Below, piece after piece: positions 1 to 64,000 of a stretch of 64,000 nt of DNA. This stretch comes from a virus. The notes beneath the pieces were generated by a model. That model was not told the origin of the DNA. It saw only the letters and a program-made list of their open reading frames with translations, and did no database searches. Location: positions 1-64,000 of the IMG/VR virus record IMGVR_UViG_3300020057_001229. One strand, written 5' to 3'. Numbering within the stretch: position 1 is the stretch's first letter; each line of letters starts with the position of its first letter. Both the position numbers and the translations under genes were made by a program.

Positions 1-1425
1 TCATCGTTGCCTTCTGTTGATGGGGGCTGACCAGTCGGAGCTATTTTGGGGAGCTTCAAGATACCACCGAGCCACTTTGTCCCATGACCGCTCCGTTATA
101 AACGTATGTTGATTGTCACGGACTTCTTGGGCGTAAGTTGGTTCTTCGAAAATCTTTTTAATCGTGGTCACGTATTCTTCTATAGAACGACAGACCGGAA
201 TGTAGCCTTTGAACTCGTGGAAGAAGGGAACGTCTCCTACGATTGTCGGCGTGCCGCTAGCAAGAGCAAGACGGACGGCACCGGACGCTCCATGCACTCG
301 CCAATCGGGATGGTTCCAATATGGAAACAGGTTGATTTTAGCCTGTTTCATGTAGGAGAAAAGAACTTGTTCCGATCTGAAGCCTTTATGTAGCACTACG
401 TTGCTATAGAGACTTCGCTCTTCGAGCTGCTCCATCAACTTTTTGTAATATTCTTCGTGGAACGACATGTAGAACTTAGACATATTGAAGATGCCGATGT
501 AGGCAACTTCTGGGTAGTCTTTGATAAGCGCATCGACGACATCTGGAACAGTTGACCACCCTTTGTATTCAAAGCCAAAGCCGAATTGGAAAAGCATGTT
601 CTGATTGTGGAACGTGGAGTGTTTGATTTCGGTTTCAGTTTGCTGCATACAGCCGTGGGGGATGTAGTGGATCGGTGCGTGGGTGATGCCTTTCTGGCGT
701 AGGAGGTCTCTTGCTGTCTCGCTGTGAACGATGATCTCTTGGCAAGGTGATTCAAAGACGAGCTTATCGACGTGTTCGTAAACCGAGTGCAAGATGACGA
801 CGGTCTTGTAGCGAGACGACAAGTAGCCGATCAACATGTTCCAAGACACGGGATTGTGAAAACTGCCGTACTCATGTTGGACGTAGATGATGTCGGGGTT
901 GTATTCTTTGATAGCTCCCAAAATCTTACTGTAGTCGCCCTTCGTTCTATCCCAGCAGCGGACAATGTTTTCTTCCGGTGGGATGTCGTCAGCCTGCTCT
1001 GCGAAGATGCAAATGTTTCCGACGAGCTTTGACATTTCTTCTACAAGCATTTTGCAGTAGGTGGACATCCCACAGTTTGTCCCATAGCTAGAAATGATAG
1101 CTACTTTTTGGTTAGTTTTCTCTTGCTGTGTCACGACTCGCTGACCTAAAGCAGTTGTGGCTGGACTCGTTGAGGGGCGAGACTTAGAGGTTCCCTGTGC
1201 TGCGATTTTATTAAGCATTGCAGCGGAAGTCCCCCTACGGGCAACTTTGCCGTCTACGACTTCGTAGTCTGCTTTTAGAATTTCGGGATCAATGTTTGCT
1301 AAGTCATTGTCTAGACGCACGAAGGTTGTGGTGCTGTTGTAAAGCAAGGTCTTGGAAACGACTTCTATTTTCGAACCACGATAGCCAATATACAAAGCAG
1401 CTTCTCCTAATTCTTTTGATTTCAA
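1..1425 (-). CDS. GT4-like glycosyltransferase with small N-terminal extension
   Basis: Family 4-type glycosyltransferase, 474 aa, expected to move a sugar from an activated donor, perhaps to a host surface glycan, a virion protein or modified DNA. Residues ~108-127 form the first Rossmann strand and Gly-rich turn (SYGTNCGMSTYC). QHEYG at 183-187 and a C-terminal donor-binding region (GASGAVRLALASG, ~379-391) match GT-B enzymes. Residues 1-65 are a separate small domain joined by a Ser/Thr-rich linker. The only in-frame start before the domain is TTG with no clear Shine-Dalgarno, so the exact N-terminus is uncertain. It lies downstream of the 1466-1909 gene on the same strand. Substrate unknown. 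Confidence 0.85.
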   Translation of the reverse strand: MKSKELGEAALYIGYRGSKIEVVSKTLLYNSTTTFVRLDNDLANIDPEILKADYEVVDGKVARRGTSAAMLNKIAAQGTSKSRPSTSPATTALGQRVVTQQEKTNQKVAIISSYGTNCGMSTYCKMLVEEMSKLVGNICIFAEQADDIPPEENIVRCWDRTKGDYSKILGAIKEYNPDIIYVQHEYGSFHNPVSWNMLIGYLSSRYKTVVILHSVYEHVDKLVFESPCQEIIVHSETARDLLRQKGITHAPIHYIPHGCMQQTETEIKHSTFHNQNMLFQFGFGFEYKGWSTVPDVVDALIKDYPEVAYIGIFNMSKFYMSFHEEYYKKLMEQLEERSLYSNVVLHKGFRSEQVLFSYMKQAKINLFPYWNHPDWRVHGASGAVRLALASGTPTIVGDVPFFHEFKGYIPVCRSIEEYVTTIKKIFEEPTYAQEVRDNQHTFITERSWDKVARWYLEAPQNSSDWSAPINRRQR

Positions 1426-1465
1426 AAGAGAATCTAGGAGCGATGGGCGGGAGTGTCCAACCTAC

Positions 1466-1909
1466 CTATTTTGTAGGGTGAAGGTCCCAAAACTCCTTGA
1501 GCCAGCGAGTGACACGGGGACGGTTGTGCGCCATTTGCTCTTTGAACCCACGGTCAAGCCCCATGAAGTCAGAGTCTTGTTTGTAAGGGTCAACATCCTT
1601 AGTGGCGAAGTCGTCGAACATCTTCGAGCCTTCAGTAAGGTCGATCCTCGTGTCGCCGACAACTGCGTAGACGTGATCCGAGTTCCCTCGCATCTTACCG
1701 CCGAAGAGCTTCACGGCGAACATGGCAGCGAAGATGCAGGCGTTGGTGAGGTCTGCCGGGTTGCTTTCGCCTCGCTCCGTGGAGCGTTCCCACCACTTGT
1801 CCAACAGAAACTTCTTCGCCGACTTGATGTTATCCGGCGTCGGTTCGAGGACACGTTTCTCGCCTGCTACGACGACGTATTTGCTTGTGATTTTACGAAT
1901 GATGCTCAT
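1466..1909 (-). CDS. Hypothetical protein with possible Cys-His-Asp triad
   Basis: 147 aa, not assigned to a named family. A Cys in NACIFAAMFA, a His in GNSDHVYAVVG and an Asp in RIDLTEGS follow in the order and spacing of papain/NlpC-like cysteine hydrolases, so a hydrolase or inactive relative is possible. This is pattern-based only. It sits just upstream of the glycosyltransferase in the same direction; the IS200/IS605-type element begins immediately beyond its 5' end. Confidence 0.7.
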   Translation of the reverse strand: MSIIRKITSKYVVVAGEKRVLEPTPDNIKSAKKFLLDKWWERSTERGESNPADLTNACIFAAMFAVKLFGGKMRGNSDHVYAVVGDTRIDLTEGSKMFDDFATKDVDPYKQDSDFMGLDRGFKEQMAHNRPRVTRWLKEFWDLHPTK

Positions 1910-1989
1910 GGCACCTAATCTGTGAAACGACGAAGGGTGGTTCCCCGTAGGAAACCACCCAAGCTTAGACTACGCTTTTAGTTCCTTCT

Positions 1990-3136
1990 GAAAGAAGCCC
2001 CCGTCCTCCGAGGGCGGGGATGAATTTCAGTTAGTTAAAACCTGAAATCAGTGTAATATAGTTCCATGTTTCTAACCTACAACTTCAGAGTCAAAGACGC
2101 TTCTACCAAGAACCTTCTGAAGAGAATGGCTTCTGACACAAACTTCGTTTGGAACTTTTCAAACAACATAGTCAAAGACAACTGGCAGAAATCTAGAAAA
2201 TATACCTCTAAGTATGATTTGAACCCTCTCTTAAAGGGAAGTTCTAAATACCTTAATATAAACTCGCAGACAATCCAAGCTGTAGCTCATGAATGTGTTT
2301 TGAGGACACAGAAAGCAAAGAAATAAGTCAGATTCAGAACCGCAAAAAGAAACTTGGGGTGGGTTCCAATAAACGGGCAGACCTTCAAACTCCAAGGCTC
2401 AACTCTCATTTATAATAAGAAATACTTCAAACTTTGGAAATCTAGAGACCTGCCTAAAGACGCCCTTATTAAAACAGGATGCTTCTCCCAAAACTCTGAA
2501 GGAAAGTGGTTTTGTAATATAACGTTTGAAACTAAGCTTCTAGCTCGGAAAGCCCCCGAAAGGGAAGTCGCTCTAGATCTCGGTTTAAAAACCCTCTACA
2601 CAACTTCAGACGGTTTAAAGTACGAACTGAGAGTTAATAACACTAAGAAATATGCTTTAAAGCTGGCTAAAGCGCAAAGAGCTAAGAAGAAAAAACAAGT
2701 TACTAAGATCCACACCAAAATTAAGAACTCTAGAAAAGACTGGAACCACAAAGAAACCACAAAACTAGCATCGAATTACAACCTTATTTTCGTCGGAGAC
2801 GTAAGTTCTAAGGCGCTGAAGAAAACTAAGATGGCGAAGTCTGTTTCAGACGTAGCCTGGTTTCAGTTTAAAACTTTCCTGAAGTATAAAGCTATTAAGC
2901 ACTCAGGAGAGATGCATGAAATTAAAGAAAGATTTTCCACAGTAACTTGCTCGGTTTGCCTGTCGAAGACAGGTCCGAGCGGACTAAGAAACTGTGGAGT
3001 AAGAGATTGGATATGCAGCGGTTGTGGCTCTAGCCATGACAGAGATACAAACGCTGCTTCAAACATTCTCCGTTTCGGGCATGAAACGCTTAACTTAAAA
3101 GGAATCCCACGGCTAAAGCCGTGGGGAGGATGTCAA
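1990..3136 (+). mobile_element. IS200/IS605-family element carrying only a decayed tnpB
   Basis: Left end: a G/C-rich hairpin (1998-2019) followed by GGGGATGAATT, shared with the second remnant at ~13.4 kb. Right end: a CCACGGCTAAAGCCGTGG hairpin followed by GGAGGATGTCAA (to 3136). No tnpA is present, so it could only have moved with a transposase in trans. The right end falls inside the 3' end of the lipoprotein gene at 3113-3583, supplying that gene's last codons. A separate 10-bp hairpin at 1936-1959 (GGGTGGTT arms) precedes the element. Confidence 0.85.
2066..3136 (+). pseudogene. tnpB: TnpB-type RNA-guided nuclease, interrupted by an in-frame TAA
   Basis: N-terminal part (2066-2323) and the rest (2327 onward) are in the same frame, separated by a single TAA at 2324-2326. 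Continuing through it restores an RFR...LGW segment usual in TnpB, so this is a nonsense mutation, not a frameshift. RuvC-I (EVALDLGLKTL), a four-Cys zinc finger (CSVC...CSGC) and RuvC-III (HDRDTNAASNI) are present. At the RuvC-II position the motif is IFVGDVSS, with Asp rather than the usual Glu. No stop occurs before the right end; the frame runs on antisense into the neighbouring lipoprotein. Probably inactive. Confidence 0.85.
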
Positions 3137-3583
3137 CGTACCTGGACGTTCAAACATCTGCTTAAGCCTAAGGCTCTCTGCCGTAATGCGGTAGAAAAGT
3201 TGATCGGCGTAGGTGCCGTAGGTGGTAGCTGCATACGCTGTGCGGAAGCCTGCGTAAGTCATGCGTTCATAAATACGGTACGCATCTTCGACCTTGAAGT
3301 AGGTCACTTCGTTAAGTGCCGTCTCCAAGTTCTCAAGGGAGAGCGTAGCCGTATCTATAGAATCACAAAGAGCCGAGTAGGTGTTTACACAACCTACCGG
3401 CGAACGGATGTCGGTGTAGTCAAGGCGAAGTGTCGTAAGCGAGCTTAAAGCTTCAGCACGACGGAACCAACGGGGATCATTCTCAACCGGAGCTTCAGGC
3501 GTAGGAGCTGAATCACTCTTCTTAGAAGAGCTACCGCAAGACACTAAAAATGTGAGACAGCACAAAGCTACAAGCCTACGCAC
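3113..3583 (-). CDS. Lipoprotein, C-terminus rewritten by the IS right end
   Basis: 156 aa with a classic lipoprotein signal (basic start, hydrophobic core, LTFLVSC lipobox, Cys ~16), then a Ser/Pro-rich linker and a mainly helical domain. Probably anchored in the host envelope during infection; function unknown. The last seven residues (LTSSPRL) and stop codon are encoded by the right-end sequence of the adjacent IS200/IS605 element, so insertion replaced the original C-terminus. Confidence 0.75.
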   Translation of the reverse strand: MRRLVALCCLTFLVSCGSSSKKSDSAPTPEAPVENDPRWFRRAEALSSLTTLRLDYTDIRSPVGCVNTYSALCDSIDTATLSLENLETALNEVTYFKVEDAYRIYERMTYAGFRTAYAATTYGTYADQLFYRITAESLRLKQMFERPGTLTSSPRL

Positions 3584-3595
3584 GCAACAACTCCG

Positions 3596-3799
3596 TCAGT
3601 TATCCTGTCTGTATAATTTTACCGCAGCACTTTCGGCGGTGAACGCAGCCATAAGTTGTTCTTTGGTCGCTACAGGCGAATGCCGAGGACCGCCAAAGAC
3701 GTAGGTCTTTCTCTTTTTCTTCTTGGACATAGGCTTGCGGGTCCGGTCAGTGATAGCTCCGGGTGCGGCAGGAACCGATGAAGTAAGATAGAATCGCAT
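3596..3799 (-). CDS. Small basic hypothetical protein
   Basis: 67 aa. I start it at the ATG at 3799 because GGAGG lies 9 nt upstream; the longer in-frame reading to 3829 lacks such a site. Contains a KKKKRK cluster around residues 25-30. Same strand as, and upstream of, the lipoprotein. No family recognised. Confidence 0.6.
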   Translation of the reverse strand: MRFYLTSSVPAAPGAITDRTRKPMSKKKKRKTYVFGGPRHSPVATKEQLMAAFTAESAAVKLYRQDN

Positions 3800-3870
3800 A
3801 GGAAATACCTCCACGGCAGATAGTGCCATAGTATTCTAATGAATACAAGCTGCATTCTATAAACTGCTTA

Positions 3871-4755
3871 TCATTTCAATAACTTGTACTTAGAAAGGAC
3901 ACGCTCTCTGAGGGAGCCTAAGACACGATTCCACACCGGAAGGTCTTTATCGCCAAGCCGTGCTATCTCTTTTTTGAAGCCTAAGTCTCGGGGCAGGTTC
4001 TTGTAAAAATGCTTAGCCTTCGATTGGCTGATCTTATACTGTTTTTTCACTTCTTCGTCTAGCATGATAATTTTTTGGGCACCGGCTTTTTTTGCCATAT
4101 CAACTAAGGTAGCCAAGAATTTCTTCTCCCAGCCGCCTAAGTGTTTGACCAAGAACTCTTGAAGCTGTTTGGTTTCGTCTACGTTGATGACGGACTTCAT
4201 AAACGTCTCAAGGCTTTCGGTCATCGACGAGAAGTCTTTTTCCCAACCTACGTAGTCCGACTGCATCTCTTCGACGATCCACATATCTTTCAAAGTGTAG
4301 ACCCGAGCCCATGCGAAGGTGTGGTCGCCCAAAGGGTGTTGTGAGCCTTTGTACTTCTCAAAGACTGCCGTAAAGAACTTGTTGGCGGCTGGGTCCGCTT
4401 CGATCTTGGTAATCATCTCTGGTGTGAAGTTGAGCTGGAACACCTTCTGAGCCGAAGGTAGGATCTTTTGCAGGTTCATCTTCCATTCAGTTTCCGAAAG
4501 CCAAAACTTTTCGTCTTTAGGATTGATTTGGCTGATTTCATTCTTGAGATCTTTGACGCTGATTTTGTTGGTCTTCGTAAAAAAGATGCTTTTGAGATTC
4601 TCCGCAATCTCAGGGTAAGCCTCTTTGACATCGTTATAGTGGATGACCCTATCGTCAGGTACAGCTTTTAGATCTTGATGGATCATCTCTTTAATAGGGG
4701 CAATGACCGTAGCGTTGCCTTTTTTGACGGATATTTTTGCGTTTACTTCGAACAC
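3871..4755 (-). CDS. QSD-motif polyvalent-type domain protein (paralogue of 50724-51668)
   Basis: 294 aa, GTG start with GAGG 8 nt upstream. Shares the block FAWARVYTLKD-W-(I/V)EE-(M/L)QSD, and a C-terminal RDLGFKK segment, with the 50724-51668 protein. The EE-QSD signature recalls a domain of unknown function in large phage polyvalent proteins. It follows the HEAT-like gene at 4761-6989 by 5 nt, as its paralogue follows the second HEAT-like gene, so the pair is a conserved two-gene module. Activity unknown. Confidence 0.8.
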   Translation of the reverse strand: MFEVNAKISVKKGNATVIAPIKEMIHQDLKAVPDDRVIHYNDVKEAYPEIAENLKSIFFTKTNKISVKDLKNEISQINPKDEKFWLSETEWKMNLQKILPSAQKVFQLNFTPEMITKIEADPAANKFFTAVFEKYKGSQHPLGDHTFAWARVYTLKDMWIVEEMQSDYVGWEKDFSSMTESLETFMKSVINVDETKQLQEFLVKHLGGWEKKFLATLVDMAKKAGAQKIIMLDEEVKKQYKISQSKAKHFYKNLPRDLGFKKEIARLGDKDLPVWNRVLGSLRERVLSKYKLLK

Positions 4756-4760
4756 GGTAG

Positions 4761-6989
4761 TTACCTCGCTAACGGCAAGAGAAGTTGGAGGAGGTCTAGC
4801 TTCTCGTCCGATATTACATCTTGCTTAAGAGCAGTTTTGGGATCAATAGCCTTCTTAAACCTTGGCAGTAAACCTTTGTCTGCAAACGCTTGGAGGAGTT
4901 CTTTAGAAGATTTCAAAGCTGGGATGGTGAGCAGTCGTTTGATAGTCGCCTTGTTGTATTCACCGATTTGTTCCCGGTGCTCAGCCATACGCTCCAAATA
5001 GTCCATTACGACATCTTTTGGATATTTCGATTTACGGTCGAGAAGCTTATTGATCGCAACCGCTTGCACATTGAACTCTTTAACTTCTAGCATCTTCAAA
5101 AGCGTCTTCGAGTTCATTAGATCTACGAACTTTGTAACACGGTCGTTCACTTCTCGAATTTCAATCTTTGTAGGGTTTGCGATCCAGCCTGCAAGTTGTT
5201 TGATGTTATGGTTAGACGCCTGCGTGAAAACGGAAGCATCGTCGCCAAGCTCATTAAGCAAAGGAGCTATCTTTTCGACTGTCGTAGCTTGCGGAAGTTT
5301 TTTGGCGAAGGCTTCCCACTCAGTATCCGTAAGCGAGATATCAACATCTTCTTTCATTGCGATGAGCAGGAGGTCCAACGCAGAGTTGACGTTCACTACA
5401 TTAAGCCAATCCGACGCATCGACTTGGGTCAGCAGCCTGCTCCTAATAAGGGGTGCTGTAAGCGCCATATCGACGAGGGTCTTAAACTGTTTGCTTTCTG
5501 GTCCGTCTGAGATGATCTGGTCGATAATTTCTGGATGCTTGAATATGAGATATGCTTTTTCTTTTTTATAATAGTCGTGGTCTATTAAAGCCTTTGCGTC
5601 ATGGGTAACTAAATCCTTTTCGGAGATGTCGAAAAGATCAAGCAGATGCTTAAAGTCTTCGTCGTTTCCTTTTAAGTTAATTTCGCTGACAATACTTGCA
5701 ACTAGCTTAGTTCCTTCGGTCTTAGCATTTAACACTACTTCTTGTTCATCATCGTCGTCTTCGTCGTCGTCTTCCTTAGCTTCGTATCTTCCCTTAGATG
5801 GTTTTAGGATGCCTAAAACACGAGGAATAAGAGCCTTAACCCACGAAGCATAACCTGACCTTTTATACAACAGGAAGAAGTTGTAAGCATCGTAGGGGTA
5901 ATCGTCAGATGCTAGACTTAATTTATCCCAATCTAAATTGAGGCTTTGGATCTCTTCGGGTTTTAAGCCCAACATAACTTTATAAAAGCTGTTGCCACGG
6001 TAGTCGTAGAGCGCCTCTTTAAATTCGTCAGGTCCGAGGGACTCCAGAATTTTGCTGAAATCCATCTCATGGGCACTCATGTAGGGAAGAAGACCGCTGA
6101 TATGTTTCGTCTCCATTCCAGCGAAGATTCTGTAGTCCGTGGCGTCATCACCATTGTTGGAGATGGCATCTTTTAGCTGTGAAACGAAGTCGTCTTTGTC
6201 TGCTGCTTCTTGGTAAAACCGAGGGACGAGCAGCGGCTTTTTTCTGTATATTTCGTCTACGATATCGTAGTCAGGATTTAAGATTTCGGGGAGATACTTC
6301 TCTCCGACTCTGAGAATATCTCCGAACAGGTCATGCTTACCCGTTGCATTGCTCTTGAAAAACTCGTAGGCAAATGACTTAAAGCGCTCTGGCTTGGGTT
6401 TTGTTCTTAGGTAAGCCTTTAAAAGTCTCAGTGCCGTTAATGAGGAGTCGCCTTCCTCAGCGTCATCCAACTGCTTCTTAAAAGCCGGACAAGAGATAAG
6501 AGCCTTAGCGACGGCTGGATCTGGCTCGTTAGAAGCAGTCAAGCGATTCACCATGGCTGTGAAAATGTTATCGTAGGACTCGTCTGTTCCAGTCGTCAAA
6601 ATATCGAGAAGTTCTGTGCTGTAGTCCCTTTCAAGAACATCAACGTCTTTAGAGAGCAAGTCTTCGTCGCCGTGCTCTTTAATGTCATCGAAAATCATTT
6701 TTCTCTGCACGTCATCTTTTAAGTCCATGAGGATGGAGAGAAGATTTGGACGGTGCTGATAGAGTGCGAACCTGTTCTCTAATGTAAAGGCTTTGGGTAG
6801 CGCCGTCATATAGATGGGAATAAGCTTTTCGTTTTCTCGAAAAAAGTCCACGAAGAAGTCATTATCGTTGATCCCTTCGGCTGCTTCAAGAGCAGTCTCT
6901 TTGTCTTTAGCGGCGTACTTAATAAAGACTTTTTTAAGGATGTTCTCAGACATTGATGCTACCTTTGATTGGAAGTTCGTAGCATTCAA
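4761..6989 (-). CDS. Large helical repeat (HEAT-like) protein, paralogue of 47562-50711
   Basis: 742 aa, almost entirely amphipathic helices with recurring D-x-x-hydrophobic patterns. An acidic run (EDDDEDDDDEQE, ~408-419) interrupts the middle. The C-terminus ends in LLLPLAR, matching LLVQLAR in the 47562-50711 protein. Probably a scaffold or surface-binding solenoid. Two starts are possible: TTG at 6989 close to AGAGGA, or ATG at 6953 with AAGGT upstream. It shares a short divergent upstream region with the phosphatase-like gene at 7013. Confidence 0.8.
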   Translation of the reverse strand: MNATNFQSKVASMSENILKKVFIKYAAKDKETALEAAEGINDNDFFVDFFRENEKLIPIYMTALPKAFTLENRFALYQHRPNLLSILMDLKDDVQRKMIFDDIKEHGDEDLLSKDVDVLERDYSTELLDILTTGTDESYDNIFTAMVNRLTASNEPDPAVAKALISCPAFKKQLDDAEEGDSSLTALRLLKAYLRTKPKPERFKSFAYEFFKSNATGKHDLFGDILRVGEKYLPEILNPDYDIVDEIYRKKPLLVPRFYQEAADKDDFVSQLKDAISNNGDDATDYRIFAGMETKHISGLLPYMSAHEMDFSKILESLGPDEFKEALYDYRGNSFYKVMLGLKPEEIQSLNLDWDKLSLASDDYPYDAYNFFLLYKRSGYASWVKALIPRVLGILKPSKGRYEAKEDDDEDDDDEQEVVLNAKTEGTKLVASIVSEINLKGNDEDFKHLLDLFDISEKDLVTHDAKALIDHDYYKKEKAYLIFKHPEIIDQIISDGPESKQFKTLVDMALTAPLIRSRLLTQVDASDWLNVVNVNSALDLLLIAMKEDVDISLTDTEWEAFAKKLPQATTVEKIAPLLNELGDDASVFTQASNHNIKQLAGWIANPTKIEIREVNDRVTKFVDLMNSKTLLKMLEVKEFNVQAVAINKLLDRKSKYPKDVVMDYLERMAEHREQIGEYNKATIKRLLTIPALKSSKELLQAFADKGLLPRFKKAIDPKTALKQDVISDEKLDLLQLLLPLAR

Positions 6990-7012
6990 TCTTCCTCTCA
7001 GAGTTCCCCAAA

Positions 7013-7504
7013 GTGATTATAACGCCTAAGCAATTGTCTAAAGAGCGCCTCGACATTGGTAACGCTTCCGGCATCTACGTTATGTCTCACGATCAAGCCC
7101 GAACGTTCTACCCGAAGAGGGACGCCTTCTGTATCCGCATTAGGTCGGCGAACTTTGAATGCCAGCCGCTCGTCCACGCCGACCGCTACAAAAGCATCGA
7201 CCTATTCACGTTCGCCGACGTAGACTTCGACGACAAAGACTTTGAGCCCTTCACCACGGCGCAAGCCGCAGCTATGGTTGATCTTTTCGAAAAGTTCAAA
7301 GACCTCAACCTCGTCGTCCACTGCATGGCTGGTCTGTCGAGATCACCGGCTACCGCTTTGGCTTTCCTCTACTTCAAGCAGGACGTTGAAGGCTTCAGGC
7401 AGGCTTCGCTCTACTTCACGATGGCTAACAGCCACGTCTACAGTCTGCTCAAAAACGAGATCGACCGCAGAGCCGAAATTTATACCAATAACGTTATGCC
7501 GTAG
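7013..7504 (+). CDS. Dual-specificity/tyrosine phosphatase-like protein
   Basis: 163 aa. HCMAGLSRS at ~103-111 is the CX5R P-loop of cysteine phosphatases (Cys104 nucleophile, Arg110). A general-acid Asp could lie in DVDFDDKD (~69-76). Could dephosphorylate host or phage proteins or RNA 5' ends. GTG start without an obvious ribosome site. Its 3' end overlaps the convergent ADP-ribosylglycohydrolase by 25 nt. Confidence 0.8.
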   Translation: MIITPKQLSKERLDIGNASGIYVMSHDQARTFYPKRDAFCIRIRSANFECQPLVHADRYKSIDLFTFADVDFDDKDFEPFTTAQAAAMVDLFEKFKDLNLVVHCMAGLSRSPATALAFLYFKQDVEGFRQASLYFTMANSHVYSLLKNEIDRRAEIYTNNVMP

Positions 7505-8271
7505 ACTTTCTGGAACCGTAAAATGGCGTCTACGAAATGTGAGGGCAGCCGTTTGAAGGTCTCCACCACCATCATCTTCGGGATCTTACGGTAGTGAGCT
7601 TCCGCAATTGCTCCGGCAATGGACGCCTGCGTATCGGCATCTCCACCTAACGAGATCGCAAGCCTTATCGCCGACTCGAAGTCCGTGCTCTCCAAGAAGG
7701 CTCTGATTGCTTGCGGAACGGAGCCTTGGCAGGTGGCGTCCATTTTGTATTTCTTACGGATCATGTCGAGCGGCGTCGAGAGGTCGTAGCCGAAGCGAGT
7801 TTCTAGTTCTTGCCGCAACTTGTCTTTGCAGTAGCCACCATGAACGCACTTGTTCACCCAAACGGCATAAGCAACAGCTTGAGCCCCCTTAATGCCTTCG
7901 GGGTGACTATGTGTGGGGTACGCCGACGCCGCAGCTTCACGTAGAAGGTCGGTCTCTTGGCACTCGCTGTAGGCAACAGGAGAGACCCTCATAGCTGATC
8001 CGTTTCCGAACGAGTCGCCGGGCTTGGGGTCGTCCGACATAAACCAAGCTTTGAACGTCTTGCCGTAGCCTGCGTCAGGGTAGCGGCGACACCAATGAAG
8101 AAGAGCAAGCTCGTAGTCTTTGTGGTGCATCACGGCTTCAGCAACGGCTAAGGTGCAGACCGTATCGTCGGTGAACTTAGAGAACGGTGTAAAGAGTTTG
8201 AAGTCCGTCCGTTTCGTAGGATGAAATTCATAGGTACTTCCAACCATATCGCCAATAAGCGCACCTAGCAT
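7480..8271 (-). CDS. ADP-ribosylglycohydrolase (DraG/ARH family)
   Basis: 263 aa, near normal family length. Motifs in order: GALIGDMVGS (3-12), FTDDT (33-37) for the dinuclear Mg site, SHPEG (~122-126), and SLGGDADTQAS (207-217) giving the C-terminal metal ligands. Removes ADP-ribose from proteins or nucleic acids, or hydrolyses related metabolites. With the macro-domain protein (46650-47111) and ART-like protein (20562-21170) it suggests the phage edits ADP-ribosylation. Confidence 0.92.
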   Translation of the reverse strand: MLGALIGDMVGSTYEFHPTKRTDFKLFTPFSKFTDDTVCTLAVAEAVMHHKDYELALLHWCRRYPDAGYGKTFKAWFMSDDPKPGDSFGNGSAMRVSPVAYSECQETDLLREAAASAYPTHSHPEGIKGAQAVAYAVWVNKCVHGGYCKDKLRQELETRFGYDLSTPLDMIRKKYKMDATCQGSVPQAIRAFLESTDFESAIRLAISLGGDADTQASIAGAIAEAHYRKIPKMMVVETFKRLPSHFVDAILRFQKVYGITLLV

Positions 8272-8280
8272 AATTTGATC

Positions 8281-8499
8281 CTAAGCTATGTTAGAAAGCT
8301 CTTCTTGTTGAACTACGGGAACGTCAAGCCAGAGGGGTGCGTTTTCTTCATCTAAGAACTGCTGCTGCAAAACCTTATCAGGAACTCGCAACATGCGTCC
8401 ATTTTGAAGAGAGACCACATGTCCCCTCTCAACGTAACGAAAGACCGGCGTGACTAAGTAGTTTTTACCTTCGATCTTTTTGAGCCAGCCGTTCGTCAT
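8281..8499 (-). CDS. Small hypothetical protein
   Basis: 72 aa starting at ATG 8499, with GGAGGT 5 nt upstream and an ATGA overlap with the stop of the preceding gene (8496-8753). Mixed beta-type composition (NYLVTPVFRYV, HVVSLQNGR). No family recognised. Last of a three-gene cluster just upstream of the ADP-ribosylglycohydrolase. Confidence 0.65.
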   Translation of the reverse strand: MTNGWLKKIEGKNYLVTPVFRYVERGHVVSLQNGRMLRVPDKVLQQQFLDEENAPLWLDVPVVQQEELSNIA

Positions 8500-8753
8500 T
8501 TGACCTCCGTCACATCTTCTAACTGGTAAACTCTTCTCACCCAACCGTTCGACACGTTGTCCATGCCGTACCAAACATGTACTTCCGTACAAGCAGGATC
8601 ATAGTAAAGACCGTTTACCTTCTGGCATTGGATGCCTACTACGGTTCCGATGCCGTCTACTGTTTTGACTTTACTGAAGATGGGAAGACGCAGGATGTCA
8701 ACGTGAGGAACATCACCGACTTGGCAGTGTGGATAGCAAGGTAGGTTTTCCAT
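8496..8753 (-). CDS. Hypothetical protein, beta-rich
   Basis: 85 aa from ATG 8753. Beta-strand-like segments (KTVDGIGTVVGIQ, EVHVWYGMD) suggest an SH3/KOW-like fold as in many small phage proteins, unproven. Its stop overlaps the next start (ATGA), and its start lies inside the upstream gene's 3' end, implying coupled translation. Confidence 0.6.
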   Translation of the reverse strand: MENLPCYPHCQVGDVPHVDILRLPIFSKVKTVDGIGTVVGIQCQKVNGLYYDPACTEVHVWYGMDNVSNGWVRRVYQLEDVTEVK

Positions 8754-8973
8754 ACGTGCCACGGTCTCCAGTAAAAGGTTTCCAATTGGAAATCTCCACG
8801 GCGGAGATCCTGACAATCTGGTCAGACCTTACACGGCACGGCGTATGCACGATGTTGTACCAGTCTACGATGAGCGAGATTGTCCCGTTGTCATCTTTAC
8901 CTAAGTAGCCTCGAAATTCAAGAGCTACGTCAGTGTTTCGGTCATGTTTATAGAGCTGGTGTCTCTCGAACAT
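8713..8973 (-). CDS. Hypothetical protein
   Basis: 86 aa, ATG preceded by GGGAG. First gene of the three-gene cluster 8281-8973. Contains ALEFRGYLG and ISLIVDWYN strands. No recognised family. Its 5' side is bordered by an IS right-end remnant at 9018-9060. Confidence 0.6.
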   Translation of the reverse strand: MFERHQLYKHDRNTDVALEFRGYLGKDDNGTISLIVDWYNIVHTPCRVRSDQIVRISAVEISNWKPFTGDRGTYGKPTLLSTLPSR

Positions 8974-9017
8974 TTTTCAACTCCCTTCCGCTGAAGCTGC
9001 TACCGAGGCAGATTACC

Positions 9018-9060
9018 TTTGACATCCTCCCCACGGCTAAAGCCGGGGGATTCCTCTTTT
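9018..9060 (-). repeat. Solo IS200/IS605 right-end remnant
   Basis: Reading on the minus strand: GGAATCCCCCGGCTTTAGCC followed by GTGGGGAGGATGTCAAA, the same right end as the tnpB element at 3103-3136, but with no tnpB beside it. Confidence 0.8.
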
Positions 9061-9125
9061 AGTAACACCAGCACTATTGATCCGCAACTACCTCACAGTA
9101 CACAAAGCCAGTAACATATCTTTAA

Positions 9126-9201
9126 TGGAGCCCGAGGTCGGAGTCGAACCGACGACCTTCACATTACAAGTGTGCTGCTCTACCAACTGAGCTACTCGGG
9201 C
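9126..9201 (-). tRNA. tRNA-Thr (anticodon TGT)
   Basis: Complete cloverleaf: acceptor GCCCGAG/CTCGGGC, D arm GCTCAGTTGGTAGAGC, anticodon loop CTTGTAA, T arm GTCGGTTCGACTCCGAC, discriminator T and encoded CCA. Pair 27-43 (G-A) is mismatched. Confidence 0.95.
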
Positions 9202-9212
9202 ATTTTAAAAAA

Positions 9213-9299
9213 TGGCGGAAACGGTGGGACTCGAACCCACAAGGCTTTTACACCCACTCGCTTTCCATGCGAGCCGACTACCAATTATCACACGTTTCC
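9213..9299 (-). tRNA. tRNA-Ser (anticodon GGA)
   Basis: Class II tRNA with long variable arm. Acceptor GGAAACG/CGTTTCC, anticodon stem CTCGC/GCGAG with loop ATGGAAA, encoded GCCA end. 11 nt upstream (in transcription order) of the Thr tRNA. Confidence 0.95.
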
Positions 9300-9307
9300 A
9301 TAAATAA

Positions 9308-9535
9308 TCATTCTTCACAAATCGCAACTCTGAAAATGGGGTCCTTATGAAACAGAGGAGGACAATCGTCGGATTGATACATATTTTCTACACACCCGAT
9401 AAACCCCTCGTCCCCTTCTCGATACTCTACTACTTTCTTTTCTCTCAGCATGAACTTTAAAAACTCACAATGCTCAGGTCTTTGAGCGACTACGGAGTAG
9501 AGTGCTAATTCTGATTCGTAGATCACTCGGTACAT
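9308..9535 (-). CDS. Small hypothetical protein
   Basis: 75 aa. Its ATG overlaps the stop of the upstream gene (TAATG), implying translational coupling. Acidic, with several Cys (IGCVEN, SDDCPP, VAICEE). No family recognised. Lies between tRNA genes. Confidence 0.65.
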   Translation of the reverse strand: MYRVIYESELALYSVVAQRPEHCEFLKFMLREKKVVEYREGDEGFIGCVENMYQSDDCPPLFHKDPIFRVAICEE

Positions 9536-9777
9536 TACGTCTCCATTTGAGCTAACAGCGGCGTTACACGAGCGTTTCTCTCTGCAAAATAAATAGGACT
9601 AGGCTGCTTAGCTATCCACTCAACGCACTCTTCTTCCGTATCGAAATCTGCTGCTACGATGTCATCTTGTTCGTCGATTACAAACCAAGCCTTCATCGAC
9701 TTTTCCGACCGCTCTTTACACTCGTCGTGGTACTTGAACCAAGAATCTGGCGGTCTGCCCACGTTTACATCATCCAT
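9535..9777 (-). CDS. Small acidic hypothetical protein
   Basis: 80 aa. Central segment (MKA-WFVIDEQDDIVA) followed by an EEECVEWI helix resembles small phage proteins of unknown role. Coupled to the next gene by TAATG. Located between tRNA-Ser(TGA) and tRNA-Ser(GGA), so probably co-transcribed with them. Confidence 0.65.
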   Translation of the reverse strand: MDDVNVGRPPDSWFKYHDECKERSEKSMKAWFVIDEQDDIVAADFDTEEECVEWIAKQPSPIYFAERNARVTPLLAQMET

Positions 9778-9794
9778 AAATCACCTTTGAAAAA

Positions 9795-9882
9795 TGGCGG
9801 AGCAAGTCCGATTTGAACGGACGGTACTTTTACATACGGCGGGTTTCAAGTCCGCTGGTTTAAACCGCTCACCCACTACTCC
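9795..9882 (-). tRNA. tRNA-Ser (anticodon TGA)
   Basis: Class II cloverleaf: 5' GGAGTAG, anticodon stem GCGGA with loop CTTGAAA, long variable arm, T arm GTCCGTTCAAATCGGAC, encoded GCCA. The acceptor stem contains two G-T pairs. Confidence 0.93.
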
Positions 9883-9894
9883 GTTATAAAGCAC

Positions 9895-10116
9895 TTACAA
9901 ACACCTCTGTAGGTTTCCGTTCTTATCTTGTTGCACATCCCAAACAGAACCGTCGTTTTCGACGATGACCGTAATGCGCCCTTCTACGAAGTCACACGTC
10001 ATACATTCGTACTTGTTGACGACACGAACGATGTGGTCTCCTGCAAAGGAGAGAACCATCTTTTCGCTGTTACCGTCCCAAGGGTGTCCTACGAGATCTT
10101 TCAAAACTTGCATCAC
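9895..10116 (-). CDS. Small hypothetical protein
   Basis: 73 aa (or 72 from the second Met at 10113, which has GGAG 7-8 nt upstream). Beta-rich, with CMTCD and a VENDGSVWDV segment. No family recognised. Sits between two tRNA-Ser genes. Confidence 0.65.
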   Translation of the reverse strand: MMQVLKDLVGHPWDGNSEKMVLSFAGDHIVRVVNKYECMTCDFVEGRITVIVENDGSVWDVQQDKNGNLQRCL

Positions 10117-10127
10117 TACACTCCGAA

Positions 10128-10511
10128 CTAAAGAATGGCGGTAGCGGAGAGACTTGAACTCTCAAGGCTGTTACACCCGACCGCTTTCGAAACGGCTCCA
10201 ATACCATTATGGGACGCTACCATATCAATAAAATTCAACCTTTGCACTTTTGCCAAACAACTTTTTGAGTCTCTCTTCCGACGCCTCTTTATCTTCTTCG
10301 GACCCCAACCGGGACCTTCGCCGTGGTACCGCTCGTGCTCTTCCAACAAGTCTGCCGCAGCGTAGATCTTGTTACCTAAGTCGTGCCTGATCTTGTCTAA
10401 TTCCTCAGCCGTGTATACTTCTTGAGCAGACGACCCTAAGCCAATTTGCTTACCATTACCTTGCTCCGCTTCAAGCTCGGCAACAGCCGGTAAGTCTTCT
10501 TCGTTATTCAT
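10128..10511 (-). CDS. Hypothetical protein whose frame runs through a tRNA gene
   Basis: 127 aa. The N-terminal ~95 residues (acidic start, helical EELDKIRHDLGNKI, then GPGWGPKK and basic KRRRKRD) look like a real protein. The last ~31 residues are encoded by the tRNA-Ser(CGA) gene, with the stop at 10128 just beyond the tRNA. A tRNA was probably acquired inside or against the gene's 3' end. Confidence 0.6.
   Translation of the reverse strand: MNNEEDLPAVAELEAEQGNGKQIGLGSSAQEVYTAEELDKIRHDLGNKIYAAADLLEEHERYHGEGPGWGPKKIKRRRKRDSKSCLAKVQRLNFIDMVASHNGIGAVSKAVGCNSLESSSLSATAIL
10136..10221 (-). tRNA. tRNA-Ser (anticodon CGA)
   Basis: Class II: acceptor GGTAGCG/CGCTACC, anticodon loop TTCGAAA, long variable arm, T arm GAGAGTTCAAGTCTCTC, encoded GCCA. 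Third Ser tRNA in 1.1 kb; GGA, TGA and CGA together read all four UCN codons. Confidence 0.93.
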
Positions 10512-10544
10512 TTTTCAAAGATCCTTAATTGAAGGTAAAAAGAA

Positions 10545-10578
10545 AGAACCCCGCTTCCTAGTCGGAGAGCGGGGTTCT
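10545..10578 (-). terminator. Rho-independent terminator
   Basis: 11-bp stem AGAACCCCGCT/AGCGGGGTTCT; on the minus strand it is followed by T-rich sequence. Placed 3' of the 10707-11102 gene. The 10579-10706 stretch holds nothing else I can identify. Confidence 0.85.
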
Positions 10579-10706
10579 TATATCGTGCAAACACGCCGTA
10601 AGAAGTCACCCGCCCTCGGTCGTCGAGGAGGTTGAGCAGCTACTTGTCGTGGAAACGAAATTCTTCATACGTTGGATAATCTCACAAGCAAAAACGAAAC
10701 GCAAGC

Positions 10707-11102
10707 TCACTTAGATACGTAGTGGTAGCCAAGTGCAAAAGTTACTAACAATATGAAGCCCCAAAGGCTACCGAAAAGCAACCACTCTAGCCAACACCAA
10801 TCTTGGAGACCACGGTGCGTCCACAAGATCTCGACACTCTTCTTCTCAGTCTTCTTATGTTGGATTACGAGGACAGCAGAGCGGGGGACGAAAGTCTTTT
10901 CGTCGATCATAATGACTTCTCGGTGCTTGAAGGCGTACTCCATATCGAACTTGCGCCAAACGAGCGGACCTTTTTTGTAGTCGTACCAGTCCGCTTCTTC
11001 TTGGATCAGCTTCGTGTAGGTGTTACCTTTGAGGTCTGTGATCTCAAAGGTGTAGACGTTCACCTCTACATGACGCTGCTCAATTACCGTTTCCCACCGC
11101 AT
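10707..11102 (-). CDS. Hypothetical protein with C-terminal membrane helix
   Basis: 131 aa from ATG 11102 (GGAG upstream), overlapping the 3' end of the HD-domain gene by 23 nt. Soluble beta-rich N-terminal domain, then a C-terminal hydrophobic helix (WLLFGSLWGFILLVTFALG), so a tail-anchored membrane protein is likely. No family recognised. Confidence 0.7.
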   Translation of the reverse strand: MRWETVIEQRHVEVNVYTFEITDLKGNTYTKLIQEEADWYDYKKGPLVWRKFDMEYAFKHREVIMIDEKTFVPRSAVLVIQHKKTEKKSVEILWTHRGLQDWCWLEWLLFGSLWGFILLVTFALGYHYVSK

Positions 11103-11595
11103 GGAACGCTCCAAGTCTGTAGAGATCTGTGATGTAGCGCTGGAAGCGTTCGACATCTTTCTCAGTTAATTTACGGTTCTTGAGCCTATCAAGCCTTGCG
11201 TTGTCTTTCATGTCAAGGATTTTGATCTTACGGGCAACGGGGCTCTTTTCAATATTTTGCAAATACTCTTCGTGGTCGAGACCATCTCTCTTAGTAAGAG
11301 CGTCTACGATTTTGAGTTGGCTCGAAGTCATTCCCAAGTTCTCAAGGTCAGGCAAAGACAAGAAAGTATCTTCGACGGCATCGTGGAGCACTCCGCAGAT
11401 CATTTCATCTTCGGTGCCGAGCTGTTCCATGACACGCAGCGGATGCCGGATGTAAGCGTTCTTCCCTTTGTCCTCTTGCGTGCCGTGAGCTACGACGGCG
11501 ATTGCAATCGCTTTCGGAAGCGTCATAGGTCCGTCAAGCAATTTCATAAAGCTTTGCATGAGAACATTTTTGGTTTGTTCGCTTAGAACCGCCAT
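11080..11595 (-). CDS. HD-domain phosphohydrolase, (p)ppGpp hydrolase-like
   Basis: 171 aa. Metal ligands of an HD fold are visible: His37 (AHGTQEDKG), His51 (YIRHPLRV), His71-Asp72 (VLHDAVEDT), and a late Asp in KILDMKDNARLDR. This order matches the hydrolase domain of SpoT/MESH1-type enzymes, which remove pyrophosphate from (p)ppGpp. It may blunt the host stringent response or an alarmone-based defence (inference). Same strand as its neighbours 10707-11102 and 11598-12038. Confidence 0.85.
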   Translation of the reverse strand: MAVLSEQTKNVLMQSFMKLLDGPMTLPKAIAIAVVAHGTQEDKGKNAYIRHPLRVMEQLGTEDEMICGVLHDAVEDTFLSLPDLENLGMTSSQLKIVDALTKRDGLDHEEYLQNIEKSPVARKIKILDMKDNARLDRLKNRKLTEKDVERFQRYITDLYRLGAFHAVGNGN

Positions 11596-11597
11596 CG

Positions 11598-12038
11598 TTA
11601 CTCCTCCTTGAAATACACCTTGTACGTGTTGCCGTTGTTGTCGGCTTTGAATATAAACCAGATCTTCTCTACGGCGTCTGAAATTGGATCGTAGATCTCG
11701 GAGACGTAAGGCACCTCCCGAAGATCGTCGCCGTCTTTGTACTCTGCCTTAGAAACTTTAAGGAACCAAGCGTAGGCTTTGTTGTACATCTGACAGCGGG
11801 CATTGATGTCGGAAGCTACTTGGTCTGCCCGCTCGCCGACATCTGCCGAACGCTCGAACCATTTCGTAATGGGTATGACGTGGGCATGGTGGCTGTCGCA
11901 AGGCGTCAGATCCGGGGAGCCGTCTTCATGGAGTACAGGGATCATAGCCATACTTAACCCTTTCACATTTTGTCGGAAGTGGGCGAGTACGTCGCAGATA
12001 GTTTTTGCCGTGGCTTTTTCATAGCGACATCTTAGCAA
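11598..12038 (-). CDS. Hypothetical protein
   Basis: 146 aa from a TTG start, or 117 aa from ATG 11951, which has the better ribosome site (AAAGGG 8 nt upstream). Contains a CDSHHAHVIP segment with three His, possibly metal binding, and an aromatic Lys-rich C-terminus. Ends 2 nt before the HD-domain gene. Confidence 0.65.
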   Translation of the reverse strand: MLRCRYEKATAKTICDVLAHFRQNVKGLSMAMIPVLHEDGSPDLTPCDSHHAHVIPITKWFERSADVGERADQVASDINARCQMYNKAYAWFLKVSKAEYKDGDDLREVPYVSEIYDPISDAVEKIWFIFKADNNGNTYKVYFKEE

Positions 12039-12087
12039 GAGCTAGTCTACGATGTCTTCTTCAAACTCAATTTAGAAAGGTTTTTCT

Positions 12088-12468
12088 ATGACGATTAGCT
12101 ACCGCAAACTGGTAATGCAATCAGACCTCAACCCCGGAGGACGCCTCTTCGGTGGAGACTTGCTTCGTTGGGTGGATGAAGCGGCGGCTCTATATGCTTT
12201 CTGCCAACTACGCTCCTACAGAGTCGTCACTTTGAAGTTGAGCGAAAGCATTTTCAAAATACCAGTTGAGTTAGGTGACTTCTTGGAGTTTGACTGCACC
12301 GTGCTAAAGTTCGGCAAGACGAGCTTGACCATCCATGTGTCGGTCTGCACGAAGATCATCCGCAACATGGACGTAAGGCGGGAAGTATTCGCTACCGACG
12401 TGACGTTTGTTTCCATCGACGCCGATGGTACGCCTGTCGCACACGGCTGCACCGAAGTCAGGACGTAA
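12088..12468 (+). CDS. Acyl-CoA thioesterase-like hotdog protein (YciA/BFIT type)
   Basis: 126 aa, the length of a single hotdog domain. The signature DLNPGGRLFGGDLLRWVDEA (~12-31) is the active-site helix of YciA/BACH-type acyl-CoA thioesterases. Start supported by AGAAAGG 8 nt upstream. Could redirect host lipid metabolism or remove acyl groups. Ends at a strong terminator. Confidence 0.85.
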   Translation: MTISYRKLVMQSDLNPGGRLFGGDLLRWVDEAAALYAFCQLRSYRVVTLKLSESIFKIPVELGDFLEFDCTVLKFGKTSLTIHVSVCTKIIRNMDVRREVFATDVTFVSIDADGTPVAHGCTEVRT

Positions 12469-12499
12469 AAAACCCCGCTAACCGATGTCAGCGGGGCTT
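12466..12499. terminator. Bidirectional terminator
   Basis: Stem CCCCGCT/AGCGGGG flanked by A-run on one side and T-rich sequence on the other, between convergent genes ending at 12468 (+) and 12510 (-). Confidence 0.8.
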
Positions 12500-12509
12500 C
12501 GTCAACTAA

Positions 12510-12866
12510 TTACGCAGTAGCAGGTGCGGCTACGCCGAGCTGATTCATTTGCGTTTTCCAAAACGCTTCCCTGACCGGGATGTCATGTTGGTCGGGGATC
12601 AGTCCGAGTTCTTCAAGCTTATACCAGTAACCTGATCCCGGCTTCAGGGTGTCAGTCCTGATTATAAGCGAAGACAGCAGATGTTTCCCGGCAGCAGCAT
12701 CGACTTCCACCATTCGCCCTAGTGCCGTTGCTATCCAAATGCTACGAGGTGAGTGACCTCCTAGCAACTGAGCCAGCTCGTGGTAGTAAAGCGTCTTTTT
12801 CTGTTGGTGGAGATTCAGAAGGATCACGGTGAGACGGATAAGCAGAGAGTCGAATTTCTTGCTCAT
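12510..12866 (-). CDS. Hypothetical protein, same family as 15270-15644
   Basis: 118 aa; start has AAGGAG 8 nt upstream. An N-terminal helix-turn-helix-like stretch is followed by LGRMVEVDAAAG-HLLSSLI and a GSGYW segment. The same pattern (ILGACSRIS, GVLLSAIVIN, TGNPGKDFY) occurs in 15270-15644. This matches a widespread unnamed bacterial and phage family in which a short helical domain precedes LLSAxVV-N-TG-PG. Function unknown. Confidence 0.7.
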   Translation of the reverse strand: MSKKFDSLLIRLTVILLNLHQQKKTLYYHELAQLLGGHSPRSIWIATALGRMVEVDAAAGKHLLSSLIIRTDTLKPGSGYWYKLEELGLIPDQHDIPVREAFWKTQMNQLGVAAPATA

Positions 12867-13030
12867 GGCAAGACTCCTTAGGATACTTGGTCTCCGGCAT
12901 GAAGCTCCGAAATGGAGCTGTATAAGCCGCAGAACATTATGTAGGATGTAGTTACATTGGTAGGAGTTGCAAAGTCAATGGTAATCTTTAAAAGATATCG
13001 TTCGGCTCTTAAAAACTATGGTTCAACTAT

Positions 13031-13165
13031 ATGAGGCGAGTAGGCTACGTAGCCGTTTTATTCGCTGCTGTTTCAGCAGCTTGCTTCTTCCACCCCATAG
13101 TGGTCGGAGGTTTCGGCTACGCCTGCGTAGGATATCTGATCGGATATTATCAAAACCCAGCGTAA
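13031..13165 (+). CDS. 44-aa membrane peptide abutting an IS right end
   Basis: ATG at 13031 to TAA at 13163-13165. Sequence is mostly hydrophobic with two candidate membrane segments (VAVLFAAVSAACFF, GGFGYACVGYLIGYY). Its last residues (QNPA) and stop fall in the conserved CAAAACCCAGCGTAA of the IS right-end unit, so the original 3' end was probably replaced. No strong ribosome site seen. Confidence 0.45.
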   Translation: MRRVGYVAVLFAAVSAACFFHPIVVGGFGYACVGYLIGYYQNPA

Positions 13166-13198
13166 AACCCCCGGCTTTAGCCGTGGGGAGGATGTCAA
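13145..13198 (+). repeat. Solo right-end unit (~54 nt) of the IS200/IS605 family
   Basis: TATTATCAAAACCCAGCG then TAAAACCCCCGGCTTTAGCC and GTGGGGAGGATGTCAA. The same unit recurs at 35370-35414 and 55379-55428. Here it abuts, in opposite orientation, the truncated tnpB 5' end at 13199-13340. Confidence 0.8.
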
Positions 13199-13340
13199 TT
13201 GTGTATTTCCGAGAACGTCGCCAGTTTTCACGAATGACCTCATTGCAGGTATTCCAGACGAGGTTGACCTGCCCGGCGAATCCCTTCAGCAGGTTTCTTT
13301 TGTTTTGATCTTTTAGACGAAACCTGTAGGTCAATATCAT
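13199..13340 (-). pseudogene. tnpB 5' fragment (second copy)
   Basis: First ~47 codons of a TnpB (MILTYRFRLKDQNKRNLL..., VWNTCNEVI, WRRSRKYT), clearly homologous to the start of the 2066 copy but distinct in sequence. The frame then runs directly into an inverted right-end unit, so everything from the middle of the gene is deleted. Confidence 0.85.
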
Positions 13341-13470
13341 GTGGCACCTGTACGCAAGAGTAGCTGTGGAAGCTAGCGCAATTCATCCCCTCCCTACGTC
13401 TTACCGCTCGTCTCGGGGAGCCGTCGCGACGAGAGGGAGGGGACTTCTTGCTGGAATAAGTTAAAACCAC
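13341..13470 (-). repeat. Left end of the second IS remnant
   Basis: On the minus strand: AAGTCCCCTCCCTC ... GGGAGGGGATGAATTGCG, an elaborate hairpin ending in GGGGATGAATT like the left end at ~2010. No gene seen in this interval. Confidence 0.65.
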
Positions 13471-13476
13471 GCCTGT

Positions 13477-14043
13477 TCAGAGACCTTTGACGTTGATCTC
13501 GAACTCGCCACGCTTCAAGCGGATAATGTTTTCAACTTTGTAATTACGGACCATGACGGGGTTTGCGAGCCCTTGGTGGCTCATCTCTTCGTCTTCCTCT
13601 TCACGCTTCGGCGGCAAGAACTCGGCGTAGAGATCTTGAAACTCAGACGGCGAATGACGCCTGCCGTCACCGTCGATGACGTAGACTTCGTATTTAAATG
13701 CGTGACAAAGGTTCGGGTAGACTCTGAGGTAAAACTGCTCACGGTCTTTGTGCTTGTAAAGAATAAGCGAGCTGTTGACGGGCAAACAGTAGGTGCGGTC
13801 AGCTTGGAAGTCAGCTTCTTTGCCTTCTTTCACGAGACGGTTGTTGACGGCAGCTTCGTAGTTGTTGCCGAGCGACACCGTAGTCATGATGAACTTTTGA
13901 GCTTGCTCGACATTGGCAGGCGTTGCCACTTTTGTAAGTCGGCTCTTCTTCAACGCCTTGACGGGCGTAAGAGCCTCAAAGCTAAAGATGCCTTTGATGT
14001 CTAGTCCGTAAATTTCGGCAAGCACCTCTTGTTGTGTCATCAT
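13477..14043 (-). CDS. Hypothetical protein
   Basis: 188 aa. A C-terminal acidic linker (KREEEDEEMS) separates a ~145-residue globular part from a final basic beta segment (VENIIRLKRGEFEINVKG). No recognised family or catalytic motif. A -10-like TATAAT (minus strand ATAATTATAAAGG) lies about 20 nt upstream. Confidence 0.7.
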   Translation of the reverse strand: MMTQQEVLAEIYGLDIKGIFSFEALTPVKALKKSRLTKVATPANVEQAQKFIMTTVSLGNNYEAAVNNRLVKEGKEADFQADRTYCLPVNSSLILYKHKDREQFYLRVYPNLCHAFKYEVYVIDGDGRRHSPSEFQDLYAEFLPPKREEEDEEMSHQGLANPVMVRNYKVENIIRLKRGEFEINVKGL

Positions 14044-14108
14044 TGAGCGTCTAATCCTTTATAATTATGTCGTGGTAGAAACGCAGGAGCTAGACCTGAG
14101 TCTCGACC

Positions 14109-14228
14109 TTACTTCTTTAGCTTTGGAATGCGGCTGAGAATTTCGAAAACCGCAGCAGAGGCTTCTTGCGAAGCTTTCGCAGGGGCGATGGCTTTACGAG
14201 TTTTGTAGAGAATACGGATGTAGCCCAT
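14109..14228 (-). CDS. 39-aa basic peptide
   Basis: ATG at 14228 with GGAAAGG about 10 nt upstream, TAA at 14109-14111. Sequence begins MGYIRILYKTRK and continues with Ala/Ser-rich helix and IPKLKK end. Reads in a different frame from the overlapping 14117-14368 reading. I favour this one for the overlap because of its ribosome site. Confidence 0.5.
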   Translation of the reverse strand: MGYIRILYKTRKAIAPAKASQEASAAVFEILSRIPKLKK

Positions 14229-14368
14229 TGCATTTTGCCTTTCCGTTTTGTTGATAGGGACTTATCGGCAGTCCGTTTCAAACCTTGAGCAAAATCTCCT
14301 AAGTACCAGTAAACCAATTGGTTTTTAAGTACCCGTAATTTACAGCCGTTGCTAATTCTAGTGTCCAT
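14117..14368 (-). CDS. Possible small basic protein, overlapping alternative
   Basis: 83 aa. Its ATG overlaps the stop of the upstream HTH gene (TAATG), which argues for translation. The last 35 residues coincide with the 39-aa frame and are of low complexity, so the true gene may be shorter or frameshifted. No family recognised. Confidence 0.4.
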   Translation of the reverse strand: MDTRISNGCKLRVLKNQLVYWYLGDFAQGLKRTADKSLSTKRKGKMQWATSVFSTKLVKPSPLRKLRKKPLLRFSKFSAAFQS

Positions 14369-14778
14369 TATTCGCTCCAGTCTAAGGCTCTGAAAATGTC
14401 TCGGAACTCTGGTGCAAGACCATCGAACCGCTCAGCACCCCGATACTGAAGTAAATTAAGACTCAAAACCTTAGCCATATCTTGTTGATTCAAATAGGCA
14501 CAGAAGCGGAGAAAGCGCAGCTCTTTATGTGTGAGACGACCATCGCCCCTTAAGACCTCTTGGACTTTTTTTAGTTCGAGCTTGCGCTCAAAGCCAGGAG
14601 CATAAAACGCTGCGTGACAACTGTGACAAAGAACAAAATCTAATTCAAGTTGTTCTCTCACATCTAAATTATGCCAAAGGTGAATACCAACACGCTTCTC
14701 GAAAACAAAACTACCACCACACTCGTCGTCGCTGTGTCCGTGTCCAAACATTGAATCGTAGAAGCTAAGTGTTCGCAT
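14368..14778 (-). CDS. Zn-ribbon/HTH protein, MqsA-like
   Basis: 136 aa. N-terminal half contains ECGGSF and LCHSCHAAF, a likely zinc site. C-terminal half (LTHKELRFLRFCAYLNQQ-MAKVL... YRGAERF) resembles an XRE-type helix-turn-helix, as in MqsA/YgiT antitoxins. Probably a transcription regulator. No toxin partner is adjacent: IF3 lies upstream and a small basic protein downstream. Confidence 0.7.
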   Translation of the reverse strand: MRTLSFYDSMFGHGHSDDECGGSFVFEKRVGIHLWHNLDVREQLELDFVLCHSCHAAFYAPGFERKLELKKVQEVLRGDGRLTHKELRFLRFCAYLNQQDMAKVLSLNLLQYRGAERFDGLAPEFRDIFRALDWSE

Positions 14779-14791
14779 GATGTCTTCTGAC

Positions 14792-15256
14792 TTATTTAAT
14801 TGGCTCTAGCAAAGCTGCTCCAGGCATTCTCGTAACTTTGCATGGAACTAACGCCGTAACACGTTTGATGACATCTTGAGCACGCTCAGGATGCTCACGT
14901 TCACGTCCTTTAAGACGCACCGTGATTTTCACTTTGTCGCCACGCTCAAGAAATTTCTTGATGTGGTTTACTTTCGTTTCAAGATCGTGGTCAGCGATGT
15001 TGACTTTGAATTGAACTTCTTTCAGCTCCGAAACGACTTGCTTCTTTTTCTCTTTCCGCTTTTCGTACTCAAGTTTTTTCAAATCGAGAATACGAACGAC
15101 GAACGGAACAGACTTGTCGCTTACAATCACAAGATCGAGACCTTGATCTTCAGCAAGCCTAAGTGCAACGTCGGTTGACACTACTTCGTTGGTATCGTTA
15201 CTGATGAGACGGACTTTAGGAACATTACGGGCTTGCTGTCTTGTGAGAACTTCCAA
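14792..15256 (-). CDS. infC: Translation initiation factor IF-3
   Basis: Binds the 30S subunit, keeps 50S away and checks start codon-anticodon pairing. Both IF3 domains are present. N-domain: RLISNDTNEVVS, ALRLAEDQGLDLVIVS, ILDLKKLEYEK. Lys-rich linker. C-domain: KEVQFKVNIADHDLETK, HIKKFLERGDKVKITV, RLKGRE. I start it at TTG 15256, because AGAGGTG lies 6-8 nt upstream; this gives 154 aa, slightly shorter than the bacterial ~180. A reading from TTG 15289 overlaps the upstream gene. A phage IF3 would bias initiation toward phage messages. Confidence 0.93.
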   Translation of the reverse strand: MEVLTRQQARNVPKVRLISNDTNEVVSTDVALRLAEDQGLDLVIVSDKSVPFVVRILDLKKLEYEKRKEKKKQVVSELKEVQFKVNIADHDLETKVNHIKKFLERGDKVKITVRLKGREREHPERAQDVIKRVTALVPCKVTRMPGAALLEPIK

Positions 15257-15269
15257 AAAATTACACCTC

Positions 15270-15644
15270 TTATTGTTTGTATGCCGCAAAGACCGCCGTG
15301 ACCTCTGCTGACCAATCTGCTAACTTGTCACCACTGTTGCGGTGGACAAGTTCTAGTAGTGGATAAAAATCTTTTCCGGGATTACCCGTTGTGGCGTTGA
15401 TGACGATAGCGGAAAGAAGCACGCCCCTGAGGTCTGCCGAAATTCGAGAGCACGCACCTAAGATCCGCCAAAGCTCAAAGCTCTCGGCGGGCAAGCTGAC
15501 GACGGCTCCAACCGGACTATAGTGCGTCACACTCTTTTTCACCGCCATGTATTCAAGATAGCCGTACACTTTAATCACCTTGAGGGGATCAAGCTTGGGG
15601 TCAATCTCAAAGCGAGACAGACATGACTCCGTAGTCAAATCCAT
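15270..15644 (-). CDS. Hypothetical protein, same family as 12510-12866
   Basis: 124 aa, ATG with GGAGG ~7 nt upstream. Shares the ILGACSRIS...LLSAIVIN...TG-PG-FY pattern with 12510-12866. Ends 13 nt before IF3, so probably in the same transcript. Function unknown. Confidence 0.7.
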   Translation of the reverse strand: MDLTTESCLSRFEIDPKLDPLKVIKVYGYLEYMAVKKSVTHYSPVGAVVSLPAESFELWRILGACSRISADLRGVLLSAIVINATTGNPGKDFYPLLELVHRNSGDKLADWSAEVTAVFAAYKQ

Positions 15645-15728
15645 AAAAAAGCCTCCACATGCGGAATGGGGAGGAGAGTATCACGAATATTGACTATGGT
15701 AAATGTCTAAAAATCCTGTAGTGTTGTG

Positions 15729-15805
15729 TGGTTGCGGGAGCGTGAGTCGAACACGCCGAGCTTTAGGTTATGAGCCTAACGAGCCTCCCTTGCTCCATTC
15801 CCGCT
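15729..15805 (-). tRNA. tRNA-Met (anticodon CAT), initiator-like
   Basis: Anticodon stem-loop TTAGG CTCATAA CCTAA, T arm GCGTGTTCGACTCACGC, encoded ACCA. The stretch TGGAGCA, GGCTCATAACC and the ...CGCAACCA end (A72-A73) match bacterial initiator tRNA, including an unpaired 1-72. The anticodon stem, however, has only two of the three G-C pairs typical of initiators. Lies close to IF3. Confidence 0.85.
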
Positions 15806-15851
15806 GAAACCTAATCTACACCAGATCTTCGTGGAGTCAAGACAACGCAAC

Positions 15852-15883
15852 AAAAAAGGCGCTCCGTGAAGAGCGCCTTTTTA
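15852..15883. terminator. Bidirectional terminator
   Basis: Stem GGCGCTC/GAGCGCC with A-run before and T-run after; ends the secreted-protein gene at 15900-16358. Confidence 0.85.
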
Positions 15884-15899
15884 AGTCAGAGACCCAAGC

Positions 15900-16358
15900 T
15901 TAGTTCGAGTCGTTGCCGTCTGGATCGACTGGCTTAGCGACGAGCGTGGTGTACGTCTGACCGTCGTCGCCAGTGATAAAGGCGAAGGTGTAAGTCGTCA
16001 CAGTCTCATTACACTCAGTCAGCGGTTCGTCGCTCCACGTAGGAACGAGCGAGCCGCGAGCGGTGCCCAGCGTACCTGCGGTACGGTAGCCAACGGAGAG
16101 GTTCGGCGAGTAGTCGGCGTCGTTCGTCTGAAGGCGGTAGAGTACCGATGTGTACTGCTGAACCCGCGTAACTTGCGCGAAGTCACCGACTCCCCACTCA
16201 CTGGTGACGATCATCGTTTGCGGGAGAAGGTTCTCGACGCAGACTTGGGCAAAGCGAGCTTCTTGGTCACCGTCGTCGCGTGTCTCAGCAACTTTCGTTG
16301 CGGCGAACGCGGGCACGGCAAGGAGGACTGCGGCTACTGAAAGAAGAAGGCGTTTCAT
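15900..16358 (-). CDS. Secreted/periplasmic protein
   Basis: 152 aa from ATG 16358 (AAAGG upstream). A Sec signal peptide (MKRLLLSVAAVLLAVPAFA, cleavage after AFA) precedes a small beta-rich domain with two Cys and an acidic tail (DPDGNDSN). Function unknown; exported during infection if expressed. Confidence 0.75.
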   Translation of the reverse strand: MKRLLLSVAAVLLAVPAFAATKVAETRDDGDQEARFAQVCVENLLPQTMIVTSEWGVGDFAQVTRVQQYTSVLYRLQTNDADYSPNLSVGYRTAGTLGTARGSLVPTWSDEPLTECNETVTTYTFAFITGDDGQTYTTLVAKPVDPDGNDSN

Positions 16359-16503
16359 GGGGGAACCTTTCAAAAGGGGGATTGGATAAGTCCCACCGTA
16401 GACCACGCATTAGAGACGGGCAAGAATTTTTCGATAAAAATGGTAGCTATCATTTAGGAGAACTAAAGGTGTGCAAAAGGAGGACAGCTCAAAGGAGGAC
16501 AGC

Positions 16504-16935
16504 TTAAAACTTGTGCGACTCCGCTACGGCTAAAGCGTCTACGCGGTCGTTGTCAGGATCGCCCGAATGCCCTTTGACCCACCGCCAAGAGACGTTGTGG
16601 TGCTCGACGAGCTTGTCTAATACAAGCCACAGGTCTTGATTCTTGACATCACCCGTGCTGCTTTTCCAACCTTTTTTCTTCCAGCCAACGATCCAACCCT
16701 TGACGAAGGCGTCCATAACGTATTTCGAGTCAGTGATGACTTCGACTTCGACGGGCTCTTTGAGCGCTTCAAGACCTCTGATGACGGCGACAAGCTCCAT
16801 CCTATTGTTGGTGGTAGCTGGATCTCCACCTTGGAGTATTTTCTCGACGCCGTTGTACCGAAGGATGGTCGCCCATCCCCCAGGTCCGGGGTTTTTGCGG
16901 CAAGCGCCGTCCGTAATCATCGTGATCTTTTTCAC
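16504..16935 (-). CDS. rnhA: Ribonuclease HI
   Basis: Cleaves RNA in RNA-DNA hybrids, e.g. replication primers. 143 aa, full length. Catalytic residues visible: Asp9 (TDGA), Glu47 (NRMEL), Asp69 (TDSKY), His123 (KGHSG), Asp133 (NDRVDALA). GTG start with weak ribosome site. The first 25 nt of its coding region are repeated at 20072-20096, so the next 3.1 kb look inserted beside this gene. Confidence 0.95.
16911..16935. repeat. 25-nt direct repeat, left copy
   Basis: CCGTAATCATCGTGATCTTT plus TTCAC, the 5' end of the RNase HI gene. The copy at 20072-20096 differs at one base. Together they bracket the methyltransferase-helicase cassette. Confidence 0.85.
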
Positions 16936-16984
16936 TGTGAACTCGCTACTTGAAGTAACTGGCGACTTATTGCATTATTTATCT

Positions 16985-17758
16985 ATGACTCAAACGGATA
17001 CATTCAGCCAGCTTTTCCATGGAGATTGCCTTTCGATAATGAAGGCTTTACCTGATGGTTCCGTAGACCTTATCTTAGCCGATTTGCCTTACGGCACCAC
17101 GGAACTTAGTTGGGACTCGATCATTCCGCTTGAAGCCTTGTGGGCAGAATATTGGAGAGTTCTTAAACCTAAAAATGCCGTTGTTCTTTTTGGCTGCGAG
17201 CCGTTCTCGTCGCTTCTGCGAATGTCGCAGATCAAAGCTTACCGCTACGATTTCGTGTGGGTAAAGAATGGTGTTACTGGCTTTCCTAACGCGAAACACC
17301 GACCTTTAAAACAGTCGGAGCGGATTTCTGTATTTAGTAAAGGTCTCGCAAGACCAAACGCAGGGGATAAAGCGATGCCCTATAACCCTCAAGGTCTGAC
17401 GACTATTCAAAAGACTGTGAAGAACTCGAACGTCGAGCGTTCGACTTGGTGTACGCGCCCGAACCATCGACCACCGTCATACACTCAGACGCAGACGGGT
17501 TACCCTAGAGATGTTCTTTTCTACAACCGTGAGACGGGACTACATCCCACACAAAAACCTGTTCTGCTGCTCGAATACCTAATAAAAACCTACAGCAGTC
17601 AAAGTGAAGTAGTTCTTGACAACTGCATGGGGAGCGGTAGCGCTGGGGTAGCTGCTCATAATACGGGCAGATCTTTTGTCGGCATTGAGCAGGACGAAAC
17701 GTACTTCAAACTTGCATCAGACCGTATCCGAGAGAACCATCTTAGACGGTCTGCTTAG
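16985..17758 (+). CDS. DNA N6-adenine/N4-cytosine methyltransferase, beta class
   Basis: 257 aa from ATG 16985. The catalytic motif IV is ADLPYG (33-36 DLPY), and AdoMet-binding motif I (NCMGSGSAGVAA) lies near the C-terminus, the order of beta-class enzymes. Long upstream reading frame has no start evidence. 3' end overlaps the convergent 17717-18316 gene by 42 nt. Likely modifies phage DNA against host restriction, or is the M of an RM cassette. Confidence 0.9.
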   Translation: MTQTDTFSQLFHGDCLSIMKALPDGSVDLILADLPYGTTELSWDSIIPLEALWAEYWRVLKPKNAVVLFGCEPFSSLLRMSQIKAYRYDFVWVKNGVTGFPNAKHRPLKQSERISVFSKGLARPNAGDKAMPYNPQGLTTIQKTVKNSNVERSTWCTRPNHRPPSYTQTQTGYPRDVLFYNRETGLHPTQKPVLLLEYLIKTYSSQSEVVLDNCMGSGSAGVAAHNTGRSFVGIEQDETYFKLASDRIRENHLRRSA

Positions 17759-18316
17759 CATCGCTTTGCGACTCTTCAAGAAATCGCGACCGCTGAACAA
17801 GGACAAACTGATGTTGCTGTCGTGCATCATGTCCTCGGCTGAGGTCGCTGCAACGACCTTGGTCGTCGTCTTGGCAAAAAGGAATAGAACAGCTTTGAAG
17901 GCTTCCCCTTTGCGTGTTTCGACAACTATAAACCCTGAAGTTTTGGTCCCGTAGCCACCTTGCGGGACCGATCTACCTTTCCCTTTTATGACCTTTACGG
18001 CATCGATGTTGGTCTCAGTAAAGACAACACGCACATCGTGTGGAATCGAGGGGTCTTTGCTGGTCGCGTTCGTGATAAGGAGATGCGAGAAAAGTTTTGT
18101 CACTGCGCCTCTTGCGCGTGGTGATGTGGCTATCACAGCACGCTCACGCAAATCTTTGAGGTGCTTTTTAGAAAATTCTCGAACGGAAGCAGTCACATCG
18201 CGCTTTTGCTCAACGTTCCGCGCCGTCTTGATGGCGGCGCTCTTCACGCGTCTCGCGATGTTGTCCGTCCCTAAGGGTTCAAGTCTACTGATAAAGGGCA
18301 GTTCATGACCTGGCAT
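17717..18316 (-). CDS. Unknown protein paired with the SF2 helicase
   Basis: 199 aa from ATG 18316 (GGAGGT 5 nt upstream), starting 2 nt after the helicase stop. N-terminal basic helices, then a beta-rich half (VRVVFTET, TSGFIVVETRKGEAFKAVLFLFAK). The latter could be a degraded nuclease core, but I see no decisive PD-(D/E)XK. Between a methyltransferase and a helicase, a restriction role is the natural guess. Confidence 0.7.
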   Translation of the reverse strand: MPGHELPFISRLEPLGTDNIARRVKSAAIKTARNVEQKRDVTASVREFSKKHLKDLRERAVIATSPRARGAVTKLFSHLLITNATSKDPSIPHDVRVVFTETNIDAVKVIKGKGRSVPQGGYGTKTSGFIVVETRKGEAFKAVLFLFAKTTTKVVAATSAEDMMHDSNISLSLFSGRDFLKSRKAMLSRPSKMVLSDTV

Positions 18317-18317
18317 A

Positions 18318-19667
18318 TCAACCTCCATCATTAAGGTATCTTAGATAACGCCGAACTCTCTCTGCGTCTGCATACAGGTGAATTTCCGTGTTGTCGGTGA
18401 AACCACAAAAACGCCCCCCAAGACCTTGCATCTCAGTGTCGAGGTTCACACCCGAGTCAAAACCACCCCAAACTTTGTCTTTTTCAGGAAGGTTGACACC
18501 CACCCGTAGAAATCCTAAAATGACCACAAGACACGGCTTTTCAACCTTTACCAACCAATCCTTCATAGGATAGTCTTTTTGACGGTGTTGGTCATAGATG
18601 ACAACGTCAAAAGCTTTCCCGAACTTCTTAAGACAGTGCTTCTTAATCGCCGCAGCTTGTCTACCGTTACCGACTCTCAAATATGAGATGAACCTTTTCT
18701 TCGTGAAGATCGAAGCAAAGTGGTCTAGGAACGTAACGCCGACAGAAGTGATCGTCACAGGCTTATAGGCTTGTTTGCCCCGTATTTTACCACCACCCCT
18801 GAGAGCGGGGCTTCCTCCTGTGTCAGTTAATTGGAGTCGATCTATGCCGTAGTAGCCCTCGAAGTCAAGTACCTCTTTAGGGATACTTAAAGTGAGAAAG
18901 TGGTTCGCCGCAATTTCGCTTCCCTCGACCGCAAAAGCTGTGGCGCTCATAACTATGATGAAGCACCCTGGATCAGACATTGCTTCTGAAAATACGTTCC
19001 GACTAACTAGACTTCCAGATTCAGATCCAAAGTGGATCTCATCTACGATAAGGAGAGAAAGCATCGTGCTTTCCGAATTGTGAAGTCCTGCCTTAGTCTT
19101 GGGTAGGTAAGCGTCGGGGTTTATCTCACAGATTTTTATCTTGTCGCTATCCTTATTCTCTTTGTTCTGAAGCGTGCTCACGAAATGAGCGCTGATTTCA
19201 CCAAGCATTAGCTCGTACTCAGGGGGGAGTTTGACAGTAGGCAGAAACTTTAACCAGAAAAGAACGGCACGAGCGAAGTCTGCTTTTCCGGCTTGAAACG
19301 GGAACGGAATTAAAACCCCTTTCAAGCGCGCCTTGTCATAAAAGCAAGCGACATAGATGTCAATGACAATAAGCGCAGCAACAAGCGCCTGGCGAAAAAG
19401 AAAGGAGCGGGTGCCGTCAACTCCTACTATGCTCAACCCACGCTTGTCAAGCTCGACCGCGCCGCTCTTCAAAGTTAGATCAATCAGGGCACTGCTACGA
19501 GAGCTGCAATAGAAGTCCACACCTTTGAAACGATTGCTCTTTTTTAGCTTCTCAATCCACTGCCTGTAGCAAATCGGCAGGGTATACGCCGCGATTTTTG
19601 CCTTACTGACCTCTTTCGTTACAGCCATTGCGCTGCTTTTCTTTGTAGTAGACGCCGCTCGTACCAT
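18318..19667 (-). CDS. SF2 helicase/translocase-like protein
   Basis: 449 aa from ATG 19667 (AGAGGT 6 nt upstream). Motif II DEIH (209-212), motif III MSAT (240-243) and motif VI-like QGLGGR (414-419) identify an SF2 ATPase. Motif I is unusual: PFPFQAGKAD (~121-130) with Ala in place of Thr/Ser after Lys. The layout recalls helicases of multi-gene restriction systems (Z1 or type III-like). Probably translocates DNA in a restriction or defence complex with the 17717-18316 protein and the methyltransferase. Confidence 0.8.
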   Translation of the reverse strand: MVRAASTTKKSSAMAVTKEVSKAKIAAYTLPICYRQWIEKLKKSNRFKGVDFYCSSRSSALIDLTLKSGAVELDKRGLSIVGVDGTRSFLFRQALVAALIVIDIYVACFYDKARLKGVLIPFPFQAGKADFARAVLFWLKFLPTVKLPPEYELMLGEISAHFVSTLQNKENKDSDKIKICEINPDAYLPKTKAGLHNSESTMLSLLIVDEIHFGSESGSLVSRNVFSEAMSDPGCFIIVMSATAFAVEGSEIAANHFLTLSIPKEVLDFEGYYGIDRLQLTDTGGSPALRGGGKIRGKQAYKPVTITSVGVTFLDHFASIFTKKRFISYLRVGNGRQAAAIKKHCLKKFGKAFDVVIYDQHRQKDYPMKDWLVKVEKPCLVVILGFLRVGVNLPEKDKVWGGFDSGVNLDTEMQGLGGRFCGFTDNTEIHLYADAERVRRYLRYLNDGG

Positions 19668-19724
19668 GTTCGTACCTCTCAGCTTGAGATGTTCATTTAC
19701 AGAGCACCTATATGGCTCCAACCG

Positions 19725-20065
19725 CTATCGTTGGCAAGGAGAATCATCAGACCTGGGAGATGTAGGACATGAGCTTGTGTCAGGCTGATCAGCGATGGCG
19801 AGCGCCGTAGACTTCAGCTCTGTGAACGACAGAGGATCATCTGAGAAGATGTCGTCGCCTTTATCGACTTCGTTGCCGTAGACGAAAGCCCGATAAACCT
19901 TGTAATTTTCATGATCTAACTGCGTCTGAAGCCATGCTTTGTATTTCTTGACCGAAGCGTCTGACGCTGAAGGCAGCCACCAAGTCCGCGAACGTACTGC
20001 TGAATGACCTTCGGAGGCAGCATAAGCTTTTCAGCTTTGGCTTGGACTTTGGTGACATAACGCAT
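19725..20065 (-). pseudogene. Frameshifted gene of unknown function
   Basis: ATG at 20065 begins MRYVTKVQAKAEKLML; near 19990 a one-base change shifts frame to LPSASDASVKKYKAWLQTQ, ...YRAFVYGNEVDKGDD, SFTELKSTALAIAD, ending at 19725. Both halves look protein-like, so the gene was intact recently. It lies between the helicase and the right-hand 25-nt repeat. Confidence 0.6.
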
Positions 20066-20071
20066 GGTTGA

Positions 20072-20096
20072 CCGTAATCATTGTGATCTTTTTCAC
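20072..20096. repeat. 25-nt direct repeat, right copy
   Basis: CCGTAATCATTGTGATCTTT plus TTCAC, one mismatch to 16911-16935 (start of RNase HI). Marks the right edge of the inserted cassette. Confidence 0.85.
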
Positions 20097-20136
20097 CATA
20101 GAAGGTTCCTACAAGATTCATGACTAGAGGTCAACG

Positions 20137-20565
20137 ATGCGTTATGTGAATTTAGTCGAAGCTAAGCTTAAAGGCTTTAAAGACAATAAAGTCGGTAAAG
20201 CGCTGACTGGCACAAAGTCTAAAGAAAAACTAACGATCCATTGGGAGTTCTTTGACCTCGACCGAGACGAGTTCTTCTATGGGTGTGAACTGAACATGGT
20301 AGTCAAAAATTCAACACGTATCGAAGTAGGTAGAGCCTATTTTAAATTCGATCAGGATGGGGACGAGCTTGTACCCTTTGACACTTACGATACAGCGGTT
20401 GAAGTAGATGAGAAATATAGACGACTTGGCATAGCGAACAAAATGTACGAGCTAGCTGAGAAGCTCACGTCCAAAAACCTCGTAGGTGGAGGTGAGCAAT
20501 CAAAAGACGCGAGCGCCCTATGGTCACAGAAAAATCGACCTTGGGGGAAGGGGTCCTATAAATGA
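20137..20565 (+). CDS. GNAT-like acetyltransferase
   Basis: 142 aa, AGAGGT 7 nt before ATG. The acetyl-CoA pyrophosphate-loop region VDEKYRRLGIANKMYELAE (~87-105) matches the GNAT motif A pattern (R-x-x-G-I/L-A/G). Substrate unknown. First of three genes joined by ATGA overlaps (20562, 21167). Confidence 0.7.
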   Translation: MRYVNLVEAKLKGFKDNKVGKALTGTKSKEKLTIHWEFFDLDRDEFFYGCELNMVVKNSTRIEVGRAYFKFDQDGDELVPFDTYDTAVEVDEKYRRLGIANKMYELAEKLTSKNLVGGGEQSKDASALWSQKNRPWGKGSYK

Positions 20566-21170
20566 GCCTCAAAAATACGATATCAGAACGCTACCACATC
20601 GTAGCCACAGGCGATTATCGCGGCGAGCATGAAGCGCCCGATCGCGACGGCAGCGCTCCTATGCATAAGCTAGACGGGACATACCCCGACGATATCTATT
20701 CGGTGGAGGGTGCTCGCATGTACGGCGACAGCGGCGGCGACAGCCGTGACGTTCAATCGGTATCCGTCATCATAGGCGTCAAAGGTAGACCGAATGCAGG
20801 TGTCAAAGTTTACCGAGCTGTCCCCAATATCCTCTCAAGAGATGGGCAGATCTCAGCACTGCAAGAGCAGAAGCGCTACATCCTGAAGCACGGCAAGGTA
20901 CCTAAAGGCGTCGTCACCAGTTTGAACTCTAGTCGCTACTACGAGAAACTCATTGATGACATTGCCGCTCTAGAGGCTCAACCTTCGACGCCCGACGCAG
21001 AGAAGATCAAGCTAAACAAAGGAGATTGGGTCACCATTAACCGTGCCTACGCCGTTGAACACGGCGAAAGCAACCTCAACAACAGATACAAGATCCTGAC
21101 AAAGACCGTCAAAGCCTCGCAGCTTTTCACGGACGGCAACAGTATTCATGAGTGGGGATTTGATCCATGA
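20562..21170 (+). CDS. Phage ART-like (ADP-ribosyltransferase fold) candidate
   Basis: 202 aa. Blocks YPDDIYS..GARMYGD, GVKVYRAVP, KGDWVTINRAYAVEHG and HEWGF resemble a domain seen in phage polyvalent proteins. Arg in YRAVP, Thr/Asn strand and Glu in HEWG could supply an R-S/T-E type NAD site. This is inference by pattern. Overlaps neighbours by ATGA on both sides. Confidence 0.6.
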   Translation: MSLKNTISERYHIVATGDYRGEHEAPDRDGSAPMHKLDGTYPDDIYSVEGARMYGDSGGDSRDVQSVSVIIGVKGRPNAGVKVYRAVPNILSRDGQISALQEQKRYILKHGKVPKGVVTSLNSSRYYEKLIDDIAALEAQPSTPDAEKIKLNKGDWVTINRAYAVEHGESNLNNRYKILTKTVKASQLFTDGNSIHEWGFDP

Positions 21171-21171
21171 C
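21156..21171. repeat. 16-nt direct repeat (second copy 21616-21631)
   Basis: GGGATTTGATCCATGA occurs across the start of the region after the 20562 gene's stop and again at the start codon of the 21629 gene, suggesting the 21172-21615 segment arose by a recombination or duplication at this sequence. Confidence 0.7.
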
Positions 21172-21562
21172 TCGTTTTTGCCAACTTGTTGCAGAAGCTA
21201 CAGCATCAGTGTCCGACCGCACGGTTCTAAAGCATTGGAATGAGACCTACCAAGATGACGAACTTGACCAAGATGAAGGTCCTGGCGAGTTGAAGCCAAA
21301 AGGTCTAAAGGATTTGAAAGGTTTCAAAAAATGGGAGTTGATCGACGTGCCTCTCTCGAAGATCAAACCGCACCACAACATGCCTGAAGATGACCGCGTA
21401 GATACATACACACAGATGAAGGAATCTGGAGGCACTGACTTTCCAGCGATCATTCTCATCCCTAAAGGCACGAAGTACGAAACGCTCGACGGCGTTCATC
21501 GCTATTGGGCTGCGCGCAAAAGTGGTGCTAAGACGATGAAAGCTTACGTTCCCTTGACTTAA
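21167..21562 (+). CDS. ParB/sulfiredoxin-like small protein
   Basis: 131 aa. LSKIKPHHNMPEDDRV, then ETLDGVHRYWAARKSGAKTM, match the ParB/Srx nucleotide-binding core (G-x-H-R signature). Single-domain proteins of this type in phages may act as nucleases, CTPases or ATP-dependent modifiers. Third gene of the 20137-21562 operon. Confidence 0.75.
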   Translation: MTRFCQLVAEATASVSDRTVLKHWNETYQDDELDQDEGPGELKPKGLKDLKGFKKWELIDVPLSKIKPHHNMPEDDRVDTYTQMKESGGTDFPAIILIPKGTKYETLDGVHRYWAARKSGAKTMKAYVPLT

Positions 21563-21628
21563 GTCCAAGCGGCGAAGACACGCAAGAAGCCTAAGACGCA
21601 GCAGGACGGCATGGATGGGATTTGATCC

Positions 21629-22123
21629 ATGAATCGGAAAGAAGACTTCTTCTCGCCGAGAAAAAAGGCTATTAAGGTTGCTAACTACAACCCAAAACTT
21701 TCAAACGGCAGGACTATAATGGCAAGCGTTCGCATCTCGTGTCTTCGACGTGAAGAGTTGGTAATGAGAGCGGTAAAATCTGCTGCGAAAACGCTAGGTG
21801 AGTGCTTCCACGCGGAAGATAAGGCTCTGGTTTACTTTCAAGGAAGTAAGATTCGTATAGCTGCACGCTTTGCCTCACGCGGTGCCAAAGGCATACATTG
21901 GTTTGGCATAAGTGCGCGAGATCTTGAAATAATAAACGATTCAGGGTACTTGCTTTTTGTGTGTGGGGAAAACGCCTATCTTTTAGAGGCGCTAAAAGCC
22001 GTGGCGGCTAGTGCAGCGTGCCCCCCGTCTAAGAATCATTTTAACTTAAAGCTTCATGTGGCTGATAACATTGCCTATATACGTCTTAAGGATCGCACGG
22101 CTATTATGCCGTTGCGCGTTTAA
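21629..22123 (+). CDS. Unknown protein upstream of the AIPR-like gene
   Basis: 164 aa, or 134 aa from ATG 21719 with CAGGA upstream. Central KIRIAARFASRGAKGIHWFG and ISARDLEIINDSGYLLFVCG look like the beta core of small nuclease-like or DNA-binding proteins found with restriction genes, but no catalytic triad is evident. Ends ~100 nt before the AIPR-like gene. Confidence 0.6.
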   Translation: MNRKEDFFSPRKKAIKVANYNPKLSNGRTIMASVRISCLRREELVMRAVKSAAKTLGECFHAEDKALVYFQGSKIRIAARFASRGAKGIHWFGISARDLEIINDSGYLLFVCGENAYLLEALKAVAASAACPPSKNHFNLKLHVADNIAYIRLKDRTAIMPLRV

Positions 22124-22139
22124 GTCGAATTCAAAGAGC

Positions 22140-22191
22140 TTGACATCTAGGCTCTCGTTACCGTATCTTGCGGTTGCCTAAATTTTAGGCA
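22140..22191 (+). promoter_or_regulatory. Sigma70-type promoter with overlapping operator palindrome
   Basis: TTGACA (22140-22145), 18-nt spacer, TATCTT (22164-22169). Just downstream is a perfect 17-nt palindrome TGCCTAAATTTTAGGCA (22175-22191), then GGGAGGT and the ATG of the AIPR-like gene. Position fits a repressor or controller-protein site on the transcript start. Confidence 0.6.
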
Positions 22192-22225
22192 GTGCAAGTG
22201 ATCGTAACATGGGAGGTACTAGTTC

Positions 22226-23413
22226 ATGGCTAAGGCTAAGGCTAAGAATCTGAAGGTTTTTGCGTTTCCTGCTGAAGCATTTTCCCAGTTTATAAACCCT
22301 AAGTCACCAGGAAGTTTAATAATCTCAGCCTTCTACACCCCGGTCTCGTCTTTAAGTATCCTACCTGCGGATAACAACCCCCGACCAGGATTCGTACCAA
22401 GCCCTAACGTCCGCAGGGAGGTTCTAGCTACCGTCTCCGAAACTCCTGATTCCGCCCCACTAGCAGCCATGAATCGCGGGCTACTTGCTCAGGCGGAGAG
22501 TGTCGAATACCGAGCAAAGGATCGTACAGTTCTCATCACTTTCGATTTAAGTGAAATCAAGTGTGGTTTCCAGGGTTTGTGTGATGGCAACACGACGCAA
22601 ACCACGATTGCGCAAGCCCTCGCTAAGGGCGTCGTTAACCCTGATCAATACATCCGCATTGAGGTTTTGACGGGTGCTTCCGCTCTTATCGCTGAGAGGA
22701 CGGCTCTGGCTCGTAACAACAGCTTGGCTGTCAACGCTTTGACTGTGCGCACCTACACGGGGGTCCATGACTCTTTGAGGAGCCTGTTAGTGCTTTGCCC
22801 TGACAACGTCGTCTTCTCTCAAGGAGATGAAGCCTCTCACCGCAAGAACCACGTTGACGCCGGCAACGTCGTCCAACTTCTCTGTCTTGCCCATCCACTT
22901 CTCGTGCGTGGGGGGGATATGAATAAAGCGAAAAGCCTTTATGTTGGCATGTCGCCAGCGTATAAGCTTCTTGAAGGGCAAGCCAGCAAGTTCGACATGT
23001 ACGAACCTGAGATTGTGCAAGAAATCTTAGGGCTATACGACAGCGTTCATGCAATCTTGGGACCTAAGCCTCGCCAAGTAAAGTCGGCAGGAGACAACGG
23101 CAGCATTTGGAAAGGGTCCTACAGCCCTCTTTTCTCTCGCAACGAGATCGTAGGGCACCGTCTCGGCAAGGGCTTCGCTTTTCCGCTGTTCTTTGCCCTG
23201 ACCTCCGCTTTGACTGTTGTAGATGGGAAAGTGGTTTGGAACATCCCCCTTGAGGATGTTCTAAACCTGTGCAAACGCAAGCGCGACTCGCTCGTCAACT
23301 ATTTCCAGAAGTACGACAACGACACTTTTGGGAAGGATGTGGCGCAGTGGAACATGGTTCACAGCTTGGTTTGGGGCACCGCAAGCGCTTCTAATAGTTT
23401 GGTAGCGGTGTGA
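22226..23413 (+). CDS. AIPR-like protein (abortive infection/restriction associated)
   Basis: 395 aa, strong GGGAGGT ribosome site. The block CGFQGLCDGNTTQTTIAQA (113-131) resembles the G-x-x-D/N-G-x-x-T-x-x-I signature of AIPR proteins, which occur with methyltransferases and helicases in restriction and abortive-infection systems. The rest of the protein has no motif I can name, so the assignment is tentative. Stop overlaps the next start (GTGA). Confidence 0.55.
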   Translation: MAKAKAKNLKVFAFPAEAFSQFINPKSPGSLIISAFYTPVSSLSILPADNNPRPGFVPSPNVRREVLATVSETPDSAPLAAMNRGLLAQAESVEYRAKDRTVLITFDLSEIKCGFQGLCDGNTTQTTIAQALAKGVVNPDQYIRIEVLTGASALIAERTALARNNSLAVNALTVRTYTGVHDSLRSLLVLCPDNVVFSQGDEASHRKNHVDAGNVVQLLCLAHPLLVRGGDMNKAKSLYVGMSPAYKLLEGQASKFDMYEPEIVQEILGLYDSVHAILGPKPRQVKSAGDNGSIWKGSYSPLFSRNEIVGHRLGKGFAFPLFFALTSALTVVDGKVVWNIPLEDVLNLCKRKRDSLVNYFQKYDNDTFGKDVAQWNMVHSLVWGTASASNSLVAV

Positions 23414-23967
23414 GTCATCGCGAACTGGTTAAGGGCTTCAAAACAGCGGTCGCTCAAGCGATTGTGAATGAGATACCAGAGCACAAGGTATTTGTGCAGC
23501 CCTGTATAGGCTCATACGACGTTTTGAGCCTTAAGCCTCCCTCGCTTAGGGAGATTGTCAGCGACACAAATCTCCACGCCGCACATTTCTTTCGTGATTT
23601 GAGAGACAATACGTCTATAGCTAGAGAGCTACGCAGACACGGCTTTGATAGCCTTGCGTTTGATGCTTCTAAGATACCAATTGACAAAGTCTGTAGGGCA
23701 GCTTTGGATCTGCGTGATCCTTACCCCTTCGCGGCGAGGCTCAAGCTTTGCCAATTTGTCCACAACAGAAGTGAGAGTGTTCTTATCGACGCACATGTTC
23801 TTGATGAACATTGCGTCCTCTATCTCGATCTTCGTTTCACTCCTCTGGAGATTGATTTCAGCGGGCGTGCCAAAGCTTCCATCATCGTTCGCTCTGACTT
23901 TATAAGAAAGTACAAAGGTTTGCGAACTTGCACCGTAGGCAAAGAGCACCTTTATTTCAATTTTTAG
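23410..23967 (+). CDS. Dam-like protein lacking catalytic motifs
   Basis: 185 aa, GTG start overlapping the AIPR-like stop. Residues ~25-65 (HKVFVQPCIGSYDVLSLKP, SLREIVSDTNLHAAHFFRDL) follow the N-terminal half of D12-class adenine methyltransferases. Motif I (FxGxG) is replaced by CIGSYD and no DPPY is seen. It may be a target-recognition or pseudo-enzyme partner for the true Dam that follows 44 nt downstream. An alternative antisense frame covers its 3' half (see rejected list), so the C-terminus is less certain. Confidence 0.55.
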   Translation: MSHRELVKGFKTAVAQAIVNEIPEHKVFVQPCIGSYDVLSLKPPSLREIVSDTNLHAAHFFRDLRDNTSIARELRRHGFDSLAFDASKIPIDKVCRAALDLRDPYPFAARLKLCQFVHNRSESVLIDAHVLDEHCVLYLDLRFTPLEIDFSGRAKASIIVRSDFIRKYKGLRTCTVGKEHLYFNF

Positions 23968-24011
23968 CGTCTCCGCCATAAGGGCGATCCCGTATTGGAA
24001 AGTTTCCATAA

Positions 24012-24758
24012 ATGTTGAAGACGGTGCTACCTACCTGGGGATCTAAGAGCGGCATTGCTTCACAAATTATTGCCATGCTTCCACCCCACGATCTTTACAT
24101 TGAAATTTTTGCTGGATCGCTGTCTGTCCTTCTAAATAAGCCTCTAAGCAAACATGAGATTGTCTACGATCTTAGCCCTGAAATTATTAACTTCTGGCGT
24201 ATAGTGAAGAACAGCCCTAATGAATTGGCGGAAGCAATATGGCTAACTCCTTACGGGGCTCCAATCCAAGCGTTATCGGATGCCCATCAAGCTGCTGCTT
24301 TTTGTGCCTCCCAAAAGATGGGCTACAGCGGTCACACAAAGAAAAAATTCAGCCTTACTTTAGATACGTCACAAAGCACCACTTCAAAGGCTGAAGTGTG
24401 GGCAAACTGGTTTAAAAGAATTGCCCCAGCAAGTAGGCGCGTCTCAAACGTCACGATGGTTCTCGGAGACGGGCTCTCAGCGCTTGCAAAGTACGGCTGG
24501 AACAAAGACGCAGTCATCTACGCAGATCCTCCCTACTTCGGGCACGAACATGAGTACCAATATGGAATTGGGGTTGAGTATACTGACTTCGTCAAGAAGA
24601 TGGCTTTATGCAAAGCTAGGATCATAGTCTCTGAGAGAGAACAAGCACTTCAATTCTACAAGAATTGGTACGTCACAGAGACGGTAAATCTACGCAGTAG
24701 AACTAAGAGGGCAGAGTTCCTCCTCACAAACTTCCCCAGCATTGGGACTAGAATTTAA
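24012..24758 (+). CDS. dam: D12-class DNA adenine methyltransferase (Dam)
   Basis: Alpha-class N6-adenine methyltransferase, 248 aa. Motif I EIFAGSLSVL (31-40) and motif IV YADPPYF (DPPY at 172-175) are intact; an N-terminal GSK (10-12) is typical of the class. Recognition sequence unknown. Its 3' end overlaps the convergent C5 methyltransferase by 69 nt. Confidence 0.93.
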   Translation: MLKTVLPTWGSKSGIASQIIAMLPPHDLYIEIFAGSLSVLLNKPLSKHEIVYDLSPEIINFWRIVKNSPNELAEAIWLTPYGAPIQALSDAHQAAAFCASQKMGYSGHTKKKFSLTLDTSQSTTSKAEVWANWFKRIAPASRRVSNVTMVLGDGLSALAKYGWNKDAVIYADPPYFGHEHEYQYGIGVEYTDFVKKMALCKARIIVSEREQALQFYKNWYVTETVNLRSRTKRAEFLLTNFPSIGTRI

Positions 24759-25559
24759 GAGGATCTCGAAGGCTCGCCGCGCTTGGAGCGGTACCACTGA
24801 ATTCCCAAGGGACTTAATTCTGTCCACTTGATTGGGTACCCCATTAACCACTCGCACCAATTTGGGTTCAATTTCCCACGACAAAATGGTTGCACCTCCG
24901 AGCCAGGATTCAAGATCTTCCCCTCCTCGACGATCTGAACGTAGCGACCTAGACTTAAGCTGGTCGTGTGCCCCGTCTGGGTTTCCCGCCGAATGGAGCC
25001 TACCTTCGTCACTACATAGCGATCCTTTGCCCCGAGCACCGCCGCTGCCGTAGCGTCTGTCGTTGTTAAGGTGGGCAAGCATAAACCAACGTTTCCTCGG
25101 GTGAGGAGCGCCAACGGCTCCAGCCGATATAACGAGCCACCTACAATCATACCGAAGTTTGGCAATCTCTCCTGTAACTTCAAGTAGTCCGTTTTTGGTA
25201 ATGTTGGACACGTTTTCCAAGAAGACGAAGCTAGGTCGTAGATCATCAATAAGCCTAACGACTTCGTAGAAAAGACCGCTGCGCTGTCCTGCCAAGCCAT
25301 GTTGACTTCCATGGCTTGAAATGTCCTGGCATGGAAATCCCCCCGTGATGAGATCAATAGAGGACTCAAAGTGATCTTTTGACAAGGTTCGGACATCTCC
25401 CCAGATAGGGGCAAGATCAAGGTAACCGTCGTGCATTCTGGAGAGTAAGACACTCTGGCAAAATTTATTGTTTTCACAATATGCGATTGTTCTGGCGTAG
25501 CCTCTGAGGGAGAGGGACAAGCCCCCAATTCCGCTAAAAAGATCCAAGGCATTTAGCAT
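24690..25559 (-). CDS. dcm: DNA (cytosine-5) methyltransferase
   Basis: 289 aa, short for the family, mainly in the target-recognition region. Motif I LDLFSGIGG (5-13), motif IV GGFPCQDIS with catalytic Cys77, motif VI ENV (115-117), motif VIII region PHPRKRWF, motif X SLGNSVVP near the C-terminus. Makes 5-methylcytosine. Upstream promoter-like TTGACG and a tandem 9-nt repeat suggest its own regulation. No strong ribosome site. Confidence 0.95.
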   Translation of the reverse strand: MLNALDLFSGIGGLSLSLRGYARTIAYCENNKFCQSVLLSRMHDGYLDLAPIWGDVRTLSKDHFESSIDLITGGFPCQDISSHGSQHGLAGQRSGLFYEVVRLIDDLRPSFVFLENVSNITKNGLLEVTGEIAKLRYDCRWLVISAGAVGAPHPRKRWFMLAHLNNDRRYGSGGARGKGSLCSDEGRLHSAGNPDGAHDQLKSRSLRSDRRGGEDLESWLGGATILSWEIEPKLVRVVNGVPNQVDRIKSLGNSVVPLQARRAFEILLNSSPNAGEVCEEELCPLSSTA

Positions 25560-25568
25560 CTACTTTGT

Positions 25569-25586
25569 GTTTCCAGTGTTTCCAGT
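25569..25586 (-). promoter_or_regulatory. Tandem 9-nt repeat upstream of the C5 methyltransferase
   Basis: GTTTCCAGT repeated twice head-to-tail, 10 nt from the start codon. On the minus strand a TTGACG element lies further upstream. Spacing fits an operator or auto-regulatory site; unproven. Confidence 0.4.
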
Positions 25587-25661
25587 TATTCACTAACATT
25601 AAATCACAGCGTCAACTTGAAATAAAGACATAATGGAAGACACGCAAGACTTCAAAGGACT

Positions 25662-26075
25662 TCATTTTGAAGAACGACGAGACCTAACAATCAACTCGTC
25701 GAAGAGCTGCTGCCAGTTGGAGCCGTCCGTCTTCGCTTCGTTCAAGTCCGAGTTCATGATGGTGTGCTCGTAGGGATCGTCAGGATGCATGAGACCTACG
25801 GCGCAGTGACCCATCTCGTGGTAGAGCACTTTCCGCTTCTGCCACTTGTTCCCCGTCCGCCAAAACTCAGCATTGAGAAAGATCTCGTGCGTCCACATAT
25901 TGCAATAGGCGTGGGCTTTGCGGCATTGCTGATTCACTACATCGTCAACGTCGGGCATGTCGTCGGAGAGCCTGATGGTGACGGGGGCTTTAGAGATGAA
26001 CAGACGAAAGTCCGTCAGCTCCTCAGAGAGGTCTAAGGACAACATCAGCGCTGCTACAAACAACAAAGGAGCCAT
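25662..26075 (-). CDS. Zinc metallopeptidase with metzincin-type motif
   Basis: 137 aa. N-terminal hydrophobic segment (PLLFVAALMLSLDL) suggests export or anchoring. LYHEMGHCAVGLMH is HExxHxxGxxH-like, giving three His ligands and catalytic Glu; IMNSD downstream could serve as the Met-turn. May act on envelope proteins or peptide bonds in the periplasm. Substrate unknown. Confidence 0.8.
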   Translation of the reverse strand: MAPLLFVAALMLSLDLSEELTDFRLFISKAPVTIRLSDDMPDVDDVVNQQCRKAHAYCNMWTHEIFLNAEFWRTGNKWQKRKVLYHEMGHCAVGLMHPDDPYEHTIMNSDLNEAKTDGSNWQQLFDELIVRSRRSSK

Positions 26076-26113
26076 GCAGAGAATCTGCGCGGCTCATTGG
26101 CTGACCAGCCAGT

Positions 26114-26722
26114 TTAGTCTTCGACAGGCAGCTTCATGAACTCGATGCGGTCAGTGATCCCTAGCTCCCACAGCATGGTGCGGATGTAGCCGAGGTCTAG
26201 CTTGTCGTCACCGAGCTTGTGGCGAATCGCCATAATGTCGGCTTTGTCTTTGTAGCGCATAGAGCCAAGCTTCGTCAGGATCAAGTCTTCCGCTGAGACG
26301 ATCTTGACGCTTTGACCTAAAAGGGAAGTTGACTTCGCTCTCTTTAGCATCGACGCCGTAAACGTTGCGTCTTTGTAGCCGATGAAATCAACTTCACGCC
26401 CGCGATACTCCATCTTGTAGATGACGCGGTTTGGCTTGACGTAGGGCAGCTCTTCCTTCAAGACGAAGCCAAGCTTCTTGAAGTGGTCAGCGAGCTTGTC
26501 TAGGTCTGCGGCAGCTACCACGAAGTCCAAGTCTTCGGTGGCACGCGGCTTAGCGTGGACAGAGATCGCAAGACCACCAGCAAGCACTGCGTCCTGAGAC
26601 GAAAGCTCTTTCAAGACGAGGTTCAAGAACTCGCCAAGCTGCATTCGGTTAGGGGCAGCGAAGATGGCTTCTAGTTCTAAGGCATCGGCGACGGCTTGTT
26701 GTTCTGGTTGTTTGACGGTCAT
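26114..26722 (-). CDS. Nucleotidyltransferase-fold protein (AbiEii/MNT-like)
   Basis: 202 aa, AGGGA before ATG. AGGLAISVHAKPRATEDLDF (~47-66) is the GG...R-x-T-x-D-x-D core of minimal nucleotidyltransferases, and VDFIG supplies the third acidic residue. C-terminal helices (SAEDLILTKLGSMRYKDK) are typical of this group. Such proteins are toxins (AbiEii), antitoxin modifiers or tRNA modifiers. No obvious antitoxin is adjacent. Confidence 0.8.
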   Translation of the reverse strand: MTVKQPEQQAVADALELEAIFAAPNRMQLGEFLNLVLKELSSQDAVLAGGLAISVHAKPRATEDLDFVVAAADLDKLADHFKKLGFVLKEELPYVKPNRVIYKMEYRGREVDFIGYKDATFTASMLKRAKSTSLLGQSVKIVSAEDLILTKLGSMRYKDKADIMAIRHKLGDDKLDLGYIRTMLWELGITDRIEFMKLPVED

Positions 26723-26874
26723 AGATTCCCTATCGGCTCATCCCTGAAATTCTTTAGACTATAATCTATAACCCCTAGGTTTGCCTACGGGTTTCTACCT
26801 ACTACTGGGACTTCCCAGAACAAACGTATTGATAGGGGCGCGGAGCCCTCGGGCAGCCACCTCGGGAGGGTCTT

Positions 26875-26955
26875 ATGCGAGTCTGGTCCTTGGTTATGTT
26901 CGTCGTCGCCTGCGTCATGTTCTACCTGACGTTAATCGGCAAGCTGCCCGTCTGA
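26875..26955 (+). CDS. 26-aa membrane peptide
   Basis: ATG 26875, TGA 26953-26955, with GGGAGGG about 6 nt upstream, a strong ribosome site. Sequence is a single hydrophobic helix (WSLVMFVVACVMFYLTLIG) with Lys near the C-terminus. Function unknown. The rest of 26723-26966 holds only promoter-like A/T-rich sequence (TATAAT near 26760). Confidence 0.6.
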   Translation: MRVWSLVMFVVACVMFYLTLIGKLPV

Positions 26956-26966
26956 TTTCACTCAGC

Positions 26967-28106
26967 CTAAATTTGGACTCGGTGACATTGTGTTGACATT
27001 ATAGGATGTTGCTGAGCGTGAGGCTCAAGAACTTCGTTGTCGCCAGTCTCGAAAGGTGGCGTGGTCGTAGCGACCTTACACTCAAGAAGAACCCGTTCGA
27101 GGTCTTCCTCAGTTTCCAACTTGAAGAACCGATCGCCGGTTATCTTGTAGACCTTATCCCAGTCGATTTCCCGTAGCTGATACCTGCGTGGGACATCGTT
27201 TGGCACAGACATGTAGACGAATTCGGCGATGTCGAACGGCTTCTGAATGTTGGGTACAATAATACCTAGCCAGGCAAATCGTTTGATGGTTTTCAGTTTA
27301 TCAGCGTCTTTCTTTTGAACTTCCTTAAAAGCTTCCATGCCGAAAATTGGTTTGTAATGATGAATACCGTTGTACTCTAACACTATGTAGTAGTCCCCAA
27401 CCTTAATTACAGAATCGAATTCCCGCTCTCTGTTTCTATCTTTAACAGCTAGCGCCCCGACGAGCGTTGAAAGAGCGATTGTTGCTACAAGCTCTGGTCG
27501 AGTAGTGGACCTGTTGCGCTTCATATGCGAGCAAATATCATTTAGAATACCAAGCTTACAAGCGGCGCTATATTTGCCGGGACTACCTTCTTTGAAGGCT
27601 AATCTTGTCTCATATTTCAAGGCTTCAGCTTGAAGTGACTCTAAAGTGTGTTCCTTGTAACGAACAATCATATGCGAGCAAATATCAGGTATAATACCAC
27701 GCTTATGAGCGCTATAATATTCGCTGCGGCTACCTTCTTTGAAGGCTGCCATTGTCTCATATTTCAAGGCTTCAGCTTGAAGTGACTCTAAAGTGTGTAC
27801 CTTGTGCTGAGCAATCATATGCGAGCAAATATCATTTAGAATACCAAGCCTCCGAGCGGCGCTATATTCGGCGGGACTACCTCCTTGGAAGGCTGCCCTT
27901 GTCTCATATTTCAAGGCTTCAGCTTGAAGCGACTCTAAAGTGTGTTCCTTACGCTGAGCAATCATATGCGAGCAAATATCGTCTAGAATACCAAGCCTCC
28001 GAGCGGTACTATATTCGGCGGGACTACCTTTCGAGAAGCCTATCCTTGTCTCATATTTCAAGGCTTCAGCTTGAAGTGACTCTAAAGTGTGTTGTTTATT
28101 TGCCAC
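26967..28106 (-). CDS. Four-repeat DNA-binding protein with VSR/EDxHD-like nuclease domain
   Basis: 379 aa, GTG start with GGAG upstream. Four tandem 49-aa repeats (28091 to 27504), each starting HTLESLQAEALKYET and ending DICSHM. The first 15 residues are identical in all four, indicating recent expansion. The C-terminal domain has VLEYNGIHHYKP, then KKDADKLKTIKRFAW, like very-short-patch-repair or EDxHD homing nucleases. The repeats resemble DNA-binding modules of phage mobile nucleases. Probably a homing-type endonuclease. Confidence 0.75.
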   Translation of the reverse strand: MANKQHTLESLQAEALKYETRIGFSKGSPAEYSTARRLGILDDICSHMIAQRKEHTLESLQAEALKYETRAAFQGGSPAEYSAARRLGILNDICSHMIAQHKVHTLESLQAEALKYETMAAFKEGSRSEYYSAHKRGIIPDICSHMIVRYKEHTLESLQAEALKYETRLAFKEGSPGKYSAACKLGILNDICSHMKRNRSTTRPELVATIALSTLVGALAVKDRNREREFDSVIKVGDYYIVLEYNGIHHYKPIFGMEAFKEVQKKDADKLKTIKRFAWLGIIVPNIQKPFDIAEFVYMSVPNDVPRRYQLREIDWDKVYKITGDRFFKLETEEDLERVLLECKVATTTPPFETGDNEVLEPHAQQHPIMSTQCHRVQI

Positions 28107-28253
28107 TAATGCGCTCCATAGGATTTCTTAAAATAATGAAGCGGTGAGAGCTGGTTGTCAAATTTGAAGAACTTGGAACACCAAATTAAAAGTTTGGTGC
28201 CCTCAAAATAAAATCAGGCAACAGTTGCCGTATACTTTTGTATTTTTTGAGAT

Positions 28254-28328
28254 TGGCGACCCTGGCAGGAATCCAACCTGCACGAAGGCGTTAGAAGCGC
28301 CTGATGCTATGCATTACATCACAGAGTC
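28254..28328 (-). tRNA. tRNA-Arg (anticodon TCT)
   Basis: Acceptor GACTCTG/CAGGGTC (with wobble pairs), anticodon stem AGGCG/CGCCT with loop CTTCTAA, T arm GCAGGTTGGATTCCTGC, discriminator G and encoded CCA. The T-loop (TTGGATT) is slightly atypical. Confidence 0.9.
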
Positions 28329-28512
28329 AATTGTTTGCTGAAGAGAGGGGAGTGCGAACGTAAGATGCAAACGCGGAAGGTTACACCCGCCTGCGTTTTG
28401 CCTTAGAGAAAGATCTTGAAGATGTAGAGAGAAAGAACATAGTAGTACCTAGATATTCACGTATACAATTTAGTATATTGTCTTCTGGAAAAAAATGTCA
28501 AAGGGAAATTTC
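28329..28512. other. Intergenic region with one hairpin and promoter-like sequence
   Basis: Contains GCAAACGC...GCGTTTTGC arms (about 28367-28403) and a TATATT-like -10 near 28470 ahead of the 28513 gene. On the other side of the Arg tRNA, 28180-28229 holds two small hairpins (CACCAAA/TTTGGTG, GGCAAC/GTTGCC). No gene seen. Confidence 0.4.
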
Positions 28513-28950
28513 ATGGATTATCCAATAGCCACCGTCCGCGAGATCAACGGAGAACTTTTTCTCGACGATCCTACGGCGCTTGCCGTCATCAAAGCCACCA
28601 GCCGCGCCGCTTGCCGTAAGACGTTTGAGATGCAAAGAGACCGCGTAGAGCACTTCGTCACTCGCACCAGTGCGCTCAACCTTTCGACGGAAGATGTTGT
28701 CATCGTTTTAGCCAACGCCGATGACCCTAACGGCAAACAGCTCGCCGAAGCCCTCATGCCGAACCACGATTGGCAAGCTTACCGCAACCTAGGCGAGCTT
28801 CCCTTTGCTCGCGGGCTTGCTGAGAGGGAAGGCATCCAGTGGTTCATAGAGGATATGGAGCCTGACATGGCTTCGGTGCTCAAGAACCATGCTGGAGTTG
28901 CTGTAGTCGTCGTAGACCACGGCGTCATAGAAGTTCTTTCGCCGTCGTAA
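28513..28950 (+). CDS. Hypothetical protein
   Basis: 145 aa from ATG 28513 (AAGGGA 6 nt upstream; the earlier ATG at 28495 lacks a site). Alternating alpha/beta composition (DVVIVLANADD, AGVAVVVVDHGVIEV). No family recognised. First of a run of five same-strand small genes. Confidence 0.7.
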   Translation: MDYPIATVREINGELFLDDPTALAVIKATSRAACRKTFEMQRDRVEHFVTRTSALNLSTEDVVIVLANADDPNGKQLAEALMPNHDWQAYRNLGELPFARGLAEREGIQWFIEDMEPDMASVLKNHAGVAVVVVDHGVIEVLSPS

Positions 28951-28990
28951 GAGTAGTGGTAGGCTTTCTGAAATCCCAAAGGAGCGTCTA

Positions 28991-29263
28991 ATGACTGACA
29001 CCCGCGCCGAAGTTGATGCGGCATATGCGGCAATTGCAAAGAGCGAAGCGCGTTTAGCTGAGATTCGTGCAGCTTGTCCTCACACCAACTGCCGCATCGG
29101 AAACTATTCGTACCGCATCGGCAACGTCCAGCCTGTACGGCTTTGTAGCGATTGCGATCGCGTAGTGGGCGCTCTCTCGTATGAAGAATACACCGCTTGG
29201 GCAGGGAAAGAGCCTGTGTCAGCAGTAAGCACAACAACAACTAAGGTGTCTTATGGGTCGTAA
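28991..29263 (+). CDS. Small Cys-containing coiled-coil protein
   Basis: 90 aa, AAAGGAG before ATG. N-terminal helix (RAEVDAAYAAIAKSEARLAE) then a CPHTNC...LCSDCD zinc-like site. Overlaps the next gene by 11 nt. Function unknown. Confidence 0.7.
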   Translation: MTDTRAEVDAAYAAIAKSEARLAEIRAACPHTNCRIGNYSYRIGNVQPVRLCSDCDRVVGALSYEEYTAWAGKEPVSAVSTTTTKVSYGS

Positions 29264-29522
29264 GCGAGTTGTTCATTTCTCAACTTGGAACGTTTGCGTC
29301 AGCTTCGTCCCTGCGTGCAAGCTAGACTGGTGCTACAACCACGGCTTGTTTGAGGCTCCTCACACCGACGACGAAAGCGAAGTCACTTGCAAGCGTTGCT
29401 TGAAGCAACTTGCGGAGTGGGAGTCGATGGACTTTGAGTTCGTTGACCTCCCAGAGCCACAACCAAACGTAGAACTTCTTTCGTGGCTTGGGCACCCACC
29501 TAAAGACGGTAAAACGGCATGA
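29253..29522 (+). CDS. Small Cys-containing hypothetical protein
   Basis: 89 aa. CKLDWCYNHG and CKRCLKQL could form a zinc site. Stop overlaps the next ATG (ATGA). Function unknown. Confidence 0.7.
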   Translation: MGRKRVVHFSTWNVCVSFVPACKLDWCYNHGLFEAPHTDDESEVTCKRCLKQLAEWESMDFEFVDLPEPQPNVELLSWLGHPPKDGKTA

Positions 29523-29839
29523 AAATTAATGTTGAGCAAGCAATCGCCTCCCGCAAGCTTTTGGCTGAACGACTACATGAGTTCTTCAAGGACCAACGTG
29601 GGAAAATGATCAGCAAGGCGCTTTTAGACCAAATGTACGGCGAACTCTACGTGTTGATCGAATCGATTAAGCAAGCAGACGTAGGCGGTATCCCGCTTGA
29701 GGCTCCTAAGTTCATGCTAAGGTTCGACGCTTTTAACAAAAGCATGTTAGAAGTGCTTCCTACCAATGAGTCTGCCGTATGGATGACAATGCTGTGGGAG
29801 ACACTAGACGGCGAACCACCACACGAAAGGCAGGCATAA
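29519..29839 (+). CDS. Hypothetical helical protein
   Basis: 106 aa, coupled to the previous gene by ATGA. Mainly helical, no motif. Its last ~15 codons are repeated in the tandem duplication that follows. Confidence 0.7.
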   Translation: MKINVEQAIASRKLLAERLHEFFKDQRGKMISKALLDQMYGELYVLIESIKQADVGGIPLEAPKFMLRFDAFNKSMLEVLPTNESAVWMTMLWETLDGEPPHERQA

Positions 29840-30000
29840 GTTTGGACATGGCGACTTGGACACTCGACACAGCCACATTCAAGATTTTGGATGATGCTGT
29901 GGAAGACACTAGACGGCGAACCAGCTACACCATGCGAAAGGCAAGCCTAAGTTTGGACATGGCGACTTTGACACTCGACACAGCCACATTCAAGATTGTG
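29790..30000 (+). repeat. Tandem duplication of a gene junction (~105 bp units)
   Basis: Unit 1 (29790-29889) covers the end of the 29519 gene and the start of the next. Unit 2 (29895-30000) repeats it with few changes and a 6-nt insertion: both contain GACACTAGACGGCGAACCA, and TTTGGACATGGCGACTT. Confidence 0.85.
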
Positions 30001-30297
30001 GAAGAGCTGCGGCAGCTTCTGCTAGAGGGGCAACAACAGTTCAAGTTTGAAATGTTCAACGATCCTAAGTGCTACGGCTTTGATCTTGAAGTTGAAAGCT
30101 TTAAAGCGTCCGTCTATCTGTGGCACGAACTCAGCGCGATTGTCGTAGCTGTCTGCGGAGACGGAAGCGTCAAGAATTCAAAACAAGAGAAATTTCCGTT
30201 GATACACTTCTACGGCAAAGACACCGCCGTCGCAGAGTTCGTGCTCAAGAGTCTCGGTGCGCAGACCAAGTTCTCGCGCTGGAGTGACGCTCTTTGA
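29848..30297 (+). CDS. Hypothetical protein with duplicated start region
   Basis: 149 aa from the first ATG, or 112 aa from the second copy at 29959. The repeat adds 37 codons in frame (MATWTLDTATFKI then MATLTLDTATFKI). The core (FKFEMFNDPKCYGFDLEV, LSAIVVAVCGDG) is unassigned. Neither start has a clear ribosome site. Confidence 0.65.
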   Translation: MATWTLDTATFKILDDAVEDTRRRTSYTMRKASLSLDMATLTLDTATFKIVEELRQLLLEGQQQFKFEMFNDPKCYGFDLEVESFKASVYLWHELSAIVVAVCGDGSVKNSKQEKFPLIHFYGKDTAVAEFVLKSLGAQTKFSRWSDAL

Positions 30298-30430
30298 AAG
30301 AGGCAGCTTGAGTTGCCCTAAAAATATATACTTTGCAAATCAACTAGTTACAAGCTTTACTTAAAGCTTTAAGATTAAATCCCGAGAAGTCTCCTGTTGG
30401 TGCCACGCACCACATCACAAAGGAGACCAG

Positions 30431-31162
30431 ATGCCAATCATCACTCGCAAGCAAGACGGCACCGAAGAGCTGACCTTCGTAGGTATGGTTCTTCAAGTCC
30501 ACGGTTACGTCTATATGGGTAACGACTGTGAGAAGGCGTTTGCTACGGTCTGGCTCGAAGCTGAGGGTCGCCCTAAGCGCGTCGGCTACAGCTCGCTCCA
30601 CTACGACTACGGTCAAGACCGCAACTCTGCCGTCATCGACGCCTCCCCAGAGATCAAGACCCTCTTCAACAACTGGTGTGCCGCCGAAGAGGCGCGCCAC
30701 GACGCAGAGGAAGCTGCTCGCCGCGAGCGCGAGTTCGGTCGCGGTAAGAAGGTCGTCGTCGCTCGCGGACGCAAGGTCCCTAAAGGCACCATCGGTGAAA
30801 TCTTCTGGATCGGTGACAACGGCTACGGCGAGTCGCTGGGGCTCTTCCTAGCTGACGGCACGAAGGTCTTCACGGCATCGAAGAACTGCGACATCATTCT
30901 TAAGAACGGTGTTGCTGAGCGTGCGGAAGGGGCGGCGTCCACTGAGACAGTCAAAGCTGAGTTCGCCAAAGGCGTCGGCGTCGAACTGAACGGCGAGCAG
31001 GGAACCATCTTCTGGATTGGGCAAGCAAAGAACGGCAGCGGCGTTCGTGTAGGCGTCGAATTTGCGGACGGCGACCGCCGCTTCTACGCACAGGAGCAGG
31101 TCGCAATTCCAGGTGCGCAAGTGCAGAAGAGCCTTGAGGCAAGCACGCAAGCACACCTCTGA
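30431..31162 (+). CDS. Two-KOW/SH3-like domain protein
   Basis: 243 aa, AAAGGAG before ATG. Two similar beta modules: RGKKVVVARGRKVPKGTIG-IFWIGDNGYG (~103-130) and KGVGVELNGEQGTIFWIG (~178-195), each followed by GV/GLF-ADG. This resembles KOW/SH3-like repeats used for nucleic-acid or protein binding. The Ala/Arg/Glu-rich helix between them is a spacer. Preceded by a 130-nt gene-free leader. Confidence 0.7.
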   Translation: MPIITRKQDGTEELTFVGMVLQVHGYVYMGNDCEKAFATVWLEAEGRPKRVGYSSLHYDYGQDRNSAVIDASPEIKTLFNNWCAAEEARHDAEEAARREREFGRGKKVVVARGRKVPKGTIGEIFWIGDNGYGESLGLFLADGTKVFTASKNCDIILKNGVAERAEGAASTETVKAEFAKGVGVELNGEQGTIFWIGQAKNGSGVRVGVEFADGDRRFYAQEQVAIPGAQVQKSLEASTQAHL

Positions 31163-31258
31163 AAAGATCAGATGATGATCAGGCAGTTACCAGTCTTACT
31201 CTAAAGTCTTTAACCATTCGTCCGATAGAAGTCGTAACCACTCACAGAAGGCTTACCA

Positions 31259-31459
31259 ATGAAAATCAAATTGGACCTAGACGATCGGCTCAAGTTAGAA
31301 AAGCTAGCGAAGCTAGAGGGCTTCTCGTCTGCATCTGAGTACGCCTGCTTTCTCTTGGATAGTGCTATGAACTCCCTCTTGGAGAAGGCTGGTGGTGACG
31401 AAGACTACGCCGCTCTACTTGGCGCGGAAGAACTCTTCGGGAAGCAACTCCGTCAATAA
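31259..31459 (+). CDS. Small protein, possible ribbon-helix-helix
   Basis: 66 aa. KIKLDLDDRLKLEKLAKLEG-SASEYACFLLD has the beta-strand plus two helices of RHH DNA-binding proteins. AGAAGG precedes ATG. Could regulate the neighbouring operon. Confidence 0.6.
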   Translation: MKIKLDLDDRLKLEKLAKLEGFSSASEYACFLLDSAMNSLLEKAGGDEDYAALLGAEELFGKQLRQ

Positions 31460-31473
31460 AGAGAGGCAAGAAA

Positions 31474-31872
31474 GTGAAGATCAAGCTTCAGGGGAACCTT
31501 CACGTTGCCCAAGAAGTCTTGAACGCCGTACAAGCTTTAGGCGTTCTCGACTCGTCGTTGCTGTGGGTGGAAGCCTACTCTAACGGGCGTGAGCAGGGCT
31601 TTGCGATCTTTCGTGCGACATCGAAAACAATGTCCGCCCGCTACATCATGTTCTCGGAATCTCGCGGCTCAGACCGCATCGTCATCTACGACAACGGCGA
31701 CAAGTCTCCCAACATGCAAGGCAACACGCCGTCTGAAGAGGCGTACAAAAAAGCGACGTACTTCGACTGCGGGCACTACACGCTCGCTGCCCAACACATC
31801 ATCGGTCTTCTCGAAGAAGTTCCTACGACACGGCTCCAACGCTGGACGCAGAACCTTTCCCTCTCCGACTAA
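31474..31872 (+). CDS. Hypothetical protein
   Basis: 132 aa, GTG start with AGAGAGGC upstream. Mixed alpha/beta with central SESRGSDRIVIYDNGDKSP. No family recognised. 14 nt after the RHH-like gene. Confidence 0.65.
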   Translation: MKIKLQGNLHVAQEVLNAVQALGVLDSSLLWVEAYSNGREQGFAIFRATSKTMSARYIMFSESRGSDRIVIYDNGDKSPNMQGNTPSEEAYKKATYFDCGHYTLAAQHIIGLLEEVPTTRLQRWTQNLSLSD

Positions 31873-31879
31873 AAAGTCT

Positions 31880-31985
31880 AGACAAAAAGACCGCTACGGT
31901 TTAAAGGTGCAATACCTTCTCCTTCCATCGCTACCGTAAAGGTGCAGAGCAACCCGTCCCTTTCTATTTTTCAAGGCAGAAAGGG
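31880..31985 (+). promoter_or_regulatory. Leader repeat, copy 1 (copy 2 at ~32335-32460)
   Basis: GTGCAATACCTTCTCCTTCC, then ATCGCTACC, GTAAAGGT, AGCAACCCGTCC and CTATTTTTCA reappear, diverged and lengthened, at 32362-32458. Each copy lies just before a small Cys-containing gene (31993 and 32492). In copy 2, TTGACG and a CCGTA-CTACGA-TACGG inverted repeat precede it. Likely a duplicated promoter or 5' leader. Confidence 0.6.
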
Positions 31986-31992
31986 AAACGAA

Positions 31993-32256
31993 GTGAGCAC
32001 CATCTGGATGAAGCTGTTCAATAAGGTCGAAGAGGTAGCCAAGCCCTTCCTCGTCATTTCTGAAACCGCCACCTCGACCTGGCACTACCACTTCCGACTG
32101 GTAGGTCCCGAGGGCGCGGCAGCGCTATGCGGCGCGAAACTCGGATGGGACACGACGATGCCGCTCTCGACGTGGGGGCTCAAGGATCACATCCCGTCCC
32201 GCTACTGCGGAACATGCGAAAAGGAAGCGCGTGCTCGCGGTTTGTGGGCGGGGTGA
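31993..32256 (+). CDS. Small zinc-binding-type protein
   Basis: 87 aa from GTG 31993 (AAAGGGAA upstream). LCGAKLG and YCGTCEKEA give three or four Cys ligands. Similar small proteins are common in phages. Function unknown. Confidence 0.65.
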   Translation: MSTIWMKLFNKVEEVAKPFLVISETATSTWHYHFRLVGPEGAAALCGAKLGWDTTMPLSTWGLKDHIPSRYCGTCEKEARARGLWAG

Positions 32257-32491
32257 AGCTTAAGCTCTGCGTCTGCGAGAAGACCGCTGACGACTAAAAA
32301 ATTCTCATCTACGCCTCGAAAAGTATTGACGAAGAGACCGTACTACGATACGGTTAATTTATGCAATACTTTCTCCCTCCATTGCTACCCCTCCTGACCA
32401 AGCTCTTACCGTAAAGGTAAAAGCAACACCGGTCCTATCTCCGTCTCTATTTTTCACCAGCTAAGTTTTTGAGGACAATCGTCATGTTAAA

Positions 32492-32644
32492 ATGACTCCA
32501 TATCAGTGTTCGTGCTGTGGCTCCAAGACGACGCTCCCAACGTTGGTTTGGTTGCCTGAAAAAGCGCCAGAGATAGTTAAGGTAGAATGTTTAAGGTGCG
32601 GGTTTGTGTGGTTGAAGCCGAAGGGCTTTAGTATCGTTCGATAA
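32492..32644 (+). CDS. 50-aa zinc-ribbon peptide
   Basis: ATG 32492, TAA 32642-32644. YQCSCCGSK at the N-terminus and CLRCGFVW at ~37 form a four-Cys zinc ribbon. A GAGGA ribosome site drives a 3-codon mini-frame (ATG TTA AAA TGA) whose stop overlaps this ATG, so translation may be by re-initiation. Confidence 0.6.
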   Translation: MTPYQCSCCGSKTTLPTLVWLPEKAPEIVKVECLRCGFVWLKPKGFSIVR

Positions 32645-32645
32645 T

Positions 32646-32723
32646 CGGGCAGTGGGCTAATTGGTAAGCCGCTTGGTTTGGGACCAAGACATCATGCGAG
32701 TTCAAGTCTCGCCTGCCCGACCA
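32646..32723 (+). tRNA. tRNA-Pro (anticodon TGG)
   Basis: Perfect acceptor CGGGCAG/CTGCCCG, anticodon stem CTTGG/CCAAG with loop TTTGGGA, T arm GCGAGTTCAAGTCTCGC, encoded ACCA. Confidence 0.95.
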
Positions 32724-32763
32724 CTTCCTTAGATTCGTTTGGGAACTCAAAAGGAGATCCCAA

Positions 32764-33129
32764 ATGTCTGACGACATAGAGAAAAAAAGAAAGTATTGGC
32801 GTGATTGGTACTACAGAAAGATGGATCAAGATCCTGAGTGGCGTAAAGCAGAATCAGAGCGGAATAGCGTCAAGCGCAAAGTTAAGAGGGACTGGTTAGT
32901 AGGGCTGAAAAAAAGTATGAAGTGCGCCAGATGTGATTTTTCAGATTTTAGGGCGTTGTGCTTCCATCACTCCGATCCTTCGCAGAAAAAGGGGGAGATC
33001 GCAAATATGATAAAAGAAAACTACGGCAAAGAGCGGATTTTGGAGGAGATGGCTAAGTGTGAAGTTCTGTGTCAGAATTGCCACCATATTGAACACTATG
33101 AACAGCGTACACAGTCTAAAGTCGCATAA
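32764..33129 (+). CDS. HNH endonuclease
   Basis: 121 aa, AAAAGGAG before ATG. CARCDFSDFRALCFHH and CEVLCQNCHHIEH give the zinc-bound HNH fold with catalytic His. A basic N-terminal helix probably binds DNA. Free-standing homing-type nuclease next to tRNA genes, a common phage arrangement. Confidence 0.88.
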   Translation: MSDDIEKKRKYWRDWYYRKMDQDPEWRKAESERNSVKRKVKRDWLVGLKKSMKCARCDFSDFRALCFHHSDPSQKKGEIANMIKENYGKERILEEMAKCEVLCQNCHHIEHYEQRTQSKVA

Positions 33130-33183
33130 ATATCTTTTGAGTCTCGTGTGGTGGTGAAACTGGTTTACTTAGGATTGGGGGGA

Positions 33184-33233
33184 GAGAAGTAGGGCATCTA
33201 TAGGTTCTATAGGACCATTTTCACCTACTTCTC
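33184..33233 (+). promoter_or_regulatory. Hairpin abutting the ribosome site of a 34-aa peptide
   Basis: GAGAAGTAGG/CCTACTTCTC (10 bp), with an inner CTATAG-GTT-CTATAG, ending one nt before the AAAGGG site at 33235. May control translation of 33248-33352. Upstream GTGGTGGTGAAACTGG looks like a degraded tRNA-Leu 5' end. Confidence 0.45.
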
Positions 33234-33247
33234 AAAGGGCTTTTTCA

Positions 33248-33352
33248 ATGGCATATTTCAACGGTTTCGTTAGCGGCGTTCTATTTGGTCTCGGACTTTT
33301 CGTCGCTTCTGTGTTAGTACAGGCATTGTTCCATATGCCTTTGCTTGGGTAA
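33248..33352 (+). CDS. 34-aa membrane peptide
   Basis: ATG 33248, TAA 33350-33352, AAAGGG 9 nt upstream. One membrane helix (VSGVLFGLGLFVASVLVQAL). Ends 7 nt before tRNA-Leu(GAG). Confidence 0.6.
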   Translation: MAYFNGFVSGVLFGLGLFVASVLVQALFHMPLLG

Positions 33353-33359
33353 ATCTTCC

Positions 33360-33444
33360 GCTGGCATGGTGGAATTGGTAGACACATCAGTCTGAGAGGC
33401 TGACGGGGAAACTTGTGCAGGTTCGAGTCCTGTTGCCAGCACCA
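33360..33444 (+). tRNA. tRNA-Leu (anticodon GAG)
   Basis: Class II: acceptor GCTGGCA/TGCCAGC, anticodon stem TCAGT with loop CTGAGAG, variable arm, T arm GCAGGTTCGAGTCCTGT, encoded ACCA. Confidence 0.95.
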
Positions 33445-33462
33445 TGTTTAGAAGAGAGTTCT

Positions 33463-33861
33463 GTGGAAATTAAAGGCACGCTAGCGGGTTGGTTTGAGAC
33501 TGGTTCTGAAGGTACCTATTGGACCCTTCAAGATGAGAAACACATCGACGACAAAGGCATGTACTCCTACGAAGGGATGCATGTACTAAAAAGCGGTATG
33601 CAGCTAGTTATCCACTATCCAAAGTCAGATAAAGTCTATTGGGAAGGTCAGCTTGTTCTCGTTCCGGGTTACGATCCGAAACTTTTGAAAAAGCTAGGGT
33701 TGCATTACTACGTAAAAAAGCATCCGTCAGGGCTTAAGCAGCTCTCACTCGGCGGCTACTGGATACATAATTTACCGGTCGGGTTTGATTTAGCAATTTG
33801 GTACCGGATCTTCTTTCTCGACGAAGGTTGGACCGGGACCTTAACCTTAATTAAGGACTAG
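33463..33861 (+). CDS. Hypothetical protein
   Basis: 132 aa from GTG 33463 with AGAAGAGA upstream; a longer reading would start inside the tRNA and is rejected. Beta-rich (EIKGTLAGWFETGSEGTYW). No family recognised. The next gene follows after 3 nt. Confidence 0.65.
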   Translation: MEIKGTLAGWFETGSEGTYWTLQDEKHIDDKGMYSYEGMHVLKSGMQLVIHYPKSDKVYWEGQLVLVPGYDPKLLKKLGLHYYVKKHPSGLKQLSLGGYWIHNLPVGFDLAIWYRIFFLDEGWTGTLTLIKD

Positions 33862-33864
33862 CTG

Positions 33865-34101
33865 ATGCTACGAATGACGTTAGGTGCCAAAGCATATCTT
33901 GCGGGAAAAGCTCTTACGACGCCGCTGCTCAATGATCCCGTAGGTGATGAAGTGATACGCAGGCTCGACAAAGAGGATAGTGACGATCAGTTCGATGCTT
34001 ACATGATGTCTTTAGGCGACGGTGCTTCGCCCGACGACGTAGAGCTTACAGACGAAGAGTTAGACGAGTTGCGAAGAAGCAGTGAAGAGTACGAAGACTA
34101 A
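33865..34101 (+). CDS. Small acidic hypothetical protein
   Basis: 78 aa, strongly acidic C-terminal half (DDVELTDEELDELRRSSEE). No family recognised. Ends 1 nt before tRNA-Leu(CAA). Confidence 0.6.
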   Translation: MLRMTLGAKAYLAGKALTTPLLNDPVGDEVIRRLDKEDSDDQFDAYMMSLGDGASPDDVELTDEELDELRRSSEEYED

Positions 34102-34102
34102 A

Positions 34103-34186
34103 GGACCGATGATGGAATGGTAGACATGTCAGTTTCAAAAGCTGATGCTGTAAGGTGTGAGGGTTCAAGTCCCTCTCGGTCCACCA
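34103..34186 (+). tRNA. tRNA-Leu (anticodon CAA)
   Basis: Class II: acceptor GGACCGA/TCGGTCC, anticodon stem TCAGT with loop TTCAAAA, variable arm, T arm GAGGGTTCAAGTCCCTC, encoded ACCA. Confidence 0.94.
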
Positions 34187-34190
34187 TAGC

Positions 34191-34245
34191 GGGGACGTGG
34201 TGAAATCGATAGACGAAAAGGGCAGACTTACCCATAATGAAAACG
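34191..34245 (+). pseudogene. Truncated tRNA-Leu remnant
   Basis: GGGGACGTGGTGAAATCGAT then AGAC matches the first ~25 nt of the intact tRNA-Leu(TAG) at 34570 with two differences. The anticodon and 3' half are missing. Confidence 0.7.
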
Positions 34246-34279
34246 ACTATTCTAACCACTTCTCATAAAGAAGAGTGCC

Positions 34280-34566
34280 ATGCAACAGCTCATTAACATG
34301 TTTGTTGGGAATCTTCCAAAACGAGTGTCTACCATTCGAGAAGCACAAGAAAGTGGGGACCTAGCAGAGGTTCAAAATTTAGCACATCAGATGTTGGGAT
34401 GTGCTGAAGGTTACGGCTTCCCTCAGTTAGGGCAAGTAGCAAGCAAGCAAGCAAGCTCGAAGCACTAATAAAAGACCATGGCAGCGAGCATAGCATCGAG
34501 TTGATGATTAATGCATTCGATGCCCAATGCCACTGCATTATCATCAGGCATGGTAATAGGCACTGA
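34280..34566 (+). CDS. Hpt phosphotransfer protein, off-frame at a tetranucleotide repeat
   Basis: As sequenced, translation from ATG 34280 stops after 62 aa (34468). NLAHQMLGCAEGYGFPQLG contains the Hpt phospho-acceptor His36 in its usual H-x-(M/L)-x-G setting. After a (AAGC)4 run at 34441-34456, the protein-like sequence continues in another frame (KLEALIKDHGSEHSIELM...) to TGA 34564-34566. One extra AAGC unit would restore a ~95-aa Hpt domain. It may be phase-variable or a pseudogene. Would connect the hybrid kinase at 43839 to the receiver at 59174. Confidence 0.7.
34441..34456. repeat. (AAGC)4 simple repeat inside the Hpt gene
   Basis: Four perfect AAGC units, preceded by a partial unit AGC. 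Change by one unit switches the reading frame of the Hpt coding sequence. Confidence 0.85.
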
Positions 34567-34569
34567 AAT

Positions 34570-34654
34570 GGGGACGTGGTGAAATTGGTAGACACACCGC
34601 GCTTAGAATGCGGCGATGAAAGTCATGTCGGTTCAAGTCCGACCGTCCCCACCA
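34570..34654 (+). tRNA. tRNA-Leu (anticodon TAG)
   Basis: Class II: acceptor GGGGACG/CGTCCCC, anticodon stem CCGCG with loop CTTAGAA, variable arm, T arm GTCGGTTCAAGTCCGAC, encoded ACCA. Confidence 0.95.
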
Positions 34655-34683
34655 CTTTAAGTTAGCAAAACACATATCTCTAA

Positions 34684-34759
34684 GTCCACGTAATCCAACG
34701 GCAGAGATAGAGCGCTTAAAACGCTTCCAGCGTGGGTTCGAATCCCACCGTGGACACCA
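34684..34759 (+). tRNA. tRNA with Leu-type anticodon TAA but class I (short variable loop)
   Basis: Acceptor GTCCACG/CGTGGAC, anticodon stem GAGCG/CGCTT with loop CTTAAAA, so positions 34-36 are TAA (reads UUA). The variable loop is only 5 nt (CCAGC), whereas bacterial tRNA-Leu is class II. Encoded ACCA. Charging identity is therefore uncertain. Confidence 0.85.
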
Positions 34760-34840
34760 ATTTTTTATCCGAAGTATCAAGGCGCTCCGTTTTAGGCTAG
34801 ACTCTATACGGAATTGCCCTCTCATACAAAGGTTTTAAAA

Positions 34841-35134
34841 ATGGAAACCAACTTCGCTAAACTTAATGATTTAATTGCCGATCATCTCATGGACGGCGAC
34901 GTTGCAAACTATTCTAATGATGCTGCTGACGCTATTCTTATTGTTAAGAAGTTCCGCATGGACTTCATAGCTAATTTGACTGTCACCGACCATATGACCT
35001 TTATCACCTTAACGCATCTTTTAGAAACTAACAGAACTGTCACTATTAAAGAGCACAAGGCTGAAATGAGTGACCCCATCGCTACAGCCATTTGCAAAGC
35101 GTACTTAGCTATCCACGAGATCGAGTACGATTAG
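34841..35134 (+). CDS. Hypothetical helical protein
   Basis: 97 aa from ATG 34841; the region upstream in frame lacks a start with a ribosome site. Helical and acidic (NDLIADHLMDGDVANYSN). No family recognised. Followed by the first permuted tRNA-like locus. Confidence 0.6.
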   Translation: METNFAKLNDLIADHLMDGDVANYSNDAADAILIVKKFRMDFIANLTVTDHMTFITLTHLLETNRTVTIKEHKAEMSDPIATAICKAYLAIHEIEYD

Positions 35135-35189
35135 CACTCCCCGATATGCCAAAGCTATTGTTGACACCTCCCATCATTTCGGACGTGCT

Positions 35190-35335
35190 GGTGACACGTT
35201 CGGTTCCCCCATGTAGGTCTTACAAGCACTGTAAATGCCGTTGCGTTGGTTCGAACCCAACCCTCCCGGTAACGGGGGGTAGCTCAGTTGGTAGAGCACG
35301 AAATTTAGCCCTATAACCTTGAACCGAACTTCACC
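35190..35335 (+). ncRNA. Permuted tRNA-like RNA, copy A (3' half before 5' half)
   Basis: Order on the strand: arm GTTCGGTTC (35198-35206); 38-nt segment; T arm GTTGGTTCGAACCCAAC (35245-35261); 3' acceptor strand CCTCCCG (35262-35268); linker GTAA; 5' acceptor strand CGGGGGG (35273-35279); TA; D arm GCTCAGTTGGTAGAGC (35282-35297); 23-nt segment; arm GAACCGAAC (35321-35329). Outer GTGA/TCAC extends the closing stem. Acceptor strands pair across the linker with one G-T pair. No anticodon arm and no CCA are visible. Copy B at 58909-59052 has the same design with different but compensating arm sequences. Confidence 0.75.
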
Positions 35336-35369
35336 CACCGCAAGGTGGGTGTCCTCTTTCTGGAGATAT

Positions 35370-35414
35370 TTATCAAAACCCAGCGTAAAACCCCCTGCTT
35401 TAGCCGTGGGGATA
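35370..35414 (+). repeat. Solo IS200/IS605 right-end unit
   Basis: TATCAAAACCCAGCGTAAAA, CCCCCTGCTTTAGCCGTGGGG as at 13145 and 55379, but the terminal GGATGTCAA is replaced by ATATAAGC. Preceded by a small CACCCACC/GGTGGGTG hairpin (35332-35352). Confidence 0.75.
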
Positions 35415-35433
35415 TAAGCTGGCATTAAAACTA

Positions 35434-35640
35434 GTGCTAATATATATCATATTTACCTTAGCTGGTGCTGTAGGTGGTGGCATCGTCTTCGGCAGCAAAA
35501 GGTTAGGCAAGTGCTTAGCCATCGTCGAGTTTCCGTCCCGTCGAAAGTCACGCCGTCTTAGGCGTCATTCTGCGGTTGGGCTGTCGCCACTGTCTCAAAA
35601 AACAGCGCGGTTTTTATGCGCGCACGAGCAAGGTGTTTGA
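35434..35640 (+). CDS. Possible small membrane protein beside an IS remnant
   Basis: 68 aa, GTG start without clear ribosome site. N-terminal helix (LIYIIFTLAGAVGGGIVFG) looks real; the Arg-rich remainder is less convincing. May be a gene cut by the right-end unit immediately upstream. Confidence 0.35.
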   Translation: MLIYIIFTLAGAVGGGIVFGSKRLGKCLAIVEFPSRRKSRRLRRHSAVGLSPLSQKTARFLCAHEQGV

Positions 35641-36005
35641 GGTGACCGTTTCGAGTCGTAATTGTCTCAATTCGGGCTATCTGCGATGGACGGGGTACCG
35701 CCATTTCTCGATGATTTTGAACGTCCGCGCAACCCCAATGGCAACAAGAGCAAGTGGCACCCGAGCAAATGTTGACAATATCTCAGTAATATCTATGTGT
35801 TGTCATCCCAACCGTAGAATGACGCCTAAGCACGCCGTAGTACACCCGCAGGTAGAGCCTTTTACAAAGCGAGTTCGGGGATCGCTTCGTTCTTTACGTT
35901 CTTTCAGATCTTCGTCGTGAACTTCAAGAAGGATCATTGTCCTTCCATTGAATGGGACGACTAAGAGATGTAAGCTGGAACTTCATATTCACAAAGGAGT
36001 TCTAG
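35641..36005. other. Gene-poor stretch
   Basis: I see no convincing gene; frames here are Arg/Ser-rich and lack ribosome sites. AAAGGAG at ~35995 belongs to the thioredoxin gene. Confidence 0.4.
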
Positions 36006-36320
36006 ATGTCCGAAGTAAAGAACAATGACCTCGCCTCGCATATTCCCGATAGCAAAATTACCTTCGTCGATTTTTGGGCTCCGTGGTGCGGACCCTGCAA
36101 AGGGCTTACGCCTATCCTTGAAGGCTTAGAAAAAGAAAACCCTGACAAGATGAAGCTCGTCAAGGTCAACATCGAAGACAACCAAGAGCTGTCTGAAAAG
36201 TTTGGTATCCGCACCGTCCCTACGATCATTGTCTACAAAGACGGTCAAGAAAAGCAGCGGATCATCGGCTCAAAACCTAAAAAGTTTTGGGAAGAGATCC
36301 TGACCGCTGATGACTTTTAG
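36006..36320 (+). CDS. trxA: Thioredoxin
   Basis: 104 aa, AAAGGAG before ATG. Active site WCGPC (27-31), with VDFWAP before it and cis-Pro in RTVPTIIVY. Reduces disulphides; phage thioredoxins can feed ribonucleotide reductase or act as polymerase processivity factors. Its stop meets the end of the convergent fibre gene. Confidence 0.96.
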   Translation: MSEVKNNDLASHIPDSKITFVDFWAPWCGPCKGLTPILEGLEKENPDKMKLVKVNIEDNQELSEKFGIRTVPTIIVYKDGQEKQRIIGSKPKKFWEEILTADDF

Positions 36321-37111
36321 TCGATGTAGTAAGTTCCCTGAAACTCTATGGTCTTATTGAACGGAGCCGACGTTGCAATGGCTACGCCGGAGACTACGGC
36401 GGCAGAGTTATCAATTACCTCTGCGATACGAAGACTTGTACTTGCGTTAGCAATAAAAAGATCGGCTTGAATGGTTGTCGCACCGAGGTCGATGTTCGAG
36501 AGGTACGTTGGAATTGGCGATCTGCCGCCTAAGGTAATAGCAGCATAAGGAGCGCCGTTTATTTGAAATGATACCGATCCACCGGTTGCAGCCGACCACA
36601 CTACGAGTCCGTAAAGAAAAACGGCTTTTTCGGTGCGGAGGTAGTAGCCGACTTGGGACACGTAGACTACGCCAGTGTAGGCACCTGAGCTTCCGGTGAT
36701 GCTCGGCGTCCAAGTTCCAGACTCTACGACCTCTTCCACCCACCAATGCGCTGGCGTGGTGGGGTTGTCTTGCAGAGCTATCACTTGAACACGCCCTGCT
36801 CTAATCGCTGCCAAGCCTCCTGAGCCACCTGCACTAGTAAGTGACGTGCCGTTGCTAGCTTTGATGTCAAGAACGAAGTTAGAGCGGTTCACAAACTTGA
36901 AGCAGCGCCCTTGCTTGACCGTCTTAGTGTCGGGGTCTGTAGAGGGAAGCGTTACGGCACGGTTTGCCGAGATGTTGAAATAATGGATATCGTTTGCTGT
37001 CGATAAAAGCGTGATGTCGGAATCCGCTTGAAAAGAAGCTTTGTGACCGAGACCTGTATAGCCATCGGGGAACTGAGCTATGGTGCTTAACGCCCCAGGT
37101 ATAATTGCCAT
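36317..37111 (-). CDS. Tail fibre/receptor-binding-like virion protein
   Basis: 264 aa, AAGGAG before ATG. Gly/Ser/Thr-rich beta structure throughout. N-terminal MAIIPGA is shared with the next upstream gene (37158-38330), suggesting a common attachment peptide. Middle: NISANRAVTLPS typical of phage fibre repeat domains; C-terminal globular beta domain. Probably binds host surface sugars. Confidence 0.75.
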   Translation of the reverse strand: MAIIPGALSTIAQFPDGYTGLGHKASFQADSDITLLSTANDIHYFNISANRAVTLPSTDPDTKTVKQGRCFKFVNRSNFVLDIKASNGTSLTSAGGSGGLAAIRAGRVQVIALQDNPTTPAHWWVEEVVESGTWTPSITGSSGAYTGVVYVSQVGYYLRTEKAVFLYGLVVWSAATGGSVSFQINGAPYAAITLGGRSPIPTYLSNIDLGATTIQADLFIANASTSLRIAEVIDNSAAVVSGVAIATSAPFNKTIEFQGTYYID

Positions 37112-37157
37112 TTTAAATACTCCTTATATCATTACGAATACAGTCAATTTTCCAGGC

Positions 37158-38330
37158 TTACAATTCGGCTGAATTGCTTATTACAGTGGTTATGAGGTAC
37201 AAAGACGCACCACCCGTCAGTCCGTGTGTGGTTTTCGCTGCTTGAATAAGAATTGCGTCCACCCCAAGGGTGTAGGTACTGAATGTAAAACCTGTTTGCG
37301 ACACTCCTTGTAAATTCGCAACAGAGATGTCGGTATCTGCAACGCCGTAGTTTACGACTCCAATCGCTCTCATTGGTGCGAACGAGTAGGAAAAGTAGAT
37401 GTTGTTAGACGACTGCTCGACCTGACTGATGCGGCGAGATAACCCTGACCCACCCCATACTTGAAAATAACGCTGACAGAGATCGAACTCTGCTTGGATA
37501 CTTACGCCTGTGCGACTAAACGGCACGGCAGCCGCAGGTACCGTAGAGAAGTCTCCAGGGCAAAGAGACATTTGAGCAATTCGGAACGTAGCTCCCGTAG
37601 TTGCAGCCCAATCAACGCATCCCGTAGGTCCGTTTGCAGAAGACGCTATCCAACTGTTTGTGGTGCTTGCTTGGAAGTTGGTTCCTAGACTTAAGTTTAT
37701 CAAGATGTAGAGACCAAGACTGTTGTCAAATATCCATGTACCTGTCGTGTCAAAGGTCAAATCTATCGCTTTTAGTTCCCAGGTGTTTGCGGCATTGATT
37801 GTAAACTTTGTAAGATAAGCCCGTGTCGAACCGTTGCCGAGACCTAAGCTGTAGTCGCCGGTTATAGACGCCTTTACCCAAAAGCTAAGCCTTGCAGGAC
37901 GACCATGTAGCTCTTGGAGGTTGTAGCCTTCGAGCCTGTGTTGGACTTGTGTGAAGCCGCCAACGGCGGTGGCAGCTCCGGTTCCGTTCGTGAACAGGGC
38001 ACTGTACACGCTTTGGTAGCCTGACTCGGCTAGTGTCGGTACGTCCGTCGAGCGTGTGGCTGTGGTTGTGTGGGCAGAATCCACAACTAAACGAAGACGG
38101 TCGGCGGTGTAACCGTTCGTGTTTGAGATAGTGAAAGACGTTCCCCGCTGCCAAAAGTCCATGTTTCCGTTGATTAGCTGATTTCGACGGGGAGCTTGTG
38201 AGACATAAGTGAAGGCTCCGGTCGAAGTCGTACTTACAAGAGATCCGGCAGGTAAAGTTGTTGCCGTCGTAAGCTGCGTGCCTGAGGGAAGTTGAGCTGG
38301 CGCACCTATCGCTCCGGGTATAATTGCCAT
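37158..38330 (-). CDS. Phage virion carbohydrate-binding (tail fibre-type) protein
   Basis: 390 aa, GAGGATC before ATG. NQLINGNMDFWQRGTSF followed by YTADR is a well-known phage fibre/carbohydrate-binding signature, and the rest is a beta-jelly-roll-like sequence. Shares MAIIPGA start with 36317-37111. Likely a host-recognition component. Confidence 0.82.
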   Translation of the reverse strand: MAIIPGAIGAPAQLPSGTQLTTATTLPAGSLVSTTSTGAFTYVSQAPRRNQLINGNMDFWQRGTSFTISNTNGYTADRLRLVVDSAHTTTATRSTDVPTLAESGYQSVYSALFTNGTGAATAVGGFTQVQHRLEGYNLQELHGRPARLSFWVKASITGDYSLGLGNGSTRAYLTKFTINAANTWELKAIDLTFDTTGTWIFDNSLGLYILINLSLGTNFQASTTNSWIASSANGPTGCVDWAATTGATFRIAQMSLCPGDFSTVPAAAVPFSRTGVSIQAEFDLCQRYFQVWGGSGLSRRISQVEQSSNNIYFSYSFAPMRAIGVVNYGVADTDISVANLQGVSQTGFTFSTYTLGVDAILIQAAKTTHGLTGGASLYLITTVISNSAEL

Positions 38331-38419
38331 CTATGATCCTCGTAGTAAAAAATTTAACCTTTAGAAGCTCTCCAACTCCTGAACGGACGCTGGACGCCTA
38401 GAATAATAATCTGAGGTAA

Positions 38420-38692
38420 GTGCTCGAAAGATTCGTTGGTATGAAGAAGATTGGACAATTTTTTAATGCTCTTTTCCCGCAAGATAAAGCGATACACTTC
38501 ATCGTCGGTCTACTGGCTTTCGCCTTAGGGGCATTTTGGTCGCCGTGGTTAGGCAGCGGACTTTGTGTAGGAGCGGCATTTTTGAAGGAATATTGCGACA
38601 AGTACCTCGAAACAGGACATTTCGAGGTTGCCGACTTTATCTACACCGTAGCAGGTGGTGCGGTAGGTCTTTATCTGACGTTGTGTACGTGA
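38420..38692 (+). CDS. Small membrane protein, DUF2279/YfiM-like
   Basis: 90 aa, GTG start with GAGG upstream. Pattern DKAIHFIVG ... FLKEYCDKYLETGHFEVADF ... GGAVGLYL matches small YfiM-type envelope proteins with two or three membrane helices. Could be a spanin- or holin-associated factor (inference). 3' end overlaps the convergent HAD gene by 22 nt. Confidence 0.65.
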   Translation: MLERFVGMKKIGQFFNALFPQDKAIHFIVGLLAFALGAFWSPWLGSGLCVGAAFLKEYCDKYLETGHFEVADFIYTVAGGAVGLYLTLCT

Positions 38693-39243
38693 TCCATCCA
38701 GTCAGGTTTCAAACGCTCTAAGAGCGTGAGCACATCGTTCCACATAAACCCCACGACAGGATTAGTACGGATGAGCTTAGGGTCTAAAGCCCCGAACTCT
38801 TCGTCGTCGTCTAAAATCACGATGTCGTCCACTTGAAACTTCGGCATAAGGCAAGACTGCTCTGAGACTTTGGTGTTCTCGTCGAGCCAAGCTTGAACTT
38901 CTTCCCCTCTGATGACATTCCGATGCATGTCCCCCCACGGCGTTTTCGTGGACGACGACAGGTACGGCGTTTTGTCAAGTACCCGATCTGAATAGAGAAA
39001 TCCGTTGCTTGTCAGTATTTTCCGCAAAGTACATACATCTCGGTTTGTCCTCCAGCTTGACGATATGACGACGTTGAGGTCTGCAATCATCTCGCAGACG
39101 AAGTTCAAGTTCGAGATCGCAAGCGGGCAGAAAAAGTCAACGGGCATCCCGAACTCGTCGGAACGTCCTAACCCTCTGAGGTGGTAGACATCGCTTTGAG
39201 CGGAATTGAGGACGCCATCGAAATCAAGGAAGAGCAGTTTCAT
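38671..39243 (-). CDS. HAD-family phosphatase (Swiss-army-knife RNA repair type)
   Basis: 190 aa. LDFDGVLNS (6-14) contains both catalytic Asp; VISSSWRT is motif II and VILDDDEEF motif IV. SSSWRT-type HADs belong to the group linked to RNA end repair in phages. May remove phosphates from RNA ends or nucleotides. Confidence 0.82.
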   Translation of the reverse strand: MKLLFLDFDGVLNSAQSDVYHLRGLGRSDEFGMPVDFFCPLAISNLNFVCEMIADLNVVISSSWRTNRDVCTLRKILTSNGFLYSDRVLDKTPYLSSSTKTPWGDMHRNVIRGEEVQAWLDENTKVSEQSCLMPKFQVDDIVILDDDEEFGALDPKLIRTNPVVGFMWNDVLTLLERLKPDWMDHVHNVR

Positions 39244-39254
39244 AACTTAGTATG

Positions 39255-39668
39255 TTACTTGGCTGCCTTCATTTCCACTATGACTTTTTTGAGGAAAGCT
39301 TCTACGTTGGTCATGTCTACGAAGGCGTAGTCAAACCCAGGCTGCTTGTGGAGGTCGATGACTAAAGGAGCTTGGGGGTCTAAGAAGTCTTTGTGCTCTT
39401 CTGGGATCAAGTAAACGATGGCTGCGCCGTCTGTGTACTCCATTACGTCGTCGATCCAAAGACGAGCTACGAAGTGCCCTGCTTTGGTGACCTCAAAATA
39501 CTCACCTTTGAACTTGTCGAAGGTCTTCGCTGTGGCGACGTAGCCGAGCTTCTTGAAGCCGTCGAAGACGGCGTGGTAAAGCGAAGCTGGCTCCGACTTC
39601 GGCAGCTCGTCGGTGCCTTCAGAAGGCTTTGCCGAAACTTGGTATTTGTTGTGGAGCCACTTAAGCAT
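39255..39668 (-). CDS. Hypothetical protein
   Basis: 137 aa, mixed alpha/beta (HFVARLWIDDVMEYTDGAAIVYL). Ends 11 nt before the HAD gene, same strand, so probably the same transcript. No family recognised. Confidence 0.7.
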   Translation of the reverse strand: MLKWLHNKYQVSAKPSEGTDELPKSEPASLYHAVFDGFKKLGYVATAKTFDKFKGEYFEVTKAGHFVARLWIDDVMEYTDGAAIVYLIPEEHKDFLDPQAPLVIDLHKQPGFDYAFVDMTNVEAFLKKVIVEMKAAK

Positions 39669-39754
39669 TGGAGTCCTCGGATTTTCTATTAAAGAATCTC
39701 CGAAGGCAGGCAGCTATCCATCTAATTCGGACGGTTAAGAGCCTAAAGCTGCGC

Positions 39755-40267
39755 TTAAGCGGCTTCTTTGACGGATAAGAGTTTCAAAGCTTTAAGCATC
39801 ATGGCTATATCTTTGAGATCAACGATGCCTTTATAGATCCACTTCAAACCATCGAATTGAAAAAGAACAGGCACGTCAGCTTCGTCGTCGAAGTTCTCTT
39901 TGTCGGAGTCCTGAAGACGAACGATGAGATCCGGGATCATAGGTGCAAGCGCCTCGGCGACACCTTGCTTCAACGATCTTTCGGTGTCATCGGTATCGTC
40001 GATAAATTTCCCTGACGGAAGTTGGGTCATATATTGGTATGTGAAACCTACATGCAGCGGAATCTTAGCTGGGGTTTCATCAGCATCGTCATCTACTTCA
40101 CTATCACGGGCTCTGATATCAGAGGTGTAAGACTTTTTTGGAGGAGCTTTTCTCCAATTCTTGTCCAAATACACAACGATAGAACCGTAGTCGGCGCGGT
40201 GTGATTCGCAGATCTGAATTTGAACTAGGCAGTAAGTGCCTTGCTCCGTTACGAGTTCTTCTGACAT
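39755..40267 (-). CDS. Hypothetical acidic protein
   Basis: 170 aa with an acidic linker (EVDDDADETPAK) splitting two beta-rich parts. C-terminal helix LKDIAMMLKALKLLS. Function unknown. Confidence 0.7.
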   Translation of the reverse strand: MSEELVTEQGTYCLVQIQICESHRADYGSIVVYLDKNWRKAPPKKSYTSDIRARDSEVDDDADETPAKIPLHVGFTYQYMTQLPSGKFIDDTDDTERSLKQGVAEALAPMIPDLIVRLQDSDKENFDDEADVPVLFQFDGLKWIYKGIVDLKDIAMMLKALKLLSVKEAA

Positions 40268-40352
40268 TTTTTTGTCCTCCAGCAGAAAAAACTACCAGAG
40301 GTAAGGTGAAACATCAAACTTTAAAGTAAAGCAACCGTAATTTATTTGTCTC

Positions 40353-41018
40353 TTAGTCGGGTATCGCCGCCGAGCTGATGGCGTGTTCAGTTTTCAAATC
40401 TAGCAAACCTATGTAGAGCAAGTACATCACTACAGCATTAAAAATGTGCCACATGAAGTGGGTGCCTAGCGGGAAAGACTTGCAAAGTGGCAAGTCCAAA
40501 GCCCTCAACGTCAAAGAGGCTATAAACAGTACAGTTGCGCCTACGAACTTTTTGGTTGCTACCGAGCCTTTAACCCACACTTGGTAAGTAGCGATGGCGC
40601 TGAGCAGTAGAGTTCCGAAGTAGTAGTTGGAGTTGGCGACTAGGGAGTGATCGACGTAGGTCAAGAAGCCAAAGTTGATAGCGAAGAAGAGGGCGTAAAT
40701 TGAAAGAACTATCCAAGGTCCCAACGCCAACGCACTGTAGAAGGCTCCTATAAAGACTATGATCCAAGAAACCAACGGAAAGACATCAAGCCACCTCCCC
40801 CACGGCTCGCCGTAGACGTGCAGTAAAGCACTGCCTAAGCCCGTTACGAAGGTAAAGAAGGTCAAAAGAACTTTCGATAGAGACCAGTTCTTTGTCTCTA
40901 GTATCATGAACAGACCAGCAATCAGGAAGGCGACGTTTGACCATGTATTGAGAGGCTCGTAGAAGACTCTAGTGCCCGTTAAGCGTTCGCAGTAGGACGT
41001 AAGTGTGTTGTAGTCCAT
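40353..41018 (-). CDS. Alkaline ceramidase/CREST-family membrane hydrolase
   Basis: 221 aa with about seven membrane helices. CREST residues are visible: Ser63 and His67 (GSALLHVYG), Asp78 (WLDVFP), and His187/His191 (THFMWHIFNA), the zinc-hydrolase set. TWSN near residue 25 is also typical. Alkaline ceramidases cleave ceramide; bacterial relatives act on other membrane lipids. May remodel host membrane lipids. Confidence 0.8.
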   Translation of the reverse strand: MDYNTLTSYCERLTGTRVFYEPLNTWSNVAFLIAGLFMILETKNWSLSKVLLTFFTFVTGLGSALLHVYGEPWGRWLDVFPLVSWIIVFIGAFYSALALGPWIVLSIYALFFAINFGFLTYVDHSLVANSNYYFGTLLLSAIATYQVWVKGSVATKKFVGATVLFIASLTLRALDLPLCKSFPLGTHFMWHIFNAVVMYLLYIGLLDLKTEHAISSAAIPD

Positions 41019-41034
41019 AGGTTCTCCAATCAGG

Positions 41035-41829
41035 TCATCCGCTCGATAGACCCGTCGAAGATGAATCTTGAGCCCTGCGAATGACTGGAATTTGGGATCT
41101 TAAGAAATCCCTGTTTTGGGTAAACACTGGAATATTATTATCAAGCACAAACCCCTCATCTTTAGGGGACTTAACAACCATTCGCCCCCTTTTCTGATAG
41201 ATTGGCAGATCGTTCCAGTTGATCCCCTTTGCCATTAGCATGTCGTGCATATTAGAGCAGTTCTTACCTTCTAGCTCTTTATGAGAATAAAGGCTTCTAG
41301 CCATCATCTGAAGGCTGTTGCGGGAGGCGTCTTGCTGCCGCCAAATGAAGTAGTTTTCTACCTCGATGGGGTCCGCAATTGTGAAGACTCTAGAATCGAA
41401 AAGAGCTATTTTGAATGTATCTTGAGAGCTTCGGAACCGGTTAGGAGCAAACGGAAAATCGTGGACCGATCCCTCACTTTGGAAACGGTTGTTAAAAGCC
41501 GCCGTAGCTACAGACGCACTTATTGAACAGATCTTCTGTATGTTGCCGTCAAAATAAGCGTCGGTGTTGTCGTTGCCGAAGTCTGTCATGAGAACCGAGA
41601 TTTCGTCGCTTTGTGTATACGAAAAGACCGCTCCGCTTAATGTCGTGCAAAGCAGATCGGCAGCGGCGTCCATGGAGCAAACAAGGCTGTCATCAATGGG
41701 GAAGTTCATTCCCTTCGTGAACGTATGGAAGGCTTTGCCGTCGATCCTGACCACCGTATACGTCCGCCGTGGCAAAAAGTAACGGGTGCGGTTTTCGTAG
41801 TTGCCTTTCATCCGGTCGCCGAGTTCCAT
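41035..41829 (-). CDS. Thg1-like 3'-5' polymerase (tRNA-His guanylyltransferase family)
   Basis: 264 aa. Opens LGDRMKGNYENRTRYFLP; VVRIDGKAFHTFTKG (metal Asp30, GKAFHTFT signature) and YTQSDEISVLM (Asp75-Glu76) are the two-metal catalytic motifs. Thg1-like proteins add nucleotides to tRNA 5' ends in the 3'-5' direction and repair truncated tRNAs. Relevant to the phage's tRNA set and permuted tRNA-like RNAs. Start overlaps the upstream gene by 22 nt. Confidence 0.92.
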   Translation of the reverse strand: MELGDRMKGNYENRTRYFLPRRTYTVVRIDGKAFHTFTKGMNFPIDDSLVCSMDAAADLLCTTLSGAVFSYTQSDEISVLMTDFGNDNTDAYFDGNIQKICSISASVATAAFNNRFQSEGSVHDFPFAPNRFRSSQDTFKIALFDSRVFTIADPIEVENYFIWRQQDASRNSLQMMARSLYSHKELEGKNCSNMHDMLMAKGINWNDLPIYQKRGRMVVKSPKDEGFVLDNNIPVFTQNRDFLRSQIPVIRRAQDSSSTGLSSG

Positions 41830-42647
41830 CGTCGAGGTCGCCTTTCTTTTACTTCGCTTACGTTACCCAAAGACCAGACGAGGTTCTCATCTATGTGGAG
41901 AAGCTGCAAGATATTTACGAGATGGTCTTCCTTCGGCACGTCTTTGTCGGAGTGAATGCAAATGCTGAAAAGCTTCTTGTCTGGAGTTCTTACCTTTACG
42001 GTGCCAAAGTACGGAATGACGTAGTAACCACGGACGCCTTGGAAGCCGACGAACTTTCTAACTACGAAGCGTTTGTAGTCCGCCTCCGAGATCATGTCCC
42101 GCAACGACAGTCGTGCTCTGAGGTCTGCACCGGGAAGCTTGACCTTCTTTGCCTTGCTTTCGTAGAGAGCCCGCATCTTCATTATCACATCGTCGTCGTC
42201 AAAATATTTGGCGGGCTTGTGCTTGCGGACTAAGCGGTCCTTCAAACTTTTAAGCGGGTTGCGGTAAAACTTGCCGTTTTCAACCAAAACTACGTAGCGT
42301 TCTAGCGACTGCAAAACCGTGTTCATGTTGGGGTGTATGAGGGGAGCAGATTGGGTCTCGTCAAGCTTTTGAAAGCTCGTGATGTAGCCTTCCTCGATTC
42401 CAAAGTTGAGGTCTTCGGACAGGATGCGGAAGCACTGCGTACCTTCGACCATGAATGTGCAAGCCTCGAAAGCTAAGCCAGCGATGCTCGTAACCGTACC
42501 GTCAGCATTTTTGATGTAGTCTTCGTGGACGAACTCGGGGTTGGTGACGTGAAGCTCGATGTCGGTACGACGCAAGATGTCTTCAAGACGAAGCCCGATG
42601 TCACATGCTGGTTGCATAATAGCTGCTGGTTGTGTACTGGTAGGCAT
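41808..42647 (-). CDS. Hypothetical protein co-transcribed with Thg1-like gene
   Basis: 279 aa from ATG 42647 (GGGAAAG upstream). No recognised motif; contains a basic middle (KSLKDRLVRKHKPAKYFDDDD) and KVRTPDKKLFSICIHSDKD. Overlap with Thg1-like gene suggests linked function. Confidence 0.75.
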   Translation of the reverse strand: MPTSTQPAAIMQPACDIGLRLEDILRRTDIELHVTNPEFVHEDYIKNADGTVTSIAGLAFEACTFMVEGTQCFRILSEDLNFGIEEGYITSFQKLDETQSAPLIHPNMNTVLQSLERYVVLVENGKFYRNPLKSLKDRLVRKHKPAKYFDDDDVIMKMRALYESKAKKVKLPGADLRARLSLRDMISEADYKRFVVRKFVGFQGVRGYYVIPYFGTVKVRTPDKKLFSICIHSDKDVPKEDHLVNILQLLHIDENLVWSLGNVSEVKERRPRRWNSATG

Positions 42648-42743
42648 AGACTTTCCCGTGCAAATTTTAGGCTGAATGGTGTACAATAGTACATCCACGC
42701 CTCGAACACTAAGTCAAAGATAAACCAAAGGAGTCGCCAACTT

Positions 42744-42983
42744 ATGCCAATTGCAAAACGACTTTTAGCGAAAGCTGCCGCCCTCAGTCAGCTCGTAAGC
42801 ATCGAGGCTGAGAGCCTCTTTAGGATGTTCGAGAGACGCAACTACCGTGAGCAAGAAGTCGAGCGGATTCTTACGTGCTTCAAAGATATGGGAGCTAACC
42901 CTGAGAACCTAGAAGGCGAACGCAGGCGTCTATTGGAAGATGATCTCTACTTAGAGTCATGGCAGGAAGCGACATCTGCGTAA
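42744..42983 (+). CDS. Small helical protein
   Basis: 79 aa, AAAGGAG before ATG. Fully helical, with RNYREQEVERILTCF. Stop codon lies in a GCGTA/TACGC hairpin (42978-42992) followed by A-rich sequence. Directly upstream of the large structured RNA. Confidence 0.7.
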   Translation: MPIAKRLLAKAAALSQLVSIEAESLFRMFERRNYREQEVERILTCFKDMGANPENLEGERRRLLEDDLYLESWQEATSA

Positions 42984-43014
42984 AAAATACGCAAAAGAAA
43001 AAAGCGAACGACAC

Positions 43015-43755
43015 CGAAAAAGCTCTTGCACTCTTCGAGTGGTTCACTTAAAACCTTCCTTGTCGGAAGCACTGAAGCAAACGTCGCAAGACAAGCCTGC
43101 TTCGGGGACTGAGAAGAGATAAGGCTTTAAATCGTGCTTTCTCAAAATCGAGCCGACACTCGGTTGAGTTAGGGTTTAACTCAATGAAAAGCATTGGTGA
43201 CAATGCAAGTCGAACTTGTGACAAGACAAGCCTTAAAATTTGTCAGAGATCAGGTTCAACTAAAAACTCCCTCGAAGATATCAAATTCGAGGCAAGCCGA
43301 CTCTTGAACTGTAGAGGTTCAAGGCGTAACTGGAGATAGACAGCTTGCGGCTCTCCATGGGGAGAAAGAGTTTGACATCGTTCAAGCTCCCGGATCTTGA
43401 AAATCCGGACCTCTGAAACCCGTCCAGACATGACGTAAAAATGTACGCTTCTCGCTCAAAGGGTTAAACCTACGAGCAAACTATAAGGTTCCCTGTAAGG
43501 GACGTTAAAGGAGAAGGGCGATGGCGGAGAAAAGTTGGGATTGTAATTCTAGACCGATCATCTGGAATATCTAAACGCCCCCAACAGAGAGACAACTCTT
43601 CAAACAATCGGAACTGCAACAGGGATTAATTATCCCGCCTTCGGCTAAGAGGATTAGTGCTCATCTTAGGGTGAGCCGAGTTAGCCAGGAGTGTAACGGT
43701 CCTAGTTCCGCGTCCGAGGAAGCCCGCTTAGGTTTACAGACCTAAGCGGGCTTCC
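43015..43755 (+). ncRNA. Giant ornate structured RNA (GOLLD/ROOL-like class)
   Basis: About 740 nt without a convincing gene but with a dense set of hairpins, e.g. CTTCC/GGAAG (43055-43069); GAAGCA/TGCTTC enclosing GTC-GCAA-GAC; TTGAGTT/AACTCAA (43164-43184); GCATTG-gtga-CAATGC (43191-43206); CCTCGAA/TTCGAGG (43270-43292); CTTGAAC/GTTCAAG (43303-43323); CCGGAT/ATCCGG (43390-43408); ATTCTAGA/TCTGGAAT (43546-43569); GGGAT/ATCCC (43622-43636). AAGGCTT (43121) can pair with AAGCCTT (43228) to close a multi-branch domain. GTGCTCA/TGAGC overlaps another stem, a possible pseudoknot. Ends in a 13-bp terminator (43721-43752). Size, position near tRNAs and style fit phage giant RNAs; family membership is unproven. 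Confidence 0.75.
43676..43709 (+). repeat. 34-nt direct repeat, copy 1 (in RNA 3' end)
   Basis: CCGAGTTAGCCAGGAGTGTA, then ACGGTCCTAGTTCC. Copy 2 at 45321-45354 has three differences. The two copies flank the histidine kinase gene. Confidence 0.85.
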
Positions 43756-43757
43756 AA
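43720..43757 (+). terminator. Terminator of the structured RNA
   Basis: Stem AGCCCGCTTAGGT/ACCTAAGCGGGCT (13 bp) with a 6-nt loop; no long T-run follows, so it could also be a stabilising 3' hairpin. Confidence 0.7.
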
Positions 43758-43838
43758 CATTTAATTTGGCTTGCTTGAGCATCGTGCTGACACTACTCTC
43801 AGGCGTCTGAAGACATATCCGAGTAGAGGGTTGCCGAC

Positions 43839-45329
43839 ATGCTGAAGGCAGTGCTGCGCATAGGAGGTGGTTTAGTCGCCGTGTTCGGTGTCGTGCTGGT
43901 GACGTACACACTTAAGAGGATAGACTCTTACCTCGCGGACACACCCCTGCTTCTAGGCATATCTTCGCTTACGCTGATCGCGTTTTTCTTCGGCTGGTGG
44001 TCCGCCGTCATCTCCGCGCTTGCTTTTATTACCCTCATTAAGCTCTACGTTTCGCCAGAAATCCACACGGTGTCTTTCAGTCTTTTTGTCGCTCAGACTG
44101 CGATCATTGCGGGGCTCATCGAGAAGCTAGGTAACGCACGCCGTAGCTGCTCAGACGAAGCTACCAAATGCCAAGAGACCGAACACGAGCTTCGAGCCGC
44201 AAAAGAGCACGCAGAAAGATCTAACCAGACTAAGGGAGAATTTCTAGCCAACATGAGCCACGAGCTTCGCACTCCTCTCGGTGTCATTCTAGGCTACAGC
44301 GAAATCATAGCGAACGACACGCCTTCAAAGGAAGAGAAGATAGAATATGCTGACGCTATTAAGCGCAATGGTGAAACGTTAGCCAGATTGATAGATGACA
44401 TACTTGACCTAAGTCTTGCAGAAGCACAAAAGATAAGTATTGAAATACTACCTACATGCCTTAAAGATCTATGTACAGTTTTAGAAAAAGAGATGACGCC
44501 TCTAGCTGTACTAAAAAATATACGATTAAAGGTACACTGCGCCGATGTTCCTAATAACATACGCACTGACCCAATTCGTCTTAGACAAATACTTAGCAAT
44601 CTAGTTAACAACGGTATTAAATTCACCCCTTACGGAGGTGAAGTAAGCGTGTATGTGGAAAAATATGAAGAGACGCTATGCTTCGTCGTTCGGGACAATG
44701 GTAAGGGAATTTCTACTGAAGAAGCTAAGAAGCTTTTCAAGCCCTTCTCACAAGCCGACAGCTCTACGACGCGGAAATATGGGGGGACAGGCTTAGGCTT
44801 AGCGCTTTCTAAAAAGCTTGCTCAAAGCCTTGGCGGGGATGTTTTTTTGCGGGAAAGCGTTCCCGGCAAAGGGAGCACATTCGTTGTTCAAATCCACTTG
44901 ACGCCGACATCCTTGCACGAGACCAAGAGCAAGCATAAACATTTTGACGGCGCTCTCGACGGTGTCCGAGTCCTTCTTGCCGACGATGCCTTCGATAACA
45001 GACTGCTTTTGAAAGCGCTTTTGAAGCCAACGGGTGCGCTGCTTCGACTAGTGGAAGACGGCGAGCAAGCGCTTCAAGCTGTGCAACAGCACGACTTTGA
45101 CGTTGTTTTCTTAGATCTTCAAATGCCTATAATGGACGGCTACGAAGCTTGCCGTGCGCTGAGAAGTCAAGGCTACACAAAACCTATCATCGCTTTGACC
45201 GCGCACGCTATGCAGGAAGAAAGAACCAAAACGAAGACTGCTGGGTTCGATGCCCATGTCACTAAGCCGGTCAACGTCGGAAACCTCGTGAGCGCAATTC
45301 GTGCCTCGCTCGACGCCAAACCGAGTTAG
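43839..45329 (+). CDS. Hybrid sensor histidine kinase (TM-HisKA-HATPase-REC)
   Basis: 496 aa. Three to four N-terminal membrane helices (~5-95), no large periplasmic sensor, coiled coil (~100-130), HisKA with His141 (ANMSHELRTPL), HATPase with N box (SNLVNNGIKF), DNGKGI and GGTGLGL, then REC with Asp382/383, phospho-acceptor Asp426 (FLDLQMP), Thr454 and Lys476. All catalytic residues intact. AGAGGG lies upstream of ATG. Needs an Hpt protein to pass phosphate on: see 34280 and receiver 59174. Its last codons lie in the 34-nt repeat. Confidence 0.95.
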   Translation: MLKAVLRIGGGLVAVFGVVLVTYTLKRIDSYLADTPLLLGISSLTLIAFFFGWWSAVISALAFITLIKLYVSPEIHTVSFSLFVAQTAIIAGLIEKLGNARRSCSDEATKCQETEHELRAAKEHAERSNQTKGEFLANMSHELRTPLGVILGYSEIIANDTPSKEEKIEYADAIKRNGETLARLIDDILDLSLAEAQKISIEILPTCLKDLCTVLEKEMTPLAVLKNIRLKVHCADVPNNIRTDPIRLRQILSNLVNNGIKFTPYGGEVSVYVEKYEETLCFVVRDNGKGISTEEAKKLFKPFSQADSSTTRKYGGTGLGLALSKKLAQSLGGDVFLRESVPGKGSTFVVQIHLTPTSLHETKSKHKHFDGALDGVRVLLADDAFDNRLLLKALLKPTGALLRLVEDGEQALQAVQQHDFDVVFLDLQMPIMDGYEACRALRSQGYTKPIIALTAHAMQEERTKTKTAGFDAHVTKPVNVGNLVSAIRASLDAKPS

Positions 45330-45354
45330 TCAGGAGTGTGACGGTCCTATTTCC
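45321..45354 (+). repeat. 34-nt direct repeat, copy 2
   Basis: CCGAGTTAGTCAGGAGTGTG, then ACGGTCCTATTTCC; overlaps the kinase stop codon (TAG 45327-45329). Confidence 0.85.
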
Positions 45355-45384
45355 AACCAGGGGTTCTGGGATAAAATTGAGGTA

Positions 45385-45413
45385 CAAAAAAAGGAGGCAT
45401 AGCCTCCTTTTTC
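45385..45413 (+). terminator. Rho-independent terminator
   Basis: Stem AAGGAGGC/GCCTCCTT with A-run before and T-run after; between the kinase and the convergent exported-protein gene, so may serve both strands. Confidence 0.85.
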
Positions 45414-45430
45414 TTCGCGCCTCTAATGAC

Positions 45431-45886
45431 TTACTCCGTAAAGAGCATGACGTTGATGCGGCGGTTGAGTTCCTCGAAGAGCAGTTGCGTCTTAGCGAGA
45501 TGCAATGCTAGGTCAGCGTAGCGACCAGCGAACGGACGAAGCTGCGTGCGTGTGTGCAGCCACTCAGAGCGAAGCTCGTAGAACGAGTCGCCGATATCGT
45601 AGGTCCCGTAACCATCTTGCGCACCGTTCAGCGCCTTCGAAAGGTAACGACCGTGGCTCTTCACCGACTGCACTTCGTCCGTGAAATGGACGATGCGGTT
45701 GTTGTTCGAGACAACATTGAAAAGCTTTTGAACTTCGCGATTGAAGTTCTGACTCGCCGTGATGGCGTCTTGGGACGTGAGCTGAACGCTTTGGACCGAT
45801 GATTGGTCCTGCGTACCGGTCTCGGCTACGCCGTAAGCGGCTGGGAGGGCGAGAGCGAACGCAAAGGCAACTTTCAACAACTTCAT
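45431..45886 (-). CDS. Exported protein with helical domain
   Basis: 151 aa from ATG 45886 (GGAGG 8 nt upstream). Signal peptide (KLLKVAFAFALALPAAYGVA), then a Gln/Ser-rich helical domain. No family recognised. Probably periplasmic. Confidence 0.72.
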   Translation of the reverse strand: MKLLKVAFAFALALPAAYGVAETGTQDQSSVQSVQLTSQDAITASQNFNREVQKLFNVVSNNNRIVHFTDEVQSVKSHGRYLSKALNGAQDGYGTYDIGDSFYELRSEWLHTRTQLRPFAGRYADLALHLAKTQLLFEELNRRINVMLFTE

Positions 45887-45989
45887 GACAAGAACCTCCA
45901 AAGAAACGTTTAAGGGAGTTCGGGTTTACGCCCGCTACCCCTCACCGTCAATGGAATTTCCCTATACGAGTCTGCCTACTTGCTGAGCA

Positions 45990-46253
45990 TTATCGCCGTT
46001 GAAGACCTTCGATATCTGAAGGTCTCACTAGCGCCGCAACAGCTACGGCGTCTTTGAGGCTCGTCGGCTGACCTGCGAGGACAGCGCGAAGTTTTTGGCA
46101 GTCCATGGCTGCCATGCCACAATCTTGAGCAGACCGTCCCCAACTTACGGCATGGACCGTGTTCGTTTTATGGTCACGAGCGAAGACGATGATCTGATCC
46201 AAGCCGTAGCTGTCAGCAAGCGCCTTTGCCGCGTCTACAGGTAGATCAGTCAC
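45990..46253 (-). CDS. Small conserved-type phage/bacterial protein
   Basis: 87 aa. TDLPVDAAKALADSYGLDQI then VHAVSWGRSAQDC-MAA-DCQKLRAVL matches a widespread unnamed family (LPVxAAKxLAExFGLxQVIV...T-GxTxxDC). Start overlaps the upstream stop (ATGA). Function unknown. Confidence 0.75.
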   Translation of the reverse strand: MTDLPVDAAKALADSYGLDQIIVFARDHKTNTVHAVSWGRSAQDCGMAAMDCQKLRAVLAGQPTSLKDAVAVAALVRPSDIEGLQRR

Positions 46254-46612
46254 TTTCGGAACCCCACAGTGGCTTCCAAATTGAGAATGAAGTTTCCTAA
46301 AGGAAAGTATTCAGCATTGACCATGAGGTCGTGCGGACCCTCCCCAGGGAACGCCCCACAACTTACCAAAAACTTGTAGTAGCAGCTTCTGAAGTCTCCG
46401 CTGCCTACGCAGTTCTCTTCAGCTTCGAGCCTGTCTGTGGTCGGCAGGTCGCAGGAGACAGGGTACGCCTTCTCGACGACGCCAACAAAACGAACAAGGC
46501 GAGCGTCTTGAAGGATCAAGGTTGCTAGACGTGGATCGACGGGCTCAGCTCTGAGGTTCGTCGGGAGGCTTGTAGCCAACAAGGTCGCAAACACCTTCAA
46601 ATTAGGAAGCAT
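46250..46612 (-). CDS. Exported Cys-rich protein
   Basis: 120 aa from ATG 46612 (AGGG upstream; longer readings lack a site). Signal-like N-terminus (LKVFATLLATSLPTNLRA), then DLPTTDR and several Cys (ENCVGSGDFRSCYY, SCGAF) that may form disulphides. Confidence 0.65.
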   Translation of the reverse strand: MLPNLKVFATLLATSLPTNLRAEPVDPRLATLILQDARLVRFVGVVEKAYPVSCDLPTTDRLEAEENCVGSGDFRSCYYKFLVSCGAFPGEGPHDLMVNAEYFPLGNFILNLEATVGFRK

Positions 46613-46649
46613 TTTCAATGACCCTACTTGTTTGGTAAATGGTGAGCAA

Positions 46650-47111
46650 CTAGCATTGAAATTTCTCAGGCGTACAGACTGTCCAAGTGCGGAGGTCTTG
46701 GATCTTTTCAATAAGAGCTTTGGACTGCTCCCAAGGCACGTAGAAAAGTCCGCTGTTGAAGCGGTTGCTGTAGATCTCTAGCTCTTTAGGAGCTTTCATC
46801 ATGAGGTCCATCAAAGCAAGAACGGTTGCGGTGAGGATCTTTGAGGGAGAGTCAACTTGAGCGCCGTAAGCCACTGAGGTCATCAGACAGCCGATGAAGT
46901 AGCCGCTGTCTTTAACTATGACGGCTCTTCCTAAGAGGTCTGCGCCGTGCTTTTCACAGGAGGCTCTATATTGTTCGTAGCCGACTGGGAAGCGTTCGCG
47001 AAAGGATTTGGCGATACCACTACCCCAGACGCCCTTAGTGTTGCAGGCATGAACAAGAAGGCTACCTGGAGCTGCTTCAAAGAGATCGTCCGAGGTCTCG
47101 ACTACCTTCAT
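46650..47111 (-). CDS. Macro-domain protein (Poa1-like ADP-ribose phosphatase)
   Basis: 153 aa. HACNTKGVWGSGIAKSF (21-37) is the ADP-ribose-binding loop with catalytic Asn/His environment; C-terminal YSNRFNSGLF-VPW matches Poa1-type macro domains. These dephosphorylate ADP-ribose-1''-phosphate, a by-product of RNA 2'-phosphate removal, or reverse ADP-ribosylation. Start overlaps the membrane protein gene by 35 nt. Confidence 0.85.
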   Translation of the reverse strand: MKVVETSDDLFEAAPGSLLVHACNTKGVWGSGIAKSFRERFPVGYEQYRASCEKHGADLLGRAVIVKDSGYFIGCLMTSVAYGAQVDSPSKILTATVLALMDLMMKAPKELEIYSNRFNSGLFYVPWEQSKALIEKIQDLRTWTVCTPEKFQC

Positions 47112-47457
47112 ATGAAATCGAACCTTTCTTCACGCCTCTTTGACTGAGAAGCTTTGCGTTGTGTTTGTGGTAGGCGTGGGGACGACTTAATTTATACAAG
47201 CCTACCGCTAAAAGCAAAGTTAAAACAGTAGAGAATAGTTCGGTATGCAATGGTGGTCGATAGCCTTGCGCAGCAATCTCAAAACAGACTAACGCCCGAC
47301 GAAGCGTCGAGAAGCTAAAGGCTAAAGTGATGAAAAACCAACCTTTGTTGTACTTGAAACCTAACCTCGTATTGAGGGTCACCGACATCACGGCGCTGTA
47401 GGCTTGAAAGATCAAGGTCAGGAGCGACAAAACTATGAGAACGTGCAAGGTGGTCAC
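47077..47457 (-). CDS. Three-helix membrane protein
   Basis: 126 aa, GTG start with AAGGAG upstream. Three hydrophobic helices (LHVLIVLSLLTLIFQAY, GWFFITLAFSFSTL, FSTVLTLLLAVGLYKL), basic C-terminal tail. Function unknown. Confidence 0.75.
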   Translation of the reverse strand: MTTLHVLIVLSLLTLIFQAYSAVMSVTLNTRLGFKYNKGWFFITLAFSFSTLRRALVCFEIAAQGYRPPLHTELFSTVLTLLLAVGLYKLSRPHAYHKHNAKLLSQRGVKKGSISYEGSRDLGRSL

Positions 47458-47561
47458 GCTGGTACTTCTCCTTTCTTGAGTAGTTTCACTTAATCTGCGC
47501 CCGTAGAAGACCTACTAGAACGTCAGATTAAATCATAAACTTACGCCTGGAGCGCTCCTCT

Positions 47562-50500
47562 ATGTCCTATTTGAAACGAGTCAACGAAGTTCTTGCTTGG
47601 GGTAACAACTGGTATTTTCACGAGCCTACTGATCCAGATGAAAAGAAGGATCAAACAGACGAGTGGACCAAGGAGCCTTTGCAGTCGATTAAACGTCCTT
47701 TAGGTAAGTACGCGAAGACGGGCAAGCTCTTCGACGAAGACGCCAACTACACTAGGTGGGACCACGACAAAAACGACAGCGAACGTAAGGCAATGATGGT
47801 CGAAGCTCCTAACTCGGCTGCCGTAGAAGAGGCTCATAAGAAAGCAGCCACTAAGTCTCGTAAGCGTAGTGACCGCTATATCGCTATCAAGAAAATCCAA
47901 GATCAGAAATTCTTGAAGGACATGGTGCTTGATAGTAGCGTCCACGAAGATCTTCGGTCTGCTGCTGCCACACGCATCAAAGACGAGAAAGACATCGAAG
48001 ATCTCTTCCTTAAGCGCGTAGAGGGTGACTCAAGCTTTCCTGTTTCGACGCTTGTAGATTTCTTAAAGAACGAAGCTTTCATCATCAAGAATTTCGACAA
48101 GATCAAGAAGGCAGATGCTCTTCTTCATGTCAACGACGAGAAGCTTTTGACTGAACTACTGCTCGCAAATGCTGACCTCAGAGAGCACTCCTCCGACGTT
48201 CGTAGAATTCTCGACAAGATCAACGACCAGAAGCTTATCTCCAAACTGGCTTTAGACACTAAGAACGGCGACGACCAACAGTACCGCGAGTTTCTCGCCG
48301 TAAAAAGCGACGACAAGAAAGCCTTAGAGCATCTCGCCGAACTAAAGATCGAGCGTGATCCAGCTCGCCACTACTACCACAGTGAGCCAGTTAACCATGC
48401 TGCGTCAGTAGCCTTGTTTAAGCTCAAAGACAAGAATCTCGCCAAGAAAGCCTTAGACGACTCTAACACTACCTACTTAGAAAAGCAGGTAGCGCTCTCC
48501 GTTCTTGAAGATGAAAACGAGTTCAAGAAAGTTGTCACTGACGCTGTCAAAGACGCCAGAAGGAAAAAAGCTGCCCGCGATAACGACAGCGGCAATGACG
48601 AAGACGAAAACATCGACGATGCAGGAATCGAATTTGACGATGAAGACAACTTAGACATGCCTTCGTTCAAAACAGGTTATAACCACTACAGAGGTGGTGA
48701 GCGTAACGAGCTTGTCAATTTTGCTTTGAGCAACATTAAAGACCAAGACTTCCTCAAGAAGGTTCTCCCTACGAGCCCTGACTTTTGGGATCTGGTTAAA
48801 GACCAAAAGTGGAAAGAAGAAATTTTCAAGACGAAAAAGGCAGAAGACGGCTCAGCGCCTGTCGAATATTTGAGCAAAGTAGGCGACGAAAAATTCATCA
48901 TGAAAGAGATTATCGACGCTCTAAAACGTGGCTCTAGCCGTTGGATTATCGACGCCATCAAAGAAGTCCACGATCAACCCTTCTTGAAAATCCTCTATGG
49001 GAAAATGGATCCTAAGAAAGAAGGCAGCTCCCTTCGTAAGGTCATCGTCGAAAACATCACAGACTCTGAATTTCTACTCAAGATCTACAAAAGCGACAAG
49101 TCTACTGACGTTCGGGAAGCTGCCTTCAAGCACTTAGAAGATCCAGAAGCACTCTTCAAAATGTTGATGAAAGAGCGCAGCAAGAGTAACCGCCACACAC
49201 TCATTTGGAAGCTTAGAAAGAACCCTGAGTGGATTGCCAAATATCTAGCTGAAGACTTCGACGACTCAGACACGCACTCTTACGGTACTGGTAAATTAGA
49301 CGCAGCTACAGCCAAAAAGATCTTGAGCGGCGATATCAAAGGTCCCCACATTAGTAGTCTTGATATGAAGAAGTTTACTGAAATTTTCAAAGACGATCAG
49401 CCAACTCTTATCAAGATGCACAACCGCAACGACCGTTTTTCTGGAAGCGCCGTAGACTACATCACCGACGAAGACTTCATTATGGAGAATGTCGGCGCAG
49501 AGAATATGGCTTGGGAAATTGTCGAGAAGCTAAAGAAGCCCGCTAACATTGCCAAGATTGCTATAGAAAATAGAGATTCTACTGTTGCAATGCGCGCGTT
49601 CCACAATCTTAAGAATCCCCCTATCGAAATTTACAACGAGATCGCCGTCAAAGCGAAAGCTGCTGACGTCCGTAAGGCAGCCGTGCCTTATGTCACCGAC
49701 GACAAAGTGCTGAAGAACATTCTACTTTTCGACAAAGATATCGGTACCGTCGTACTTCCCCACTTCAAAGGTGACCTCAAGACCTTGCAAGAAGCTCTTC
49801 TTAAGGCAAAAGATCCTGGAGTGCTCAAAGCCCTCGCAGGGCGTATCAAAGACGACGCGACGTTGAAAGCCTTCGTCCTGAAGGCAACCAACCCCGAAGT
49901 TGGAAGCCTCGCTCTCAAAAGAGTCAAGGACAAAGAATTCCTGAAAACTGTCGCTGAGAAAGGCGTTGAACCGACGTTGGTTCGAACTGCTCTTACGACG
50001 CTAGCTGAAGACGAAGGCAATAAGGCGTTTCTAAGAACGATCTACTTCGAGCGCGACTGGCAGCCGATCTTCGATAAATCGGGTTGGAGATCGCCGTTCG
50101 GTCCCGAAAACCTCAATACTTTGATCGCTCCCTTTCTTAACGCAGACGATATGAAAAGTATCGTCATGAATCCGTCACTACTCAACAACTTCCCTCCTGA
50201 AAAGTTGGATCTAGACGAGAAGATTGCTGCCGAGGCTCTGTCGCAAAAGCCAGAGATTGTTAAAGGCTATAACAACAACCAGCTTCAAGTTCTCTTCGAC
50301 TTAGCTCCAGAGAAAGCAAAAGCGTTCTTCAGTATGAGTTTAGAGAAAATGCTCTTGTACCCGAGCATTCTCTTCGTGGCTGTGCTCCATCTTGAGCCTG
50401 AAGACCTGAACGAAGAAAACATCAGCAGCGTATACGACTGTATAAAGAAGTCGCCGCTGCAAAACCGTATTCCACAAAAAATCATCGACAAGAGTTACGA

Positions 50501-50711
50501 GCTTGGTGATGAAGTGCAGAAGGCAGCTCTCGCTAACCGAGCTTCTGAAGGCGTCCTGACTCCAGAGCACAAAGACAAAATTGGACGTGAGCGCTTTAAG
50601 TACCGGTCGCCTACTAACCGTAACAAGCACAACCTTCCGACGAAGATCAAAGAGGCGGTCAAACATCCTAAAGAAGAGTTGTTGCGTCTTCTCGTTCAAC
50701 TCGCACGCTGA
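47562..50711 (+). CDS. Very long HEAT-like repeat protein, paralogue of 4761-6989
   Basis: 1049 aa made of ~30-residue helical units with recurring D-(E/Q)-x-(F/L)-L-x-x-(L/M) and VR-x-A patterns (e.g. DQKFLKDMVLD, DDKVLKNILL, DPGVLKALAGRIKDDATL). An acidic insert near residue 347 (NDEDENIDDAGIEFDDED). C-terminus LLVQLAR matches its paralogue. Probably a solenoid scaffold. GGAG of the ribosome site lies in a GGAGCGCTCC palindrome. First gene of an operon with 50724 and 51665. Confidence 0.85.
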   Translation: MSYLKRVNEVLAWGNNWYFHEPTDPDEKKDQTDEWTKEPLQSIKRPLGKYAKTGKLFDEDANYTRWDHDKNDSERKAMMVEAPNSAAVEEAHKKAATKSRKRSDRYIAIKKIQDQKFLKDMVLDSSVHEDLRSAAATRIKDEKDIEDLFLKRVEGDSSFPVSTLVDFLKNEAFIIKNFDKIKKADALLHVNDEKLLTELLLANADLREHSSDVRRILDKINDQKLISKLALDTKNGDDQQYREFLAVKSDDKKALEHLAELKIERDPARHYYHSEPVNHAASVALFKLKDKNLAKKALDDSNTTYLEKQVALSVLEDENEFKKVVTDAVKDARRKKAARDNDSGNDEDENIDDAGIEFDDEDNLDMPSFKTGYNHYRGGERNELVNFALSNIKDQDFLKKVLPTSPDFWDLVKDQKWKEEIFKTKKAEDGSAPVEYLSKVGDEKFIMKEIIDALKRGSSRWIIDAIKEVHDQPFLKILYGKMDPKKEGSSLRKVIVENITDSEFLLKIYKSDKSTDVREAAFKHLEDPEALFKMLMKERSKSNRHTLIWKLRKNPEWIAKYLAEDFDDSDTHSYGTGKLDAATAKKILSGDIKGPHISSLDMKKFTEIFKDDQPTLIKMHNRNDRFSGSAVDYITDEDFIMENVGAENMAWEIVEKLKKPANIAKIAIENRDSTVAMRAFHNLKNPPIEIYNEIAVKAKAADVRKAAVPYVTDDKVLKNILLFDKDIGTVVLPHFKGDLKTLQEALLKAKDPGVLKALAGRIKDDATLKAFVLKATNPEVGSLALKRVKDKEFLKTVAEKGVEPTLVRTALTTLAEDEGNKAFLRTIYFERDWQPIFDKSGWRSPFGPENLNTLIAPFLNADDMKSIVMNPSLLNNFPPEKLDLDEKIAAEALSQKPEIVKGYNNNQLQVLFDLAPEKAKAFFSMSLEKMLLYPSILFVAVLHLEPEDLNEENISSVYDCIKKSPLQNRIPQKIIDKSYELGDEVQKAALANRASEGVLTPEHKDKIGRERFKYRSPTNRNKHNLPTKIKEAVKHPKEELLRLLVQLAR

Positions 50712-50723
50712 AAAGGATCTCAA

Positions 50724-51668
50724 ATGTTTTTCACTATCACGGCTGACCCCATTAAGGTCACAGAAGTAAAGAAGGCTCCAAGCCTTCCTATCAAGCAGAT
50801 CCTCCTCGACGAGAAAGGCGATAAGGTCTTAGAGAACATCTCAGACGAAGCAGAAGTCTTTTGGGCAGACGTAAAGAAAGCCTTCCCAGCTCTCGAAGCG
50901 CAGCTCAAAGCGATCTTCGGTGGTAAAGACCGTCTCTCTGTTGGCGATCTCAAAAAGAAGATGGGGACTGTAGAAGACGACGAAGCAGCTCTCTGGCTCT
51001 CGCACGTTGACTACAACGACGCATGGCGTATTCAGCGGGAGCTTCCTGAAAACGGCGACGACGATGAAGAAGGCAACAGGGTCGAGTATAAACAGATCGC
51101 GATCCAGCTCAACATCGGACCTTCACTTGTGAAAGCTATCGACGCTGACCCCATTGCGCAAAAGTTCTTCGAGGCTTACTCAAAAATGACTGAAGGTGAT
51201 CACCTTCACCCTAACCACACCCAGTCGATTGCTTGGGCGCGTGTCTACACCTTGAAAGACAAATGGATCATCGAAGAGCTTCAAAGCGATATTTGGGGCG
51301 CTAGTCTTAAAGCTAATGAAATTCCAGACGATGCTAAAGCCTACGACATCATCAATAAGATGCCGAAAGAGGAACAGTCTGACCTCGAACGCTTCTTTCA
51401 TAAGCACTTCATGGATTGGGACAAGAAGCTCATTGCATCCGTCATCAACATGGCGCGTAAGGCAGGTGTCAAAGACATCTATATGTGGGACGAGTCGATC
51501 AAGCAGAAGGTGACACGCTCCAAAAGCAAGCTCGACAAATACTACAAGATCGTACCGCGTGACTTAGGCTTCAAGAAAGATACGCTCAACATCGCAAACA
51601 AAGATCGTCAGGTGTGGCACCGCATTGTCGCCACCTTCAAAGACAGAATTACAGCGAGTCTCAAATGA
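50724..51668 (+). CDS. QSD-motif polyvalent-type domain protein (paralogue of 3871-4755)
   Basis: 314 aa, AAAAGGA before ATG. SIAWARVYTLKDKWIIEELQSD is the block shared with 3871-4755, as are DWDKKLIASVINMARKAG and RDLGFKKD. Coupled to the next gene by ATGA. Role unknown; conservation of the HEAT-like plus QSD pair suggests they form a complex. Confidence 0.82.
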   Translation: MFFTITADPIKVTEVKKAPSLPIKQILLDEKGDKVLENISDEAEVFWADVKKAFPALEAQLKAIFGGKDRLSVGDLKKKMGTVEDDEAALWLSHVDYNDAWRIQRELPENGDDDEEGNRVEYKQIAIQLNIGPSLVKAIDADPIAQKFFEAYSKMTEGDHLHPNHTQSIAWARVYTLKDKWIIEELQSDIWGASLKANEIPDDAKAYDIINKMPKEEQSDLERFFHKHFMDWDKKLIASVINMARKAGVKDIYMWDESIKQKVTRSKSKLDKYYKIVPRDLGFKKDTLNIANKDRQVWHRIVATFKDRITASLK

Positions 51669-52141
51669 AAATCGTAAAAGAGAAATATCAAATTGTAGCC
51701 AAAGATTGGTCTAACGAAACATATTGGGCTTGCTTCGCTTTCGAAGACGAGATCCCCGACGACCTCCACTGCACGCACAAGTTCTTCGGTGAACAAAGCG
51801 ACGAAAGCCGGGACAAGATCTTGGAGACGATGGATTCTTACTTCGCCAAGAAACCTTACGAGACCATCCAAGCCAAGTTTGACCACGAAGAGTTCTTCGG
51901 GGCTGATAAAGACGTTCGGGTTCTTCGGCTTGAGGACGGCGCTAGCCTCGATCCGTTTCTTCTCGATCTCCGCAAGAAGCTTGACGCTTTCGCCGACGAC
52001 AGCTTCCCCGGCTACAAGCCGCACGTCACGACGGACCTCCCCGTAGTCGAGAAGCCTCTGACACGCTACTGTCTTTGTCAGGGTGACAAGATTATCAAGG
52101 AGTGGAAAGCAATGGAGAAAAAAGCAGCAGCAGCAGCTTAG
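51665..52141 (+). CDS. 2H phosphoesterase-like protein
   Basis: 158 aa from ATG 51665. LHCTHKFFGE and GYKPHVTTD are the two H-x-T motifs of the 2H superfamily (LigT/CPDase), which act on cyclic phosphates at RNA ends or cyclic nucleotides. C-terminal Lys/Ala tail. Third gene of the 47562 operon; no copy beside the 4761 module. Could be RNA repair or an anti-defence cyclic-nucleotide hydrolase. Confidence 0.8.
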   Translation: MKIVKEKYQIVAKDWSNETYWACFAFEDEIPDDLHCTHKFFGEQSDESRDKILETMDSYFAKKPYETIQAKFDHEEFFGADKDVRVLRLEDGASLDPFLLDLRKKLDAFADDSFPGYKPHVTTDLPVVEKPLTRYCLCQGDKIIKEWKAMEKKAAAAA

Positions 52142-52261
52142 GGTTGACGAGTTCTGTGAGAGCTGCTAGGATTTGGGTAATGGGAGTTCACAAAATGTTC
52201 CGTTCCGTAAATAACAATAATGAAGAAACAAGCTAGGGTCGAAAGTCCTTTCTGGCTTACG

Positions 52262-52290
52262 ACCCGTTTGGTAACCCAAGCGGGTTTTTT
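52262..52290 (+). terminator. Rho-independent terminator
   Basis: Stem ACCCG/CGGGT extended by TTGG/CCAA, followed by six T. Ends the 47562-52141 operon, ahead of tRNA-Asn. Confidence 0.85.
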
Positions 52291-52307
52291 ATTTGTATCG
52301 AATTTAT

Positions 52308-52385
52308 TCCGGTGTGGGGGAAGTTGGTAATCCCGCCTCGCTGTTACCGAGGAGCATGTACGTTCGATCCGTACCACCGGAGCCA
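52308..52385 (+). tRNA. tRNA-Asn (anticodon GTT)
   Basis: Acceptor TCCGGTG/CACCGGA, anticodon stem CCTCG/CGAGG with loop CTGTTAC, T arm GTACGTTCGATCCGTAC, encoded GCCA. The D arm is slightly enlarged. Confidence 0.93.
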
Positions 52386-52403
52386 ACTTTTTTAAAGGAC
52401 ACC

Positions 52404-52637
52404 ATGAGAACTTTGAACACGCATCCGAATTGTCCGCCGACTGTCAGCAAAAACTCTGACGGTACCTTTACTGCACACGACATCGGCGAGATGTTGGATT
52501 GGCTTGCGGGAAGTCATGGGGACAGCGGTGTCCTGAAAATGTTGGCTCCAATGAAAGCAGTTGATACAGGTCGAGTCAGTGGTGTTGAGCCTGATGTTAG
52601 CGTTAGTTTAGGAAGTTACGAAGTGTGTGTAGTTTAA
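52404..52637 (+). CDS. Small hypothetical protein
   Basis: 77 aa from ATG 52404 (AAAGGAC upstream). Frame upstream would run through the tRNA and is rejected. TFTAHDIGEMLDWLAG helix. Function unknown. Ends against the convergent HNH gene. Confidence 0.65.
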   Translation: MRTLNTHPNCPPTVSKNSDGTFTAHDIGEMLDWLAGSHGDSGVLKMLAPMKAVDTGRVSGVEPDVSVSLGSYEVCVV

Positions 52638-53137
52638 GCAGTTTCTAGCCTTATTTCTTGGTGTATTTCACGGTGGCAGTTAGCGCAGACCATAACACAT
52701 TTGTCTAATTCTTGTTTTGTACGTTCCCAAGATCTAGTGTGTCCTCCTTGAGAGGGATTGAAATCTTTCACGTTAGGGTCGAGATGGTGAAACTCAAGGG
52801 CGCTTACGCATTTACTGTAGCCGCAACGAGCACAGGAGCCTCCTTTATATGCAATAGATAGCTGCTTTAACTCTCGTCTTCTGTTCGTTACTTTGTCTTT
52901 ACTGTTACAGTTTATCGAGCAGAAACGTGTTTGGGTTCCAGTTAGAGGTTTTTGGCATACGTGCCATGTGCAATAGTTTCCGTTAGGTAGAGGGTTGCGT
53001 TCGTTTAGTGAGCGGGTATTGTGTAAGCCAAAGGGCGAGCAAGTAAGACAAAATTTGCGGTTACACAAATTTCTTTTTTTACCGTCAATTACAGTGTTTA
53101 TTGAGAAATGTGTGTTGCACTTTAGACAAGTAGGCAT
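52634..53137 (-). CDS. HNH endonuclease with extra zinc sites
   Basis: 167 aa. N-terminal CLKC...CNRKFCLTC and CTWHVC...CSINC zinc pairs, then HNH core CARCGYSKCVSALEFHH and CVMVCANCHREIH. Free-standing homing-type nuclease among tRNA genes; similar in core to 32764-33129. Confidence 0.88.
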   Translation of the reverse strand: MPTCLKCNTHFSINTVIDGKKRNLCNRKFCLTCSPFGLHNTRSLNERNPLPNGNYCTWHVCQKPLTGTQTRFCSINCNSKDKVTNRRRELKQLSIAYKGGSCARCGYSKCVSALEFHHLDPNVKDFNPSQGGHTRSWERTKQELDKCVMVCANCHREIHQEIRLETA

Positions 53138-53202
53138 AAGTGTTTTCCGTAGCTAAGAGTTGGGTAACCAAATGGTGTTACTTAATCTAAGCGACGGTCA
53201 TG

Positions 53203-53290
53203 GGGAGAGTAGCCTATCGGCACGAGGCAGCGGCTTGTTAAGCCGCCAGTGGACGTAAGTCCGAAGTGGGTTCGATTCCCACCTCTCCCT
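53203..53290 (+). tRNA. Class II tRNA with Asn-type anticodon GTT
   Basis: Acceptor GGGAGAG/CTCTCCC, D arm GCCTATCGGCACGAGGC, anticodon stem GCGGC/GCCGC with loop TTGTTAA, long variable arm containing GGAC-gtaa-GTCC, T arm GTGGGTTCGATTCCCAC. No CCA is encoded. Asn tRNAs are class I; a long arm is usual for Leu, Ser or Tyr, so identity is unclear. Confidence 0.85.
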
Positions 53291-53385
53291 CTTTTTTTCT
53301 ATAAGGAATTTTCGATATGCTGTTTCGACTAGAAGAAGAACAAATTAATTCGGGCTGAGAGAGTCGGTAACGACAACTCTTTTAT

Positions 53386-53412
53386 GCCCGATCTTTGGAT
53401 CGGGCTTTTTTT
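53386..53412 (+). terminator. Rho-independent terminator
   Basis: Stem GCCCGATC/GATCGGGC followed by eight T-rich bases; a weaker GAGAGT/ACTCTTTT hairpin precedes it (53358-53382). Confidence 0.88.
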
Positions 53413-53416
53413 ATGT

Positions 53417-53491
53417 GGCGTGCTCGTCTAGTGGTTAGGACGCTTGGTTCTCAGCCAGGAAAGAGGGGTTCAATTCCCCTGCACGCCTCCA
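53417..53491 (+). tRNA. tRNA-Glu (anticodon CTC)
   Basis: Acceptor GGCGTGC/GCACGCC, anticodon loop TTCTCAG, T arm AGGGGTTCAATTCCCCT, encoded TCCA. Confidence 0.95.
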
Positions 53492-53496
53492 AGTTC

Positions 53497-53570
53497 GGCG
53501 CATTCGTCTATTGGTAGGATTTCAGAATTTCAATCTGAAGAAAGGGGTTCAATTCCCCTATGCGTCACCA
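53497..53570 (+). tRNA. tRNA-Glu (anticodon TTC)
   Basis: Acceptor GGCGCAT/ATGCGTC, anticodon stem TCAGA/TCTGA with loop ATTTCAA, T arm AGGGGTTCAATTCCCCT identical to the preceding tRNA-Glu, encoded ACCA. Position 32 is A, unusual. Confidence 0.94.
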
Positions 53571-53624
53571 CTTTACACATTAAAGATTCAGTGTCAGCCC
53601 AGCACCCGCAAGGAGCTTTGACGC

Positions 53625-54380
53625 ATGAATCGCACTCTCTCCGGTTGGTTATCTGCTCACGAAGCGATATGTCCTTCGTGGAGAGAGTTTGTGCATCACG
53701 ACCTACCCTTCGATCACTTAGCACTTAGAACCTTTGCTCACTACGGCGTCGGACAAGACCTCGGTCTAGATGCTCTCAGCTCCATGATCTGCCAAGACAT
53801 GGGTTACAAAGTAGCAGCCGAGTACAACCTAACTGAAAAAAAGGTACGAGCTTACTACCTCGAACGTCAAGACTACCCCAAGATCTTTATCAGCGAGCTT
53901 CTTTGGAGGGAGTTCACTGAAGATGTCCAAAAGGTTTTAGAACGTGTTTTGTCCCACAATGCACCTGTAAGGCTTGCGCCGTGGCTCTTCAAAGGAACTA
54001 GACCTTGGATCAACGCAAGTAAAGAGGACTACGACGCGGTAGCTAAGGAGTCTAGCTACGGCGCTTGGCTGATTGCTTGGGGTTATGTCGCCAACCACTT
54101 CGCCGTTCACCTCAGCATGGACAAGTCGATAGCTCTCTGCAAAAGTCTCAACTTGTCGATGAATGGTGACGGCAAAGTGCAAGGCTCTAAGAGTGTAGGT
54201 TTAGAACAGTGCTCCACGAAGGCGGATCAAATTGTCCACCCACTCTTCGGAGCCTATCTCGACGGCGGCTTCGTTGAGTTCGTTCAGCGTTGGCAAGACC
54301 CCCAAGATCCATTCAAGCTCTACTCCGGCTTCGTAGAGAAGTCGGCAAGCAAAGTCATGGAGTCTACGGGGGAGCGTTGA
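53625..54380 (+). CDS. DUF1338-family (HglS-like, VOC fold) protein
   Basis: 251 aa, AAGGAG before ATG. HLALRTFAHYG (31-41; His31 a probable metal ligand), ESSYGAWLIAWGYVANHFAVH (~142-162), and VQGSKSVGLEQCSTKAD match DUF1338 proteins. HglS of this family is an Fe(II) 2-oxoadipate dioxygenase/decarboxylase. Its role in a phage is unknown: metabolic help or small-molecule modification are possible. Confidence 0.85.
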   Translation: MNRTLSGWLSAHEAICPSWREFVHHDLPFDHLALRTFAHYGVGQDLGLDALSSMICQDMGYKVAAEYNLTEKKVRAYYLERQDYPKIFISELLWREFTEDVQKVLERVLSHNAPVRLAPWLFKGTRPWINASKEDYDAVAKESSYGAWLIAWGYVANHFAVHLSMDKSIALCKSLNLSMNGDGKVQGSKSVGLEQCSTKADQIVHPLFGAYLDGGFVEFVQRWQDPQDPFKLYSGFVEKSASKVMESTGER

Positions 54381-54470
54381 AAAAAGCTCCCGGTCGATCT
54401 CGTCACATTCCCTGTTTATCTCCTGAGTTACGGTCCAATACTCTAAAAGATCTTCGATCACAATTCCCAT
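54201..54470 (-). CDS. Possible small helical protein antisense to DUF1338 3' end
   Basis: 89 aa, ATG with GGGGGGC upstream as in other genes here; sequence looks protein-like (IVIEDLLEYWTVTQEI). It overlaps 180 nt of the DUF1338 gene, which lowers confidence. Confidence 0.35.
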   Translation of the reverse strand: MGIVIEDLLEYWTVTQEINRECDEIDRELFSTLPRRLHDFACRLLYEAGVELEWILGVLPTLNELNEAAVEIGSEEWVDNLIRLRGALF

Positions 54471-54503
54471 AAAAAAGCCCCCCTTGGTAAAGAGAGGCTT
54501 TTA
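54471..54503. terminator. Terminator-like hairpin
   Basis: AAAAAAGCC ... GGCTTTT arms with A/T tracts on both sides, after the haem lipoprotein gene (minus) and near the start of 54201-54470. Confidence 0.6.
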
Positions 54504-54508
54504 GTAGT

Positions 54509-54877
54509 TTACGGCGGCAGATGTCGAGCGACATCAAAGGTCCGCCACGGACATCCGTGAGCTTTAAACCATGACACTAGCTCCGCACGCTCGCTGTCGG
54601 ACGGCTGCGTAGGAAACCTAGAAGGGGGCATCTTTTTCTCTTCGGCTTCGTGAGCAGCTTTGCGAGCAAACGCTGCGGCGTGCTCCGTCGTGTCGAGGAC
54701 GACGTTTGCCTTCGGTTCGGGACCGCTATGACATCTAGCACAGTAGGTGGTCAGAAGCTCTTGAGCCCTTGCGTCAGTAACCGCAGCAGGTGCAGGAGTG
54801 TCGTCGTGGTTAGACCCTTTGTCGTCACCACAGCCAGTCAGAAGCAGTGCAAGAGCAAGGCTTGAACGTAATAGTAT
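54509..54877 (-). CDS. c-type haem lipoprotein with ATA start
   Basis: 122 aa. Lipobox LALALLLTGC, linker rich in Asp/Pro/Ala, then YCARCHSGP with the CxxCH haem c motif, a downstream KKMPPSRFP (likely Met ligand) and ERAELVSWFKAHGC, the usual order of small cytochrome c domains. No ATG, GTG or TTG is available before the signal. The GGGGGG ribosome site is 6 nt from ATA at 54877, and a stop lies just upstream (54893-54895). So either ATA (or ATT) is the start, or the start was mutated. Confidence 0.7.
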   Translation of the reverse strand: MLLRSSLALALLLTGCGDDKGSNHDDTPAPAAVTDARAQELLTTYCARCHSGPEPKANVVLDTTEHAAAFARKAAHEAEEKKMPPSRFPTQPSDSERAELVSWFKAHGCPWRTFDVARHLPP

Positions 54878-54961
54878 GGAAATCCCCCCAATCTAAATTT
54901 ATAGACAATCGGTTGATTGTAGAGCCCAAAGGTATGGCTATCAAGCTGTCATAATGGCGGG

Positions 54962-55234
54962 TTAAAAACCGCTCACGAGGACGCCGTTATTTATGTTGAG
55001 GAAGTCGAAGAGTTCTGAGTAGGGATAATACCATTCTCTAGTCCCTTCCACTCGGTACTCTTTTAAGTGCTCGTGGTAGAAACGCTCGTCTTCGATATCA
55101 CCGTTGTCGATGCGTAAGACTAAAAGTTGCTGCGGGAGGGTAGCTGCGAGGACGGCTATGCGTTTATCAGCATCTTTACTAAAGCCGATTTTAACACGGT
55201 GAGGTGCCTCTTTTTCTTGAATCACGTAGACCAT
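54962..55234 (-). CDS. T5orf172/GIY-YIG-like nuclease domain protein
   Basis: 90 aa. VYVIQEKEAPHRVKIGFSKD, then RIAVLAAT-P, ERFYHEHLKEYRVEG-REWYY follow the T5orf172/MUG113 pattern (Y-V, KIG, R, E, H). Short single-domain version. May be a homing nuclease or DNA-processing enzyme. Confidence 0.75.
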   Translation of the reverse strand: MVYVIQEKEAPHRVKIGFSKDADKRIAVLAATLPQQLLVLRIDNGDIEDERFYHEHLKEYRVEGTREWYYPYSELFDFLNINNGVLVSGF

Positions 55235-55278
55235 GACTCAAGTCTATCTGGTATTGAATACCAGTACAACTGGGTTTC

Positions 55279-55378
55279 TTAATTGTCGTGTTCGCTATTT
55301 TGGTGCCCACACTTGTTACAGGTCTCACCTTTGACTAGAAGTCGGTAAAACCAAACACCGATACCTGCACCAACTATA
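55279..55378 (-). pseudogene. Gene fragment truncated by IS right end
   Basis: Minus-strand frame reads IVGAGIGVWFYRLLVKGETC then NKCGHQNSEHDN and stop at 55279: a membrane helix followed by a zinc-ribbon half (CNKCGH). No start codon; the right-end unit at 55379 sits exactly where the N-terminus should be. Confidence 0.5.
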
Positions 55379-55428
55379 TTGACATCCTCCCCACGGCTAA
55401 AGCAGGGGGTTTTACGCTGAGTTTCGAT
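55379..55428 (-). repeat. Solo IS200/IS605 right-end unit
   Basis: Minus strand: TATCGAAACTCAGCGTAAAA, CCCCCTGCTTTAGCCGTGGG, GAGGATGTCAA. Same ~50-nt unit as 13145 and 35370. Confidence 0.82.
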
Positions 55429-55430
55429 AA

Positions 55431-55456
55431 AAAAGCCGCTTAAGGCGGCTTCTTTT
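55431..55456. terminator. Terminator-like hairpin
   Basis: AAGCCGC/GCGGCTT stem with A-run before and T-run after. Confidence 0.75.
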
Positions 55457-55476
55457 GTAGAGCTTCTTGCTCTCGA

Positions 55477-55557
55477 CTATTTTGATGGGCACTCATAGCA
55501 CTCTGTTGTCGGAGCCTTCCTCGGTTTGTACTTAGGGTGTTTTTCGCAACGGTTCAT
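55477..55557 (-). CDS. 26-aa zinc-knuckle peptide
   Basis: ATG 55557, TAG 55477-55479. MNRCEKHPKYKPRKAPTTEC ends YECPSK: the C-x-x-H-P-K-Y ... C-x-x-C form is a familiar tiny phage protein. Overlaps the 3' end of the HAD gene. Confidence 0.6.
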   Translation of the reverse strand: MNRCEKHPKYKPRKAPTTECYECPSK

Positions 55558-55888
55558 AGACTCTTTTTCCCATGAAGTAGCTCGGCTGCAAATCGTCGTA
55601 AAACAAGTAGGGCTTGTTGACAACGATGTCAACGTAATCTTGTAACTCTAAAGCCCTCACCACCTTCTCTGCCCACTGACTACCACCCTGCGACCAAACG
55701 ACAATTACATACTCATCAAGCTCCTTGTGATCTTTGAGAAGTGCGATGTGGTTCGTTGCTTTGAGAAATCTAGTGCCGTCTACGGTGACGATATCTCTTT
55801 CAGGAGTGTCGTCTTGGATACGGTCGTACAAGATGAGCGTGTCGTCGATATCAAAAAAAATAGTTGGCTTATCTGGTAGAACATTCAT
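55532..55888 (-). CDS. HAD-like phosphatase
   Basis: 118 aa. IFFDIDDTLI (10-19) is HAD motif I; VIVVWSQGGSQWAEKVVRAL motif II; KPYLFYDDL motif IV region. Small capless HAD, seen in other phages. Possible nucleotide or RNA 5'/3' phosphatase. Confidence 0.82.
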   Translation of the reverse strand: MNVLPDKPTIFFDIDDTLILYDRIQDDTPERDIVTVDGTRFLKATNHIALLKDHKELDEYVIVVWSQGGSQWAEKVVRALELQDYVDIVVNKPYLFYDDLQPSYFMGKRVYEPLRKTP

Positions 55889-56002
55889 ACTGGTGATTGT
55901 AGGGTAACCCCGAGGTTTTTACACCTCGCTTTTCGCCGTAGGGAACAAAAAGAACAAGCCCATCCTAGGCAAGCTGGGAACTCGGTTTAAAGTGAGGCAA
56001 TC

Positions 56003-56128
56003 GTGAAGAAGACAGCCAGTAAGCAAAGCACCACGAGACGTGTCAAGGACATCTATACACCCTCTACAAAATTTGCAGCCCAACCTTTAGTAAACTTGAA
56101 AGATGCTCTTGCAATTAATCTTTGCTAA
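56003..56128 (+). CDS. 41-aa basic peptide
   Basis: GTG 56003 with GAGG 6 nt upstream, TAA 56126-56128. Basic N-terminus (KKTASKQSTTRRVKD). Upstream 55889-56002 holds a CCTCGnnn/CGAGG-type hairpin but no gene. Confidence 0.5.
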   Translation: MKKTASKQSTTRRVKDIYTPSTKFAAQPLVNLKDALAINLC

Positions 56129-56209
56129 ATAATCCCGTATCAATACATAAGTTTTAACAATGGCTGGTAACATTCCCGCTTATGTGTAGCCCAGCTAAAG
56201 GTTTAGAAA

Positions 56210-57505
56210 ATGATCGACTTACATGCCTTAATCACTGATCAAATAGCCGAATTGAAAGGCAACCAGTTCTTTCATGGTGGTTTCATACTCGGCGTGTTGG
56301 GTGCGATAGCGGCGATCTTTAGGCAAGTTCCACATAAGATCTGGGGTCTTTTTCTCCGCTACATTCTGACGACGGTGGAGTTTACGAGTCAGGACGATTT
56401 CTATGTATGGTTCAGTCTTTGGTTGAACAAGCAAACGTTCATCAAAGACAAAAACCGTCTACGCATTCAAACCAAAGTGCATCGTGACGGCGACCACGGT
56501 CCACGCTTTGGGGGAGGAGCCGACCAACAGCGAAAGATCGACGTGATTTACACTTTAGGCAACGGCACCCACATCGTCCGCTTCGGCTCTCTGTTTATGC
56601 GTGCGACGAAAGAGAAAGAGCCGCAGACGCAGGGTTCCGCCCACGGCAATATGGCGGCACGAGACATGTTCGTACTCACCATCTTAAGCTTCCAACGCCG
56701 CAGACTAGAACGACTTATTACGTCTATCAGTGACGAGTTCCAGAAAGAGCACACCAACAAAACCACCATTTTGCACTTCAACGTAGGCTACGACGAGTGG
56801 GTGCCGTTGTCGGTGCAGTCCAAGCGGGACATTTCGTGCGTCGTCCTCAAAGAAGGTCAGATGGAAGAAATTTTAATTGACTACGAAAACTTTCAAAAGG
56901 ACAAACCGCTTTATGATTCTTTAGGCATCCCCTACCAAAGGGGTTACCTCTTGCAGGGACCGCCAGGTACAGGCAAGACGAGCTTGATCTTTGCCTTTGC
57001 GAGCTACTACGACTTAGCCGTATGTACGTTGAGCCTCAGTGACTTCGAATCTGACCGTCAGTTTCAAAAAGCGGTCATGGGTATGCCGGACAAAGCAGCA
57101 CTCGTCATCGAAGACATCGACTCGTTCTTCAAAGGTAGAGAAACCGTCTCTGAGAAGCCTGCGTTTTTATCGTTCTCAGGCTTGTTGAATGCCCTCGGCG
57201 GACTCGCCGTCAAAGAGGGTAGGGTTCTCTTCGTTACCACCAACAAGCCTGAAGACATCGACCCTGCGTTGACTAGAGCAGGTCGTCTAGATAAGAGCTT
57301 CCTATTGTCCTACGCCGATGCCTACCAAGTCCGCCGTTTGTTCCTGCAAGTCTTTCCAAATGCCGTAAGCCAAGCAGATTCATTTGCTGAGACGGTCGCC
57401 GAGATGAACCTGTCCCCGGCTAAACTTGTGGACTACCTTTTCACAAACAAAAGCAGTCTCTCGGACACACTCCGACTTACGCATAGGCTCAGCGCTGGAG
57501 GATAA
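56210..57505 (+). CDS. BCS1-like AAA ATPase
   Basis: 431 aa, AAAGG before ATG. N-terminal membrane helix (~22-38, FILGVLGAIAAIFRQV), BCS1-specific beta domain (~60-200), AAA module: Walker A GPPGTGKTS (250-258), Walker B LVIEDID (298-304), sensor TTNKPEDIDPAL, Arg fingers R356/R359. Mitochondrial BCS1 translocates a folded protein across a membrane; prokaryotic and phage relatives are little studied. May move a protein across, or extract it from, the host membrane. Confidence 0.92.
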   Translation: MIDLHALITDQIAELKGNQFFHGGFILGVLGAIAAIFRQVPHKIWGLFLRYILTTVEFTSQDDFYVWFSLWLNKQTFIKDKNRLRIQTKVHRDGDHGPRFGGGADQQRKIDVIYTLGNGTHIVRFGSLFMRATKEKEPQTQGSAHGNMAARDMFVLTILSFQRRRLERLITSISDEFQKEHTNKTTILHFNVGYDEWVPLSVQSKRDISCVVLKEGQMEEILIDYENFQKDKPLYDSLGIPYQRGYLLQGPPGTGKTSLIFAFASYYDLAVCTLSLSDFESDRQFQKAVMGMPDKAALVIEDIDSFFKGRETVSEKPAFLSFSGLLNALGGLAVKEGRVLFVTTNKPEDIDPALTRAGRLDKSFLLSYADAYQVRRLFLQVFPNAVSQADSFAETVAEMNLSPAKLVDYLFTNKSSLSDTLRLTHRLSAGG

Positions 57506-57528
57506 CGACAACATCGGCGACACCTACT

Positions 57529-58635
57529 TTAAAGGGCTTCCAGAAGTCTTGAAGCATTGTCGTGACATGTTGTAGCTCGTTCGCTGCAACTACCGCTATC
57601 CGGTTCTGGGAGTCGGGGTGGTTGGTGAGGGAGTAACTTACATGGTACATAATCATGCGTGATGCCCTTGCGCTGAGCTGCGAGTAGAGCCCGCTTTCGG
57701 CGACCTCTCTCGCACTCGAAGTTCCTGTTCAACATATAGTACATTTTACGGTAGTGCTTTTCGCACATCCCCTTACAGTGCCCTAGCTCTGTACAGTTTT
57801 CAACTCTACACTCCGTCTTGTTGTGCCGTTTTACGACAACTTCCTTTCCAAGACGTTGCCGTGTGTAGTGATTCTTACACATAAGCAGAGCATGTGCAGG
57901 CTGCTTGCACTTGAAGACCGAACAGGTTTTGCCGACGTTGTAGTTGGCGATCTTTCTAAGTGGGACGCCACGGTCATCTATGAAGCCCATCTCCCACTGC
58001 TTGTAGTGGCGAACGCAGAAGCATCGTGACTTCGGTCGCATCTTACACCCACGAGCACGGCACTGCTCGTTAGCGCCGTATGTTTTACGGTTGCGTCGAA
58101 GCTCGCCGCCGTCGTTGTCGATCAAGCCGTAGCGGTGTTCTTGTTGGTAGTGTTTGTGGCACAGTCCCCGGAGGAGGTCACCACCTGCTGTACAAAGGCG
58201 ACAGGTTTTCAGTGTGTGGCTTTTACCTTCCCGCTTTTCTCCTAGATGGATCTTGCAGAGCTTCTCGTCAACGCTGCGGTATTGGCAGTTGAGGACGTAG
58301 CAGAAGGCACGACCCTTCTGCCTCGGCTGGCGTATGATTTTCCCTTCGAGGTCACAGTCACCCTTCAAGAACCAATTGTAGTGACGTTTGCAAAAGCGAC
58401 CGCCATGTATCAGCGGCTTGTATTCTTTGCAGCCCTCGATAAGACATTTTCTTTTACGCAATTCTTCGTCTAAGACGACGGCGTAAATCTCGGTGCGTAA
58501 GCCGTCTTCCGTGATGTGGTTTTCCTTGAACTTGCGGTAGTGATAGCCGCAAAACCTTTTGGCGTAGAACGCCTTACCGCAATGTTCGAAAATGCAAGTC
58601 GGCTTTCCAACAGCAACAACAGCCTCAACCAACAT
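57529..58635 (-). CDS. Seven-zinc-finger repeat protein
   Basis: 368 aa from ATG 58635 (GGAG upstream; GTG 58641 also possible). Seven tandem C-x3/4-C-...-C-x2-H-Y units, e.g. CIFEHCGKAF-RFCGYHY, CRARGCKMRP-CFCVRHY, CRVENCTELG-GMCEKHY. Such units occur in phage HNH-type and DNA-binding proteins; here they form the whole protein, suggesting nucleic-acid binding. Confidence 0.78.
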   Translation of the reverse strand: MLVEAVVAVGKPTCIFEHCGKAFYAKRFCGYHYRKFKENHITEDGLRTEIYAVVLDEELRKRKCLIEGCKEYKPLIHGGRFCKRHYNWFLKGDCDLEGKIIRQPRQKGRAFCYVLNCQYRSVDEKLCKIHLGEKREGKSHTLKTCRLCTAGGDLLRGLCHKHYQQEHRYGLIDNDGGELRRNRKTYGANEQCRARGCKMRPKSRCFCVRHYKQWEMGFIDDRGVPLRKIANYNVGKTCSVFKCKQPAHALLMCKNHYTRQRLGKEVVVKRHNKTECRVENCTELGHCKGMCEKHYRKMYYMLNRNFECERGRRKRALLAAQRKGITHDYVPCKLLPHQPPRLPEPDSGSCSERATTCHDNASRLLEAL

Positions 58636-58849
58636 CCGCACGTCTCCATCGCTTCACGTACAAACCAGGATTCCTCCGCTCGAAGGAAGCAAAGAGCTTC
58701 TCTTTCGTGGAGAGAACGGTGCCTAAGTAGCAACCATTTTTTAGGGTGCGATTTGTCCAGCCCGCAGAGCAGCTCCGATCACCGTAGCGACCGCGAACGC
58801 AGTAAATGCATGGTACAAATTTTATATAGTTGGAATTAGCTTCCCGCAC
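58625..58849 (-). CDS. Possible small Cys-containing protein
   Basis: 74 aa, GTG start with weak site; CIYCVRGRYGDRSC could bind zinc. Stop overlaps the start of the zinc-finger gene. Moderately protein-like only. Confidence 0.4.
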   Translation of the reverse strand: MREANSNYIKFVPCIYCVRGRYGDRSCSAGWTNRTLKNGCYLGTVLSTKEKLFASFERRNPGLYVKRWRRADVG

Positions 58850-58908
58850 TTTATTTTCCGAATCCGCAAAAAGTCTTGAAATTTGATTGGCGGATAACTC
58901 AAGAGAAG

Positions 58909-59052
58909 AGTGAGTCGGTCCAAGATGCCAATGCGTATTTTCCGTGCTCTACCAACTGAGCTACCTCCCGGTAAAGTCGGGAGGGTTGGACTTGAACCAA
59001 CGACAGCGGGCTTTAATAGCGTGTAAGCACTGACTGAGGGGACCGACTCACT
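58909..59052 (-). ncRNA. Permuted tRNA-like RNA, copy B (3' half before 5' half)
   Basis: Minus-strand order: arm GTGAGTCGGTCC (59051-59040); 38-nt segment; T arm GTTGGTTCAAGTCCAAC (59001-58985); 3' acceptor strand CCTCCCG (58984-58978); linker ACTTTAC; 5' acceptor strand CGGGAGG (58970-58964); TA; D arm GCTCAGTTGGTAGAGC (58961-58946); 24-nt segment; arm GGACCGACTCAC (58921-58910). The 12-bp outer stem is perfect and an A-T pair extends it. Acceptor strands pair perfectly. Aligned with copy A, acceptor and outer-stem changes compensate. Confidence 0.78.
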
Positions 59053-59173
59053 GGTGTATGGTAGATGAGACTGGATACTGACGCAAGCGTAAAATTTGAG
59101 TGGACATGTTCTTGCAGTCGCCTCGACGACAACCAATCATGGAAGATGTATAAAAAAAGCGCAGGAGGCACCT

Positions 59174-59575
59174 TTGCGTATTTTAACAGTAGACGATAGC
59201 CATGACAGTGTAGTCCTTCTAGCGAAGGTGTTAGGCGACCATAACGTCATCTATTGCACGACGGAGCAAGAGATCCATGACGAGCTAAAAAGGTTTAAAC
59301 CCGAGTTGATTATTTTTGACTACTTGATACATGAGACGAACGCAATAGAGATTTACGACAGGCTTTCCGAACAAATGGAGCTGCCGACCTGCTTTTGCGT
59401 CTCGGGCTACTCCCCGAAGAATCTAGGGCTTTGCCTTGCCGCCACGCCGTTCTCGGCTTGGTTTCAGAAGCCTTTTAATTGGCGGGATCTCAGGGAGGCG
59501 ATCACTCGATTGGAACTTGGAGTATTCGCAGAGGGGACTTTTTCAGCTTCTCAATCAGCATCCTCAGCGTTCTGA
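59174..59575 (+). CDS. Stand-alone response regulator receiver (REC)
   Basis: 133 aa from TTG 59174, chosen because AGGAGG precedes it. RILTVDDS (Asp7/8), phospho-acceptor Asp49 (LIIFDYL), Ser77 (CVSGY), Lys99 (FQKPF). No output domain, so it probably acts like CheY/Spo0F by protein contact. Candidate endpoint or intermediate for the kinase-Hpt relay. Starts ~120 nt from permuted tRNA-like copy B on the opposite strand. Confidence 0.88.
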   Translation: MRILTVDDSHDSVVLLAKVLGDHNVIYCTTEQEIHDELKRFKPELIIFDYLIHETNAIEIYDRLSEQMELPTCFCVSGYSPKNLGLCLAATPFSAWFQKPFNWRDLREAITRLELGVFAEGTFSASQSASSAF

Positions 59576-59753
59576 CTTCTTCTACCAAAGACGGCACCCA
59601 AGAGGCAGCGTTGCGAGCAAATTCGTCTACGGCGTATTGCTCGCTTTTGGTATAGCCGCCGAGGCAAGTTCCGGCGTGTTCGGCAATTTCCTGCATATGG
59701 ACTAAAAACGATTCAGTTAAAAGATGTTGGTTTGTTTTAGTCACCGACGACAT
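59502..59753 (-). CDS. Small phage protein with C-terminal coiled coil
   Basis: 83 aa. NAASWVPSLVEEVRTLRMLIEKL at the C-terminus resembles common phage proteins (..W-P-LV-EV-LR). Overlaps the 3' end of the receiver gene by 74 nt. Function unknown. Confidence 0.65.
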   Translation of the reverse strand: MSSVTKTNQHLLTESFLVHMQEIAEHAGTCLGGYTKSEQYAVDEFARNAASWVPSLVEEVRTLRMLIEKLKKSPLRILQVPIE

Positions 59754-59967
59754 ACCTTTTGTTTTGCAGGGCTCTGTACTCTTCGTGATCTACATGCCCA
59801 TTTTCTGTCATGTAGCCCCAAGGAAAGCGACTCTTTCCCACAAAGCAAAGACCCCACACTTCGTCCGACAGGAGGCGAAGCTTGTGGTATTGGGTCGTCG
59901 GCATCCAAAAGCATGACAGAAAACTGTTGCACCGCAAGCCGTCGTCGTAAGCACCACGTAAGATCAA
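59737..59967 (-). CDS. Hypothetical protein, possibly 5'-truncated by an IS remnant
   Basis: 76 aa, TTG start with weak site. WMPTTQYHKLRLLSDEVWGL looks protein-like. The IS right-end scrap at 59988-60008 lies just upstream, so the original N-terminus may be lost. Stop overlaps the next start by 17 nt. Confidence 0.5.
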   Translation of the reverse strand: MILRGAYDDGLRCNSFLSCFWMPTTQYHKLRLLSDEVWGLCFVGKSRFPWGYMTENGHVDHEEYRALQNKRYVVGD

Positions 59968-59987
59968 TCCGACAAAGTTCCAGGGGT

Positions 59988-60008
59988 GGTTATGGGGAGG
60001 ATGTCAAC
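59988..60008 (+). repeat. IS200/IS605 right-end scrap
   Basis: GGTTATGGGGAGGATGTCAA: only the outer right end remains; the hairpin is degraded. Confidence 0.6.
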
Positions 60009-60013
60009 ACTTT

Positions 60014-60091
60014 CTAATAGATGAAGCAGATAGACATCGCCCCAAGGAGTCGATAGCAGTAGCCAACGACGAAAATGTAAGGCACTAGCAT
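60014..60091 (-). CDS. Possible 25-aa membrane peptide
   Basis: ATG 60091, TAG 60014-60016: MLVPYIFVVGYCYRLLGAMS then ICFIY. Strongly hydrophobic; upstream AGAGAGA is a weak ribosome site. Confidence 0.35.
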   Translation of the reverse strand: MLVPYIFVVGYCYRLLGAMSICFIY

Positions 60092-60200
60092 TAGTGCAGA
60101 TCTCTCTTAGCATTTTCATAAACTGCTTACCAACTTAAGTACCACCCCAATGATCTACTGAAACGGGTATCTTACGGCGTCCAAGCTGAGGGTTCCCTAA

Positions 60201-60560
60201 TTAGCTCTTTCGCCAATAAAAGTTGGTATCTAAGGCGCTGCCGCTTAGCGTAGTTTGCGTACAAAGCCATTCGTCATCAGCTTCGATCATAATTTTAAGA
60301 ACCATGAGACCGAGTAAAAAAGCGGCAGTAGGCTCGTCTTCAGCGATGTCGTAGACGTAGATGAGGGGTGTGTTCCACTCCTTAGGAACAAGGCTGCCTA
60401 TGGCAAATTTGGTCTCGCCTTTGAGCCGTGCTTGGAGGTGCGAGCAAACTTTTCCGTAGGCACCTGGGGGAAACATCGAAATCCAACGATCAAAGTTCCG
60501 ACCAAAAGGGATAGTTTTAAGCTCGCAAAAGCCCCCGCTTTCGCCTATCGTACTCAACAT
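60201..60560 (-). CDS. Hypothetical protein
   Basis: 119 aa, GGAG 8 nt before ATG. Mixed composition with AAFLLGLMVLKIMI helix. No family recognised. Gene-free 60092-60200 upstream of its stop holds nothing identifiable. Confidence 0.7.
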   Translation of the reverse strand: MLSTIGESGGFCELKTIPFGRNFDRWISMFPPGAYGKVCSHLQARLKGETKFAIGSLVPKEWNTPLIYVYDIAEDEPTAAFLLGLMVLKIMIEADDEWLCTQTTLSGSALDTNFYWRKS

Positions 60561-60662
60561 TAGCCACTCCGTTTATTGGAACTGAATGAGAGCACCGTAG
60601 CAAACGGCTATCTTCTTTTCAAGAGCTTAAAACTTTTTATTTATTTATCAGATCAGGTGTTT

Positions 60663-61310
60663 ATGAAAGAGCTGCCTAAAACTAGAGACGAGCAAAAGCA
60701 AGCCATTTTAGACCTAGCCAAGCTCAAGCTGACCTTCGGGCGGGAGCAGCCTGTTTCCTTCTTTTTCTTCAAAGGTCCCACCTGTCTAGTTATCAACAAT
60801 GAGGCAGGCTTTTCACGAAACACCCTTTTATTGCTTGCACAGACGGTTGTACTTTGGTTGAGCCCAGACGAGTACGTAACTGTGTCGGAAGCTGTCATGA
60901 CAACTTTTCCAATGGACGAAGATAAAACCCCAGAAGAAATTCAGAAAAATTTCGATGAGAGAGCTAAAGAGGTGCAAGCCAAGTTGGAGGCAGGTGAAGG
61001 CACACGTATAGAATGTCTGCTTTTCGCCGAAGCAACGAAGACTAGTCGCAAGCTTGTGACTTACGAAATAAAACGTACCGGCGAGTTCGTAGACTTTGTA
61101 AAAGCCATCGCACCTACAAGCCCTGAAGTGGAATTGCGCGGAGACTTCTTCTCTCTGTTCGACTACACAGCAGAAGTGAAGGATGGTCACGACATCAATA
61201 AGGTATTTGAGCCCTTATTCGAACAGGGAATTTTGATGACGTTTAAGGACTACTGGAAGCGCTGCCAAGATCTGCTTAAACAAGACAAACAGGACGTTAT
61301 TTGGAACTGA
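60663..61310 (+). CDS. Hypothetical protein
   Basis: 215 aa from ATG 60663 (AGGTG upstream; the longer reading to 60576 lacks a site). Alpha/beta with an acidic helical middle (DEDKTPEEIQKNFDERAKE). No motif recognised. 3' end overlaps the convergent metallophosphoesterase by 14 nt. Confidence 0.72.
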   Translation: MKELPKTRDEQKQAILDLAKLKLTFGREQPVSFFFFKGPTCLVINNEAGFSRNTLLLLAQTVVLWLSPDEYVTVSEAVMTTFPMDEDKTPEEIQKNFDERAKEVQAKLEAGEGTRIECLLFAEATKTSRKLVTYEIKRTGEFVDFVKAIAPTSPEVELRGDFFSLFDYTAEVKDGHDINKVFEPLFEQGILMTFKDYWKRCQDLLKQDKQDVIWN

Positions 61311-62013
61311 TTCCTTTGGGGAGATCAAGTTGGAACGTCACAGGCTTATTGACCATGCGGTAGTCACGATTTACGACTGAGGCATTAATCATCTTGATCC
61401 CTTCAAGATCCCCACGTCCGTCGAAAACTCCGTAGCCCTCATGGATATGCCCGAAGATGTGAGCTTGCGGCTTCACACGACGGATTGCGTCTAGAAGCTC
61501 GTGGCAGCCGACGTATTCGTGCTTGACGACGCTGCGCTCAGACAGGTCAGGACTACGACGCCAATAGACTCTATCCACTCTGTCGCCGTAGCCGTGCGGT
61601 GGACCATGTGTGATTAAGATGTCGGTATCGTCGGGGATCTGGTCCCAATGGATAAATAAATCACCACGGGGAACATTGAACGCCCAATCGCAGAACTCAG
61701 GCTGTTGCGGTGCGCCGTAGATCTTGAAGCCGTCAATGATGACTTCGTTTTCTTGGAGGTAGATCAAGCGGTCGGACAGGTGTTCCTTTATGAACATGTC
61801 TCGTTGGTCTTTACGCTCGAACGTCAGCTCGTGGTTACCTGCAATGAAGACGATGTGACGGTAGATGGCGAGCTGCTTTTTGAAATAATCAATGGTCGCC
61901 ATGACCTCTTCACGTCGTCCCTTCCACGTAAAGTCACCTGCATGTAGGAGGAGATCGCCACCAGGAAGTTCAGGAAATTGACAATGGGTATCGCTGATGG
62001 CGGTTACTAACAT
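61297..62013 (-). CDS. Calcineurin-like metallophosphoesterase
   Basis: 238 aa. All motifs present: ISDTH (Asp8, His10), AGDF (Asp27), GNHE (59-62), THGPPHG (135-141), GHIHEGYG near residue 190. Hydrolyses phosphodiesters or phosphomonoesters with two metal ions. Substrate could be cyclic nucleotides, RNA ends or nucleotides. Confidence 0.93.
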   Translation of the reverse strand: MLVTAISDTHCQFPELPGGDLLLHAGDFTWKGRREEVMATIDYFKKQLAIYRHIVFIAGNHELTFERKDQRDMFIKEHLSDRLIYLQENEVIIDGFKIYGAPQQPEFCDWAFNVPRGDLFIHWDQIPDDTDILITHGPPHGYGDRVDRVYWRRSPDLSERSVVKHEYVGCHELLDAIRRVKPQAHIFGHIHEGYGVFDGRGDLEGIKMINASVVNRDYRMVNKPVTFQLDLPKGISSK

Positions 62014-62024
62014 GGGGTCTCTCT

Positions 62025-62267
62025 TTACGGTTCCTTAGCTGGAATTATTATGGTGTCCACAACGTCGTCGGCTTGCGTGTAGGTTCCTTCGCCACGAGGA
62101 CGAACTGATTTAGCTGCCTCAAAAGCAGCCATGAACCAGTGGATGAGTTCTATACGTTGAGGTTCGGAATACTTCTGCCACATCGTTTGTGCTTTTATGT
62201 GCCAGGAGCGGTCAAGTGTCGTGCCGTACTCGGTGCCTAAACGTTCAATCTCTGCTTGAAGACTCAT
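62025..62267 (-). CDS. Small hypothetical protein
   Basis: 80 aa, helical. Start overlaps the upstream stop (ATGA). Precedes the metallophosphoesterase in the same direction. Function unknown. Confidence 0.68.
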   Translation of the reverse strand: MSLQAEIERLGTEYGTTLDRSWHIKAQTMWQKYSEPQRIELIHWFMAAFEAAKSVRPRGEGTYTQADDVVDTIIIPAKEP

Positions 62268-62584
62268 CGAGTTATCTCTCCTAGTTTGGTTGTAATTTGT
62301 GTTCTGAAGGCATTTGACAGCATAAGTTTTAAGATCTCAGGAGCGCCCTGCAAAACGAACCCACCAAGAACTTCGTGGATGTTCTTTTCAAGACCGTACT
62401 TAGAGCCTCTTGCTGCCGGAACATCAAACTCGCCCGAAGAGGTTTCAAGAGCTTGGTAAATAACCTTTTCATCTCGTTCTAGCTTGTTGGTGCGTTTGTT
62501 TTTAAAATCTACACCCTCTTCGATGACACAACGAATCCAAGCGAGAGCTAGAACTTGTTTTATGAGCATTTCAACCTGAGTCAT
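62264..62584 (-). CDS. Hypothetical helical protein
   Basis: 106 aa, coupled to the next gene by ATGA; 2 nt after the upstream gene's stop. No family recognised. Confidence 0.7.
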   Translation of the reverse strand: MTQVEMLIKQVLALAWIRCVIEEGVDFKNKRTNKLERDEKVIYQALETSSGEFDVPAARGSKYGLEKNIHEVLGGFVLQGAPEILKLMLSNAFRTQITTKLGEITR

Positions 62585-62586
62585 TA

Positions 62587-62868
62587 CTATCTCCCACCGA
62601 AGTAGCCGTAGGTTTCATAACTGTCGTCGGAGTCGTGAGCATTGTTGTTTGCGACTACAGGACATTCTTCTTTTAACTGTGGCGGATCTTTCACCAACTT
62701 TAGCAGATGGAGAAGATACTCACCAGGATCTTCTGCATCACTCACCGCTTTTTCCTTTTCAGGATAAAGGGGATGTCCGCTGGCTTTTTTAACCAGTTTG
62801 ATGTCTTCGAAGAGGTTGTCTACAACCGTCTCGTCGGTATCTAAATTGCGTATGATGACTTTGAACAT
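62587..62868 (-). CDS. Hypothetical protein
   Basis: 93 aa, beta start (FKVIIRNLDTDETVVDNL), acidic/Asn-rich tail. First of a four-gene run to 61297. No family recognised. Confidence 0.7.
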   Translation of the reverse strand: MFKVIIRNLDTDETVVDNLFEDIKLVKKASGHPLYPEKEKAVSDAEDPGEYLLHLLKLVKDPPQLKEECPVVANNNAHDSDDSYETYGYFGGR

Positions 62869-62889
62869 AGGGAGGTAATCTCAGGGCGC

Positions 62890-62932
62890 AAAAAAGCCTT
62901 CTTGGTTCCCCTACGGCGACAAGAAGGCTTTA
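62890..62932 (-). terminator. Rho-independent terminator
   Basis: AAAGCCTTCTTG/CAAGAAGGCTTT 12-bp stem; on the minus strand followed by T-run. Ends the lipoprotein gene 62942-63319. Confidence 0.88.
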
Positions 62933-62941
62933 ATGCAAAGC

Positions 62942-63319
62942 TTAGAACGTAACGATAGCTTTACACTTATCGAGGATAAGTTTTTCGCCTTCAGCACCGA
63001 TAGCACCACCCGTACAACCCCATTCGGTTGGAAGAGCAGAAACACCCATACCGACGACAAACTTGCTGACCTGACCGCAGACGAGATCGCCGACGAGCCC
63101 TTGAGCACCTTCAGCACACATCTTAAGGTCGGTGACTGGCTTGGTTAGTGTTGCTTTGACTGCGGCAACATTGGAACAAGCAAGTGCTTCAGCTACACCT
63201 TGAGCAGCACCGTCAAGAGCACGGACGGCAGTGTCACAGAGGGGATCTGTAACGGCGGTCTTTGTGCAGCCTGAAAGAGCGATGACCGCAAAAAGCGGTA
63301 GAACTAGAAAACGTTTCAT
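62942..63319 (-). CDS. Lipoprotein
   Basis: 125 aa, GGAGG before ATG. Signal MKRFLVLPLFAVIALSGC with lipobox Cys18; several further Cys and a Gly-rich end. Next to the endolysin-type peptidase, so an outer-membrane spanin or superinfection-exclusion role is possible, not shown. Confidence 0.78.
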   Translation of the reverse strand: MKRFLVLPLFAVIALSGCTKTAVTDPLCDTAVRALDGAAQGVAEALACSNVAAVKATLTKPVTDLKMCAEGAQGLVGDLVCGQVSKFVVGMGVSALPTEWGCTGGAIGAEGEKLILDKCKAIVTF

Positions 63320-63390
63320 AAGGAGCCTCCAAAAAGTGAATCATGATTAGTCTGAAGTCTATGGAAAAAACCAGACGAAGGCAAGCCTTC

Positions 63391-63969
63391 TCACACCTTT
63401 TTCTTAGCTGGTGCCTTTTTCTTAGTCTTAGGTTTCGGCGTCAAAGGTGTAACGAGAGGAGCTGGTGCCTTTACTTTTTTAACAGCGGGCTTTTTCTTTG
63501 CTGCTGGCTTCTTAACCGTTGACAGAAGCTCCCAAGCTCCAGCTAAGCCTTTAGCAGCTTTGGCTGCCTTCAGCTCGTGGACGGTTACAGCAGTCTTCCA
63601 TTGGACGTGGGGGTACTCTGGAAAGGAAGTCCAATCACCTGCCCAACTTAACTTGTCTGAAAACTGCGCCTTGATAATTTTCCCAAGTAGACCGTAGTTA
63701 CCATTCCAAGTCCACTGATAACCCGGCTTCGCGGCGTCGTTGTCGAAAACGAGGTCTACGGCAAGTCCGTAGTTGTGGAAGCTTAAACCGGCGTCGGCGT
63801 TTGTTACTTTGATCCCAGGAGTTGTTCGACCTTGAGCGTAGAGCTGAGCTTGACGCTCGTCGGAGCGGTTTGCTTCAAAGGCGTAAATTAAAAGACCCTC
63901 TTTGTGGCACTCCGTAAGTAGCGCTGCGATTGCGTCAGCGAACGGCTTGTAGACGGAAGGATCTGCCAT
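63391..63969 (-). CDS. L-alanyl-D-glutamate peptidase-type endolysin (M15)
   Basis: 192 aa. Zinc ligands His65 and Asp72 (SFHNYGLAVDLVF) and His121 (YPHVQWK) with SDERQAQLYAQGR match VanY/M15C phage endolysins that cut peptidoglycan cross-peptides. A ~50-residue Lys/Ala/Pro-rich tail follows the enzyme domain and could bind cell envelope polyanions. No signal peptide: would need a holin. Confidence 0.93.
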   Translation of the reverse strand: MADPSVYKPFADAIAALLTECHKEGLLIYAFEANRSDERQAQLYAQGRTTPGIKVTNADAGLSFHNYGLAVDLVFDNDAAKPGYQWTWNGNYGLLGKIIKAQFSDKLSWAGDWTSFPEYPHVQWKTAVTVHELKAAKAAKGLAGAWELLSTVKKPAAKKKPAVKKVKAPAPLVTPLTPKPKTKKKAPAKKKV

Positions 63970-64000
63970 GTCTCTATTGATAGGGAACGCAACAGCAGCA

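Follow-up and report, generated by a model that had tools for sequence, protein, structure and literature searches.

A second reading frame under selection within the cytosine methyltransferase gene of a putative phage DNA-methylation locus

The C5 DNA methyltransferase gene (Dcm) in the virus DNA analyzed here, a window of 64,000 nucleotides, encloses a second gene in its +1 frame, and this nested frame is under selection beyond that acting on the methyltransferase frame. Dcm is convergent to three genes encoding an AIPR-like protein (ORF1), a D12-like protein without a catalytic motif (ORF2) and an intact D12 methyltransferase (Dam). The best explanation, in which we have moderate confidence, is that a large tailed phage carries these genes as an accessory DNA-methylation set. 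One operon would produce the AIPR-like protein, the D12-like protein and a predicted active adenine methyltransferase, and the convergent stretch would produce the C5 enzyme together with a second protein from the same DNA. The D12 and C5 enzymes would most likely methylate the phage DNA against host restriction, the former perhaps at GATC. As judged by its anatomy, the nested protein is most likely a second C5 polypeptide that carries a motif IX-like part. The AIPR-like protein would regulate or sense methylation, and ORF2 would be either a partner of Dam without catalytic function or a paralogue in decay.

An earlier note on this DNA had described the locus gene by gene. That description was largely right, and the promoter-like site, palindrome, AIPR-like gene, D12-like gene, Dam, Dcm and repeats that it listed are all present in the sequence; the nested ORF was overlooked. 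The features, in window coordinates, are as follows.

22140..22169, + strand: sigma-70-like promoter TTGACA-18-TATCTT, consensus score 10/12
22175..22191, no strand: perfect 17-nt palindrome TGCCTAAATTTTAGGCA, 8-base arms, 1-base spacer
22212..22216, + strand: GGAGG, Shine-Dalgarno-like, 9 bases 5' of the ORF1 start
22226..23413, + strand: ORF1, AIPR-like, 395 aa (homology; model with ParB/Srx-like N-terminal domain and helical C-terminal part)
23410..23967, + strand: ORF2, D12 methyltransferase N-terminal module without DPPY, 185 aa (homology; 4-base overlap with the ORF1 stop)
24012..24758, + strand: D12-class N6-adenine DNA methyltransferase (Dam-like), 248 aa (PF02086, DPPY)
24690..25559, - strand: C5 DNA methyltransferase (Dcm), 289 aa (PF00145; motif I, PC motif, ENV, GNSVVP)
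24755..25552, - strand: nested gene in the +1 frame of Dcm, phrog_1008-like, 265 aa (open frame, permutation tests)
25569..25586, - strand: two copies of the 9-base repeat GTTTCCAGT, upstream of Dcm

The region has 3 promoter-like sites of the TTGACA-18-TATCTT type and its shuffles have 3.7, so the promoter-like site is no better than chance. The palindrome, one of 4 sites of its class in 88,687 bases, lies just 3' of it and is a possible operator. The two-copy repeat is short enough that it may be due to chance. ORF1 and ORF2 are joined by the GTG start of ORF2, which lies within the ORF1 stop (GTGA), and the 3' end of Dcm overlaps Dam by 69 bases. GGCC does not occur in the stretch, against 12 sites predicted from its own composition, which suggests that the stretch has either been subject to the phage's selection for a long time or come from a donor with the same avoidance.

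By its sequence, ORF1 is a divergent AIPR homologue. The homology to annotated AIPR proteins is full-length: tblastn against a plasmid AIPR protein, WP_041592334.1 of Terribacillus, gives an E-value of 3e-15 over 95%, at 24%. At E ≤ 1e-5, ORF1 matches 71 of 78 AIPR ORFs, with none for L066; 4 of 82 AIPR loci (L096, L100, L104 and L108), in which no single ORF was present, had been dropped, and A4 took in 53 of the 78 ORFs. As the score against the Pfam AIPR family (PF10592), 24.9 bits, is just below the gathering cut-off of 25, we term ORF1 AIPR-like and do not file it as a member. The AIPR signature DGGHT reads DGNTT in ORF1; DGGHT is found in 52 of 54 rows, a count that is partly by construction because one search pattern itself contained DGGHT.

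The predicted model of ORF1 has a pLDDT of 83.3. Over residues 25–179, the five matches listed are ParB-N twice, ParB, SspE and sulfiredoxin, with Z-scores of 6.4 to 4.8. All five have the ParB/Srx fold, which is that of DndB, SspE and ParB, and the likeness of the model to SspE and ParB is modest. Plain Foldseek against the PDB gave no match below E = 0.001 (Foldseek alone, E > 0.1), and PDB sequence searches with ORF1, A1 and A2 gave none. PMC3506569 places the N-terminal domain of DndB, a negative regulator, in the AIPR family and reports that AIPR proteins have a HEPN domain at the N-terminus; the latter is not visible in the model of the short ORF1. From the ParB/Srx-like domain and the DGNTT sequence, we infer that ORF1 is more likely a methylation regulator or sensor than a nuclease.

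ORF2 contains the D12 N-terminal module (the motif X to II region), and the earlier note was right to see in it the N-terminal side of such an enzyme but no catalytic motif. Its residues 9–68 match D12 methyltransferases (hhalign probability 96.7, E = 3.6e-10), and BLASTP aligns it to the neighboring Dam at 32% over 59 aa (E = 3e-8). DPPY is absent; in the MAFFT alignment, the corresponding place is occupied by YLDLRF. When ORF2 was compared with the D12 C-terminal half, the score was equalled by shuffles 17 times, and Smith-Waterman was non-significant. The mean pLDDT of the AF2 model is 62.8 (36–72 in the C-terminal half). The model matches many Rossmann methyltransferases, including E. coli Dam, with Z-scores under 5, which is no independent proof since its alignment is full of D12 proteins. 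ORF2 scores poorly in codon usage, at 0.046 where 18 training genes span 0.08–0.336 and an antisense ORF reaches 0.166, so that the case for a real gene is built on homology and coupling. A recent tandem duplication of Dam is not favored as its origin, the identity being 24% to Dam and 24–28% to other D12 proteins.

The third gene was correctly taken for an intact D12 methyltransferase: its product scores 50.2 bits against PF02086 (cut-off 22; E = 3.8e-13) and has DPPY. For the Dam subfamily TIGR00571 of NCBIfam it scores 46 bits, below the cut-off of 114.85. Nothing in the genome points to a GATC target: with 423 sites versus 390 expected, GATC shows neither avoidance nor clear enrichment.

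The association of AIPR proteins with restriction-modification, which the earlier note stated, is published (PMC2292703, PMC3506569), and the AIPR-D12 neighborhood in bacteria is real: of 80 bacterial AIPR loci, 7 have a D12 gene at a distance of up to about 6 kb, where 0.22 would be expected. Among 122 AIPR neighbors scanned, all from genes of about 600–2400 bases within 2.5 kb, we found DndB (4), DpnII (3), N6_N4_Mtase (3), GmrSD (2) and AbiH (2). AIPR proteins such as WP_041592334.1 lie beside HTH plus Z1, ORF1 beside D12 genes in a phage. The gene set itself does not recur in the records covered. None of 80 viral D12 loci has an AIPR gene within 4 kb (A9 took in 46 of 77 viral D12 genes), a count that excludes the AIPR profile match on the window itself, which is there by construction. 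In a 236-kb relative, ORF1, the D12 gene and Dcm all lack a match, and viral contigs scanned with ORF1, ORF2 and Dam as single proteins yielded no relatives. In viral records, AIPR appears only in the near-identical L010 and L011, as a lone gene among opposite-strand genes.

Besides the accessory methylation locus, the reading that survives best is that of a captured bacterial locus of the DpnII/AIPR type, which has lost its endonuclease. Only the methyltransferases would still be functional in it, with ORF1 and ORF2 as passengers in decay. It would account for the altered signature of ORF1 and for an ORF2 that is short, lacks DPPY and scores weakly in codon usage, and D12 or DpnII genes are often found in bacterial AIPR loci. 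However, the 395-codon ORF1 is intact, its model is good, it has a Shine-Dalgarno-like site and its codon score of 0.120 is normal; moreover, the missing GGCC sites point to long phage residence or a donor with the same avoidance. We regard this remnant as rather doubtful.

The restriction or inter-phage exclusion cassette proposed in the earlier note, with ORF1 as an effector on unmethylated DNA, Dam protecting the phage and ORF2 as recognition or inhibitor subunit, appears unlikely. No cognate endonuclease or nuclease family was recognized among the ORFs of 22226..25559, the set does not recur in the records covered and the conserved DGGHT is altered, although the 4-base overlap couples ORF1 to ORF2 and AIPR genes do occur in defence loci among the neighbors counted above. 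In one of these, L061, an N6_N4 methyltransferase, a D12-DpnII fusion and AIPR all run in one direction.

The other half of the proposed accessory methylation locus is Dcm, which had rightly been called a C5 methyltransferase: it matches PF00145 with an E-value of 2e-37, covering profile positions 2–164 of 324. The nested gene is on the same strand, starts 7 bases after the Dcm start and covers nearly all of it (265 of 289 codons). We compared the +1 frame in the 80 viral Dcm relatives that were retrieved with synonymous-codon permutations, which preserve the Dcm protein and its codon usage; in 68 of the 80, the frame is more open than the permutations explain (p ≤ 0.01). The other alternative frame reaches this level in 0/80, and the +1 frame of D12 control genes in 1/77. 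Eight more distant Dcm genes, including the viral L015 and L016 and the 78-codon piece L057, gave 0/8. The +1 translation outscores all 200 synonymous permutations in 12 of 13 genes tested (95.8 bits for that of the window versus a permuted maximum of 43.9); that of L213 fails to exceed its permutations (22/200). The nested ATG is created by the use of AAT for the Asn that follows the Dcm start; AAT is used in 38 of 39 loci with Asn there and for 252 of 627 Asn codons elsewhere in the same genes; the start-offset count covered 75 of the 80 Dcm loci plus 4 others. In the closest pairs, third positions hold 0.391 of the differences (3 pairs), versus 0.698 in D12 (9 pairs). It is highly improbable that the frame owes its openness solely to codon composition or is a side effect of the conservation of Dcm. 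Although 12 of the 80 relatives are non-significant and the Dcm sequence dictates some of the +1 similarity (mean permuted scores of 17.5 to 116.8 bits), the permutations cannot reproduce the open frame in the other relatives, and neither the control frames nor the AAT bias fits such an origin.

The Dcm frame matches phrog_363 and the nested frame phrog_1008, both labeled DNA methyltransferase, so that a family for the nested protein already exists; the PHROG listings of the two give no sign that both come from the same DNA. A Pfam scan of 8 nested-frame proteins found no family even at E = 10, HNH included. A stretch of the nested protein, LNPNWCEWLMGYPIKWT, resembles motif IX, and because Pfam matches none of it at that level, this assignment rests on LNPxWVEWLMGxPxGWT and the PHROG labels. 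In the accessible literature on overlap in phage cytosine methyltransferase genes, we found no description of the nested gene.

The organization is similar to that of the two-polypeptide C5 methyltransferases M.EcoHK31I and M.AquI, in which two proteins make up one enzyme, and the small-subunit gene of M.EcoHK31I is said to lie inside the large-subunit gene. Under the motif names that we take to apply to Dcm, it has the motifs of a large subunit (I–VIII and X), up to the RKRWF region plus GNSVVP, and the nested protein has the motif IX-like stretch. PMC3404938 assigns motifs I–VIII and X to the large subunit of M.EcoHK31I and motif IX to the small one. The likeness is one of anatomy, not of sequence comparison, and differs in that the nested protein spans almost the whole gene. 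In Streptomyces phage Lilbooboo, the methylase is likewise divided between two frames, genes 32 and 33, the latter matching phrog_1008 with motif IX-like and GNGVVP motifs. However, the annotated genes overlap by only 32 bases, and gene 33 itself has motif X. A concealed frame within a phage methylase gene is also known from ShiLan, where PMC11855218 describes an out-of-frame HNH nuclease insertion; here the frame crosses the methylase body instead.

More tentatively, we consider it possible that the C5 methyltransferases of this phage branch are generally dual-coding, almost all of them with a full-length +1-frame protein that starts a few bases after the methyltransferase and serves as an obligatory subunit or an independent effector, here placed beside an AIPR-like methylation sensor and a dead D12 partner. 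Ribosomes would then pick between two products at one Shine-Dalgarno site. Each gene in a whole group of phage cytosine methyltransferases would thus make two proteins while being annotated with only one; the second is missing from Pfam in our scan and forms a separate methyltransferase family in PHROGs. Expression of the annotated frame alone may thus have yielded an inactive enzyme, and the solo function of such orphan methyltransferases would become testable. The AIPR-like operon, in turn, is a phage case in which a defence family neighbors a D12 methyltransferase and a D12-like protein that lacks its catalytic motif.

The elements that the earlier note had picked out at 22140-25559 were confirmed; the genes among them, together with a nested gene, are as follows.

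22226-23413 (+), AIPR-like gene (ORF1)
23410-23967 (+), D12-like gene (ORF2)
24012-24758 (+), D12 methyltransferase gene (Dam)
24690-25559 (-), C5 methyltransferase gene (Dcm)
24755-25552 (-), nested gene of 265 codons, +1 frame, spanning almost the whole of Dcm

Despite a Pfam score of 24.9 bits, below the cut-off of 25, the homology of ORF1 to AIPR is clear. In tblastn, ORF1 matched a Terribacillus plasmid AIPR protein with an E of 3e-15 over 95% of the protein, and it matched 71 of the 78 AIPR ORFs of a bacterial and viral scan at E ≤ 1e-5, the ORF at locus L066 being the only one without any match. ORF1 reads DGNTT where 52 of 54 aligned rows have the DGGHT signature, a count that is partly by construction as one search pattern held DGGHT. 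For the structure model (mean pLDDT 83.3, built from 54 sequences), a PDB search by Foldseek alone gave no convincing match. When VIA-align was then applied, the five entries listed were all of the ParB/sulfiredoxin fold and spanned ORF1 residues 25-179: pNOB8-like ParB-N twice (Z 6.4 and 6.0), Caulobacter ParB (Z 6.3), SspE (Z 5.2) and sulfiredoxin (Z 4.8). The top match in a viral structure library was a protein named AIPR (E 1.4e-7). Makarova et al. (PMC3506569) assign the N-terminal domain of DndB, a negative regulator, to the AIPR family and report that AIPR accompanies RM systems; the N-terminal HEPN domain described there is absent from the model of ORF1, which is a short form. As a separate observation, two adjoining, overlapping genes lie at 20562-21170 (+) and 21167-21562 (+), one matching a family that PHROG calls ParB C-terminal domain (E 2.7e-33) and the other giving a weak ParB-like N-terminal match.

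As the GTG start of ORF2 sits inside the ORF1 stop, the two genes may be translationally coupled. The description of ORF2 as the N-terminal half of a D12 methyltransferase with no catalytic motifs stands: the D12 N-terminal module occupies residues 9-68, and YLDLRF is found at the place aligned with the catalytic DPPY. For the second half, which may be a reduced remnant of the D12 fold, hhalign gave a P of 0.0065 and 17 of 2000 shuffles reached the profile score (shuffles without any hit were counted as lower), the Smith-Waterman comparison was not significant, and the model is of low confidence. Dam passes the Pfam cut-off (50.2 bits against 22) and fails that of NCBIfam dam (46 bits against 114.85), so that GATC as its target is a guess. 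GATC occurs 423 times in the full 88,687-base virus record, of which the window forms bases 1-64000; this is near the expected 390. Dcm covers profile positions 2-164 of the 324 in PF00145, and its GNSVVP lies beyond the matched part.

The record, which also carries a major head protein (phrog_2522), 15 tRNA genes and a tRNA-His guanylyltransferase, is probably only part of the genome of a jumbo phage, because its head protein is 70% identical to that of G001, a virus record of 236,430 bases. The cassette is accessory, since G001 shares only scattered genes with the record and matched no cassette gene, either in searches with ORF1, Dam and Dcm or in tblastn with all ORFs. GGCC is absent from the record (235 expected) and from 22140-25559, where the composition of the stretch itself predicts 12. 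Thus, either the cassette has long resided in the phage lineage or its donor had the same GGCC avoidance.

Restriction-type palindromes are strongly avoided throughout the record (the window and the remaining loci L007 and L008): AGTACT, CAGCTG, CGTACG, CTCGAG, CTGCAG, GAGCTC, GCATGC, GGCGCC, GTCGAC and GTGCAC, with 10 to 31 of each expected, are all missing. In G001, GGCC is not among the six most avoided words. In the window, 26114-26722 (-) encodes a DUF6036/AbiEii-type nucleotidyltransferase, to which G001 has two weak relatives, and 26967-28106 (-) a protein in which a unit of some 50 residues recurs about four times (phrog_20046, 4 stretches) and whose C-terminal stretch weakly matches homing/HNH endonuclease families. 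In L008, record bases 86221-88155 (-) encode a PP-loop, PAPS-reductase-like protein, by eye seemingly split by an intein-like stretch.

The earlier proposal of a restriction or inter-phage exclusion cassette is only partly supported: the family links behind it are real, but the combination does not recur and no nuclease was recognised. The 122 scanned neighbours of AIPR genes include DndB (4), DpnII (3), N6_N4 methyltransferase (3), GmrSD (2) and AbiH (2). At 7 of 80 genome loci, AIPR has a D12 methyltransferase no more than about 6 kb away, where the background of those 80 genomes (51 D12 matches in 205.6 Mb) predicts 0.22 for the 0.887 Mb covered (Poisson P 4e-9). Since the models and thresholds differed between the locus and genome-wide searches for D12, and defence genes tend to cluster anyway, this excess is to be read as neighbourhood and not as cooperation. 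The closest parallel, locus L061, has an N6_N4 methyltransferase, a D12-DpnII fusion and AIPR, all in one direction. Among phages the association did not turn up: no AIPR frame was found within about 4 kb of any of 80 viral D12 loci or in any of the 14 records, often fragments, that hold close relatives of Dcm. Most likely, the locus is one of phage DNA modification with an AIPR-like putative regulator.

Several other loci were of note in their own right. L002 (MT838632.1), filed as a bacteriophage, is more likely a bacterial defence island, because DpnII, a Mrr-like nuclease, a TIR-like protein (the latter two identified by eye) and AIPR stand side by side; its AIPR gene is interrupted by an internal stop. 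L090 encodes a single protein with two D12 domains (505-2838), a form also seen, beside AIPR or elsewhere, in genomes G007, G008, G026 and G064, and additionally has an AlwI-type endonuclease. On a viral contig, L011 holds a lone AIPR gene (5992-7167) that is read in the other direction from the genes close by, in a 13-kb stretch with no GGCC, ACGT or CCGG.

The most notable feature of the locus is the gene hidden in Dcm. The nested frame matches phrog_1008 (E 1.1e-10) and the Dcm frame phrog_363 (E 4e-60), two families both labelled DNA methyltransferase. Both long frames occur on the same DNA in Salmonella phage S9-5, Acinetobacter phage ABMM1, Microcystis phage Mel-JY01, record MT838282.1 and virus Rctr197k, the last annotated with the nested frame only. 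We shuffled codons among same-amino-acid positions 400 times per gene in 80 viral genes related to the Dcm frame. The search patterns were taken from that frame, but the seed alignment was made of genes having the nested frame, so the sample represents the neighbourhood of this Dcm and not all phage Dcm. In 68 of the 80, no more than 3 of the 400 permutations matched the longest open stretch in the +1 frame, whose median length was 0.97 of the gene; the +2 frame was beyond chance in none, and 1 of 77 D12 control genes reached p ≤ 0.01. Against a nested-protein profile built without the window, the window's +1 frame scored 95.8 bits (maximum in 200 permutations, 43.9), and 12 of 13 genes tested exceeded all their own permutations, locus L213 being the exception.

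The start region and the substitution pattern bear on the same question. Asn follows the start codon of Dcm in 39 of 80 loci and is spelled AAT in 38 of these (AAT elsewhere in these genes: 252/627), and this AAT creates a nested ATG four bases after the Dcm start. Such an ATG is present in 38 of 79 loci; in 6 it is seven bases after, as in the window, and 28 have none within 60 bases. Third positions hold a smaller share of the differences between relatives in Dcm than in D12 genes (0.462 vs 0.503; closest pairs, 0.391 in 3 pairs vs 0.698 in 9), a shift that would follow if the third positions of Dcm codons served as second positions in another gene. We regard the nested gene as real. Among the papers listed by literature searches on overlapping frames in phage genes for cytosine methyltransferases, none describes it; the inserted out-of-frame HNH gene of PMC11855218 is a different thing.

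In Streptomyces phage Lilbooboo, two annotated methylase genes divide the work across two frames. The gene for the small polypeptide of M.EcoHK31I is reportedly nested inside that for the large one. According to PMC3404938, M.EcoHK31I and M.AquI are two-polypeptide C5 methyltransferases, and in M.EcoHK31I motif IX sits on the small polypeptide, the large one carrying motifs I-VIII and X. The window seems to mirror this division: GNSVVP lies in Dcm, and the nested protein has LNPNWCEWLMGYPIKWT. As a Pfam scan of eight nested-frame proteins gave nothing even at E 10, we can only infer that the nested protein bears the motif IX-like part. By the two-polypeptide precedent, a gene nested in Dcm would be an arrangement of a known kind, but among phages it is far more widespread than one would gather from the annotations encountered here.

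What the first reader, a model, noticed from the sequence alone, without database searches (positions are those of the whole stretch)
35190..35335. Permuted tRNA-like RNA, copy A
Seen: a T arm and 3' acceptor strand come first, then a 4-nt linker, then the 5' acceptor strand and D arm, so the two tRNA halves are in reversed order. Acceptor strands pair across the linker, and flanking arms GTTCGGTTC/GAACCGAAC close the whole structure where an anticodon arm would be. Known: permuted tRNA genes exist in some algae and archaea, and permuted tmRNA genes in some bacteria; I know of no phage family of this form. Inference: cleavage in the linker (e.g. by RNase P and 3' trimming) would free a real acceptor stem on a tmRNA-like body lacking an anticodon. 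It could act as a decoy for tRNA-targeting defences, a tmRNA-like device or a packaging signal.
Basis: partly seen in the sequence, partly recalled or inferred. Interest (0 to 1): 0.93.

Follow-up and report, generated by a model that had tools for sequence, protein, structure and literature searches.

The report
Phage Y RNA that mimics tRNA
This virus of bacteria carries two copies of a small RNA shaped like a tRNA cut open and rejoined in another order; it belongs to the known 'YrlA' class of bacterial Y RNAs, which normally hold the ring protein Ro60 and an RNA-degrading enzyme together, but here no Ro60 gene was found in the sequenced part of the virus.

Summary
At 35198-35329(+) and 58909-59052(-) lie two ~130-145 nt elements with T arm, 3' acceptor strand, short loop, 5' acceptor strand and D arm, closed by two helices with an internal loop; helices differ between copies by compensatory changes. 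It is not an unknown family: it has the layout of YrlA, the tRNA-mimicking bacterial Y RNA and scaffold of Ro60 (Rsr). A covariance model built only from 46 Ro60-linked RNAs (A and B left out) finds B (61 bits, E 7e-16) and A (56 bits, E 2e-14) as the two best matches in the 88.7-kb record, above all tandem-tRNA controls. In other viruses the same core lies on the same strand beside TROVE (37/80 loci) or Ro60-fold DUF2828 genes (13/80), never on the opposite strand; 0/69 control loci have it. Open: this record (probably a fragment of a jumbo phage) has no Ro60-like gene, and A/B have their own version of the Ro-binding module. New member, perhaps variant, of a known kind.

The parts
35198..35329 (+). 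Copy A, whole YrlA-like Y RNA (outer helix to outer helix)
   Evidence: sequence; fold z -3.2; R1 56.2 bits, E 1.6e-14 for 35245-35321; RF02553 28.8 bits
35198..35206 (+). Copy A outer helix, 5' strand GTTCGGTTC (pairs with 35321-35329 GAACCGAAC)
   Evidence: 3 of 9 pairs changed on both sides in B
35207..35211 (+). Copy A 5' side of internal loop CCCCA (opposite ACCTT 35316-35320); presumed protein-binding (Ro-type) module
   Evidence: conserved with B CCTCA/ATCTT; 3' CTTG shared with bacterial YrlA CTTGTCGC and phage CTTGTTCC
35212..35217 (+). Copy A inner helix, 5' strand TGTAGG (pairs with CCTATA 35310-35315)
   Evidence: 4 of 6 pairs changed on both sides relative to B
35226..35238 (+). 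Copy A anticodon-arm-like hairpin GCA-CTGTAAA-TGC
   Evidence: such a hairpin in 19 of 46 Ro60-linked RNAs, 0.86 expected from shuffles
35245..35261 (+). Copy A T arm GTTGG-TTCGAAC-CCAAC
35262..35279 (+). Copy A acceptor hairpin CCTCCCG-GTAA-CGGGGGG (GNRA tetraloop)
35282..35297 (+). Copy A D arm GCTC-AGTTGGTA-GAGC
35316..35329 (+). Copy A ACCTT + outer helix 3' strand GAACCGAAC
   Evidence: match runs to CUUG
35332..35351 (+). terminator-like hairpin just behind copy A
   Evidence: 8 pairs, 6 GC, T-rich tail
58909..59052 (-). Copy B, whole YrlA-like Y RNA
   Evidence: fold z -6.0; R1 61.1 bits, E 6.6e-16, full length; RF02553 37.4 bits, E 1.4e-4
59040..59052 (-). Copy B outer helix 5' strand AGTGAGTCGGTCC (pairs with 58909-58921 GGACCGACTCACT)
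59027..59034 (-). Copy B inner helix 5' strand GTCAGTGC (pairs with 58927-58934 GCATTGGC)
58946..59001 (-). Copy B tRNA-like core: T arm, acceptor hairpin CCTCCCG-ACTTTAC-CGGGAGG, D arm

Best explanation
Copies A and B are phage-encoded bacterial-type Y RNAs of the YrlA class. The permuted tRNA-like core (T arm, tetraloop-capped acceptor hairpin, D arm) is an effector end that is recognised as a tRNA would be; the two-helix stem with its internal loop is the module by which a Ro60-type ring protein (Rsr) holds the RNA. The RNA works as a scaffold: Ro60 on the stem, an RNA-processing partner (PNPase in Deinococcus) at the tRNA-like end, so that structured or damaged RNA is fed to the nuclease. 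Shown here: layout, homology to Ro60-linked RNAs, compensatory changes, strand-specific linkage of the family to Ro60-fold genes in other viruses. Inferred: transcription, protein partners and effect. The Ro60 partner here must be host-encoded or lie in the unsequenced part of the phage. Confidence in class membership about 0.9; in a Ro60-type partner in this phage about 0.6.
For: Same order of elements as the Rfam YrlA model, to which both copies match best. Model R1 from 46 Ro60-linked RNAs, A and B excluded: B 61.1 bits, A 56.2 bits; best tandem-tRNA match in the window 38.9 and elsewhere at most 48.6. Ro60-linked phage RNAs score 23-43 bits with RF02553, so A (28.8) and B (37.4) are typical. 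Core on the gene's strand in 37/80 TROVE and 13/80 DUF2828 loci, 0/160 on the other strand, 0 of 69 control viral loci. A DUF2828 protein is predicted to fold like Ro60 (Foldseek E 1e-9 to 1e-5). Outer and inner helices keep pairing through 3 + 4 double changes between A and B. 3' CUUG shared with bacterial and phage YrlA at the same place. YrlA anatomy and RYPER scaffold: PMC8394870, PMC4726728.
Against: No TROVE, DUF2828, DUF7788 or vWA_Ro60 match in the 88.7-kb record, nor with more sensitive family HMMs. The 5' side of the stem loop (CCYCA) matches neither the phage TROVE type (TGGCGTAG) nor the DUF2828 type (ACAGCAA) nor the bacterial type (GCGAATGC). RF02553 gathering score not reached. 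The only large relative found (236 kb, head protein 70% identical) has neither RNA nor Ro60. No expression data.
Confidence: 0.78

Rival explanations
1. Decoy: the RNA has the YrlA form but works without Ro60, as a tRNA-like bait that occupies host tRNA nucleases or tRNA-modifying enzymes during infection, protecting the phage's own tRNA cluster.
For: Copy A lies directly behind a cluster of one Pro and four Leu tRNAs; A has an anticodon-loop-like hairpin; no Ro60 gene in the record; the same idea was raised for Salmonella YrlA as competitive inhibitor of an anticodon nuclease (PMC7790460).
Against: The conserved stem and internal loop with compensatory changes would not be needed for a decoy; relatives are tied to Ro60-fold genes; the hairpin has only 3 pairs in A and is not met by the same criterion in B.
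Confidence: 0.12
2. Processed permuted tRNA or tmRNA-like molecule: cleavage in the linker frees a CCA-bearing acceptor end.
For: Acceptor strands pair perfectly across the linker; permuted tRNA and tmRNA genes are known elsewhere (general knowledge).
Against: The linker is a GNRA tetraloop in A and the family prefers GNRA/UUCG loops (24 of 30 four-base loops), which keep the hairpin closed; no encoded CCA after the acceptor strand; no ARAGORN or Rfam tmRNA call; relatives are Ro60-linked.
Confidence: 0.03
3. Two decayed adjacent tRNAs whose 3' and 5' halves lie side by side.
For: Tandem tRNAs give a similar order of arms and score 28-39 bits with YrlA models in this window.
Against: Acceptor strands complementary across 4 or 7 nt in two copies, no CCA, outer helices with compensatory changes, model scores above all tandem-tRNA controls.
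Confidence: 0.01

Closest known systems
YrlA, bacterial Y RNA (Rfam RF02553; Salmonella YrlA structure PDB 6CU1 as cited in PMC8394870)
   Same: Order T arm - acceptor hairpin - D arm on a stem made by the two ends; length 90-150 nt; CUUG in the 3' side of the stem's internal loop; anticodon-arm-like hairpin before the T arm (A)
   Different: Below the Rfam gathering score (as are the Ro60-linked phage RNAs); 5' side of the internal loop CCYCA instead of AAUGC; no rsr gene beside it
Phage Y RNAs beside TROVE (Ro60) genes: Caulobacter CcrColossus, Arthrobacter Atuin, Streptomyces Quantum
   Same: Core, acceptor hairpin with short stable loop, TTAC after the inner helix, CUUG in the 3' stem strand
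   Different: Those have 5' TGGCGTAG / 3' CGCTTGTTCC in the stem (typical form) and a Ro60 gene within about 1.5 kb
Phage Y RNAs beside DUF2828/DUF7788 (Ro60-fold) genes: Klebsiella KP13-26 and IMG/VR contigs
   Same: Core
   Different: 5' ACAGCAA motif; Ro60-fold gene beside it
Permuted tmRNA / permuted tRNA genes
   Same: Reversed order of tRNA halves
   Different: Those are cut to give a free acceptor end (general knowledge); here the acceptor is a closed hairpin, with no tag found and no CCA

Membership tests
YrlA (bacterial Y RNA) | Permuted tRNA-like domain: T arm, acceptor hairpin, D arm in that order | tested here: met
YrlA (bacterial Y RNA) | Basal stem formed by 5' and 3' ends, two helices with an internal loop (Ro-binding module) | tested here: met
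   helices and 5x5 loop with compensatory changes
YrlA (bacterial Y RNA) | Conserved Ro-binding sequence in the stem | tested here: inconclusive
   3' CUUG present in both copies; 5' part differs from three Ro60-linked types
YrlA (bacterial Y RNA) | Profile match: Rfam gathering score 69 bits | tested here: not met
   28.8 and 37.4 bits; but Ro60-linked phage RNAs score only 23-43 bits, so this cut-off does not separate phage YrlA
YrlA (bacterial Y RNA) | Profile match to a model of Ro60-linked RNAs, above tandem-tRNA controls | tested here: met
   61.1 and 56.2 bits against at most 48.6 for controls
YrlA (bacterial Y RNA) | Gene near a Ro60 (rsr) gene (usual, not strictly defining) | tested here: not met
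   no Ro60-fold gene in the 88.7-kb record; the record is a fragment, so absence from the genome is not shown
YrlA (bacterial Y RNA) | Binds Rsr and PNPase; modified by DusA/TruB | not testable with these tools
   needs biochemistry
tmRNA (permuted type) | tag reading frame, free acceptor end with CCA | tested here: not met
   no ARAGORN call, no Rfam tmRNA match, closed GNRA loop
tRNA (permuted gene) | linker that is cut out, full anticodon arm | tested here: not met
   GNRA loop in A; 3-bp hairpin in A and none by the same criterion in B

The most novel reading that the evidence does not exclude
A phage that carries two Y RNAs but no Ro60 of its own, with a stem module changed to fit another partner: a host Ro60 that it captures, or a protein not yet known to bind Y RNAs.
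Probability: 0.3. Interest if true: 0.65.

Novelty: new member of a known kind. Interest (0 to 1): 0.42.

Why it matters
It turns a puzzling 'permuted tRNA' into a phage Y RNA and shows how common these are beside Ro60-fold genes in viruses, although annotation misses them or calls them tRNAs. Why phages carry Ro60-Y RNA machinery is open; a phage with two Y RNAs and no visible Ro60 would be a direct test of whether the RNA has a role of its own or takes over the host's Ro60 and PNPase.

Tried and rejected
Exact-pattern searches for close relatives of A/B in viral contigs found none. A Ro60 candidate beside copy B (57529-58641(-), 370 aa) is an HNH-like protein with Cys/His repeats. The histidine kinase (43839-45329), the 467-aa protein (18318-19721) and others are not Ro60. 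No vWA MIDAS motif in any frame of 200 or more residues. Synechococcus S-H35 was an ordinary tandem-tRNA false positive. The 69 viral loci fetched with the phage's Thg1-like protein served as negative control: no core, no Ro60. tmRNA and decayed tandem tRNAs rejected. I found no paper on A/B-like RNAs without Ro60 in the held library; the key YrlA papers themselves are not held, so statements on them rest on papers that cite them.

Full report
WHAT IS THERE. Copy A occupies 35198-35329(+). Reading 5' to 3': outer helix strand GTTCGGTTC; CCCCA; inner helix strand TGTAGG; TCTTACAA; hairpin GCA-CTGTAAA-TGC; six bases; T arm GTTGG-TTCGAAC-CCAAC; acceptor hairpin CCTCCCG-GTAA-CGGGGGG; TA; D arm GCTC-AGTTGGTA-GAGC; inner helix strand CCTATA; ACCTT; outer helix strand GAACCGAAC; then a terminator-like hairpin. 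Copy B occupies 58909-59052(-), with a 13-bp outer helix, loop CCTCA/ATCTT, 8-bp inner helix and the same core with acceptor loop ACTTTAC. The minimum-energy fold gives the structure directly, z -3.2 for A and -6.0 for B. The copies are 79% identical by mean column identity of the alignment; of the outer helix 3 of 9 pairs, of the inner helix 4 of 6 are changed on both sides and still pair. No third copy and no tRNA were found in the remaining 24.7 kb of the record.

WHAT IT IS. cmscan against Rfam puts both copies on RF02553, YrlA, the bacterial Y RNA whose model has the same order of T arm, acceptor hairpin and D arm. The scores (28.8 and 37.4 bits) are under the gathering score of 69, and a tandem tRNA pair in the window reaches 28.3, so this alone is not proof. 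Three further tests follow.

TEST 1, NEIGHBOURS OF RELATIVES. BLAST of A and B against phage genomes gave unannotated cores in several phages. Each of the seven true ones fetched lies within about 1.5 kb of a Ro60-like gene: TROVE in Caulobacter CcrColossus, Arthrobacter Atuin and Streptomyces Quantum; DUF2828 + DUF7788 in Klebsiella KP13-26 and three Vibrio phages. An eighth, S-H35, is ordinary tandem tRNAs. In the three Vibrio phages the acceptor strands of two successive elements are exchanged (see noticed items), so they are a variant form. The phage RNAs beside Ro60 score 23-43 bits with RF02553, the range of A and B.

TEST 2, SYSTEMATIC LINKAGE. From IMG/VR I took 80 loci with TROVE and 80 with DUF2828 genes and scanned both strands with a rule for the permuted core. 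It is on the gene's strand in 37/80 and 13/80 loci and on the other strand in 0/80 and 0/80; with a looser rule 56 and 29 against 0 and 1, and 1 hit in 1.36 Mb of shuffled sequence. In 69 viral loci chosen for an unrelated gene (1.02 Mb) there is no core and no Ro60. The loci include some near-duplicates, so the counts are not fully independent. Of four records longer than 15 kb that were found by the RNA alone, two have a TROVE match (one of them weak), one has DUF2828, and one (139.6 kb), like our record, has none. DUF2828 as a Ro60-fold family: the AlphaFold model of the L121 protein (pLDDT 83) has Ro60/TROVE structures as its ten best PDB hits.

TEST 3, A MODEL WITHOUT A AND B. I fetched bacterial rsr loci, found their YrlA RNAs, joined 20 bacterial with 26 phage TROVE-linked RNAs and built covariance model R1. 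In the whole 88.7-kb record its two best matches are B (61.1 bits, E 6.6e-16, full length) and A (56.2 bits, E 1.6e-14, running into the CUUG of the stem); the next, a tandem tRNA pair, has 38.9. In 18 other loci the clearly tandem-tRNA matches reach at most 48.6 bits, and most Ro60-linked RNAs 54-101, the Vibrio variant 37-40. The E-values of R1 are rough (short calibration).

THE STEM MODULE. Bacterial YrlA reads 5' GCGAATGC and 3' CTTGTCGC; phage TROVE-linked RNAs mostly 5' TGGCGTAG and 3' CGCTTGTTCC; DUF2828-linked RNAs 5' ACAGCAA. A and B read 5' YCCCYCA and 3' AYCTTGRACC. They share CUUG with the first two but have a 5' side of their own. The lower stem is where Ro60 binds in known Y RNAs (PMC4726728). 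The partner of A and B may therefore be a diverged Ro60, or another protein.

NO RO60 IN THE RECORD. TROVE, DUF2828, DUF7788 and vWA_Ro60 give nothing at E up to 10; HMMs of 80 + 80 viral Ro60-like proteins run without filters give nothing meaningful, and no MIDAS motif is seen. The record has a major head protein and a tail fibre gene and is classed as a virus record; a relative with a 70% identical head protein is a 236-kb contig, so most of the genome may be missing. That relative shows neither RNA nor Ro60.

HOW IT LIKELY WORKS. Known: in YrlA the basal stem holds Rsr and the tRNA-like end binds PNPase, making the RYPER degradation machine; YrlA is modified by DusA and TruB (PMC8394870). 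In Salmonella, rsr, yrlBA and rtcBA form an operon induced by tRNA damage, and YrlA was proposed as competitor of an anticodon nuclease (PMC7790460). Jumbo phages with TROVE proteins and RNA repair genes have been described (PMC7824862). By homology A and B are such scaffolds. Shown: structure, homology, linkage of the family. Inferred: expression, Ro60 and PNPase binding, effect on phage growth.

THE LINKER. In A it is GTAA closed by a G-C pair, a GNRA tetraloop; of 30 four-base loops in the Ro60-linked set 16 are GNRA and 8 UUCG. Such loops keep a hairpin closed. A free acceptor end is therefore unlikely.

AN ANTICODON-ARM-LIKE HAIRPIN. 19 of 46 Ro60-linked RNAs have, 4-7 nt before the T arm, a 3-5 bp hairpin with a 7-nt loop of the form NTNNNAA; shuffles give 0.86. 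A has one with loop CTGTAAA; B does not meet this criterion. So some of these RNAs are a tRNA permuted as a whole, opened between D arm and anticodon arm. I do not know whether this has been described.

VERDICT. Real and largely explained: a new member of the YrlA class in a phage. The missing Ro60 and the changed stem module are the parts worth following.

Noticed in passing
L121 (and 80 loci L121-L200); Klebsiella KP13-26 L015:1257-2687: Phage DUF2828/DUF7788 proteins are predicted to have the Ro60 fold (Foldseek best hits TROVE and Ro60 structures) and 13 of 80 loci carry a permuted tRNA-like RNA on the same strand, typically with 5' ACAGCAA; 682 phage records have such a protein.
   Followed up: partly
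L044, L045, L046, L049, L067, L074, L092 and others; window 35226-35238: Anticodon-arm-like hairpin with loop CTNNTAA just before the T arm in 19 of 46 Ro60-linked YrlA RNAs; the base before AA is nearly always T.
   Followed up: partly
L017, L018, L022 around 3000-3180 (Vibrio phages): Two successive elements with exchanged acceptor strands: CTTCCCC of the first pairs with GGGGAAG of the second, CTGTCC of the second with GGACAG of the first; one deposit annotates the middle as a suppressor tRNA.
   Followed up: no
window 41035-41829(-): tRNA-His guanylyltransferase (Thg1-like, phrog_4717, E 1e-75) in a phage with tRNA clusters.
   Followed up: partly
window 56210-57505(+), 43839-45329(+), 7480-8271(-), 53625-54380(+), 40353-41018(-): Unusual phage cargo: BCS1-like AAA ATPase, hybrid histidine kinase, ADP-ribosylglycohydrolase, HGLS-type dioxygenase, ceramidase-like protein.
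   Followed up: no
window 57529-58641(-): Protein with several Cys/His repeats matching phage HNH endonuclease families, directly downstream of copy B.
   Followed up: no
L016 2452-3101 (CcrColossus): Three YrlA-like RNAs in a row (88-101 bits with R1) upstream of one TROVE gene.
   Followed up: no
L031 (IMGVR_UViG_3300028844_004840, 139.6 kb): Another viral record with a clear YrlA-like RNA (67 bits with R1) but no TROVE or DUF2828 match.
   Followed up: partly
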